Assembly: GCA_009785595.1 (NCBI GenBank)
Contig: WQVZ01000014.1
Span: 1 to 34,472, forward strand
DNA length: 34,472 nt
Direction of reading: 5' to 3'
Origin: Defluviitaleaceae bacterium
GTDB lineage: Bacteria > Bacillota > Clostridia > Lachnospirales > WRAX01
Under the pieces are notes generated by a model. That model was not told the origin of the DNA. It worked only from the letters and a program-made list of their open reading frames with translations, and did no database searches. Made by a program: the position numbers and the translations under genes. Shown one piece after another: positions 1 through 34,472 of this stretch (within the stretch, counting starts at the first letter, position 1; each line of letters starts with the position of its first letter).

Positions 1-590
1 ACTGACCATTGTATGAAAGTGCCGTAGACGGCTTGATAAGGCTCGAACCCCGTAACAAAGGAAACAACAGAGGATACAAAGTCTATCAACCTAAAAAACA
101 CGGGTGTGTTGCCGTGTGCCACATCCGGGTTGTAAGCCAAAACACCAATAAGCATAAACACAAAGGCCACACCAACCACGGCCGCGGCGGATATAAGTGT
201 GTGTTTGTTTATAAAAACAAGGCGCAGCAAGCCCAGCACAAAAAACACCCGGATGAACATAACAAAAGGCACAAGAACAAACACCGTGCCGCTTATTACG
301 CCCGCAGCAAGACTCCATGCCAAAAACGTGCCCACCGTAAGCAAAAACAATGTGTCCATACCGGTGGGCCTCCTTCTTCCGGTTGCGTCGTCCGCGTTCT
401 TGTACGACACCCAGTCATATGAGGGCGGCCGGGGCACCCTGTCTTTTGAAAACGAAAACAGCGTGTTCCTCACGGTCTTTCTTGCCTGGGGAGTCTTGTT
501 GTTCGAAGGCACCTCAAAAAGCGTGTCGTCCCTAAACAAAGGCATAATGTCATCCCGTGCAGATTCATTTTTCTTATCATCATTTCCCAC
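1..590 (-). CDS. Membrane protein of MoxR/DUF58 cassette 1, partial
   Basis: Only the first 196 residues are visible; the gene runs off base 1. The frame stays open throughout. A hydrophilic head of about 75 residues is followed by membrane segments near residues 79-97, 100-126 and 131-153, and the start of another near 165-185. GTG at 590 is preferred because AGGAGG lies nine bases upstream; an in-frame ATG at 596 is only three bases from it. The binding site overlaps the stop codon of the DUF58 gene, so translation is probably coupled. Third genes of MoxR/DUF58 operons are often multi-pass proteins with a transglutaminase-like or DUF4129 region. That part, if present, lies outside the window, so the family is an inference from context. 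Confidence 0.72.
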   Translation of the reverse strand, partial: MGNDDKKNESARDDIMPLFRDDTLFEVPSNNKTPQARKTVRNTLFSFSKDRVPRPPSYDWVSYKNADDATGRRRPTGMDTLFLLTVGTFLAWSLAAGVISGTVFVLVPFVMFIRVFFVLGLLRLVFINKHTLISAAAVVGVAFVFMLIGVLAYNPDVAHGNTPVFFRLIDFVSSVVSFVTGFEPYQAVYGTFIQWS

Positions 591-603
591 AAGCATCCCC
601 CTC

Positions 604-1758
604 CTATAGTTTGGTCTTAAAATCTATACAATGCACACCCATTTCATTAAGGCGCGCTATCTTTGTCAAGTCATCCCCCGCAGGGTTGTTAAAGTAAAAA
701 ATTATCACATTATTGCCAAAAAGGCACAGGGACTGGGCGGCCGCCAAAACCTGGTCATTTATATTTTGTGTCAAGACGATAAGGTTTTCCGCGTCCACCT
801 GCATTTTGGCATAATTAGCAAAATACGTGCCAAAGTCCTCAAAATTGCCAAAGGTTATCCCAGAAGCGACAGTAAACAAATACTCAAAATTGCCGGTAAT
901 GCCCGGGCTTTGCTGGTCATCACTGCCCATATAATGCAAGGAGCAAAGCTGCTGCCGGCGCAAACAATAAGCCAGGGTAGATACACAACCCTCCATAACG
1001 GCATCCTCCAAGGCCAATGCTGCCTCGGCATCGCCTGGCACCAGCGAATTATCCACCACCACTGCCGTAGAATTGCGCCGGGTGTGCTGATAATTTTTGC
1101 TTATAAGCTCATTTTTCTTTGCGCTGGCCTTCCAGTGTATTTTTTTGTAGCCGTCTGTGGGCTGATATTTGCGCAGGTCAGATATTACCGCATAATCCTC
1201 CTGAGCCATAAGATTCTTCACATTTTCCATGCCGCTTTCGGCGGTAGAAAGAGGCAGTGGCGACATATCCAACACCCGGGGCCGCACCATAAGAGTCAGG
1301 GTTTTGTCGTGCTTTTGCTCAAACCTAAACAGCCCCAAAAAATCATACATCACAATATTGAGCACACCAATCTCGTAATTACCCCTGTATCTGGCAGAGA
1401 CATTAAAAACAATCTCGTGGCTTTTGTATGGCAATATGGCAAAATACTGATCCACAAAATCCGTCACAACAGCAAAAGAATTGGCCCTAAACCGCACACG
1501 CACCGACGCGCAGGGCAAAAAGCTGTTGTTGCGCACATTAAACACATATTGCACCATCTCGTTCTTGATGATATTGTTTTGGGTTAGCTGCTCTTCCACG
1601 GTAAACTGTCGGCGTGACACCAGCGTAAGGGCCAAAGACACCAATGGCAGGGCCAAAACCGCATAAAAAGCCATGTATGTAATGCCGTCCTCATGCAAAT
1701 ATATCAACAGCCCCAAAACTACCACAACAGCCAGGTATGTTAAGCGATTTTTTAGCAT
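604..1758 (-). CDS. DUF58 domain protein (cassette 1)
   Basis: The product has 384 residues, with two N-terminal membrane segments (about 8-22 and 27-46) and a large soluble part. The DUF58 hallmark is at residues 194-220, around YQPTDGYKKIHWKASAKK; it is followed by a von Willebrand A-like beta strand, VVVDNS. DUF58 proteins are encoded beside MoxR AAA+ ATPases and are thought to be their membrane-bound partners, but the molecular role is not settled. GGAGG lies four bases before the ATG. The gene follows moxR after an unusually long gap of 314 bases filled with repeats, and it is coupled to the next membrane-protein gene. Confidence 0.9.
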   Translation of the reverse strand: MLKNRLTYLAVVVVLGLLIYLHEDGITYMAFYAVLALPLVSLALTLVSRRQFTVEEQLTQNNIIKNEMVQYVFNVRNNSFLPCASVRVRFRANSFAVVTDFVDQYFAILPYKSHEIVFNVSARYRGNYEIGVLNIVMYDFLGLFRFEQKHDKTLTLMVRPRVLDMSPLPLSTAESGMENVKNLMAQEDYAVISDLRKYQPTDGYKKIHWKASAKKNELISKNYQHTRRNSTAVVVDNSLVPGDAEAALALEDAVMEGCVSTLAYCLRRQQLCSLHYMGSDDQQSPGITGNFEYLFTVASGITFGNFEDFGTYFANYAKMQVDAENLIVLTQNINDQVLAAAQSLCLFGNNVIIFYFNNPAGDDLTKIARLNEMGVHCIDFKTKL

Positions 1759-1824
1759 CTTTCCTCCATTTGTAACGGGCAGTGGTTTTCGTAGGTATGG
1801 CGCATTCCACTGTCCGGTTATTTG

Positions 1825-1964
1825 CCACTGCGAGAAGCCCTATTGCTGGATATATGTATATTCCACGCTCGAGGCAGTCCGGTAAGGGTGATACGTCATC
1901 TGGATTGCTTCACTCTCTGACTATCCGCAAATCCAAATATCCTTGGGTTCGCAATGACGAATAG
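1825..1964. repeat. Degenerate TTGCGAG / CGCAATGACG-type element
   Basis: Left end near CCACTGCGAGAAGCCC, centre TCATCTGGATTGCTTC and right end GTTCGCAATGACG. This is the pattern of a common bacterial interspersed repeat whose ends are inverted; this copy is worn. It lies in the moxR-DUF58 gap. Confidence 0.5.
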
Positions 1965-1982
1965 CGGCGTACTCGCGTTGTC

Positions 1983-2037
1983 GCAGGGGGCGGCATTTTG
2001 CCGCCCGATTTCGGGGCGATTGCCGTTATCCCCCTAC
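1983..2037. repeat. Family 1 repeat, short paired form
   Basis: A 55-base unit with GCAGGGGG at the left end and inverted CCCCCTAC at the right end. Inside is the hairpin variant GGGCG-GCA-TTT-TGC-CGCCC (1988-2006). It is the smallest unit with both ends and lies between moxR and the DUF58 gene. Confidence 0.6.
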
Positions 2038-2043
2038 ATTATC

Positions 2044-2066
2044 GTAGGGGCGACCTGTGGTCGTCC
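2044..2066 (+). repeat. Family 1 repeat, ACC variant
   Basis: GTAGGGG end with hairpin GGGCG-ACC-TGT-GGT-CGTCC; begins seven bases after the moxR stop codon, read on the minus strand. Confidence 0.8.
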
Positions 2067-2072
2067 ACTTTA

Positions 2073-3011
2073 CTACAACGGCGCACGCACGGCCTTTAGG
2101 CAATCCTCCACAACGTCCCTGCTACTAAGTCGCTTTAACCGCGCCTCCTGTTTAAGCACCAGACGATGCTCCATCACAGGCACGGCCATTTTTATTACGT
2201 CATCTGGTATAACATAATCACGCTGATTATACAACGCCCAGGCCTGGCTGGCCCGATACAGACACAAAGACGCCCGAGGACTGGCCCCCAGGGTTACGTT
2301 GTCACTTTCCCGGGTGGCCCGGGCAATATTAACTATATATGTATTTATTTTCTCATCCACATGTATTTTTGTTACCATTTCCTGGGCCTGTACAAGCTGG
2401 GCGGCATCCGCCGCGGGTTGCAGGCTTTTAAGGGGGTTGTCCTCCTTAAAGCGGGTAAGCATACGGCTTTCCTCCGCGGCACCCGGATATCCCAAAGATA
2501 TACGCATAAAGAAGCGATCCAACTGGGCTTCTGGCAGGGGATATGTACCCAGATATTCGATGGGGTTTTGGGTGGCAAAAACAATAAAGGGCCGTGGCAC
2601 CATATATGTTTTGCCGTCCACCGTCACCTGGTTTTCCTCCATAACCTCCAGCAGGCTGGACTGGGTCTTTGGCGATGTGCGGTTTATCTCGTCCGCCAGG
2701 ATAATTTGGGACATTATGGCCCCCTGGTGATATTCAAATTCCCCGGTTTTTTGGTTATACATAGAAAAGCCCGTAATGTCTGAGGGCAAAATATCCGGCG
2801 TAAATTGTATGCGCCGAAAAGAGCAATCAAAAGACTTTGCCATGGCGGCCACAAGGCTGGTTTTGCCCACCCCTGGCATGTCCTCTATCAGCACATGGCC
2901 CGCGCACAAAAAGGAGCACAGTGCCAGCTCAATGGCCTCCCGCTTGCCAATAATCACCCGCTCTACATTCTCGATAACACTGTTTAGCATGTTGTTTACT
3001 TGTTCTGACAT
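2073..3011 (-). CDS. MoxR-family AAA+ ATPase (cassette 1)
   Basis: MoxR ATPases are AAA+ chaperone-like enzymes that act with DUF58/VWA partners. Visible motifs are Walker A PGVGKTS at about residues 46-52, Walker B ILADEIN at 103-109, and the sensor region with ATQNPIE and PLPEAQLDRF. The length, 312 residues, is normal for the family. ATG at 3011 is chosen over ATG at 3017 because AGGAG is seven bases upstream of it. The start lies inside the end of the upstream membrane-protein gene (overlap to 2996), which suggests coupling. A family 1 repeat begins seven bases after the stop codon. It is a paralogue of the MoxR gene at 15124. Confidence 0.93.
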   Translation of the reverse strand: MSEQVNNMLNSVIENVERVIIGKREAIELALCSFLCAGHVLIEDMPGVGKTSLVAAMAKSFDCSFRRIQFTPDILPSDITGFSMYNQKTGEFEYHQGAIMSQIILADEINRTSPKTQSSLLEVMEENQVTVDGKTYMVPRPFIVFATQNPIEYLGTYPLPEAQLDRFFMRISLGYPGAAEESRMLTRFKEDNPLKSLQPAADAAQLVQAQEMVTKIHVDEKINTYIVNIARATRESDNVTLGASPRASLCLYRASQAWALYNQRDYVIPDDVIKMAVPVMEHRLVLKQEARLKRLSSRDVVEDCLKAVRAPL

Positions 3012-3613
3012 GGACATTCTCCTTCTCTAAAGTATTTAAATGACAGCGCACCAACAGGGATAAAATATATACACCAAAACGCCAATATCGCTGTGCCGAC
3101 AAGGTCTGCGCCCTGCATATCGGCAAATACACCTAATATGGGCATAACAAAGCATGTCACCGCAAAGACCCCGTGTATCATTAGCAGATATTTTAACGCC
3201 TTATCCGCTTTCGATTTTACATCTATGGTCATGCCCGCAAAAAACGTAGACAAAGACATTAGGCCGTACCCAAGAAGATTAAGGTTAAAAAACCACCCGA
3301 AAGCCGAGTAATCAAGCAGTGCCGCCGCCTGTTCGGTTAAGTTTTCGTTTCGCAATGTGGTTATCTGTGTAAAATACACCAGCAAAATAAACACCGCATA
3401 CATACCAGCAAACATCATGGACACATTGCCCGCGGTTTTGGTTTCAGGCTTTCCCTTGGCTGCAAAAGCGCACACCATGGGCACAAAGCTGTAGGCAATA
3501 AACATACTGGCTAAATAGCTGCCAAACGTAAAGCCAAACAACAGACACACAGCAAAGCCGGCCACCGCGCAGACGTTAATGATAGAGCTGTATATTCCGA
3601 TTTTTCTGTTCAC
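2996..3613 (-). CDS. Six-helix membrane protein of unknown function
   Basis: I do not recognise the family. The 205-residue product has hydrophobic segments near residues 8-28, 32-51, 64-83, 105-128, 140-162 and 170-192, and a short basic tail with two cysteines (CPCQNK). GTG at 3613 is chosen because GAGGAGG lies eight bases upstream. The frame stays open to 3748, but that extension only reads through the repeats at 3648-3720, so it is unlikely to be translated. The end overlaps the start of the MoxR gene, placing this protein at the head of the MoxR/DUF58 cassette. Confidence 0.75.
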   Translation of the reverse strand: MNRKIGIYSSIINVCAVAGFAVCLLFGFTFGSYLASMFIAYSFVPMVCAFAAKGKPETKTAGNVSMMFAGMYAVFILLVYFTQITTLRNENLTEQAAALLDYSAFGWFFNLNLLGYGLMSLSTFFAGMTIDVKSKADKALKYLLMIHGVFAVTCFVMPILGVFADMQGADLVGTAILAFWCIYFIPVGALSFKYFREGECPCQNK

Positions 3614-3647
3614 TATCAAATCCTCCTCGCTTCGCCCATCAGCTATT

Positions 3648-3674
3648 GTCATCCCGAACTTGATCCGGGATCCC
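3648..3674. repeat. GTCATCCCG-type palindromic repeat, copy 1
   Basis: GTCATCCCGAACTTGATCC followed by GGGATCCC, with a self-complementary GGGATC core. It is placed upstream of the six-helix protein gene and next to a family 1 copy. The second copy is at 4276. Confidence 0.7.
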
Positions 3675-3692
3675 TCGCAGCATTGCAATGCG

Positions 3693-4190
3693 TCATCGTA
3701 GGGGCGACCTGTGGTCGCCCGGTATATCCCGCCGCCCAGCTTTGGCAATAACCATGCAAAACAAAGATGCTACGCCGAATGTCGTGCCTATGACAAACAC
3801 CATACCCGATTCTATTGGCATAATAGTTTTAGTCATAGTGTTTTGTGGATTATTAACATCAACCAACATCACGCTTGAAGAAGTTGGCCAGACGCGTCCG
3901 CATCTCATAATATCTGTAAAACGAGGTCTGTGACAACTCTCATAAGGCACTACGTAAAGTTGACCACTAACTTCAATTTCGATCATAGGGAACATTGAGC
4001 GAATATGGTCACCGTAGCCCTGCACCTCAACAAAATTACGCCTTATGTAGGCATCTCTTGCCATAAGAGGTGCAGCAAATACTATGATGATCACCGCCAA
4101 AACCCCAAATATAATAGCCCGCCCCTTAGCCGCTGCAAAATCCGCCGTCCAAGGTGTGCGTGATAATGGTTCAACAGGTTGCCATGTCAT
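3693..4190 (-). CDS. DUF3592-like small membrane protein A
   Basis: The product has 165 residues: a cytoplasmic head, a membrane segment at about 25-42, an external region of about 85 residues ending in LVDVNNPQN, and a second membrane segment at about 127-148. This topology and the DVN.PQ motif resemble DUF3592 proteins; that family call is my inference. It is a clear paralogue of the protein at 6313-6777 (both share EPLSRTPWTADFAAAKGRA) and more distantly of that at 4354-4704. GGAGG lies 11 bases before ATG 4190; GTG at 4202 is too close to it. The last residues (GDHRSPLR) and the TGA stop are encoded by a family 1 repeat. Inverted ATCGTAGGGG ends bracket the gene (3695 and 4245). Confidence 0.72.
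   Translation of the reverse strand: MTWQPVEPLSRTPWTADFAAAKGRAIIFGVLAVIIIVFAAPLMARDAYIRRNFVEVQGYGDHIRSMFPMIEIEVSGQLYVVPYESCHRPRFTDIMRCGRVWPTSSSVMLVDVNNPQNTMTKTIMPIESGMVFVIGTTFGVASLFCMVIAKAGRRDIPGDHRSPLR
3695..3720 (+). repeat. Family 1 repeat, ACC variant, inside the 3' end of gene A
   Basis: ATCGTAGGGG end plus hairpin GGGCG-ACC-TGT-GGT-CGCCC. On the minus strand it codes GDHRSPLR and the TGA stop of the DUF3592-like gene A. An inverted end is at 4236-4245. Confidence 0.85.
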
Positions 4191-4275
4191 ATTAATATAC
4201 ACCTCCGTGACCTTGTGGATGGCGATGGAACACCACCCCTACGATATTTCGTTCCGATGACCAGGCCAATATATT

Positions 4276-4334
4276 GTCATCCCGGACTTGATCCGGGATC
4301 CCCCGTAAAATTGCGGGGCGGGGCCCGTAATGAC
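4276..4334. repeat. GTCATCCCG-type repeat, copy 2, with ATGAC end
   Basis: Starts GTCATCCCGGACTTGATCC and ends CCCGTAATGAC, so GTCAT and ATGAC form inverted ends around 59 bases. It separates the DUF3592-like genes A and B. A similar right end (GGGGCCAGCAATGACG) occurs at about 6851-6866. Confidence 0.65.
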
Positions 4335-4353
4335 GTACTTTGTGCTGGCGTTA

Positions 4354-4704
4354 CTACTTTGTGCGATGAAGCCAAAAGAGGACGAGGTTATATAAAGAAA
4401 TTATGCCGAATACCGCTGCTATGACAAATACTATGTGTGTAGTCATTGTCAATGCCGCCCTGGCATCTATAGCTGCAAAAATGTAATAGGGGTAGGTGCA
4501 ACAACACCATATTTGCAGTAATGGAAAAGCATTGGCATCCCACGGTAGCCATACTGGATAATATGCATCCCAGGCCAGCCAAAGCACAAGGGTGGCCAGT
4601 AGTAGGACGAGCCCAAAAACTGCAAAGCAGACTGCCCGCTTCCCCGCCGTACCGGGATTGGCCGACCAGGGTTCATGTCTGAGAACTTCTATGGCACCAT
4701 ACAT
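4354..4704 (-). CDS. DUF3592-like small membrane protein B (short)
   Basis: The product has 116 residues. Its head (IEVLRHEPWSANPGTAGKRA) aligns with that of proteins A and C (VEPLSRTPWTADFAAAKGRA), and a membrane segment follows. The external part is much shorter and the second membrane segment (TTHIVFVIAAVFGIISLY) aligns with theirs. The leader is also shared: all three genes have ACGGAGGTGT just before the start. ATG at 4704 has GGAGG eight bases upstream and fits the paralogues; a longer frame to 4755 does not. Unlike A and C it has no GTAGGGG ends; its downstream side is a different repeat (4276-4334). Function is unknown. Confidence 0.65.
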   Translation of the reverse strand: MYGAIEVLRHEPWSANPGTAGKRAVCFAVFGLVLLLATLVLWLAWDAYYPVWLPWDANAFPLLQIWCCCTYPYYIFAAIDARAALTMTTHIVFVIAAVFGIISLYNLVLFWLHRTK

Positions 4705-4789
4705 ATCCCACACCTCCGTAATATGCTCTTGTTTTGTAGACGGACTGCCGTCCACTCCTCATGGTATTCGCCACGTAATGATGTGCTTC

Positions 4790-4811
4790 GTAGGGGCGAC
4801 CTGTAGTCGCC
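4790..4811 (+). repeat. Family 1 repeat, ACC variant, 3' of gltX
   Basis: GTAGGGG end with a hairpin carrying one mismatch (ACC-TGT-AGT). It lies 12 bases past the gltX stop and is inverted relative to the copy at 6265. Confidence 0.8.
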
Positions 4812-4822
4812 TGGCTAAATGC

Positions 4823-6238
4823 CTACATCCCCAACTTCTCAAGGGCATATTCCGCACGCCTCACGCTCTCCTTTTTACCCAACACAACCAGCAAATCACT
4901 GGCCCCGCCGGGGGTGGCGGGCTTGCCGGATAGGGCACAGCGCATGGGCCACAGCACTTGGCTGCTCTTTAAACCCGCTTCTGCCGCAAATTCCGTCATC
5001 AGTTTATATAAATTTTCGCCTGTCCACAAGTCTTCCGGGTGAGCCGCCAGCACCGGTGCTATCTTAGCCAAAACATCCGCGGCCACATCGGCATCGCTTT
5101 TGGATTTTTTGTGCACAAACAGCTCTGTGTCATATTCCGGCAGGGTGTCGATAAAATCCAGGGCCTCCGATATTTCATCCAGGGCCGATATGCGGCTTTG
5201 CACCAGTTTTGCCAAAGTCATCGGGTCACAGCCGGGCCTTTTTACGGCTTTGGTCACATGGTCTGCCGCCAGGGCATAAAATCTATCAAAATCCATGGCT
5301 TTAAGATACTCTCCGTTAACCCACCGCAATTTATTAATATCAAAAGCCGATGGGGACTTGCTTATGCCTTCTATGCTAAAAATTTCGCAAAGCTCCGCCA
5401 GGGTGTAAATCTCCCGGTTGTCCGGCGGGCTCCAGCCCAACAGAGCAATATAATTTACAATGGCCTCGGGCAAAAACCCCTGGGCCAGCAAATCTTCAAA
5501 AGACGCATCGCCTCGGCGTTTTGACAGCTTGCCGCCGGTTTGGTTAAGTATCAGCGGCAGATGCACATATGTGGGTATATCCCAACCCAACGCCTGATAC
5601 AGCAGGTTGTATTTTGGCGTGCTGCTTAAATATTCACTGCCCCGCATAACATGGCTGATGGCCATAAGATGGTCGTCAATGACATTAGCAAAATTATATG
5701 TGGGCATCCCATCGGATTTTATTAGCACTTGATCTTCAAGCTCGGCATTGTCTACGGTAATTTCGCCGTAAACCTCGTCCCTAAAGGTGGTTGTGCCGGG
5801 GGGTATAAGCTGGCGCACAACATAAGGCACGCCTGCCGTCAGGTTTTTTTCGACTATATCATGAGCCAAGTCAGCACAACGGCGGTCATAACCATCCAAA
5901 CCCTCCAGCCGCTCTTTATCGCAAAAACAATAATACGCGCTGCCCCGGCGGATAAGCTCTTTTGCATGGTCCATATATCCGCTTTTACGCTGGCTTTGCA
6001 CATATGGACCATAATCGCCGCCCATATGGGGGCCTTCGTCAAAGGTAATGCCCGCAATATCCAACGTCTCGTAAATTTTGTCCAATGCATCATCCACAAG
6101 ACGTCCCTGGTCGGTGTCTTCTATGCGCAACACAAGGGTGCCGCCCATTTTGCGGGCCAGCAGGTATTTAAACAAGGCCGTGCGCAGGTTGCCCAAATGC
6201 ATATATCCTGTGGGTGATGGTGCAAAGCGTGTTCTCAT
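4823..6238 (-). CDS. gltX: Glutamate--tRNA ligase
   Basis: A class I aminoacyl-tRNA synthetase that charges tRNA-Glu with glutamate in the cytoplasm. The ATP-binding HIGH-type motif is HLGN at residues 14-17 (after FAPSPTGYM) and the KMSKS-type loop is KLSKR at 237-241. Length is 471 residues, normal for bacterial GluRS. ATG at 6238 is chosen because it starts the conserved MRTRFAPSPTG and has GAGAGG about nine bases upstream; the frame stays open to 6274. The gene is bracketed by inverted family 1 repeats: one 12 bases past the stop (4790-4811) and one 27 bases before the start (6265-6288). It is flanked by DUF3592-like genes on both sides. Confidence 0.96.
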   Translation of the reverse strand: MRTRFAPSPTGYMHLGNLRTALFKYLLARKMGGTLVLRIEDTDQGRLVDDALDKIYETLDIAGITFDEGPHMGGDYGPYVQSQRKSGYMDHAKELIRRGSAYYCFCDKERLEGLDGYDRRCADLAHDIVEKNLTAGVPYVVRQLIPPGTTTFRDEVYGEITVDNAELEDQVLIKSDGMPTYNFANVIDDHLMAISHVMRGSEYLSSTPKYNLLYQALGWDIPTYVHLPLILNQTGGKLSKRRGDASFEDLLAQGFLPEAIVNYIALLGWSPPDNREIYTLAELCEIFSIEGISKSPSAFDINKLRWVNGEYLKAMDFDRFYALAADHVTKAVKRPGCDPMTLAKLVQSRISALDEISEALDFIDTLPEYDTELFVHKKSKSDADVAADVLAKIAPVLAAHPEDLWTGENLYKLMTEFAAEAGLKSSQVLWPMRCALSGKPATPGGASDLLVVLGKKESVRRAEYALEKLGM

Positions 6239-6264
6239 AAAATCATTCCTCTCTTGCGTTATTT

Positions 6265-6288
6265 GGGCGACCACAGGTCGCCCCTACG
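6265..6288 (-). repeat. Family 1 repeat, ACC variant, 5' of gltX
   Basis: A perfect hairpin copy in inverted orientation, ending CGCCCCTACG, 27 bases upstream of the gltX start codon. Confidence 0.85.
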
Positions 6289-6312
6289 CTATCGTGAAGG
6301 CCGTATCATGCG

Positions 6313-6777
6313 TCATCGTAGGGGCGGCATTTTGCCGCCCGGCATATCCCACCGCCACCCGGCTTTGGCGACAACCCCGCAATACAACGATGCCGCGGCA
6401 AATAACCCGGCTATGATAAATATCATGCCGCTGGTCGGAAAAAAGCGTGGCAAGATGATGACATTTTGTGGGTCATTGACATCGACCAACATTCCCACAA
6501 AGAGATAAGCCGAACCGCCGGGAAATGCAGCATGAGCACCACGAAAAATTTGATCGGAAAGACGGAATGTGTAGGTCTGGCCGTCTACCCAGTAATTAAC
6601 ATGATTTCTAGAAGACCACACTAAGCCATAGGTGTGCTCAAAGCGGGTGTTGCCTATCACGACTAATGACAGCAAAACCACTGCCAAAACCCCAAATATA
6701 ATAGCCCTGCCCTTAGCCGCCGCAAAATCAGCAGTCCAAGGCGTGCGCGATAATGGTTCAACAGGTCGCCACGTCAT
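6313..6777 (-). CDS. DUF3592-like small membrane protein C
   Basis: The product has 154 residues and is a paralogue of protein A: the first 33 residues are nearly identical. It has membrane segments at about 25-42 and 117-137. The external region between them contains VDGQTYTF and LVDVNDPQN, which resembles DUF3592 (inference). GGAGG lies nine bases upstream of ATG 6777. The C-terminal residues GGKMPPLR and the TGA stop are encoded by the family 1 repeat at 6318-6340, exactly as in protein A, but with the other hairpin variant. Perfect 12-base inverted ends (6315-6326 and 6818-6829) bracket the gene. The role is unknown. Confidence 0.72.
   Translation of the reverse strand: MTWRPVEPLSRTPWTADFAAAKGRAIIFGVLAVVLLSLVVIGNTRFEHTYGLVWSSRNHVNYWVDGQTYTFRLSDQIFRGAHAAFPGGSAYLFVGMLVDVNDPQNVIILPRFFPTSGMIFIIAGLFAAASLYCGVVAKAGWRWDMPGGKMPPLR
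6315..6340 (+). repeat. Family 1 repeat, GCA variant, inside the 3' end of gene C
   Basis: ATCGTAGGGGCG end plus hairpin GGGCG-GCA-TTT-TGC-CGCCC. On the minus strand it codes GKMPPLR and the TGA stop of gene C. A perfect 12-base inverted end lies at 6818-6829. Confidence 0.85.
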
Positions 6778-6904
6778 AAATATACACCTCCGTGGTTTTG
6801 CGGGCGGATATGGAATACGCCCCTACGATACTTACTGCGGAATCGCGGGTCGGGGCCAGCAATGACGTAATTCTCTGTTTGGGCGGGCGAATTGCCATCT
6901 GCCA

Positions 6905-7903
6905 TTACGCGCCAAAATCCGTGCAGCACCGCATAATCAACACCTCTACCCCCAGCACATCACCTATTCCGCCGCTTTTTATGGCATAATCCGTCTCCAG
7001 ACAGGCTTCCAGGGCGTCTATCATGGCCTTTTGGGGGAAGTTACGCCCGGTGGCCACAAATTCCTGCACAGCAAAGGGGTGCAGGGCCAGCTTGGATGCT
7101 ATGTCTTTTTGATTCATGTTAGGCGCTAGGGCGGCGCATTGCAGACTGTATCTAAATTGGCGGGCTATCATGGACAGCACCATAAGGGGGCTTTCTTTTA
7201 AGGCAATAAGGTTGCCGTACAGGGCAAACGACCTGGCCGCGTCGCGATCGCAAATGGCTTTCATTAGGTCAAAAATCTTGGCTTCAAGGGATTTTGTACA
7301 CAGGGTATCCACATGGGCGGCGGTAATTTCGGCATCAACACCGGCGTGGGCCACAAGTTTTTCCATTTCGTTGTACAGCAACTGCATATCTCCCGAAACC
7401 GTGCGCAACAGATGCATCGCCGTGCTGCGAGCCATCTTTTTGCCACGGGCCCCGCAAAACTTCACCGCCCAGTCGGCCAAATCCGCCTCCCGCGGCGTTT
7501 TGGCTTCCATGGCCAGGCCATGTTCGGCTATGCGCTTATACAGCCGCCCGCGCTTGTCTACTTCGGCCTCAACAAACAGCATAATTGTGCTGTCGGGTAT
7601 GTCCTTGATAAAGTCCGCCAGGGCTGTTGCATCCTCACTGCGCCCGGTGGCAAACAAGCCGGAGCCCGTAACCACTACCAGGCGATGCTCCGCCAAAAAA
7701 GGCAGAGTTTCGGCGGCATCCATAATGGCGGCGGCGGGGATTTTTCCATCAAAGACCTCCATGTTCATATCTCGGGCATCTTCGGCCAGCACCGCCGACA
7801 CAAGGCTACGCCGCCAGTGGCTGGTAAGATAGGGTTCTTCGCCAAAAAACAGGTACGCCTGGGCGAAGCTCTTATTTTTTATATGATTGTTTAATTCTTT
7901 CAT
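6905..7903 (-). CDS. holA: DNA polymerase III subunit delta
   Basis: HolA is the clamp-loader subunit that opens the beta sliding clamp during replication. The 332-residue length and the motif order fit the family: N-terminal YLFFGEEPYL, then LPFLAEHRLVVVTG, and a central helical part with DMQLLYNEMEKLVAHAG. ATG at 7903 is preceded by GAGG about ten bases upstream and by its own promoter (7926-7954). It directly follows comEC, a gene order common in Bacillota. Confidence 0.93.
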   Translation of the reverse strand: MKELNNHIKNKSFAQAYLFFGEEPYLTSHWRRSLVSAVLAEDARDMNMEVFDGKIPAAAIMDAAETLPFLAEHRLVVVTGSGLFATGRSEDATALADFIKDIPDSTIMLFVEAEVDKRGRLYKRIAEHGLAMEAKTPREADLADWAVKFCGARGKKMARSTAMHLLRTVSGDMQLLYNEMEKLVAHAGVDAEITAAHVDTLCTKSLEAKIFDLMKAICDRDAARSFALYGNLIALKESPLMVLSMIARQFRYSLQCAALAPNMNQKDIASKLALHPFAVQEFVATGRNFPQKAMIDALEACLETDYAIKSGGIGDVLGVEVLIMRCCTDFGA

Positions 7904-7925
7904 AGCGACTCAACCTCTTGTGAGC

Positions 7926-7954
7926 ATTATAGCAGATTGTAACGACCGGCGCAA
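7926..7954 (-). promoter_or_regulatory. Promoter of holA
   Basis: On the minus strand TTGCGC (7954-7949), 17 bases and TATAAT (7931-7926), between the comEC stop and the holA start. It would allow holA expression independent of comEC. Confidence 0.55.
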
Positions 7955-7955
7955 C

Positions 7956-10331
7956 TTATTGTCCCGCCATGGTACGAATTTCCATGCTTTGGCCGCTGGT
8001 GCGCACCAATATTGCACCTCTTTCGGCGGTGACGTGATATGTTACGCCGTGGTCGTAAAGTCGGCGGGTGACAGAGGGATGCGGATGGTGAAACATATTG
8101 TTGCGCCCGGCAGAAATTATGGCTTTTTGGGGATTAACCGCCTCTAAAAAAGCCTGGGTTGTGGATGTGCGCGAGCCATGGTGGGCCACCTGGAGAATAT
8201 CTGCCGATAAATTGCCCCTGGTTGCTAAATAACTTTCCGCGGCGGCCTCAATATCTCCGGTAAATAATATGGAATGGCCGCCGTGTACCATGCGCAACAC
8301 CATGGAAGAGTCATTTTCGCCTGACGCAAGCCGGGCGCCATAAGGAAACAGCACATACAGCCGGGCATCGTAAAATTCTATTACATCCCCGGCGGTGACA
8401 TAGGTGACAGTCGCGCCGGATAATTCTGCCGCGTAAAGTAGCATGTCATACATATAATAATCCGGCTGGCTGTTGGCCCTGGCTAATATCAAATGGTCTA
8501 TGCGTCCGGCAAACAGGGCTTCGGCTATGCCAAGGGAGTGGTCGCGGTGGTTGTGGGTGACAATGGCCGTAGCTTGGCCTATGCCGCGATAATTCAAATA
8601 AGGCATCACCACAAAACTACCCATATTTTCGCCAACATCGCGGCCAAAAACACCGCCGCCGTCAATAATAAGCCCGCTGCGGCCGCGGGAAATTACGGCG
8701 GATTCGCCTTGACCAACGTATAGGAAAGTAGTGTTGATGTAAGGGCTTGCGGCGCCGATAATAAACGAAGTGACAAAAGCCAAGACAAATCCCGCAAAAA
8801 TGTAGGGGCGGCATTTTGACGCCCAAGTATGGCCTGTGTTAAAAGTGTGTATGAAAAATACAATGGCGGCGGTCATCATAACCATAGCAAATAAGCCCGG
8901 CCGCCCAGTGAGGATTGTTGAGAAAGGCAGACGCAGGGAGGTGTTTATCACAAAGTTATAAACAGTCAGCAAAATCCATATGGGAAAACCCAGGATGGTA
9001 GCCGCAAACATGCCAATGCCGCCGAAAATGCCCACGATAGCCATAAGAAAACCCAGAACAATAACAAAAAACACACTGGGCATAAGCAGAAAGTTAACCG
9101 GGGGCGACAGGGGCGAAAATTCAAAGAAGATATAGCTGTTGACGGGTATGTATGCCATATTGGCGGCTATGGTGCCTGCCAGATATTTTTTTACATACCA
9201 GTTTTCTAAAAACGGCCGCGAACGTGGCCAGCGGGCCGCCAGCATGTCCAATGCCTTTTGGGTGGGCGTTGTGGCAAAAACAAGGGCGGCCACCACGGAG
9301 AACGAATAGATAAAACCGGGGTCGAAAAGAAACAGAGGCTGATATAGCAGCAGAATTATGGCCGCAATGGACATGGATGTAGGGGTGTCGTTTTCGTAGC
9401 CCAACAGGCCGGAGGCTATAAGAGCAATGCCCATGATAGATGCCCGTACCGTAGCCACGCCGGCACCGGTAAGTATGGCAAAAGCAATGATAAAAAGTAT
9501 GGTGATGAGGGAGCGTTTTTTAAGACCCATGCCGAAAAATTTTAGGCTGCGCTCCACAAAAGCCACCAGCACCGCCACATGCAGGCCGGATACCACCAAA
9601 ATATGGAACATACCAACGGCACGATAGGCATCTCGCACATCACTGTCCAAACCGCTTCTATCGCCGACAATCATGGCTTTCATTATGCCGGCCATTTCCG
9701 GTGGCAGCACCTGGTCAAAAACATCTGCCAGATGCATACCAAAATTGCGTATATGTAGGGATAATGTAAGATTTACCTCATAAGCACGCACGCTTTCGGC
9801 AAAAATTTTATAATCTATGCCCCGGCTGCGCAAAAACTGAAATTCGTTAAAACCACCGGGGTTGCGCACACCATCCAAGGGCAGCAAGTATCCCGACACT
9901 ACAACACGCTGGCCCAGTGCGGCTTCTTCACCTTCGGGCAAAAAGGCCATAACACCCACCGCAGCATAATGCACATCAGCCGCTGGGCCTATGCGGAAAG
10001 TGGAGGTATGCAGGGCCACCCGCTGGCGGCCTGTGCGGGTTAGGGATATATCCTGCACAACACCCTCTATGCGGACAAAACCATGGCGTTCGGCTACTTC
10101 TTCCAATGTCGCATCACGTGGTGCCAGAGCGGACACAACAAAAAACGCCCCCAATAGTGCAAAGGCAGGAAAAATAAGGGCGATTTTGCGTTTATATGCG
10201 AAAAAATAGGTAATTGCCAAGGCGCAGACAAGCAGGGCGAAAATTAGCAAATGCTCATACAAGCTAAAATACCGCCCAAAGACGATGCCGCCCACAAGAA
10301 AAACGACAGCCCCAACCATTGGTCTTGCCAT
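7956..10331 (-). CDS. comEC: ComEC/Rec2 DNA-uptake channel
   Basis: ComEC forms the inner-membrane channel for single-stranded DNA during natural transformation. The protein has 791 residues. It has N-terminal membrane segments and a DUF4131-like soluble domain. The competence domain contains the hallmark FHILVVSGLHV at about residues 242-252. A C-terminal metallo-beta-lactamase-like domain has THNHRDH at about 592-598 and VGQGES before it. ATG at 10331 has GGAGG five bases upstream; GTG at 10337 is too close. A family 1 repeat is read in frame at residues of about 504-511 (ASKCRPYI), in the linker between the two domains, and keeps the frame open. No other competence genes are visible here. 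Confidence 0.94.
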   Translation of the reverse strand: MARPMVGAVVFLVGGIVFGRYFSLYEHLLIFALLVCALAITYFFAYKRKIALIFPAFALLGAFFVVSALAPRDATLEEVAERHGFVRIEGVVQDISLTRTGRQRVALHTSTFRIGPAADVHYAAVGVMAFLPEGEEAALGQRVVVSGYLLPLDGVRNPGGFNEFQFLRSRGIDYKIFAESVRAYEVNLTLSLHIRNFGMHLADVFDQVLPPEMAGIMKAMIVGDRSGLDSDVRDAYRAVGMFHILVVSGLHVAVLVAFVERSLKFFGMGLKKRSLITILFIIAFAILTGAGVATVRASIMGIALIASGLLGYENDTPTSMSIAAIILLLYQPLFLFDPGFIYSFSVVAALVFATTPTQKALDMLAARWPRSRPFLENWYVKKYLAGTIAANMAYIPVNSYIFFEFSPLSPPVNFLLMPSVFFVIVLGFLMAIVGIFGGIGMFAATILGFPIWILLTVYNFVINTSLRLPFSTILTGRPGLFAMVMMTAAIVFFIHTFNTGHTWASKCRPYIFAGFVLAFVTSFIIGAASPYINTTFLYVGQGESAVISRGRSGLIIDGGGVFGRDVGENMGSFVVMPYLNYRGIGQATAIVTHNHRDHSLGIAEALFAGRIDHLILARANSQPDYYMYDMLLYAAELSGATVTYVTAGDVIEFYDARLYVLFPYGARLASGENDSSMVLRMVHGGHSILFTGDIEAAAESYLATRGNLSADILQVAHHGSRTSTTQAFLEAVNPQKAIISAGRNNMFHHPHPSVTRRLYDHGVTYHVTAERGAILVRTSGQSMEIRTMAGQ
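8802..8824 (+). repeat. Family 1 repeat, GCA variant, in frame within comEC
   Basis: GTAGGGG end and hairpin with one mismatch (GACGCCC). On the minus strand it is translated as part of ASKCRPYI, between the competence and lactamase-like domains of ComEC. Confidence 0.85.
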
Positions 10332-10408
10332 AGCCACCTCCGGGTCCGATGGAATCAGTTTGCTGGTAGTTGAAGAGAATGTTTATAATATACCAAATGC
10401 TAAACATA

Positions 10409-10780
10409 TCAGCAAAATAAGCACCAAAACACCCCATACTTATCAATCAATTCAAATTGGCATTCTGCATATCCGCATGGTTCTTCCAGTGCAGACCAAA
10501 TCATAGCTCCATCTTTAAGAACATTATATGCCTTTTGTATTGCTGCCTCCTGCCCTTTTTCAAAATGAAAGCAAAATTCCATTGTCATGCTGAAAGCTTT
10601 ATTTTTGCTCCACTCAGTAAATGCTATTATCTGCCCAAACGCTTCCATTTCGGCATGTGCGACGCTATTATCGGGATTTCGGTGGTCACACAATATTTTA
10701 CCGTCAAATGCTTCCTGATAAAATTTTATGGCTTCATCACAATTTGTAATATAGAGTTGAAACATAACTCTTTTTAACAT
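10409..10780 (-). CDS. VOC-family (PhnB/glyoxalase-like) protein
   Basis: The product has 123 residues and the features of a PhnB-like vicinal-oxygen-chelate fold: the start FQLYITNCDEAIKFYQEAF, a central AHAEMEAFGQIIAF strand pair and a C-terminal YGVFWCLF. Such small proteins include metal-dependent enzymes and binding proteins, and the substrate cannot be told from sequence. ATG at 10780 has GGAGG seven bases upstream. A promoter (TTGTAT, 17 bases, TATACT) lies at 10842-10870. It sits between comEC and the transferase gene without an obvious link to either. Confidence 0.83.
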   Translation of the reverse strand: MLKRVMFQLYITNCDEAIKFYQEAFDGKILCDHRNPDNSVAHAEMEAFGQIIAFTEWSKNKAFSMTMEFCFHFEKGQEAAIQKAYNVLKDGAMIWSALEEPCGYAECQFELIDKYGVFWCLFC

Positions 10781-10841
10781 TGCAGTTCCTCCGCAAACTT
10801 TTAAACACTGGCAGCAGGTGCGCGCCATAAAGGACACAGCC

Positions 10842-10870
10842 AGTATACCACCAAAATATGAACAATACAA
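10842..10870 (-). promoter_or_regulatory. Promoter of the VOC gene
   Basis: On the minus strand TTGTAT (10870-10865), 17 bases and TATACT (10847-10842), about 62 bases before the start codon and just past the stop of the transferase gene. Confidence 0.5.
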
Positions 10871-10873
10871 TAA

Positions 10874-12481
10874 CTACCAACTGGCTATGCTGCCATCACA
10901 CCTGGATTCCGTACCGCCGCACAGCACGCCGGTTTTTGGGTCGCGCCATATAATTTGTCCGCGGCCAAAGCTGCCGGATTCCGGGGGGATTTGGATGCGG
11001 TGACCAAGGTCTATAAGTTCTTGGGCGACATGTATCGGGAAAGAATGTTCCACGTGGAACATTTTGTCGGATATCCACTGCCAGCGCGGTGCATCCAGGG
11101 CGGCCTGGGGGTTGTGGCCAAAGTCCAATGTGTTCATGATAACTTGCAGATGACCCTGGGGCTGCATATAACCGCCCATTACACCAAAGGGGCCGATGGC
11201 GGTGCTGTTTTTGGTGAGAAAACCCGGGATGATGGTGTGATAGCTGCGTTTGCCGCCGGCCAGCGCGTTGGCATGGGCAGGGTTAAGGCTAAAGTCCGCG
11301 CCGCGGTTTTGCAGGGCAATGCCTGTTCCGGGGACAACAATGCCGGAGCCAAAGCCCATGTAATTGCTTTGGATAAAGGACACCATATTGCCGTGGCCGT
11401 CAGCGGTGGCTAGGTATACCGTGCCGCCGGTGCTTGGGCTTATAGGGGTGGGCTCCAAGGCGGTTGCGCCTATCCTACCGCGCAACATAGCGGCGTATTC
11501 TTCACTTAAAAACTTTTTGGTGGGAATTTTCATATGGTCTGGATCGGTGATAAATTCTTTGCCGGCGGTAAAGGCCAGTTTCATGGCCTCGAAAGCCTTG
11601 TGATATGTAGCGGGGCTGTCCTTTTCGGTGAAATTATAGTCTTTTAGGATGTTTAGCGCGATAAGCGCAACCAAGCCCTGGCCGTTGGGGGGCAGCTCCC
11701 ACACATCGTATCCGCGGTAATTGACGGATATGGGGCTGACCCATTGGGGCTGGAAACTTTCCAGGTCTGATTTGGTCAAAAATCCACCTGTTTTGGCAGA
11801 ATACGAGGCAATTTCATCAGCCAAGCGGCCGCGGTAAAAACTTTCCGCGCCGGTTTCGCCTATTTCTGACAAGGTGTTTGCGTGGTGGGAAGATGACCAT
11901 ATTTCGCCAGCCTGTGGCGTGCGGTCGTCTGGGGCAAACACATCAAACCACGGGGCAAATTCCGGCCCGTTAAGGCGTTTGTATGCGGCATATGCCCGTT
12001 GCCAGCCCTTGGCCACTGTTGGTGCAATGGGATGGCCGTTTTTTGCGTAATTTATGGCGGGGGCCAGGCATTGGGCCAGTGTCAGCGCACCAAAGCGGGC
12101 GGAAAGGGCCGCCCAGGCCGCAGGGGCACCGGGGACAGTTACGGGTGTCCAGCCCATTTTTGGCATATCACCATGACCCAGGGCGCGTACCGCATCTATA
12201 TTGATGCTTTGGGGCGCCGGGCCGGAGCTGTTAAGACCAAACATTTCGTTTTTCATCCACACAATGGCAAAGGCGTCGCCGCCAATGCCGTTGGATGTGG
12301 GTTCTACCACCGTAAGACAGGCCGCGGTGGCAATGGCAGCATCTACAGCGTTGCCGCCTGCCTGCAACATGGCCAGTCCGGCTTGGGCTGCCAGGGGGTG
12401 GGATGTAGCCACCATGCCATTTTGGGCATAGTGTGGCACGCGGGTTGTGGGATAAGGGTTGTGGGTCGGGTTGAAATTCAT
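10874..12481 (-). CDS. Gamma-glutamyltransferase-family Ntn hydrolase (YwrD-like)
   Basis: The family cleaves gamma-glutamyl or related amide bonds after self-cleavage that exposes a catalytic threonine. The protein has 535 residues. AGGNAVDAA lies near residue 41. The predicted processing site is before Thr354 (TGGT/VYLATADGHGN), followed by FGSGIVVPGTGI. The motif GGKRSYHTIIP replaces the usual serine-rich oxyanion segment of classical Ggt, as in YwrD-like members. No signal peptide is visible, so it is probably cytoplasmic, unlike secreted Ggt. AGGAG lies seven bases before the ATG. The true substrate is uncertain. Confidence 0.88.
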   Translation of the reverse strand: MNFNPTHNPYPTTRVPHYAQNGMVATSHPLAAQAGLAMLQAGGNAVDAAIATAACLTVVEPTSNGIGGDAFAIVWMKNEMFGLNSSGPAPQSINIDAVRALGHGDMPKMGWTPVTVPGAPAAWAALSARFGALTLAQCLAPAINYAKNGHPIAPTVAKGWQRAYAAYKRLNGPEFAPWFDVFAPDDRTPQAGEIWSSSHHANTLSEIGETGAESFYRGRLADEIASYSAKTGGFLTKSDLESFQPQWVSPISVNYRGYDVWELPPNGQGLVALIALNILKDYNFTEKDSPATYHKAFEAMKLAFTAGKEFITDPDHMKIPTKKFLSEEYAAMLRGRIGATALEPTPISPSTGGTVYLATADGHGNMVSFIQSNYMGFGSGIVVPGTGIALQNRGADFSLNPAHANALAGGKRSYHTIIPGFLTKNSTAIGPFGVMGGYMQPQGHLQVIMNTLDFGHNPQAALDAPRWQWISDKMFHVEHSFPIHVAQELIDLGHRIQIPPESGSFGRGQIIWRDPKTGVLCGGTESRCDGSIASW

Positions 12482-12518
12482 AGGGGTTCTCCTTTCGCGC
12501 GTGTAGTAAATGCCGCCG

Positions 12519-13778
12519 CTACAGTAATTTTAGGTGAATTATAGGGGATCTTTTGGGTGGTGTTGCGGAAAATTCATATGCAGACAGCACCAAAATTTCT
12601 GCGGCGGCAAAATGGGTTTGGTTGTGACAGTGCAATTGGGCAAGGGGCTGGCCTTTTTCGGTGTATTCGCCGGGCTTGACATGAAAAATTATGCCATTAG
12701 TAAGCATATTGGCAGCTATGCCGCATTTTTCACCATCCATTGCGCTAACATAGCCCGATTGAGGCGAAAGCACACAGTGAGCCGGAGTTTTGCCGGACAG
12801 ACTTGCATTGCGCACATAATCCACATCGCCCCCTTGGGCTGCCACCATCTCCAGAAATTTATTGTAGGCCGCGCCGGTGGTGATGGCGGCTTTTGCCAGG
12901 GCTTTGCATTCCTCAATGCTGCCTTTATCACCAAGAAACAACATATGCGCCGATAATTCTATAGAAAGCTCCACCAAATCTGGGTCGCCATGACCTTTTA
13001 ACACTTCTATGGTCTCGGCAACTTCTACCCATTTACCCACACAACGGCCAAGTGGTGCATCCATTGCGGACACCATGGCGGCCATATTTTTGCCGCAGTC
13101 GCGACCAATTTCTATCATTATCTTGGCTAATTGGCGTGCTTGGGCCGGGGTTTTCATAAACGCGCCGGAGCCTGCCTTAACGTCCAGCAAAATAGAATCG
13201 GCGCCGGAGGCAATTTTCTTGCTCATAATACTGGCGGCGATGAGGGGCATACTGTCCACGGTGGCGGTGGCATCTCGCAGAGCATATATTTTTTTGTCGG
13301 CGGGAGCCAGAGTGGTACTTTGCCCGGCTATGCAAATGCCTATTTTGTTGACTTGGCGGATAAAGTCCGGCGGTGTGATATTCGTGGAGAAGCCGGGTAT
13401 GGACTCCAGCTTATCAATAGTACCACCAGTGTGGCCCAAAGAGCGGCCGGACATTTTTGCCACGGCAAGACCCGCGGCGGCAACCATTGGGCCGACAATA
13501 AGGGTGAGCTTATCCCCTACGCCGCCGGTAGAGTGTTTGTCTACTACGGGCAGGCCGATGGCGGAAAGGTTGGCGATTTCGCCGGAATTTGCCATAGCCA
13601 TGGTTAGGGCGGCGGTTTCCCGGCGATTAAGACCGTTTAGACAAATGGCCATCAAAAGGGCGGCCATGGGGCCGTCGCCTATTGTGCCGTGGGTGTAGCC
13701 GTCCACGGCAAAGGCTATTTCGGCGGCTGTCAGTGCGCGGCCCTGCTTCTTTTTGTTGATGATGTCAAAAATACGCAT
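12519..13778 (-). CDS. pdp: Pyrimidine-nucleoside phosphorylase
   Basis: The enzyme splits thymidine, deoxyuridine or uridine with phosphate to give the base and (deoxy)ribose 1-phosphate. It has 419 residues. The family signature SGRSLGHTGGTIDKLES lies at residues 110-126 and the phosphate/base-site motif KHSTGGVGDK at 81-90. ATG at 13778 is chosen (GAGG five bases upstream); GTG at 13784 is too close to the binding site. The gene lies 21 bases downstream of cytidine deaminase, giving a short pyrimidine salvage pair. Choice between pdp and deoA (thymidine-specific) is from the Bacillota context and is not certain. Confidence 0.93.
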   Translation of the reverse strand: MRIFDIINKKKQGRALTAAEIAFAVDGYTHGTIGDGPMAALLMAICLNGLNRRETAALTMAMANSGEIANLSAIGLPVVDKHSTGGVGDKLTLIVGPMVAAAGLAVAKMSGRSLGHTGGTIDKLESIPGFSTNITPPDFIRQVNKIGICIAGQSTTLAPADKKIYALRDATATVDSMPLIAASIMSKKIASGADSILLDVKAGSGAFMKTPAQARQLAKIMIEIGRDCGKNMAAMVSAMDAPLGRCVGKWVEVAETIEVLKGHGDPDLVELSIELSAHMLFLGDKGSIEECKALAKAAITTGAAYNKFLEMVAAQGGDVDYVRNASLSGKTPAHCVLSPQSGYVSAMDGEKCGIAANMLTNGIIFHVKPGEYTEKGQPLAQLHCHNQTHFAAAEILVLSAYEFSATPPKRSPIIHLKLL

Positions 13779-13799
13779 ACACACCTCGAAGCCTGTCTT

Positions 13800-14213
13800 T
13801 CAGGATTTTTTTTCGCTAAATCTATGGGGCAACAGGTCGTTTAGACTAAATTTACGCCACTTGTCGGCACTTTCTGCCACAATTACAATAAAATCTTCAC
13901 CACAAAACTCTGCCAGGGCCTGCCTGCACACACCGCAGGGAAAGCAGCTGTCTATCAAAGCATCACCGGGGCCGCCCACAACAGCAATGGCGGTGAAGCT
14001 TGTAATGCCCTGGGATACGGCCTTAAAAATGGCGGTGCGTTCGGCACAGCAGGTGGCGGTGTGGCCGCTTATTTCTATATTGCAGCCGGTGAAAGTGTCA
14101 CCGTTTTGTGCGAGCAGGGCTGCGCCCACCTTGAAGCCGGAATACGGAGAATAAGAGCTCCGGCGGGCGGCGATGGCTTCTTCTATTAGCGTTTTAAGTA
14201 TCGACGCGTCCAT
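13800..14213 (-). CDS. cdd: Cytidine deaminase
   Basis: Converts cytidine and deoxycytidine to uridine and deoxyuridine, feeding the adjacent phosphorylase. The 137-residue length is that of the small tetrameric type. Zinc ligands are visible: Cys56 with the catalytic Glu58 in CCAERTA, and Cys93/Cys96 in PCGVCRQ. The substrate motif GCNIE is at 43-47. The N-terminal SPYSGFKVGAAL is typical. AGGAG lies eight bases before the ATG. It is followed closely by pdp and preceded by a phosphatase gene 16 bases away, so the three are probably cotranscribed. Confidence 0.95.
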   Translation of the reverse strand: MDASILKTLIEEAIAARRSSYSPYSGFKVGAALLAQNGDTFTGCNIEISGHTATCCAERTAIFKAVSQGITSFTAIAVVGGPGDALIDSCFPCGVCRQALAEFCGEDFIVIVAESADKWRKFSLNDLLPHRFSEKKS

Positions 14214-14229
14214 GGCAAATTCTCCTTTT

Positions 14230-14985
14230 CTACTCTAAATATAGTTTTTTAAGCTTGGTTATGTCTTCTTTGGTTATGCCCAGGGCTTGCTCTATATATG
14301 TTTCAAAGCTGCCGTACTCTGCATTAATAGCGGCAAAGGCGGCGGCCAGGTATTCTGGCTTAACATTATACAAAATAACCATGGCGGCCAGTTGTTCGTC
14401 ATTTAGACCTTTTGCCCGGTAGCCTTCCATGGCGGCGGCATTGGCCTCTTTGCGCTCCTCGTTGGTTTTTAAATAGTCCGCATAAATATCCTCGTCAACA
14501 ACACCCAGTATGCGCAAAAGCAGGGCGGCGGCAAAGCCGGTTCTGTCTTTGCCGTGGGCGCAATGAAACAGGATGGCACCGGTTTCGTTTGCCAGGCAGG
14601 CCCGAACAAAGTCCCTATAGCCCTTTATAGCGGAAGAGAGCGTTATATATCCATGGTAAAATGCCAGCATTTCGTCGTCCATGCGATGGGGGACCAGTCC
14701 GTCAAGCCATTCGTTGGGGCCCAGGGCGCGTCTGCTGTGGTTGTCCGCCATTACGTCTATGTTAAGATATACCACACTGTCAACTGCATCTGTTGGGGTT
14801 ATTTCTGTCTCCCATGGTCTGCGGAGGTCTATAATTTGCGCCAGGCCGTGGTTTTTTAGGCGTGCGATGTCTTCGGTGGTCAGCTCCGTGGGCACACCGC
14901 TGCGCAATAGTCTGCCCATGCGCAGTTTTTTGCCGCATGTGGTGGTGTGGCCGCCAAGGTCTCTGAAATTTATCAGCTTGCTCAT
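14230..14985 (-). CDS. Tyrosine-protein phosphatase (IphP-like, Y_phosphatase3)
   Basis: The 251-residue protein carries the cysteine phosphatase P-loop HCAHGKDRTG at residues 141-150, with nucleophile Cys142 and Arg148. The start INFRDLGG is the usual opening of this atypical dual-specificity family, and IIDLRRPWE is the second typical block. Members act on phosphotyrosine proteins, and some on phosphoinositides; the substrate here is unknown. ATG at 14985 has GGAGG nine bases upstream, and a promoter (TTGATT, 17 bases, TATACT) precedes it. It is the first gene of the leftward pyrimidine-salvage run. Confidence 0.9.
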   Translation of the reverse strand: MSKLINFRDLGGHTTTCGKKLRMGRLLRSGVPTELTTEDIARLKNHGLAQIIDLRRPWETEITPTDAVDSVVYLNIDVMADNHSRRALGPNEWLDGLVPHRMDDEMLAFYHGYITLSSAIKGYRDFVRACLANETGAILFHCAHGKDRTGFAAALLLRILGVVDEDIYADYLKTNEERKEANAAAMEGYRAKGLNDEQLAAMVILYNVKPEYLAAAFAAINAEYGSFETYIEQALGITKEDITKLKKLYLE

Positions 14986-15010
14986 CAATAGGCACCTCCC
15001 TGTAATTAAC

Positions 15011-15039
15011 AGTATAAGCTCTTGGCGCATAATAATCAA
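15011..15039 (-). promoter_or_regulatory. Promoter of the leftward phosphatase-cdd-pdp run
   Basis: On the minus strand TTGATT (15039-15034) and TATACT (15016-15011) are 17 bases apart, close to the sigma-A consensus, about 26 bases before the phosphatase start codon. It is divergent from the promoter at 15064-15092. Confidence 0.6.
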
Positions 15040-15063
15040 GTAAAAGCGGACGGCAAAACCGGC

Positions 15064-15092
15064 TTGCAAATATAGTGAAAATGTTTTATAAT
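15064..15092 (+). promoter_or_regulatory. Promoter of MoxR cassette 2
   Basis: TTGCAA (15064-15069), a 17-base spacer and a perfect TATAAT (15087-15092), 32 bases before the moxR start codon. The divergent arrangement leaves only 24 bases between the two -35 boxes. Confidence 0.7.
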
Positions 15093-15123
15093 TAGTCCCA
15101 AAGAAAACTGACGGAGGGCCGGT

Positions 15124-16128
15124 ATGGAGATTATTAAGGTGCAGGAAACCATAAATAGTGTTGTGACAAATATAGAAACAGTGATTTTAGGCAAGGCCGG
15201 AGAGATAAAACTGGTGTTGGCGGCGTTGTTGGCTGGCGGCCATGTGCTGTTGGAAGATGTGCCGGGTACAGGCAAGACAGTATTGGCAAAGTCTTTGGCC
15301 AGGTCATTTGACTGTGATTTTTCCCGGGTGCAGTTTACACCGGACTTATTGCCGTCAGAACTTACAGGCATTAATTTTTTCAGCCCAAAGACGGGGGATT
15401 TTACCTTTAGGGAAGGCAGCCTTTTCAGCAATATAATACTGGCGGACGAGATAAACCGAGCCACACCACGCACCCAGTCGGGCTTGCTGGAATCTATGGA
15501 AGAGCGGCAGATTACTGTGGACGGCACAACGTATCAACTGCCCGCGCCATATTTTGTCATTGCCACCCAAAACCCAGTGGAAACCCAAGGCACTTTCCCA
15601 TTGCCCGAAGCACAAATGGACAGGTTTTTGCTGCAGCTTAATTTGGGTTATCCCATAAAAGAAGACAGCGTGGAGATTTTGAAACGCTTTGTGTCGGGCG
15701 AGCCCCTGAAAGAAATTAAGGCAGTGTGCAGCAGCCAGACGCTGCTGGAGCTGCAAAAAGCCGTAAAAGACGTGTATATTCACGAAGACATATATAAATA
15801 TATAGTAGACCTGGCCCAAGGCACCCGCACCCACGAGGGCGTGGCACTTGGTATATCCACCCGCGGCATATTGGCCCTGGCAAAGATGGCCCAGGCATAT
15901 TGTGCCATAAACGGCCGGGGTTTTGTGACGCCACAAGATGTGCTGTACCTTGTGCCATATGTGTTCCCCCATCGTATTGTGCTAAAAGGCGGCGTACGCA
16001 ACCGCCAGTCGGCGGTACTGTCTATGCTGGATGAAATTATCGCAAACACCACGGCGCCGGTGGAAGACTGGAAAAGCGCGGACCCAAAGATGGATAGGGT
16101 TAAAGAGCGGAAGCTGCAACCGCTGTAA
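15124..16128 (+). CDS. MoxR-family AAA+ ATPase (cassette 2)
   Basis: A 334-residue AAA+ ATPase. Walker A PGTGKT is at residues 47-52, Walker B ILADEIN at 105-111, and sensor ATQNPVE at 147-153 followed by PLPEAQMDRF. GGAGG is six bases before the ATG. It heads the plus-strand run moxR, DUF58, DUF4129-like, sortase. It resembles the MoxR gene at 2073 over its full length but is more basic at the C-terminus, so the two are paralogues or old duplicates, not copies of recent origin. Confidence 0.94.
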   Translation: MEIIKVQETINSVVTNIETVILGKAGEIKLVLAALLAGGHVLLEDVPGTGKTVLAKSLARSFDCDFSRVQFTPDLLPSELTGINFFSPKTGDFTFREGSLFSNIILADEINRATPRTQSGLLESMEERQITVDGTTYQLPAPYFVIATQNPVETQGTFPLPEAQMDRFLLQLNLGYPIKEDSVEILKRFVSGEPLKEIKAVCSSQTLLELQKAVKDVYIHEDIYKYIVDLAQGTRTHEGVALGISTRGILALAKMAQAYCAINGRGFVTPQDVLYLVPYVFPHRIVLKGGVRNRQSAVLSMLDEIIANTTAPVEDWKSADPKMDRVKERKLQPL

Positions 16129-16154
16129 TTTTGCAATGAAATGAGGATGCCGTA

Positions 16155-17258
16155 ATGGTTATTGTTTTTATGGGTCTGGTTGTTTTTGGACTGGTTTTGT
16201 TGCAGGGTTATGTGTACCGCAAATTGTGGGACAAAGGCCTGTCTCTTAACATTCGCTTTTCTTCCAAGGAGGCCTTTGAAGGAGACAATTTGTTTTTGTA
16301 CGAAGATTTAACCAACAACAAAATTTTGCCCCTGCCCTGGGTTTTTGTCAAATTTAATTTGTCCAGGCATTTGGTATTTGAGGAACAGCAAGAGCAAAGC
16401 TGGGATTATCATTATCAAAGTGACTTGTTCAGCATATCCATGTACCAAACCATAAGGCGCAAGCTGCCCTTTGTGTGCAGCCGGCGTGGGTTTTATCGTT
16501 TGCGCAACATCAGCCTTACATGCAACAACCTGCTGCATACCCAGCGTTTTAACGGCAATGCGGAGTGTTTTTCGGAGCTGATGGTTTTCCCAAAGATGTT
16601 GGATAATTACGAGGAGCTTAGCGTATTGTACAAAACCCTGGACGCCACCATATTGTCCAACAGTCTAATAAACCCAGATCCTTTTGAATTTAAGGGCATA
16701 AGGGAATACCAACCCACAGACCCATTGCGGGACATAAATTTTAAAGCATCGGCGGTAGCGCAGCATCTTATGGTAAATATCCATGCGCCGACAAATGCCA
16801 AACGGCTGGAAATTGTGCTTAATTTAGAGCCGTACAGGGCTTATCCCCATTTTGATTTGTATGAACAAGCCATACGTCTGGCGGCTACCGTTGCTGGACG
16901 ATATATTGACCAAGACGTAAAAGTAGGGTTTTACACCAATGGCCGGGACGTCATGAGAGGCAAAGACATACGCGTACACGGCGGCAACAGCCCCGCCCAT
17001 CATTATTCTATATTGCAGGCCATGGCCCTTATTGGGCTGGGCTTTCCCGCCAGTCCCATTGCTGATTATCTAGACAATATACAGGACGACGGCGCGGTGT
17101 ATCTAATTATTTCCACATATCATGAGCCGGATTTTGTTGCCGCCATAGAAAGCATGGAAAACCGGGGGCTTGCGACCATGGTTGTGTTGCCCATAGAAGA
17201 GGGCATGAAAGTTGATATGGCGGAAACAAATAAGGTGAATGTGTGGACGGCGATGTGA
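16155..17258 (+). CDS. DUF58 domain protein (cassette 2)
   Basis: The product has 367 residues with one N-terminal membrane segment (about 2-18), whereas the cassette 1 protein has two. The DUF58 core is at residues 181-199, around EYQPTDPLRDINFKASA; here the usual HWK is NFK. The presumed partner is the MoxR ATPase 26 bases upstream. GAGGA lies seven bases before the ATG. The C-terminal half contains a VWA-like alternation of strands (LEIVLNLE, VYLIIS, TMVVLP). Confidence 0.88.
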   Translation: MVIVFMGLVVFGLVLLQGYVYRKLWDKGLSLNIRFSSKEAFEGDNLFLYEDLTNNKILPLPWVFVKFNLSRHLVFEEQQEQSWDYHYQSDLFSISMYQTIRRKLPFVCSRRGFYRLRNISLTCNNLLHTQRFNGNAECFSELMVFPKMLDNYEELSVLYKTLDATILSNSLINPDPFEFKGIREYQPTDPLRDINFKASAVAQHLMVNIHAPTNAKRLEIVLNLEPYRAYPHFDLYEQAIRLAATVAGRYIDQDVKVGFYTNGRDVMRGKDIRVHGGNSPAHHYSILQAMALIGLGFPASPIADYLDNIQDDGAVYLIISTYHEPDFVAAIESMENRGLATMVVLPIEEGMKVDMAETNKVNVWTAM

Positions 17259-17302
17259 AATGTTGCCGCCTTTAAACGGCACGGCACATAAGGAGGTACG
17301 TC

Positions 17303-18517
17303 GTGGAAAGACGAAAATTTTTGATGGATGTGCTGGCCAATGGGACAATTTTTATTGTGCTTTTCAATATTTTGGCCCTGACATATATTATGGGCTATAC
17401 AAGCGATTATGTGCCCTGGTGGTTTTTGCTGCTGGCCGTCCCTTTTGCTTTCCTTATGTTTTTGCGCAGGCATGTGCGCATTATGCCGCTCTTTCTTAGC
17501 ATACATGTCATATTTCTTGTCCTGCCTGTTATCATCTTTAGCACCCTCTACGCCATTGTTGCCGTCACGGCCTTTGCCGCAATAAGTGTGGGCTATTCCA
17601 TACATGCGCGGCTAAAAGAAGAGCTAAAACTGCGCGGCGTATGGATTGTATTGTTTATGGCGGCTTTGGCCACTGTGTTTTTTATTGTGGATGGCTTAAT
17701 TAGGCATGTTGCGGGCATGAACGTCCTCGTCATCATATCCTCCATCGTTGTCCTTTGCGCCGCGGTTTTGTATATACATCTAGAAAATGTGGATTTTAGT
17801 ATGCGCATATTAAGTGACCGTTACAAAAAGCCCGTTGGCAATGTTTTGTCCTCAAACAACAGGATAATTACCGGTTTTTTGATAATACTTTCCGCCTTTG
17901 GCATATTATCCGTCGTTTTCCCTGCCCAGACCGTTTTTACAGCCCTTACCAGGGCCGCGGTTTTTATAATAACCCTGCCCATAGCTTTGCTGGTAGCCCT
18001 AACAGATTTTTTGGGATCGAACCCAGACCCAATTCATGAAGGCACACCATTACTTATGCCCGAAGACGGTTATGGCTATGGAGGGTATATGGAAGAAGCA
18101 GAGCCGGATAACTTCCTTGAAATAATGAACGCCGTATACGATGCTCTGGTTTGGGTTGTGTTGGTTGCTGTGGTAATAGGTGCCATCGCAGGTGTCATCT
18201 ATATTGTAATAAAGCTGCACAAAGTTTTTGGCAAAAAGCATGACGACGAAAACAAGGAATCCCTTATGCCCGACGACACCATAGGCAAGCTTAAATTTGC
18301 TTTGGGAGACCTGGCGGCCTTTTTGCCCCGGCGCAAACCAAAGGTAAAGCATCCCGTGCGCAGGGCATATATCAAGAAAGTAAACAGACACATAAAACAA
18401 GGCACGGTTGTTTTGTCCAGCCACACCACAGAAGTAATAGCGGACAACATACGCCCCAACGAAGACATTGACCAACTGACAGAAACATATGAAGAGGCGC
18501 GGTACGGCAAAATGTAG
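17303..18517 (+). CDS. Multi-pass membrane protein with DUF4129-like tail
   Basis: A 404-residue protein with about eight N-terminal membrane segments (near 15-31, 38-54, 60-80, 82-99, 113-130, 140-158, 188-206, 212-234) and one more at 279-303, then a basic cytoplasmic tail. The tail (VRRAYIKKVNRHIK, HTTEVIADNI, LTETYEEARYGKM) resembles the DUF4129 domain found at the end of TgpA-type transglutaminase proteins. No transglutaminase Cys-His-Asp set is visible, so this looks like the membrane and tail parts without the enzyme. GTG start with AGGAGG six bases upstream. The TAG stop codon is part of a family 1 repeat. Confidence 0.78.
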   Translation: MERRKFLMDVLANGTIFIVLFNILALTYIMGYTSDYVPWWFLLLAVPFAFLMFLRRHVRIMPLFLSIHVIFLVLPVIIFSTLYAIVAVTAFAAISVGYSIHARLKEELKLRGVWIVLFMAALATVFFIVDGLIRHVAGMNVLVIISSIVVLCAAVLYIHLENVDFSMRILSDRYKKPVGNVLSSNNRIITGFLIILSAFGILSVVFPAQTVFTALTRAAVFIITLPIALLVALTDFLGSNPDPIHEGTPLLMPEDGYGYGGYMEEAEPDNFLEIMNAVYDALVWVVLVAVVIGAIAGVIYIVIKLHKVFGKKHDDENKESLMPDDTIGKLKFALGDLAAFLPRRKPKVKHPVRRAYIKKVNRHIKQGTVVLSSHTTEVIADNIRPNEDIDQLTETYEEARYGKM

Positions 18518-18536
18518 GGGCGACCTGTGGTCGTCC
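18514..18536 (+). repeat. Family 1 repeat, ACC variant, supplying a stop codon
   Basis: GTAGGGG end with hairpin ACC-TGT-GGT. Its TAG (18515-18517) is the stop codon of the DUF4129-like gene, and its end lies 27 bases before the sortase start. Confidence 0.85.
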
Positions 18537-18562
18537 GGTTAAGCAAAACGAGGTATCCCAAT

Positions 18563-19405
18563 ATGACCAAAAAAAAGAAAAAAACCAATAGGGCACTTGT
18601 GGTTGCCGTCCTTGCCGTGATAGGCTTTGGGGCAGTTTTTGCCTATTTTGTTTATGACTATTATCTATACTGGCGTGACGGCCAAATTGCCCAGGAAAAT
18701 ACCAAAATAGTGCGAGACATCTTTCAGGATCAAATAGCTGATGTGCGTGATTTTATCGCAACACTGCCGGCGCTTATGCCCGATGATGGCATGACCCACA
18801 CAAATGGACAGCTACCTTTTAGTACAGCTGCCCTTAGGGAAGCCCGAGAGCGCGTAGGCAACTCGGATATTGTGGCATATATTTACATTCCCGGCACAAA
18901 TGTAAGCAATGTTGTGGTGCAGGGGCGGGACAATAATTTTTACCTGCGCCGGGATATGTTCGGCAATCATAATGTTAATGGCTCGTTGTTTTTGGATTAT
19001 CGCAACACGCTGGATTTTGCCGACCCTAATACCATTATATACGGCCATAATATGCGCAACGGCACCATGTTTCACGACCTGCGGTTTTTCCTGCGCGATC
19101 CACACTTTGCCCAAGACAACCGACATATCATAGTCATCACCGACCATCAAATTCTTTTTTACGAGGTTGCCTCTGTTTTTTCCACCCATATCTCCTTTGA
19201 TTATATCCAGGTGCATTTTGACAGTCTAGAGGAGTTTGGAGAGCTGGTGGCGGAGATAATGCGGCGTAATGCCGTTTATACAGGTGTTGATATGGATGCC
19301 GAGGACAGGATGTTGGTGCTTTCTACCTGTACGGAAGTAAGCGGCGACAACAGAATTGTGGTGGTGGGCAGACTGGCGTGGACTATTGAGTTTGATGAGC
19401 AATAA
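18563..19405 (+). CDS. srtB: Class B sortase
   Basis: Sortases are membrane-anchored transpeptidases that attach surface proteins to peptidoglycan. The 280-residue protein has a basic N-terminus, a membrane anchor at about 11-33 and a sortase domain. His162 lies in YGHNMRNG, Cys256 in LSTCTE and Arg264 in DNRIVVVGRL; the order and the STC motif fit class B. ATG at 18563 (GAGG nine bases upstream) is preferred to a frame start at 18527 inside the repeat. It is 45 bases after the DUF4129-like gene and seems to be part of the same operon. No protein in this window has a recognisable sorting signal, so its substrate is elsewhere. Confidence 0.93.
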   Translation: MTKKKKKTNRALVVAVLAVIGFGAVFAYFVYDYYLYWRDGQIAQENTKIVRDIFQDQIADVRDFIATLPALMPDDGMTHTNGQLPFSTAALREARERVGNSDIVAYIYIPGTNVSNVVVQGRDNNFYLRRDMFGNHNVNGSLFLDYRNTLDFADPNTIIYGHNMRNGTMFHDLRFFLRDPHFAQDNRHIIVITDHQILFYEVASVFSTHISFDYIQVHFDSLEEFGELVAEIMRRNAVYTGVDMDAEDRMLVLSTCTEVSGDNRIVVVGRLAWTIEFDEQ

Positions 19406-19675
19406 AAGCTGCTTTATGTTGACGCATTACTTCGGGCGCGATAGCTGGTGGATGCACAAGTGCCGCCGTCCTCGCAATGACGACAACTCTGACTTGCTAT
19501 CACGAGACCAGCAATAAGCACATAGACCAAAGTAGCGTGATATACTATACTTCCGATTACATGCGACAAAAGATTCAAAACCGCGAGTAATTTAATATCA
19601 CCAAGAAGGAAACCACGCGAGGCGAGGCTATGCAATTGATCAAATGAGAAAAGACAAATATAAAAGCACAACAAA

Positions 19676-19711
19676 GGGGTTGCTCTCTGGAAGTAAACAA
19701 AGAGCAACCCC
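19676..19711. terminator. Bidirectional terminator-like hairpin
   Basis: Perfect 11-base stem GGGGTTGCTCT / AGAGCAACCCC with a 14-base loop. On the plus strand it is followed by a T-rich run ending TTTTT near 19725; on the minus strand by TTTGTTG and TTTT. It could end both the sortase operon and the leftward gene at 19814. Confidence 0.6.
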
Positions 19712-19771
19712 TTCTATTGACTTTTTAAAAACACGTAAGCTACGGTGCCCCTTGCGGCCACCTGATCCTTT

Positions 19772-19794
19772 GTAGGGGCGGCATTTTGCCGCCT
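19772..19794 (+). repeat. Family 1 repeat, GCA variant
   Basis: GTAGGGG end with hairpin GCA-TTT-TGC, last base of the stem changed (GCCGCCT). It lies 20 bases past the stop of the leftward gene at 19814. Confidence 0.8.
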
Positions 19795-19813
19795 GCCTTA
19801 ATGTCGCAAAGGG

Positions 19814-20626
19814 TCACGGCATACGAACCACTTTTATGGTCTCATCCGACAAGGTAGAAACTTCACCTGTTCTTCTGCTGATAAAACTGCTGCGCACTCG
19901 AAGACGCGCGTAAAGAGCATCTCTTGAAAGTCCAACATAATGGTACACATAGATAAATCCCCCGCCATGCCTGGAGGTTCTCGTGATTTGACGATCTATG
20001 ACCCTCACCGCTCCTTGGTGCCGGTTGTTACTGTGTATATGAAAGAATGTCATAATGTCCATTATATCTCGGACGGATCTCGTGTTAAGCATCATTCTTC
20101 TTGCGATTCGCGGGGTTCCGTCAGAATCAAAACTAACCGCCCTGTCCTTGTAAACGATCTGGCGTGATGTGTTTATGATCGACTGTGTAAAATGGGGTCC
20201 TTCAACAGGGCTTACAGACATCAACGTTTGGTATACGACAATAAAAGCATAATAATACTTGCTTTCACCTGCAAAATTGGCTGTCCGATCCGGTCCCTCT
20301 TGAAGTGTCTGTCTTGCACTTTCGCGGGAATCCGCAGATGTTTGCGGCTGGTCCCACCTCTCCTGACCTGGGCTACTATAGCGTGTGCTGATTAAGTTGT
20401 CAGGCATACGGATGTCAAACCCTTCGCCACTGACGTTGGGCTTGCGAAAACTAGGAACATCAAACATGTTTGCCCTGCTGGGCTGCATTAACAGATCTCG
20501 TGCCAAATGGATTATTTGGTCATCGGTCAACTCTATATTTATTATAAGTCTGCTTCCAACGGCGTGGGCAATTAGAAATAATGCCAACAATGACATAGAG
20601 ATAAATACAATTGATTTCTTTTTCAT
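19814..20626 (-). CDS. Membrane-anchored protein of unknown function
   Basis: I do not recognise the family. The 270-residue product has a basic start (MKKK), one membrane anchor or uncleaved signal at about 5-24, and an extracellular part. The first section is low in structure and rich in Ser, Arg and Gln. A more ordered second half contains YYYAFIVVYQTLMS, DIMTFFHIHSNN and a C-terminal GGFIYVYHYVGLSRDALYARLRV. There are no cysteines after the anchor and no sorting signal. ATG at 20626 has GAGG five bases upstream. The gene is 37 bases downstream of transketolase and may be read from its transcript. A family 1 repeat lies about 20 bases past the stop. Confidence 0.68.
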   Translation of the reverse strand: MKKKSIVFISMSLLALFLIAHAVGSRLIINIELTDDQIIHLARDLLMQPSRANMFDVPSFRKPNVSGEGFDIRMPDNLISTRYSSPGQERWDQPQTSADSRESARQTLQEGPDRTANFAGESKYYYAFIVVYQTLMSVSPVEGPHFTQSIINTSRQIVYKDRAVSFDSDGTPRIARRMMLNTRSVRDIMDIMTFFHIHSNNRHQGAVRVIDRQITRTSRHGGGFIYVYHYVGLSRDALYARLRVRSSFISRRTGEVSTLSDETIKVVRMP

Positions 20627-20662
20627 ATTCACCTCTGCACGCTCAAAATCACCATGTTTCCC

Positions 20663-22648
20663 CTATTTTTTCGCAATTTCCACAGCTTTTGCCACCACAT
20701 TTTCCACGGTAAAGCCAAAAAGTTTCAATAAATCCGCATAATTCCCCGATGCTCCATAGCCGTCCATGGCAATTATGCAGCCGTTAAGACCGATGTACCG
20801 CTCCCAACCAAAGGAGGACGCGGCCTCCACAGCTAGACGGGCAGTGACGGCACCGGGCAGCACGTTTTCTTTATATTCAGGGCTTTGCTCTTCAAAAATC
20901 TCCCAGCTGGGCATGCTTACCACACGGGCGTCAATGCCTTTTTCGGCCAGCAGGGCATGGGCATTGTAAATAAGCTCCACCTCGCTACCTGTGGCCATAA
21001 GGATGATGTCCGGGGTGGCTTTTTTGCTGTCTTTAAGGATATATGCGCCCTTAAGGGCATTCTTGCCGGTTTCGGCCAGCAGAGGAGTGTTTTGGCGGGT
21101 AAGCACAATGGCAGTGGGGCTGTTTTTGCGGGTAAGGGCCGCCAGCCAGGCCGCCGCTGTTTCCTTGGTATCGCATGGACGGATGACGGTGAAATTAGGG
21201 ATGCTGCGCAGGGCCGCCAGCTGCTCGATAGGTTGGTGGGTGGGGCCGTCTTCACCCACGCCGATGGAATCATGTGTGAAGATATTTATCACCGGCAGAC
21301 CCATTAGGGCAGACAGGCGCAGGGCTGGCTTTGCATAGTCACTAAACACGAAAAAGCCAGCCACATATGGGCGCAAGCCGCCGTGAACCATCATGCCGTT
21401 GGCAATGGCGCTCATGGCGTGTTCCCGCACGCCAAAATGTAGGTTTGCGCCGGTGGGATTTTCCGGAGAATAGCTACCGCGGCCGGCCATAATGGTTTTG
21501 GTGGATGGGGCAAGGTCGGCAGAGCCGCCGAAAAGACTGGGCACCACTTGGGCTACTTTGTTAAGTACTTTTTCGGAGGATATGCGGGTGGCCAAATTGC
21601 CTTCGTATGTCCAAAAATCTTCGTCGTTAAGCAGGTCGGGCAAATCACCATTGTACCACTGCTCCATTTTGGCAAAGTCCGCCGGGTGGGCGGCTTTGTA
21701 GCCATCCAGCATAGCGCTCCATGCTGCTTCTTTTTTGGCACCGGCTTCGATAATCTCTGCCATATGCTTTTGCACTTCCGCGGGCACATGGAAGAACTCA
21801 TCGGGATTAAAGCCCAGATTTACCTTGGTGGCCGCTAATTCTGCGTCTCCCAGGGGTTCGCCATGGGCGGATGCCTTGCCGACTTTGTTAGGTGAGCCAA
21901 AGCCTATTTGGGTTTTAATTTCTATGATAGATGGCTTGTCGGTTACGGCCTTGGCAGCCTCGATTGCGGCGGCTATGGCGGCCAGATCATTGCCGTCCTC
22001 CACCAACTGCACATGCCAATGATAGGCCTCGTAGCGCTTTAGCACGTCCTCGCTAAAGGAAATTTTGGTGTCGCCCTCTATGGTTATGTTGTTGGAATCG
22101 TACAGCAAAATAAGTTTGCCCAGCTGTAATGTGCCGGCCAGGGAACAAGCCTCGGCGGCCACGCCTTCTTGTAGGCAGCCATCGCCGCATATAGCGTAGG
22201 TATAGTGGCCTACAACAGGAAAACCAGGTTTGTTGAATGTGTTGGCTAAGTAATTTTCTGCCCAAGCCATACCCACGGCATTAGCAATGCCCTGACCCAA
22301 TGGTCCGGTGGTTATTTCTACCCCAGCGGTGTGGCCGTATTCCGGATGGCCCGGTGTGGCAGAGTTAGTTTTGCGGAAAGCCCGCAGATCGTCCAGGGTC
22401 AGACCGTAGCCAAAAAGGTGCAACATAGAATACATCAAAGCCGAGCCATGCCCGGCGGACAGTACAAATCTGTCCCTATTGGGCCACGCTGGGTTTTTGG
22501 GATTATGGGCCATATGTCCAGCCCACAGTTGATATGCCATAGGTGCCGCCCCCAAGGGCAAGCCGGGATGGCCGGAATTTGCCGCCTGTATGGCGTCTGC
22601 CGAAAGCATCCGCAATGTGTTAACAGAAAGATTGCTGATATTTGACAT
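20663..22648 (-). CDS. tkt: Transketolase
   Basis: Moves two-carbon ketol units between sugar phosphates in the pentose phosphate pathway, using thiamine diphosphate. Full-length single chain of 661 residues. Visible blocks are [15 protein letters not shown] near residue 25, the thiamine diphosphate motif starting GDG at 155-157 and ending NN at 186-187, GVREHAM in the pyrimidine domain, and [24 protein letters not shown] lies seven bases before ATG 22648. It has its own promoter at 22684-22712. Confidence 0.97.
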
Positions 22649-22683
22649 TTGATAACCTCCTAATTTTGTTCCGCATCATCAGT

Positions 22684-22712
22684 ATTATAGCACACGACAA
22701 AGCCATTGTCGA
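22684..22712 (-). promoter_or_regulatory. Promoter of transketolase
   Basis: On the minus strand TCGACA (22712-22707) and a perfect TATAAT (22689-22684) are separated by 17 bases, 35 bases before the start codon. The hairpin array at 22732-22833 lies upstream of this promoter, so it belongs to the 3' side of the DUF445 transcript and not to the tkt message. Confidence 0.6.
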
Positions 22713-22731
22713 TTGTATATTCTCTTGCGAA

Positions 22732-22833
22732 CACGGAGCGTTAACGCTCCGTGGGTCTTACGCCGCGTAACGCGGCGTTTCTGCACGCGGCGTTTACGAA
22801 GCGTGGGAAATGACGTTGCGTCAACGCAACGTC
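22732..22833. repeat. Modular ACG-NNN-CGT hairpin array, locus 1
   Basis: Four palindromes in a row share one frame, ACG-NNN-CGT, a 1-2 base loop, then ACG-N'N'N'-CGT. Triplet GAG is at 22732-22753, CCG at 22760-22778 and TTG at 22812-22833. A damaged CTT module lies at 22784-22805: its right arm is ACG-AAG-CGT but its left arm reads CGG. It fills the gap between the DUF445 stop and the tkt promoter. No T-run follows, so these are not ordinary terminators. Three of the four modules recur at 33452-33524. Confidence 0.85.
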
Positions 22834-22845
22834 GTAGCGGAAAAT

Positions 22846-24063
22846 TTACATTCCTACCAGGTTAATCGCCATAGGCAAAAAACCTATTGCAAAACCTAAC
22901 AGGCCACCAAGAAGTGCTATCCACCGCAATTGCTTGCCCACAACGGACAACACCAGCTTTTCGGCCTCTTTGGTGTCCAGTGCGTTTATTTTCTCCTCCA
23001 CAATTTCTGCAATGTTCATGGGCCCCACAATGTATTCGGCAGCCTTTTGGGCCAAAATTGCAGTAAGCTTGCGGGCTGCCGCGCCTATGTGGGTTTTGCA
23101 GTCCGGCAGGGCGGTAAAAATTTGACTGGGGGCAATGGCGAGCAGGTTGCTTGCTGTTCTTTGAGCCAAATTTGCTTGATTTATCTGCTCTCTAAGCCAG
23201 GAAAAAGCCGCGGCCACATGCTCTTTTTTCAAGCTATTTTGCCCAAAATTAATCATAATTTCAAGCCATTTTTCTCTCAATTCTTTTTCGCCAAATTCAT
23301 CTACAAATACGCACAGTTTCTCTAACAGTATAGCTTGGCTTTCCTCATTATCCAAATATTCCAGCAGACCTTCTGCTATGCTGTTGTATATCTTGTCAGA
23401 ATTAACAAAAAGACTCATCAGACCTGTGGCATTTTCCTTGACAATTTTGGCCACTACTTGGCGCAGGGCGGCATCCGCGCGAGGGTCGGCCAAAAGGCCG
23501 CGCACCGCCGGGCCAAGACGGTGTATATTATTGGCCGCAGCTGATTTTATAATAGCTGCAGCTTTGCTGGGCACATGGTTTTTTATCAAAAAATCCATGG
23601 TTTGCCGGGCAAAATCCTCGCTTTGCAGATGTATCACGGCTTTGTCTGCGGCCAAAGATATTATGTTGTGCAGTTCTTTGTTGTGTAACAGCCAATTAAA
23701 AGCCCTTTCCATATCATCCTGCCGCAGCCAACCCGCCGCCATTTCTCCCACTGTTTTGTGGCTTGCGGCGGTTTTCTCCACAAAATCCTCCGCCATGGCG
23801 GCAACGGTGTCCACTATTTTGGAATTTGCTGCCGCATCCATCAATGTTTCACGAGTAAGCACATTGGCCCCAAAGGTTTCGCCGATTTTGTGGGCCAGTT
23901 GGCGGCGTTCTTTGGGGATAAGTCCGGGTGTAAAGGGCAGGCGCAGGCCAAAAAGCCGCTTTTCAGTGTGTGGGCGAAAAAGCATGGCAATGGCCAGCAG
24001 ATTGGTGGAATAGCCAATAGCTGCGCCGAGTACTGGGATTATTAGCATTGATAAAAATTCCAT
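22846..24063 (-). CDS. DUF445 family membrane protein (YheB-like)
   Basis: The 405-residue protein has one membrane segment at each end (about 3-25 and 385-403) and a long helical middle. The DUF445 opening GYSTNLLAIAMLFRP is at 17-31 and PFTPGLIPKERR at 43-54. The C-terminal LLGGLLGFAIGFLP is a second typical block. Function is not known; B. subtilis YheB is the nearest named relative I can recall. Its ATG shares one base with the rex stop codon (TAATG), and the GGGGGG run in rex can serve as ribosome binding site, so it is translated together with rex. Confidence 0.88.
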   Translation of the reverse strand: MEFLSMLIIPVLGAAIGYSTNLLAIAMLFRPHTEKRLFGLRLPFTPGLIPKERRQLAHKIGETFGANVLTRETLMDAAANSKIVDTVAAMAEDFVEKTAASHKTVGEMAAGWLRQDDMERAFNWLLHNKELHNIISLAADKAVIHLQSEDFARQTMDFLIKNHVPSKAAAIIKSAAANNIHRLGPAVRGLLADPRADAALRQVVAKIVKENATGLMSLFVNSDKIYNSIAEGLLEYLDNEESQAILLEKLCVFVDEFGEKELREKWLEIMINFGQNSLKKEHVAAAFSWLREQINQANLAQRTASNLLAIAPSQIFTALPDCKTHIGAAARKLTAILAQKAAEYIVGPMNIAEIVEEKINALDTKEAEKLVLSVVGKQLRWIALLGGLLGFAIGFLPMAINLVGM

Positions 24064-24710
24064 TATCCCCCCACCCGCTGCAATATTTCGTCATGGTTTA
24101 TGCGGTATGATAGGGTCATAAGACTGTCGGTAAGGCGCACATTTTCCACGGTAATGTGGGCCGGTACCTTTATGTCGCTGTTAGAGAAATTCCATATGCC
24201 TTTAATGTTTGATGCCGCCAGGGTTTTGGCAATGCCCGGGGCAGCACTGGCAGGTGTGGTCAAGACAACTATATCCACGTGGTTTGCTGCCAAAAAACTT
24301 TCAAGGTTGGTAGCAGCAAACACTTCCACTCCGCTTACTTTTGTGCCAATAATAGCGGGATTTGTGTCAAACAAAGCCACAAAATTAAAACCACGCTTGG
24401 CAAAATTAGGGTAATTTACCAGGGTTTGACCAAAATTGCCAGCCCCAATAAGTGCCAAATTATATACCTTGTCCAGCCCTAATATGCTTTTAATCTCGTT
24501 GTACAGCAGTTCTACATTATAGCCATAACCCTGCTGGCCAAAAGAGCCAAAATTGTTTAAGTCCTGCCGTATTTGGCTGGCGGTGATGCCCATGCGGTCG
24601 GATAGCTCTTTAGACGATATACGGGCGATGTCTTTGTCCAAAAGATCCCCTAAATACCTGTAATATCTGGGCAGACGCTTTATGACGGCTATGGATATTT
24701 TGTCGCTCAT
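24063..24710 (-). CDS. rex: Redox-sensing transcriptional repressor Rex
   Basis: Rex senses the NADH/NAD+ ratio and represses fermentation and respiration genes. The 215-residue protein has the winged helix VIKRLPRYYRYL (9-20) with the recognition region GITASQIRQDLNNFG (41-55), and a Rossmann domain with GAGNFG at 89-94. The C-terminal domain-swapping helix is present. ATG at 24710 has GGAGG seven bases upstream; an in-frame start at 24728 is less likely. A strong promoter precedes it, with an imperfect Rex-like site over the start of transcription. Confidence 0.95.
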   Translation of the reverse strand: MSDKISIAVIKRLPRYYRYLGDLLDKDIARISSKELSDRMGITASQIRQDLNNFGSFGQQGYGYNVELLYNEIKSILGLDKVYNLALIGAGNFGQTLVNYPNFAKRGFNFVALFDTNPAIIGTKVSGVEVFAATNLESFLAANHVDIVVLTTPASAAPGIAKTLAASNIKGIWNFSNSDIKVPAHITVENVRLTDSLMTLSYRINHDEILQRVGG

Positions 24711-24740
24711 AACTCTCCCTCCTGTCATGTGTTCGATTGT

Positions 24741-24779
24741 TTGTTAAATATTATACCAAGTTGTCCGGGTTTTTGTCAA
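24741..24779 (-). promoter_or_regulatory. Promoter of rex with imperfect Rex-operator-like site
   Basis: On the minus strand TTGACA (24779-24774), an 18-base spacer and TATAAT (24755-24750). The segment 24759-24741 reads TTGGTATAATATTTAACAA. It has TTG and CAA ends as in the Rex consensus (TTGTTAA, four bases, TTAACAA) but is one base longer and poor in the left half. Autoregulation is therefore possible but unproven. Confidence 0.55.
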
Positions 24780-24789
24780 AGGTTTTTGT

Positions 24790-24815
24790 GGGCGACCGAG
24801 GATGGACGCCCCTAC
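24790..24815 (-). repeat. Family 1 repeat, damaged copy
   Basis: Inverted orientation, ending CGCCCCTAC. The inner stem is disrupted (GACCGAGGATGGAC). It directly abuts the -35 box of the ABC-F promoter. Confidence 0.6.
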
Positions 24816-24844
24816 TTGATTTTGCCGCGGCATTGCTGTATACT
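24816..24844 (+). promoter_or_regulatory. Promoter of the ABC-F gene
   Basis: TTGATT (24816-24821), 17 bases and TATACT (24839-24844), about 20 bases before the ATG. The predicted leader is only about 13 bases, which fits the weak ribosome binding site. A damaged family 1 repeat ends directly before the -35 box. Confidence 0.55.
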
Positions 24845-24863
24845 AATTTCTGGTGATATTTTT

Positions 24864-26759
24864 ATGATTATTTCTTGCAGGGACATACAAAAATCCTTTG
24901 GGGCCGACGTGGTCCTTAAAAACGTGTCCTTTGGTGTGGACGAAAAAGAAAAAGCGGCCCTTGTGGGTGTAAACGGCGCGGGCAAAACCACGCTGTTTAA
25001 AATTATTTTGGGCCAGCTGGCCGCTGATGGCGGCGAAATCTCCATCAAAAAAGGCGCGCAAATAGGCTATTTGGCCCAAAATATGGACTTAAACATCACA
25101 AATACCATATACGAAGAATTGCTGTCGGTTTTTGACCATTTGGCGGCCATGGAAGAAGAAATACGAACCATGGAGGGCCAGATGGCGGGGCTTGATGACA
25201 CCGAGCTTGCCCGCCTTATGGAAAGATACGCAAAACTGACACATGAGTTTGAAAGCCGTCGGGGTTACGAATATAAAAGCCGCGTGCGTGGCGTGGCTTC
25301 TGGTTTGGGCTTTAGCGAGACAGAGCATGCTCTGGCCATAGGTCAGCTTTCCGGCGGGCAAAAAACCCGGGTGTCTTTGGGCAAGCTGCTGCTACGAGAG
25401 CCCGACCTGCTGTTGCTGGACGAGCCCACAAACCACCTGGACATTGCGGCCATAACCTGGCTGGAGGATTATTTTTTACGGGAATATGAGAAGGCTGTGG
25501 TTATCATAAGTCACGACCGCTATTTTTTGGACAAAGTTGCCAAAAAGGTGATAGAAATTGAGCACGGCACGGCCAAAACATACGGCGGCAATTACAGCTA
25601 CTTTGTGGACAAAAAAGCGGCGGATTTTGAAATTGCCATGCACCAGTACGTAAGCCAGCAAAAAGAGATAAAGCGGCAGGAGGAAAGCATTGCACTGCTA
25701 CGGTCTTTTAACCGCGAAAAATCCGTGCGCCGGGCCAGAAGCAAAGAAAAACAGCTGGCCAAAATAGAGCGTGTGGACAAACCCCAAAACGCCCCGGAAA
25801 ATATGCGCCTGGCCCTGACACCCCGCATATCCAGCGGCAACGATGTGCTAACCATACGCGGCGGCAAAAAGACCTTTGGGGATTTTGTGCTGTTTAGCGG
25901 CGTAAACATGGAGATAAAAAAAGGCGAAAAAGTGGCCCTGATAGGGGAAAACGGCGTGGGCAAGACGACACTGTTTAATATGATACGCTATGGAGACCCC
26001 GCGGCGGTGCTGGGCACCAATGTGCGCATAGGATATTATGACCAGGAACTTAAATTTTCCGACATGGCAAAGACTATTTTCCAGGAAATTTCCGACACAT
26101 ATCCCCGCATGAAAAATTTGGAGATACGTAATGCCCTGGCGGCCTTTCTCTTTATGGGGGACGATATTTTAAAACCTCTGTCGGCCTTGTCAGGCGGCGA
26201 GAAAGGGCGCGTAGCCCTGTGCAAACTGATGCTGTCCGATGTAAATTTTTTGATGCTGGATGAACCCACAAACCACCTTGACCTATTTTCGAAAGAAATA
26301 CTGGAAAATGCCCTGATAAGTTACGAAGGCACGGCCCTATATATCAGTCACGACCGCTACTTCATCAACAACACCGCGGAGAAAATATATGAACTACAAC
26401 CGGGCGGCAGCGGACTGTTTTTGGGTAATTACGATTATTATGTAGACAAAAAGGCGGAAATGCAAGGAAACGGTGAGGTGGCAAGGGCTGAAAAAAACGC
26501 CAGCGGAGCCAAAGAGGAATGGCTGGAGAAAAAAGAAGAGGCCGCGCGGGCGCGTAAGCATAAGGCGCGCATAGAGCGGCTGGAGGCGGATATAGAAAAA
26601 ACCGAGGCAGCTATTTTTGCGGCGGATGAAGAGCTGGCTCGGGATGAGGTGGCTACCGATGCCGTGCGCGCCCAAGAGGTGTACTTAATGCGAGCCGGGT
26701 TTGAGGAGAAACTCGGGGTGTTGCTGGAGGAGTGGGAAGCGGTTAGTGCAGGGGAGTAG
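24864..26759 (+). CDS. ABC-F family ATP-binding protein (YdiF-like)
   Basis: ABC-F proteins are soluble twin-ATPase factors that bind the ribosomal E site; some give antibiotic resistance, others aid translation. The 631-residue protein has Walker A GVNGAGKTT (35-43), signature LSGGQKTRVS (162-171) and Walker B LLLLDEPTNHLD (182-193) in the first domain. The second has GENGVGKTT (361-369), LSGGEKGRV (442-450) and DEPTNHLD (466-473). The inter-domain linker is basic and helical, and a charged coiled coil ends the protein (about 540-625), as in YdiF/Uup-like members. ATG at 24864 begins the first ATPase domain. The longer open frame from 24729 only reads promoter and repeat sequence. Confidence 0.93.
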   Translation: MIISCRDIQKSFGADVVLKNVSFGVDEKEKAALVGVNGAGKTTLFKIILGQLAADGGEISIKKGAQIGYLAQNMDLNITNTIYEELLSVFDHLAAMEEEIRTMEGQMAGLDDTELARLMERYAKLTHEFESRRGYEYKSRVRGVASGLGFSETEHALAIGQLSGGQKTRVSLGKLLLREPDLLLLDEPTNHLDIAAITWLEDYFLREYEKAVVIISHDRYFLDKVAKKVIEIEHGTAKTYGGNYSYFVDKKAADFEIAMHQYVSQQKEIKRQEESIALLRSFNREKSVRRARSKEKQLAKIERVDKPQNAPENMRLALTPRISSGNDVLTIRGGKKTFGDFVLFSGVNMEIKKGEKVALIGENGVGKTTLFNMIRYGDPAAVLGTNVRIGYYDQELKFSDMAKTIFQEISDTYPRMKNLEIRNALAAFLFMGDDILKPLSALSGGEKGRVALCKLMLSDVNFLMLDEPTNHLDLFSKEILENALISYEGTALYISHDRYFINNTAEKIYELQPGGSGLFLGNYDYYVDKKAEMQGNGEVARAEKNASGAKEEWLEKKEEAARARKHKARIERLEADIEKTEAAIFAADEELARDEVATDAVRAQEVYLMRAGFEEKLGVLLEEWEAVSAGE

Positions 26760-26802
26760 GTTGACCCGTGTGAGAAGTAACGATGGATGATTATGGCTTT
26801 TC

Positions 26803-26825
26803 GGGGACGCACATTGTGCGTCCCC
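26803..26825 (+). terminator. Terminator-like hairpin after the ABC-F gene
   Basis: Perfect palindrome of GGGGACGCACA and TGTGCGTCCCC around one T, followed by ATATTTTGG. It lies 44 bases past the ABC-F stop. The T-run is short. Confidence 0.6.
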
Positions 26826-26867
26826 ATATTTTGGAACTTTTTGTATGGATAGGCGTGTGGTTTGCTA

Positions 26868-26896
26868 TTGCAGACAGGCAATTATTATTGTATAAT
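26868..26896 (+). promoter_or_regulatory. Promoter of the subtilase gene
   Basis: TTGCAG (26868-26873), 17 bases and a perfect TATAAT (26891-26896). Transcription would start near 26903, giving a leader of about 184 bases. Confidence 0.6.
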
Positions 26897-26902
26897 TGTG
26901 AT

Positions 26903-27086
26903 ATTCTTGAATTATTTTCCACATAAAGTGTCCGCGTGCCTTAGATGTTACATGTTTCGGTGCTTTTTGGTGGGAACGGCGAGAGGGAAGGAGGCACAAA
27001 AAACCTGCTAAATTTGTCCGACAAAGGGCTTGCTGGCGATGTAGGCACCAGCAGCCCAAAACCAGTGAAACGAAAGGAGATTTTGT
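26903..27086 (+). promoter_or_regulatory. Long structured leader of the subtilase gene
   Basis: The leader can form a stem between GTGCCTT (about 26937) and AAGGAGGCAC (about 26988-26997), and a strong hairpin GGGCTTGCTGG / CCAGCAGCCC at 27026-27056 with one bulged base. The ribosome binding site AAAGGAG follows about 20 bases later. I compared it with the riboswitch classes I know (c-di-GMP, c-di-AMP, cobalamin, glycine, SAM, TPP, ZTP) and found no match. Confidence 0.35.
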
Positions 27087-30000
27087 ATGAAGACGAAATT
27101 GCTTCCAGGTAATAACAAAGGCATGTTTAAGTTTATGAGAAAATCACTCGTGTGCTTGCTGGCTTTTGTAATTGCAATTGGCCCGCTGTCAGCTGTGACT
27201 CTGGCTGAAGAGTATAATCCGGCGGCCACTGTTCTTTCTGCGGAAAGACAGGAAATTTTTGAAGAAATACAGTTAGAACAGCTTAACCACGGCCTTGTTG
27301 GCTTTGAGGGCGCAAATGCCCTGCCAAATGATGATACACCCGTAAGCGTGTTTGTGTTCTTTAATCACGGCCCGGCGGCTGTGCAGGTTGTAGAAGCACA
27401 GGTAGCAGGCCGCCGCATGGCTCAGTCTATGGCGGAGCAAATTGTAGAATACGAGCACGCAACATTCCAGCAAGAGCTGGCCGGTCTTTTTGCCATTACA
27501 CCTTTTGGCATGGACGACAGAACTTATTCGGTGGATTTTGAATATCGCCATGCTTTAAACGGCGTAGCCATGACCCTTCCCGCCAATATGGTGGAAGCGG
27601 TGCTGGATATTTCCGTTGTTAGAGCAATTTATCCTGTTGCGTATGTAGAGGCACCCGAACCTGTGATTTTTCCTGTGGCAACGGATGCCGCAAGAGACCC
27701 ACAAGGTATGCAGCAGGGGCGTCACAGAATGAATGTTCCTGAATTGCACAGCAGAGGATATACTGGCGAAGGTGTGCTTATAGCCGTAATAGACTCAGGT
27801 ATCGACTGGATGCACCCGGCGTTTAGAGGCAGCTTCCCCACCGCCCAGTATATGTATGAAAGAGGGCTGGAGCTTGACCAAAGCGAACTTATTAACTTTG
27901 GCACTGCCGCTGACCCCGACTGGCGTTTTGTAGGCCGCGACTTTATCCGCTTGTGGCCAGGCCAAGCTTGGCGCGGCAACCCAACAACCAGACCAGCGGG
28001 CCAGCCCGGCCATGATCCCATGGAAGCTGCACCGTTTAACTTCCCGGGTAATGCGCAAGCGGCCGCCGCAGGCTGGACAAGCCACGGTACACACGTATCC
28101 GGCACCATTGTTGGTCGTGATGTTGCGGCCCATGGCAACACAGATAATAACTACGACGTATCCATCCTGGGCGTAGCTCCCGGCGCACTGGCCATACATT
28201 ACCGCGCACTGTGGGGCAGCACGCCAAATACTGTTATCACTGCCGCTTTTGAGCGTGCCGTGCTTGACGGTGCAGATGTTGTTAATATGTCCCTTGGCGG
28301 CGGCGTGGCAAGTGCCGTTGATGTACAGGGCATAGCCATAAACAATTTAATGCTGGCTGACCCTTATCTTGTATTTGTAATTTCTGCCGGCAACAACGGC
28401 CCTAATTACCGTACAAGCGGCAACCCAAGTGGTGCTACCATGGCTATCAGCGTTTCTGCTTTAAAAGAACCCCAAGACTTTGGTCTTGAAATGCGTTGGC
28501 CAAGCCCAACAGGTGTTGGCCGCACATCTTTCATGCTTCCTAATGTGGCATGGTATCTTGACCAGCTTCCAAATGGCAATTACATATTTGACATTGACAG
28601 CATAACCACCAGAGCAGATGGCACAATGACCGTATTTGCCATGCCTGTTACCCCTGGCAGCCCTGTTGGCGCGGGCCAAAACGCAACCACCGCACCGCCT
28701 GTTGGTGCCGGAACCGCCAACGACTTTGCAGAGCTTGAAAGAATACACGGCAGAGAAGCACTGGAAGGCCATTTTGTGCTTGTGCGCCGCGGCTATACTT
28801 TCTCTGACATCACCTTACACGCCAACAGGCTTGGTCTTGGCGGCGTTATACAAATTAACACCATCCAGCAACCACCTGCCGCCGGCGGCGTTAGTGGTGC
28901 CTTGATGTTAAGTATGTTCTATACCGAAGGTTTTGAGCTTGCGCAATGGCTTAATCTTAACCAAGACCCGGCAGACCGTTGGGGTACAATTTGGTTCTCT
29001 GATACCCTTGGAGAGCTTGGCGACCTTCATTTGCAAGGCTTTTCTTCTCGCGGCCCGGTACTTGGCAGCTTAGAAATTACCCCGGACGTTGGCGCACATG
29101 GCGTACACGTTTGGTCTTCTATGCCAAGATGGAGCCTGGATCTACCTTGGCAAACCGATACAGTGCCATGGCAAGAGCATTGGAGAAATGACGACAACTG
29201 GATTACCGCGTATTGGTTTATGAGCGGCACATCTATGTCCGGACCTCACGTTGCCGGCGGCGTTGCCCTTATGGTACAGTATAGCCGCGAAAACGGCGGC
29301 CAGTGGGAAAGCACAGAAATTAAAGCCCGTATTGTAAACACCGCTATACCTGTTACATACCAAAGCGATATTATACCGGAGCATACACCCGTACGCGGCG
29401 TATTTAACGGCTCCAGACAAATGGACGTTTGGGCAGCTGTACAAGCCACCACCGTTGTTTCTGTTGAATATTCAAGAGTAACAACAATACCCGGTCGTTC
29501 CTTTGGCGCACAGCCACTTGTCACCACAACAAAAGGCTCCTTCAGTTTTGGTGGCCTTGGTGATGGTCAATCCAACAGCCTTACGGCAATTATCAACAGC
29601 CAAGAAGGCGGCGTATACACAATTACTCACGAATTTATTCTTGATGGCAGATTGTCTCAAGAGGGCGCGACCCTTGCACTTAGCAGAAATTCTGTTACAG
29701 TTGCACCGGGTGCTTCCGAGACCTTTGTAGCAACCCTTACAATGCCTGCTGTGGCTGTACCTGCAGGACATTACGAAGGTTATATAACAGTAACCAAAGG
29801 CGAAGCTGTTGTGGCAAGGCTTCCGTTTGCCGCCGTGGGTATCACCGTATCCCCGCCGGTATTTGACGGCAGCGTATTCCTTTACAGCTCTGTTGTATCC
29901 GGCGATTCCCTGTTCCCGGTCGGCAACGCTATCAGCCCATTGGCCAGCCAGCTTGGCATCTTCTTTACGCCAAATGACGGTTTCTACTTTGATATGTTCC

Positions 30001-31568
30001 TTTACAGAGTAGACGGCGAAGACCTTATCCCTGTAGGCCCCGGCGGCGATAATTGGCTGGGCTCACGCCAGGCTCCATTGATAGGCCACAGAGACGGCTC
30101 TAACATAGGCGGCCCAATGCGCGGCCAACAGCACCGCGCCATGATATTGGATATATATCCTCTTGGCCTGGCAGAAGGCGAATATACCCTTCGTCTGGAT
30201 GTTCACCGCTCAACCTGGACGGGCTACACAATTATCAACGACAACTGGATTCAAGCAGAAACCATATATCTCCCATTCTGGGTAGACAACACCCCGCCTG
30301 TTCTGCAAGACCTTGACATCCAAGGCATTAACCTTGGCAATATCAATCTGCTTGACTTTGACGGCGAAACCGTAACGGTAATGCCAACTGACAGAACAGA
30401 CAATGAAATAGTAATCACCGGTAATGTATTTGACGCATGGACAGACGAAATGATGGGCGAAGATGTCTTTGGCATCTGGCGTAATGCGGAAGCCGGCATG
30501 GACAACGTAGCTGTATTTGTCCTTTTGGGCGAAAACACACCAGCCAACCGCCCTGTACGTGCAGAACTGGATGAAGACGGCAACTTTGCTGTCACCATCG
30601 AGGTAGACGAAGAAGCGGATACCTTCGACATAACAATTTGGGCTGTTGACGGCTGGTCTGTGCTGCCTAATGTGGATGGTTTCCTCCATGCAGGCGGCCC
30701 TGGGCTTCACCCCAATTGGGCTTCCCAAGCTGGTGTTATGGCTGTGCTTAGAACCCTTAACCACAGAGACCACTTTGCTCTTCCATTCGGTCTTATTGGT
30801 GCCGATGCGGCCCTCAATACCGACTTGCATCAAGGCAGATGGTACTGGCAAAGTGCCGCAATTGGTGCCAGAATGGGCGAACATGTTTGGAGCGGTCTTA
30901 ATGTAACCGAATTTAACGTGAGCATCGTTGAAGAATTCCCAACCTTCACACTTAACATCTTTAACAACGGCCATTCCAATAACGCATCACTGGCTACTCT
31001 GGGTGTTATCCGCATGTGGACACAGCTTAACGGCCAAAACGCCCTTGTGCCTTATGCCGGATTAGAAATAACAGCAGAATTCCCCAATGGTCAATGTGCT
31101 ATGCATGTTATAAACATTAACCGCCCATGGAACAACCAAGGTTTTGTAAACTTTATTGATGCAGACAAAACCGTTAACTGGCAGCGCATATACCTTACAG
31201 CCACCCTTTTTGGCCAAACCGTAGATGCTGTCCTTATAAACGACTTGTATGTTACAAGAACCCTGGGTTTCCAAGCCTTTAACAACGGTAACGACAACCA
31301 CGCAGGTCTTGCGGGCACCATCCGTATATGGACGCAAATAAACGGCGTAAACACCCTTATCCCATATGCAGATATTACAGTAACGGCCACCCATCTTAAC
31401 GGAGAATGTGCCATGGAATTTGTGCGCATTAACCGCCCGTGGAACAACCAGGCTTATGTTAATTTGTTTGATGTAACCAAAACCGATGCCGACTGGCAAT
31501 ATATCAACTTTGCCGTGGAACTTAACGGCCAGGTTGCGGAACTTCTGCTTATTAACAACCTGTACTAG
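27087..31568 (+). CDS. Secreted subtilisin-family (S8) protease with tandem C-terminal domains
   Basis: A 1493-residue exported protease. A signal peptide ends near residue 40 (LSAVTLAEE), and an inhibitor-type propeptide of about 130-150 residues follows. The catalytic triad is Asp236 (AVIDSGID), His333 (SHGTHVSG) and Ser716 (GTSMSGPHVAG), with oxyanion Asn436 (SAGNNGP). The long gap between Asn436 and Ser716 holds a PA-type insert (about 550-625), as in lactocepin and Vpr-like enzymes. Fn3-like beta domains follow (about 800-1190). Two tandem copies of a domain of about 100 residues end the protein (1287-1388 and 1394-1493). There is no LPXTG-type signal or membrane anchor. AAAGGAG lies seven bases before the ATG. 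Confidence 0.93.
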   Translation: MKTKLLPGNNKGMFKFMRKSLVCLLAFVIAIGPLSAVTLAEEYNPAATVLSAERQEIFEEIQLEQLNHGLVGFEGANALPNDDTPVSVFVFFNHGPAAVQVVEAQVAGRRMAQSMAEQIVEYEHATFQQELAGLFAITPFGMDDRTYSVDFEYRHALNGVAMTLPANMVEAVLDISVVRAIYPVAYVEAPEPVIFPVATDAARDPQGMQQGRHRMNVPELHSRGYTGEGVLIAVIDSGIDWMHPAFRGSFPTAQYMYERGLELDQSELINFGTAADPDWRFVGRDFIRLWPGQAWRGNPTTRPAGQPGHDPMEAAPFNFPGNAQAAAAGWTSHGTHVSGTIVGRDVAAHGNTDNNYDVSILGVAPGALAIHYRALWGSTPNTVITAAFERAVLDGADVVNMSLGGGVASAVDVQGIAINNLMLADPYLVFVISAGNNGPNYRTSGNPSGATMAISVSALKEPQDFGLEMRWPSPTGVGRTSFMLPNVAWYLDQLPNGNYIFDIDSITTRADGTMTVFAMPVTPGSPVGAGQNATTAPPVGAGTANDFAELERIHGREALEGHFVLVRRGYTFSDITLHANRLGLGGVIQINTIQQPPAAGGVSGALMLSMFYTEGFELAQWLNLNQDPADRWGTIWFSDTLGELGDLHLQGFSSRGPVLGSLEITPDVGAHGVHVWSSMPRWSLDLPWQTDTVPWQEHWRNDDNWITAYWFMSGTSMSGPHVAGGVALMVQYSRENGGQWESTEIKARIVNTAIPVTYQSDIIPEHTPVRGVFNGSRQMDVWAAVQATTVVSVEYSRVTTIPGRSFGAQPLVTTTKGSFSFGGLGDGQSNSLTAIINSQEGGVYTITHEFILDGRLSQEGATLALSRNSVTVAPGASETFVATLTMPAVAVPAGHYEGYITVTKGEAVVARLPFAAVGITVSPPVFDGSVFLYSSVVSGDSLFPVGNAISPLASQLGIFFTPNDGFYFDMFLYRVDGEDLIPVGPGGDNWLGSRQAPLIGHRDGSNIGGPMRGQQHRAMILDIYPLGLAEGEYTLRLDVHRSTWTGYTIINDNWIQAETIYLPFWVDNTPPVLQDLDIQGINLGNINLLDFDGETVTVMPTDRTDNEIVITGNVFDAWTDEMMGEDVFGIWRNAEAGMDNVAVFVLLGENTPANRPVRAELDEDGNFAVTIEVDEEADTFDITIWAVDGWSVLPNVDGFLHAGGPGLHPNWASQAGVMAVLRTLNHRDHFALPFGLIGADAALNTDLHQGRWYWQSAAIGARMGEHVWSGLNVTEFNVSIVEEFPTFTLNIFNNGHSNNASLATLGVIRMWTQLNGQNALVPYAGLEITAEFPNGQCAMHVININRPWNNQGFVNFIDADKTVNWQRIYLTATLFGQTVDAVLINDLYVTRTLGFQAFNNGNDNHAGLAGTIRIWTQINGVNTLIPYADITVTATHLNGECAMEFVRINRPWNNQAYVNLFDVTKTDADWQYINFAVELNGQVAELLLINNLY
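30945..31565 (+). repeat. Tandem coding repeat at the end of the subtilase
   Basis: Two copies of a module of about 100 residues. Shared blocks are FNNG, IR.WTQ.NG.N.L.PYA, NG.CAM, INRPWNNQ, VN..D..KT, WQ.I and LIN.LY. Each has exactly one Cys. The second copy ends the protein. Identity is moderate at protein level and lower in DNA, so the duplication is not recent. Confidence 0.85.
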
Positions 31569-31607
31569 TGTGCGGCTTGTCGTAACACCATTTATTAAGT
31601 AACACGA

Positions 31608-31657
31608 CCCGCCTTGCGACCAAGGGATTTTAAAAATCTGGTTGCAAGGCGGGTTTT
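31608..31657 (+). terminator. Rho-independent terminator of the subtilase gene
   Basis: Stem CCCGCCTTGCGACC (31608-31621) with GGTTGCAAGGCGGG (31640-31653), one G-T pair, followed by TTTTAT. It lies 39 bases after the stop. Confidence 0.85.
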
Positions 31658-31670
31658 ATACTTCGGGCTA

Positions 31671-31699
31671 TTGCTTGACTGCCATTTCCGTGATATAAT
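31671..31699 (+). promoter_or_regulatory. Promoter of the YhaM-like gene
   Basis: TTGCTT (31671-31676), 17 bases and a perfect TATAAT (31694-31699), about 38 bases before the start codon and just after the subtilase terminator. Confidence 0.6.
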
Positions 31700-31737
31700 T
31701 GTGGCATAATTGGCCTTGGCCTGGAATGGAGCAAATT

Positions 31738-32679
31738 ATGAGGTATATAGAGGATTTTAAAGAAGGGGAAAACATCGTCGCCCACTATTTATGCAAGAAA
31801 AAGGACGTGATGAAGACCAAAAGCGGCAAAAACTATATGTCTATGATATTGGCGGACAGGACAGGTACGGCCGTGGCTAAGGCCTGGACGCTGAATAACG
31901 ATATACAAAGCTTTGATGCCGGAGATTTTATCAAGATAGAAGCCACGGTGGTGACGTATCTGGACGAGATGCAGCTTAATGTGCGCAAAATACGCAAAAG
32001 CCAGACGGGAGAGTATTTGCCCGCGGATTATATACCTACCACCGACCAAGACGTGGGGGCAATATATGCCGCCGTGTGCGGCCTGATAGATTCTTTGGAA
32101 AATCCTCACTTAAAAGAGATGATGACTAATATTTTTGTGGATGACAAAGAAATAAGCGGGGCGTTTTTGCGCCATTCTGCTGCAAAAAATATGCACCACA
32201 GCTATATGGGCGGCCTGTGCGAACATACCCTTAATGTGGCGCAAATATGCGAATTTTTAGCCCCGCGATATAAATTTGTAAACCGGGATGTTTTAATATC
32301 CGCGGCACTTTTGCACGACATCGGCAAAATTTATGAGCTTTCGGATTTTCCCGAAAACGACTATACAGACACCGGCCAGCTTTTGGGCCACATCACCATC
32401 ACCAGCGAGCTTATAGCCGCCCGGGCCGCGGCTGTGTCGGGTTTTCCGCCTGTGCTGAAAAACCTGTTGCAGCATTGCATACTGTCCCACCACGGCAGAC
32501 ACGAATATGGCTCACCCATATTACCAAAAACCATAGAAGCCATGATTTTAAGCTATGCGGATATTACCGACGCCCATATCAAGATGTTTGAGGAAGCTCT
32601 GGAAAAAGGACCGGCTCAGGCGGATTGGGCGGGATATAACCGGGTGTTGGCGCGGGATATACGTAAGTCTAATTTTTAG
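31738..32679 (+). CDS. yhaM: 3'-5' exoribonuclease YhaM family protein
   Basis: YhaM degrades RNA (and single-stranded DNA) from the 3' end with a metal-dependent HD domain. The 313-residue length equals that of the family. An OB-fold with YMSMILADRTGT (33-44) is followed by the HD domain: HHSYMGGLCEHT (153-164), LLHDIGK (191-197, His193-Asp194) and HHGRHEYGSP (251-260). ATG at 31738 starts the typical MRYIEDF and has TGGAG about six bases upstream. Its stop lies one base from the stop of the convergent nuclease gene. Confidence 0.92.
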   Translation: MRYIEDFKEGENIVAHYLCKKKDVMKTKSGKNYMSMILADRTGTAVAKAWTLNNDIQSFDAGDFIKIEATVVTYLDEMQLNVRKIRKSQTGEYLPADYIPTTDQDVGAIYAAVCGLIDSLENPHLKEMMTNIFVDDKEISGAFLRHSAAKNMHHSYMGGLCEHTLNVAQICEFLAPRYKFVNRDVLISAALLHDIGKIYELSDFPENDYTDTGQLLGHITITSELIAARAAAVSGFPPVLKNLLQHCILSHHGRHEYGSPILPKTIEAMILSYADITDAHIKMFEEALEKGPAQADWAGYNRVLARDIRKSNF

Positions 32680-32680
32680 G

Positions 32681-33136
32681 TTATGATATTTCGCAAACCG
32701 TCCCCCGCGCCACACAATGGCGGCAATGGACAAAAGACGGGTTGGCATGGCCTTCCCCAGTTTTAAGCATATTGCGCATATCTGCCAACACAGCATAAAG
32801 CTCCCTGCGGCGTTTTGTGCTGTTTTTTATTACAAACATGGCGTTTTGGTAGCGCAAATATCCCCGCTTTGGCCTTTTGCCCATAGCGTCCTCTATAATA
32901 ACAAAATAGGCCACCAACTGCATTATATCGCCATGGCGGGGTTGGCCTGCCACTCGGCCGCTTTTAAGCTCCATAGGTGCCGGGCGGCCTGTTATGCGGC
33001 TTCTAAAGATAAAATCCGGCTTGCCACGCAAATCATGTCTTGTGGAGCGCAATAGTTTGCCTCCCTTTGCATCGCCATAAATAAGGCGATGCAGACGGGG
33101 TCTGTCTCGTAGAGTTACTTCTTTTATGCCGCGCAT
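32681..33136 (-). CDS. Cas4-like PD-(D/E)XK nuclease, C-terminal part
   Basis: A 151-residue product with the catalytic core of Cas4/RecB-type nucleases: Asp41 (GKPDFIF), Glu56 and Lys58 (MELKSG), the QhxxY motif Q73-Y77 (QLVAY), and three cysteines at the end (C138, C141, C148 in HCRHCVARGTVC) as in iron-sulfur Cas4/AddB proteins. The fourth cysteine of such a cluster is expected near the N-terminus and is found in the neighbouring frame (33139-33432). ATG at 33136 is two bases past that gene's stop, with no good ribosome binding site, so restart after termination is likely if it is expressed. No CRISPR array or other cas gene is present. Read as one half of a split gene. Confidence 0.75.
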   Translation of the reverse strand: MRGIKEVTLRDRPRLHRLIYGDAKGGKLLRSTRHDLRGKPDFIFRSRITGRPAPMELKSGRVAGQPRHGDIMQLVAYFVIIEDAMGKRPKRGYLRYQNAMFVIKNSTKRRRELYAVLADMRNMLKTGEGHANPSFVHCRHCVARGTVCEIS

Positions 33137-33138
33137 AT

Positions 33139-33432
33139 TCACGTCATCACCCCACAAAGCAGCAATATGTACAAAAATATACCTGTCACAACTGCTATGC
33201 GCAGTAGCCGCAAGGCCAGCCTAAATCGGCGGCGGCGTTCAAAACGGGCATGAAAAACCAGCCCCTTTTGTAAGGGGCTGTCGGTTGTGGGCGTTATGCC
33301 TATTTCATCCATATGTATTTTTTTTCGCCGCCTAAGTTCTGCCATGCCGTACTTGTGCTCGTAATACCATTGGTAATTGCAGTACAGATAGCGGTTTACC
33401 TCACTGGCGGAAATGGTCTGGTCGTTCTTCAT
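33139..33432 (-). CDS. Cas4-like protein, N-terminal part with membrane segment
   Basis: A 97-residue product. The start ISASEVNRYLYCNYQWYYEHKYG has the Cas4-type opening with Cys18. KGLVFHARFERRRR (56-69) corresponds to the conserved His region. A membrane segment (about 75-94) directly follows, and then the TGA. The catalytic residues lie in the next frame (-1) downstream. The pair either represents one gene broken by a frameshift or a two-chain membrane-tethered nuclease. GGAG lies eight bases before the ATG. Confidence 0.72.
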   Translation of the reverse strand: MKNDQTISASEVNRYLYCNYQWYYEHKYGMAELRRRKKIHMDEIGITPTTDSPLQKGLVFHARFERRRRFRLALRLLRIAVVTGIFLYILLLCGVMT

Positions 33433-33451
33433 CGCGCTCGCTCCGCATACG

Positions 33452-33524
33452 ACGCCGCGTTACGCGGCGTAGAACCCACGCTTCGTAAACGAAGCGTGAA
33501 AATCACGGAGCGTAAACGCTCCGT
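33452..33524. repeat. Modular ACG-NNN-CGT hairpin array, locus 2
   Basis: Three palindromes of the frame seen at 22732-22833: triplet CCG (33452-33470), CTT (33477-33498, intact) and GAG (33505-33524). The linker between CCG and CTT (AGAACCC) is nearly the complement of the linker beside CCG at locus 1, where the neighbour is GAG. The array fills the gap between the AlkD-like gene and the Cas4-like gene. Confidence 0.85.
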
Positions 33525-33533
33525 AGCATCATC

Positions 33534-34196
33534 TTAACATCTCACAGCCCGCCGCTTAAAGCCCAATCGGCCCTTGTCCGCCGCTGTTTGTATAGCTTTT
33601 GCAGCAGGCAAGCCAATTGCGACCTTTGCTGCCTCTTTATGTAGCGGCAGATAGGACACACCCACCGCTGCTATAAAATCACTTATAACCCGTTGCAAAT
33701 GTGGGGTTTCGCCACTTATGCGGGTCGTGGCCATATCCAGCAGAGTTGCCATCTTATCTCGGCAAAAATAGTCATCCCGACGCCAGCCTAAAAGCCATTG
33801 ATATGCCGATCACCCCGCCGAGCGATAAAGCTCTTCGCCATGCTCAAGCCAGCTGTCGGCCACATCCATGGCGCATGAGGCCTCGGACAAAGTAACAGCC
33901 ACCACATAGTCCGACAGCATAGGGAAATACGCCGCTTTCATCCAACGGTCAAAATCTGCCGGTGTCATGGTATCCGGGTCGGCTATCATTCCGGCAAAAT
34001 ACATTACATCATAATTGCCGGTGGCGTACAGCTCCTCTGCAAGGACATGGTTTATGCCAATGCGCTTAAACAGCGGCTTCATGGCCCCGGTGGCCACGCC
34101 AAACAGCGGCTCTTTAGCGCCCCTGCCCATATACTGCTTTTTTGTTCTTTCGCTGGCAAGGCCCTCCAGCTCCCGCATAACTTCTTGCGCCGTCAT
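33534..34196 (-). pseudogene. AlkD-like DNA alkylation repair protein, broken by a stop codon
   Basis: The family excises or handles alkylated bases with a HEAT-like fold. Residues 1-128 match the family (EVMRELEGLASERTKKQY, GVATGAMKPLFKRIG, ATGNYDVMYFAGMIADP). A TGA at 33812-33810 interrupts the frame after SAG, where relatives have SAGW; a single base change from TGG explains it. The same frame continues to 33534 and ends with the expected GRLGFKRRAVRC. A stretch of about 12 residues before LPAAKAIQ (the usual VDxGxTxCKVP block) seems to be missing. Total length would be 220 residues. Its ATG overlaps the upstream stop (TAATG). Confidence 0.8.
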
Positions 34197-34472
34197 TAGT
34201 CTATTCTCACTCTCCCATTGGTTGTTCTAAGGGTGGCGCCATCCGTGTCGGCGTCTACATTAACAAGTGTCACGCCGCCGTTTGTGGTACGGGCGGTAAG
34301 GTGGCCGCCTATATATGAATTCTCTAAAATAACACCGCCATTGGTTGTGCGTAATACAAGATCGCCGGATACATCCAGCCCTTCCGCATCAACTCTGCCG
34401 TTGGTGCTGCGCAACTCCGCACTGCCTGCCCCAAAAAGATGGGCCGTCATAGCACCATTGGTGGTTCTTGCG
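34196..34472 (-). CDS. DUF4097-like beta-repeat protein, C-terminal fragment
   Basis: The 5' end lies beyond the window. The visible 91 residues are a repeat of about 20 residues with TTNG turns (RTTNGA, RSTNGRV, RTTNGGV twice, RTTNGRV), the pattern of DUF4097 putative adhesin or bactofilin-like beta-helix proteins. The role is unknown. The TAA stop shares one base with the ATG of the AlkD-like gene. Confidence 0.72.
   Translation of the reverse strand, partial: ARTTNGAMTAHLFGAGSAELRSTNGRVDAEGLDVSGDLVLRTTNGGVILENSYIGGHLTARTTNGGVTLVNVDADTDGATLRTTNGRVRID

Follow-up and report, generated by a model that had tools for sequence, protein, structure and literature searches.

REPs are small repeats, probably moved by a dedicated enzyme, the REP-associated tyrosine transposase (RAYT). 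GTAG-tagged REPs and BIMEs combine a GTAG tag with a short perfect hairpin, and are mostly intergenic and found at the 3′ ends of genes (Di Nocera 2013, PMC3733652). In other species these GTAG-REPs are sometimes translated, or supply the TAG stop codon of a neighbouring gene (PMC3733652). In REPINs, inverted REPs with outward tags form a discrete, dispersed unit, with a RAYT gene elsewhere in the genome (Bertels and Rainey 2011, PMC3116915). The authors of that paper only speculate that a REPIN incorporating DNA useful to its host would gain an advantage (PMC3116915). In-frame REPs within the transposase gene itself are described for TnpA-REP subclass 2.4, where the insertions are generally between HuH and Y (Quentin 2018, PMC6006769). 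The locus that we describe here touches on the question of what makes bacteria retain RAYT genes and populations of REPs.

Another class of element, the mobile insertion cassettes (MICs), carries a passenger gene between transposon ends. MICs have no transposase of their own and are activated in trans (mentioned in PMC3129680). The units described below are like MICs in lacking their own transposase and in having a passenger gene between their ends, but these ends are REP hairpins, unlike the insertion-sequence inverted repeats that end a MIC. They share with the REPINs of PMC3116915 the inverted REPs, the outward tags, the discrete dispersed unit and the RAYT elsewhere in the genome, and differ in being 0.5 kb long, in having a protein gene inside and in often having dissimilar ends. 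No report of a gene-carrying, gene-spreading REPIN-like unit was found in the open-licence literature that we searched. If a RAYT did copy these units, a REP/RAYT system can spread host genes as well as itself.

GTAG-type REPs in the window and the genome

The window, the whole 34,472-nt stretch of DNA analysed here, is contig 14 of a 1.69-Mb draft genome in 92 contigs. It had been read before from its letters alone, and this sequence-only reading proposed that inverted GTAGGGG ends bracket single genes like small cassettes. Ends of this type are present where they were claimed to be. The motif ATCGTAGGGG occurs on the forward strand at 3695-3704 and 6315-6324 and on the reverse strand at 4236-4245 and 6820-6829, with one more copy at 2041 and one-mismatch copies at 4787 (forward) and 6281-6290 (reverse). 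The window contains 7 matches to ATCGTAGGGG where 1.5 are expected from shuffled sequences, and none of the shuffles reached 7. The ATC that had been counted as part of the repeat does not belong to it: on the side facing the gene it stems from the final codon and stop (CGA-TRA), read as the reverse complement, and genome-wide the bases preceding GTAG have only a weak bias.

The ends are almost certainly GTAG-type REP hairpins. The sequence GTAGGGGCG is the tagged foot of such a hairpin, and after it comes a short palindrome with CGCCC at its end. Exact copies of GTAGGGGCG number 157 across the genome, versus 21 for a reversed control motif. A CGCCC foot with a loop of 2-8 nt was found for 115 of the 123 exact copies examined, versus 1 of 13 for the reversed control. 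The inner stems vary and stay complementary (GGCA/TGCC, GACC/GGTC, GGAT/ATCC, GAAC/GTTC and others), with 321 of 345 inner-stem pairs complementary versus 179 after shuffling (maximum 218), a strong covariation with compensatory change. The REPs are mostly extragenic, with 19 of 123 falling within long ORFs as compared to 75% of random positions. Some are translated, as in the tails of genes A and C, and on contig 10 a neighbouring gene takes its TAG stop from a REP. We discarded a looser REP detector, as it found almost as many matches with the reversed control. An Rfam search of the window gave no match. The REPs of the window are as follows:

1983-2066, no strand assigned: REP mosaic downstream of a moxR-type gene, a degenerate double REP plus a REP at 2044-2066
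3698-3720, forward: GTAG-REP with a GACC..GGTC stem, at the 3′ end of unit A; read as the reverse complement, it gives the final residues of gene A, ..GDHRSPLR
4215-4242, reverse: degenerate GTAG-REP, 5′ end of unit A, GTAGGGGTGGTGTTCCATCGCCATCC
4790-4812, forward: GTAG-REP immediately downstream of gltX
6265-6287, reverse: GTAG-REP upstream of gltX
6318-6340, forward: GTAG-REP with a GGCA..TGCC stem, at the 3′ end of unit C, where it codes for the C-terminal GKMPPLR
6802-6826, reverse: GTAG-REP, 5′ end of unit C, GTAGGGGCGTATTCCATATCCGCCC
8802-8824, forward: GTAG-REP within a comEC-type ORF
18514-18536, forward: GTAG-REP copy
19772-19794, forward: GTAG-REP copy

In tag, hairpin, location, translation and TAG stop (the contig 10 case), these REPs are like the GTAG-REPs and BIMEs of PMC3733652. 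The motif GTAGGGGCG, Firmicutes and Clostridia are absent from the text of that survey, the main one of those consulted, and the phylum of the source is unnamed there; RAYT genes are present in the genome. Recognition and cleavage of the tag by a RAYT is a trait of the REP class and is putative here. The REPs of this genome, and its RAYTs with internal REPs, are new examples of already known kinds.

A second repeat family, made up of GTCATCCCGG..GATCCGGGATCC and CGTCATTG, is interleaved with the REPs and resembles CGTC-tagged repeats. In the sampled genome CGTCATTG has 65 copies, versus 14 of its reversed form. The copies in the window are:

3644-3686, 4272-4314, 6841-6872, 1959 and 19482: second repeat family

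A small gene family between inverted REPs

The genes concerned all lie on the reverse strand:

3696-4190, reverse: gene A, for a small protein of membrane type with 165 aa, counted from the conserved ATG
4354-4713, reverse: gene B, a more distant relative of A, without REP bracketing
4823-6274, reverse: gltX (glutamyl-tRNA synthetase), its REP bracketing judged to be chance
6316-6777, reverse: gene C, a paralogue of A between gltX and holA

Genes A and C had been called paralogues, and they are: the proteins are 44% identical, and a block of 109 bp at the 5′ end is 87% identical. The perfect 12-base complement at the two ends of unit C is also as described. The lengths given for the two units were slightly too large, as from tag to tag unit A measures 545 bp rather than 551 and unit C 509 bp rather than 515. 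Searches of the genome, first with C and afterwards with a profile of five proteins, gave an A family of exactly five copies: A and C themselves, a tandem pair between aroH and cmk on contig 7, and a single copy after a DapDH-like gene on contig 10. Pfam gave nothing above its cut-off for the A, B and C proteins, and the five-protein profile retrieved no relative from a collection of genome contigs. In an alignment of the family, residues 1-33 and the second membrane segment hardly vary, and the middle is highly variable.

All five copies are bracketed by outward-tagged inverted REPs, in three separate places in the genome. In each of them a REP, sometimes degenerate, lies just 5′ of the ribosome-binding site, and a second REP makes up the last codons. 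When the copies are aligned, the similarity starts at the 5′ GTAG and runs up to the inverted 3′ tag or to within about 10 bases of it. The flanks beyond the tags are unrelated, other repeats aside. Among these, copies C7b, A and C have a further common repeat upstream of the 5′ tag. The stretch at 1890-2084 of the window, around the REP mosaic, has 78% identity over 195 bp to the sequence that adjoins the contig 10 unit. In a self-comparison covering 63% of the genome (1.07 Mb) we obtained 115 repeated DNA segments. Ten of these have a shared edge that falls on an outward REP tag, and each of the ten links two copies of the A family; there were no other REP-edged gene repeats in the 1.07 Mb of this genome that was sampled.

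It is highly improbable that all of this bracketing, that of A and C included, is a coincidence in a REP-rich region. The REP density of the region is indeed the highest of the sampled genome (5 in 3.2 kb), but the five-copy alignment contradicts such a reading: at three loci, five copies out of five have a REP at each end, and the orientation is always the same. For the other genes the outcome is different. The full inverted copies around gltX, at 4790 and 6265, are there as had been reported, but as a bracketed cassette gltX does not hold up: this is the only full-length gltX in the genome, and relatives have gltX without REPs at its ends, so we rejected it as cargo. Nor is there a genome-wide excess of inverted pairs. 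Outward REP pairs less than 700 bp apart number 13 in this genome versus 11 expected with the strands shuffled (p of about 0.27). Most REP pairs besides those of the A family, gltX included, are judged to be chance neighbours. Neither gene B nor the 55-base unit at 1983-2037 is supported as a cassette; the latter is there, but its ends are merely degenerate (GCAGGGG / CCCCCTAC) and it is a compact double REP.

Probable origin and spread of the unit

The relatives that we compared belong to the same family and to other genera. One of them, G003, has 100% identity over 4.4 kb, at its gltX locus, with a named Defluviitaleaceae MAG (Lachnospirales, Clostridia). In at least nine of these genomes aroH and cmk are adjacent or a few bases apart. 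In relative G002 the gap between holA and gltX is 46 bp, with no gene C in it, and in relative G022 the interval between the DapDH and ABC genes has no A-type gene. Empty sites, which had been suggested as a check, are found in relatives for unit C and for the loci on contigs 7 and 10. No target duplications, the other trace that had been suggested, were identified; to our knowledge, REP/IS200-type elements are not expected to create them. As the relatives are of other genera, gene loss is possible at each single site.

Between moxR and gltX, which are adjacent in relative G003, G022 has one diverged homologue, free of REPs. This homologue has a weak Pfam match to DUF3592 (E 0.03) and groups with A in a small tree, with a support of 0.96-0.97. 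It is likely that gene A sits in the ancestral locus. From the grouping of the REP-free homologue with A, together with the empty sites, we infer that the gene probably began between moxR and gltX without REPs, acquired them in the source lineage, and that the bracketed unit then appeared elsewhere. The ends are thus unlikely to be an original part of the gene, since the homologue at the probable ancestral locus lacks them. In 0.39 Mb of G022 there were no REP-edged gene repeats; there was one repeat of 132 bp.

The best overall explanation, to which we give a probability of about 0.6, is a REP-bounded unit with a gene inside that spread as a block after acquiring its REPs. An ancestral REP-free gene between moxR and gltX would have become flanked by two REPs with their tags outward, which would give the layout of a REPIN with an interior of about 0.5 kb holding the gene. 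The REP-gene-REP block would then have been copied to at least three other intergenic sites, namely holA-gltX, aroH-cmk (two units) and the site after the DapDH-like gene. The copying of a block is itself likely. Points against the explanation are that the sampled 63% of the genome has no other gene spread in such a manner, that outward pairs show no excess, and that C7b, A and C have the further repeat in common beyond the 5′ tag. The proposal of a transposase-less family that spreads a gene is therefore partly right, in that the REP-bounded unit of A and C appears to have spread its gene; its ends, though, belong to a genome-wide family of GTAG-REPs.

A more conventional account is ordinary gene-family expansion, with REPs that favour gene ends attached before the duplications, and with sharp edges that mark the limit of selection. 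The REPs of this genome do lie mainly outside long ORFs, and outward pairs are without excess. Moreover, the REP at the 3′ edge of the homology is translated, and the edge itself falls at the stop codon, where selection on the gene could be enough to set it. We nevertheless consider this account unlikely. The non-coding 5′ sequence is kept from the ribosome-binding site to GTAG, and then ends, at unrelated loci. In addition, the aroH-cmk interval holds just REP-like repeats and gene units, and the two genes are adjacent in relatives.

Candidate agents of the proposed copying

The agent that would have copied the block is proposed to be a RAYT working in trans, with single-stranded DNA at the tags as its substrate, a tentative assignment with somewhat less than an even chance of being correct. 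The earlier remark that no transposase is visible is true of the window; the genome, however, encodes RAYT-type transposases at four loci. Contig 61 has an intact 184-aa ORF and contig 27 an open frame of 174 aa, and the other two loci have an in-frame stop. The best NCBIfam family is the REP-associated tyrosine transposase (REP_Tyr_transpos; E 3.7e-19), with a score of 69 that falls below the cut-off of 80, probably because of REP inserts in the RAYT. Within this bacterial family RAYT matches were found in all nine REP-enriched genomes versus two of seven others (p = 0.005). A second Y1 transposase gene, on contig 33, was set aside, since it is of a plain IS200 type and no REP lies less than 1 kb from it.

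In 11 of the 17 RAYT genes of the family an inverted, outward-tagged REP pair lies inside the ORF, in frame, with its members 181-220 bp apart. The stems of a pair usually match within a gene and differ between genes. The genes are:

L028:4303-4857 (contig 61), L031, L032, L036, L037, L040-L043, L046 and L048: RAYT genes with an internal REP pair

By description, these RAYTs are like subclass 2.4 of PMC6006769 in having in-frame REPs in the gene. They are unlike it in that most of the genes have REPs on either side of the HUH-coding stretch, as an inverted pair whose tags face outward and whose stems match.

In relative G021, GTAGGGGCG ends bound REPINs of about 101 bp, which begin and end at the tag and lie in unrelated surroundings. 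The two REPs of such a REPIN are of the same type and able to pair, and a REP of that type, GGGCATTGCCC, lies within the RAYT gene of G021. By analogy these REPINs are the best support for the outward REP pair as a transposing unit. In a few of them one end is replaced by a longer hairpin. They are:

L157, L159, L162, L167, L168, L170 and L176: G021 REPINs with GGTAGGGGCG ends

The A-family ends differ from this pattern. They mostly pair over the outer 9-12 nt only, and in at least four of the five units the two REPs are unlike in stem type, so a single cognate RAYT for both ends is not obvious; heterodimers do occur among known REPs. The five copies are also old (about 44-62% amino acid identity), and fine junctions are therefore lost. 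As a whole, the scheme in which a REPIN captured a protein gene, and a RAYT in trans places copies of the REP-gene-REP unit, about 0.5 kb long, at new sites, is one that we would put forward only as a possibility, with odds of around one in three. It would make the A family a concrete candidate for a REPIN with useful DNA, in view of the five copies, the empty sites and the REP-free homologue at the probable parent locus.

The block may also have been copied without a RAYT, by REP-to-REP recombination or replication template switching that carried the segment between REPs into resident REPs elsewhere. This shares the copying of a block with our preferred explanation and differs from it in the agent. 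Equivalent unit ends have unlike REP types, with the 5′ end of C10 and the 3′ end of C of the GGCA type, as though resident REPs had been retained. Four-fold sites differ by about 31% in the ends of the genes versus 65% in the middle, and this greater likeness of the ends suggests recombination between copies. That said, the homology available is very short, at about 25 bp, and the clean, transposition-like REPINs with the same ends in G021 argue against this route, which we regard as somewhat unlikely. We lean towards some recombination on the strength of the unlike end REPs and the gene ends that are closer than the middle, and towards a RAYT on that of the clean G021 REPINs.

Some other repeats were encountered in the window and the genome. 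Palindrome-rich repeats, CACGGAGCGTTAACGCTCCGTG and ACGCCGCGTTACGCGGCGT, are present as inverted copies about 10.7 kb apart (22732-22807 and 33452-33524 of the window). The stretch at 31008-31485 of the window contains repeated coding segments that are 75% identical and 312 bp apart; segments like them occur on contig 1 and at the ends of contigs 29 and 37. Finally, contig 38 has a tandem duplication of about 0.6 kb with 84% identity (10832-12518, L093), and a REP in the same orientation lies near the start of each copy.

Follow-up and report, generated by a model that had tools for sequence, protein, structure and literature searches.

The window, by which we mean the whole stretch of 34,472 nucleotides from a Defluviitaleaceae bacterium that was analysed here, harbours two arrays of tandem hairpins, and copies of the same element are found throughout the genome. 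With moderate confidence, we regard these arrays as REP/BIME-like, Y1-linked and probably non-autonomous mobile ends of a tandem-hairpin element of the IS200 type. Each hairpin follows the frame ACG-NNN-CGT, a short loop and again ACG-NNN-CGT, in which the clamps enclose a core of three matched pairs, and the hairpins are named here after the core triplet.

Hairpin arrays in the window and in its genome

Direct reading of the window gives the hairpin order GAG, CCG, hybrid and TTG for locus 1 (22733-22832) and CCG, CTT and GAG for locus 2 (33452-33524; Table 1). On rereading the coordinates, both loci, the shared frame and the damaged third hairpin of locus 1 are as a preliminary description of this DNA had given them. 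In the damaged hairpin, the left arm is ACGCGGCGT and the right arm is ACGAAGCGT.

Table 1. Coordinates of the array parts in the window and of a further hairpin family in the same genome
Feature	Position	Strand	Remarks
Whole element, array 1	22708..22856	-	covariance model R1, 77 bits, E 7e-30
Flank motif TTGCGAAC	22725..22732	+	points toward array 1
GAG hairpin, array 1	22733..22752	.	ACGGAGCGT-TA-ACGCTCCGT
Linker GGGTCTT, array 1	22753..22759	.	minus strand AAGACCC, the linker preceding the terminal GAG hairpin
CCG hairpin, array 1	22760..22778	.	
Hybrid hairpin, array 1	22785..22804	.	right arm of CCG, then right arm of CTT; 7/9 pairs
TTG hairpin, array 1	22813..22832	.	
Whole element, array 2	33428..33549	+	covariance model R1, 104 bits, E 2e-41
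CCG hairpin, array 2	33452..33470	.	
Linker AGAACCC, array 2	33471..33477	.	complement GGGTTCT
CTT hairpin, array 2	33478..33497	.	
GAG hairpin, array 2	33505..33524	.	
TTTTGCTTCGCAAAA / TTTTGCGAAGCAAAA family	L236:9451-9524		
TTTTGCTTCGCAAAA / TTTTGCGAAGCAAAA family	L237:3987-4026		
TTTTGCTTCGCAAAA / TTTTGCGAAGCAAAA family	L249:5150-5188		

The window's own genome (G000; 1.69 Mb in 92 contigs, 91% complete) was scanned for ACG-NNN-CGT, 0-6 nt, ACG-NNN-CGT, with the reversed pattern as control, and this yielded 51 matches versus a single one for the control, a frequency far beyond chance. When the array loci were scanned with relaxed criteria, 54 hairpins emerged at 19 places, and about 17 of these places are convincing intergenic loci, rather than the two known before. 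All nine pairs are intact in 49 of the 54 hairpins. The five imperfect ones comprise two with single transitions and three hybrids between neighbours, namely the one in the window (22785-22804) and those at C19:13320 and C19:29810. GAG is the most frequent core (16 hairpins), followed by CTT (8), TTG (7), CTG (6), CCG (3) and seven rarer ones, and the centre of the hairpin is T(N)1-3A nearly throughout. The constancy of the clamps that had been described holds as a rule, but in a few hairpins the covarying changes reach the clamps as well (ACGCTTTGT/ACAAAGCGT, ACAATCCGT/ACGGATTGT and CCGCAGCGT/ACGCTGCGG). The covariance model R1 recovers every array locus of this genome, with E values down to 6e-45.

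The arrays are intergenic, with the exception of an isolated hairpin inside a gene (C1:11951), which is probably unrelated to them, and they lie mostly between co-directional or convergent genes. The sites include grpE-dnaK, atpH-atpA, the region downstream of lepA, a position beside frr and the region downstream of ftsZ. At atpH-atpA, the gap of 20-50 nt is free of an array in G009 and G003, which belong to distant genera and are not strains of the same organism, and it holds a 76-bp array in G000; since the gap lacks the array in these other genera, we read the array as a probable addition in the lineage of G000. Strong G+C hairpins near gene ends could also be intrinsic terminators or bidirectional terminator arrays. 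However, T-runs are absent after the hairpins, as had been noted earlier, both at the two window loci and beside the other arrays of the genome. Moreover, each site carries three to five hairpins, and arrays are found inside grpE-dnaK and the atp operon. Lacking T-tracts and with sites inside operons, the terminator reading was rejected as highly improbable.

Covariation and architecture of the whole element

The element spans about 75-130 bp and consists of three to five tandem hairpins of 20 nt that are separated by linkers of 7-8 nt. When 11 elements are oriented with GAG at the end, they align from end to end (alignment A1) in the order hairpin 1, CAACCCC-like linker, hairpin 2, AAAAACC-like linker and hairpin 3, and the last hairpin is GAG in 10 of them. 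From this alignment we conclude that an element is inherited together with its linkers and its order, the cores changing in place. A linker next to the CCG hairpin had been considered its companion, but in the alignment the linkers track the position in the element and not the CCG hairpin. The proposed exchange of modules fares no better, as order and linkers are largely conserved and the arms mostly change in place; with whole elements homologous, linkers fixed and GAG usually last, free shuffling of modules is not required. From the idea that the damage at locus 1 arose by exchange between modules, the occurrence of neighbour hybrids at three sites stands, whereas free exchange is unsupported.

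Standard pairs occupy 99.2% of the 264 pair cells of the alignment. Changes on both sides of a pair occur in 27 cells, one-sided changes in none and broken pairs in two, where the cells are not independent events, and 11 pairs have changed on both sides. The triplets thus covary in the further copies as they had been said to do in the first two arrays. None of 500 shuffles had as many two-sided changes or as high a covariation score, and the signal was destroyed when the partner was slid by 1-3 columns. Identical hairpins never adjoin in the arrays of G000 (0 of 34 neighbour pairs versus 4.6 expected, P=0.005). Three short motifs are enriched in the 35-nt flanks of these arrays, namely GTTCG, TGCG and GCGA, each in the direction of the array. 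An outer stem that would enclose the array (GGTTCGACTGCGA ... TCGCAG) was suggested by eye and rejected, as pairing within a locus was no better than pairing between loci (P 0.93).

The clamps are constrained in sequence, and the core is constrained in pairing only. A folded single strand, be it ssDNA or RNA, must matter, because a protein that binds the duplex would not need matched cores. The same consideration bears on the proposal that the arrays are DNA sites for a nucleoid or replication protein and palindromic by accident. This would suit the constant clamps, the constant T..A centre and the distance of about one helical turn from ACG to ACG, yet recognition of a duplex by the clamps does not demand complementary triplets, and the large majority of hairpins are perfect; we consider this proposal improbable.

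It is also conceivable, if doubtful, that the arrays act at the level of RNA, as structured spacers that are transcribed in operons and serve as mRNA stabilisers, processing sites or protein-binding sites, with selection acting on the RNA stems. The placement between co-directional or convergent genes, such as grpE-dnaK, atpH-atpA and after lepA, would agree with this, as would the A/C-rich linkers, which are unstructured in the common orientation, and the observation by inspection, which is not significant, that seven of nine clearly oriented elements follow the direction of transcription. On the other hand, none of the 264 cells is a G-U pair when read along the aligned strand, and two are A-C mismatches, unlike typical RNA helices. 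This absence of half-changed or G-U pairs speaks more for DNA, or for one arm being copied from its partner, than for an RNA helix that drifts through wobble pairs. In addition, outer flanks do not pair preferentially within a locus, the arrays are species-specific, and no curated Rfam family matches them.

We return to the reading as Y1-linked mobile ends. Each array would be one copy of a small palindromic element of intergenic regions, derived from the tandem-hairpin ends of an IS200-like (Y1) element, which would have spread as folded ssDNA read by a protein of the Y1 TnpA type. Such a protein may contact the constant clamps (ACG..CG and the T..A loop), and the three inner pairs would need complementarity only. 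The inner pairs could change on both arms through compensatory selection, or when replication slips within the hairpin and one arm serves as template for its partner, and identical neighbours may be avoided or lost through recombining. Recognition by a Y1 protein, the ssDNA substrate and the templating of arms are what we infer, as would be any present activity of the ACG arrays. Against this reading, the arrays resemble a single end and not two inverted ends, and they are devoid of the GTAG tag of REP sequences.

Tandem hairpins and Y1 proteins in the same genome and in relatives

The ACG set appears to be private to this organism: it is absent from the other genomes of the bacterial family, of which 15 were tested, and from an even sample of the order comprising 392 genomes, which gave one chance match that is not a hairpin. 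A triplet-free pattern of two hairpins gave 14 matches in GTDB r220 (85k species), all of them single and non-hairpin and thus chance, and likewise only chance matches in viral contigs. Matches of R1 in relatives, with E around 0.01, are mostly coding or chance. The exception, G011:C104, led to a hairpin family of the relatives, in which the motif [GCCGGGTAAACCCGGC]taaagtaa[CGACTACAAGTCG]...[CGGTTTGTAACCG]ttacttta[GCCGGGTTTACCCGGC] recurs in G011 and G014, which form one genus, and in G002 from another (28, 26 and 4 matches, respectively, with both strands counted). A search by the clamps only, which did not demand a matched core, found complementary cores in 61 of 61 hairpins of this family, with the cores varying among CC, TC, CA and CG. 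In G014, two hairpin ends bracket a 132-aa Y1 (IS200-like) protein, and likewise in G002; in both genomes, the hairpins that flank tnpA recur without it at other loci. Because the hairpins bracket tnpA and recur without it, the layout of constant clamp, matched core and tandem repetition can be assigned, in these relatives, to an IS200-type element, whose ends it forms, and to derivatives of that element without tnpA. The same layout around tnpA is found with other hairpins in G006 and G009, so that tandem-hairpin ends surround a Y1 tnpA in G000, G002, G006, G009 and G014, and in G088 four tandem hairpins lie next to a tnpA whose HUH site is intact. As a separate observation, a four-hairpin array upstream of an apparent tufA in G011 (L089/L152) lies inside a longer GC-rich stem (GGCGCTTT..AAAGCGCC), with a folding z-score of -5.2.

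The tnpA unit of G000 (C33:1914-2462) encodes a 128-aa Y1 protein and has three hairpins on each side of the gene. These hairpins (CCGGTT, CCGACT, TCGACT ...) belong to a CCGGTT/CGACT set and not to the ACG set. Ends like these also enclose a Nudix hydrolase gene (C33:15746-16340, L023:8746-9340) that is inserted between atpG and atpD, a junction that measures 28 nt in G009. Judged from sequence, ends of one kind thus carry either tnpA or the Nudix gene in G000, as an exchange of payload would produce. As the ends of both units are not ACG hairpins, the ACG arrays are tied to the Y1 protein by architecture only, and their descent from tandem-hairpin ends of the IS200 type may be proposed by analogy. 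A tnpA with ACG-type ends was not found in G000, nor in the other genomes searched.

The preliminary description had considered a reader protein of the kind that RAYT proteins are for REP sequences, and a linked gene for it. Y1 proteins do accompany analogous hairpins, in the relatives and with another set in G000, but none accompanies the ACG set, and both candidate genes of G000, the C33 tnpA and a RAYT-like gene (C61:4303-4857, L035:1303-1857), go with other hairpins. The RAYT-like gene, which matches NF047646 below the cut-off, sits between Mg-chelatase-like and DAHP-synthase-like genes. Its reading frame contains a hairpin, GGGCGGATTCTATATCCGCCC (VGADSISAR), of the type GGGCGG..CCGCCC, and as this different hairpin is the only one in it, the gene was rejected as direct partner of the ACG set. 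G000 contains further hairpins besides these. A third set stands on one side only beside recX (C4:5566-5626), and the TTTTGCTTCGCAAAA / TTTTGCGAAGCAAAA family forms tandem pairs with linkers of 5-6 nt (Table 1). Separate GTAG-tagged REP hairpins (GTAGGGGCGACC..GGTCGCCC) occur in the window at 3698, 6287 (minus) and 6318, and they probably explain the TTGRPY peptide that recurs in the ends of the window's open reading frames.

The state of the TnpA homologues is of importance for the question of activity. The metal site of TnpA is formed by a glutamine and two histidines (PMC6006769). The TnpA profile aligns across the HUH region of solved TnpA chains, and at the HUH position the homologues of the bacterial family read FVY, YVY, YVH, HVR or SVR; their Y---Q motif is also broken, with the glutamine missing. 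The HUH histidines and this glutamine are gone in every family member flanked by tandem hairpins (L034, L193, L194, L195 and L201), which makes present-day transposition by these homologues doubtful, and DHVHLL/DHIHLL and Y---Q are kept in G088, G046, G039 and G258. Apart from the one in G009, the tnpA frames of the family members are open, and a comparison of two G006 copies gave dN 0.13 and dS 0.46 (ratio 0.28). Open frames and this ratio, which comes from one pair and to which older selection could contribute, would fit selection on a binder free of catalysis, on what is thin evidence. A more far-reaching and rather speculative suggestion, to which we assign a low probability, is that Y1 transposase homologues without HUH and with their frames kept open bind dispersed tandem hairpin arrays, with one clamp per lineage, interchangeable matched cores and Nudix cargo.

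In the ACG arrays, constant clamps and freely changing matched cores separate the constraint on sequence from that on shape in a REP-like element whose hairpin sets are private to a genus or species. They allow a direct test of whether hairpin proteins read sequence or shape, and of how paired arms change. The HUH-less tnpA relatives and the copy with Nudix cargo offer a natural series from an insertion sequence to a possibly domesticated hairpin binder.

Comparison with known systems

Fungal mitochondrial double-hairpin elements are organellar pairs of hairpins that are mobile and whose stems change in a compensatory manner, and they resemble the ACG arrays by description. With the IS200/IS605 family, the likeness lies in the tandem hairpins of the relatives, which combine constant clamps with a matched variable core, bracket tnpA and recur without it. 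Non-autonomous members of this family share their ends with a tnpA copy, as the G014 and G002 families do; the ACG set, in contrast, has no such copy among the genomes searched, and the TnpA homologues of this bacterial family are without the HUH site. A typical IS200 gene has small subterminal hairpins on its flanks, and two to four in tandem on each side are not described there (PMC6006769).

Membership in the REP superfamilies was considered as well. No unpaired GTAG, nor a close variant of it, stands at the foot of the ACG stems, whose flanks and linkers are CAACCCC/AAAAACC-like. The CGTC superfamily is defined by a CGTC tag, A-T at the first two stem positions and a CCA tail (PMC3733652), whereas the ACG stems begin with A-C-G and the linkers have no constant CGTC or CCA tail. 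The arrays further differ from REP, BIME and REPIN sequences in that three to five hairpins of the same orientation with fixed linkers replace head-to-head pairs, no RAYT gene is flanked by ACG hairpins, and copies are few. Because the tests for tag and RAYT fail and no ACG-ended tnpA was found, we file the ACG arrays as a variant and not as a member of REP. In the broad sense of short, repeated, intergenic and clustered palindromes, they do belong with REP/BIME sequences, and they share with the REP/BIME/REPIN and RAYT systems the complementary changes in the stem and the preference for unlike neighbours that are known from REP families (PMC3733652, PMC3116915), lineage-specific alphabets (PMC3733652, PMC3116915, PMC8266576) and the suspected involvement of a protein of the Y1 family, some members of which read perfect palindromes (PMC8266576).
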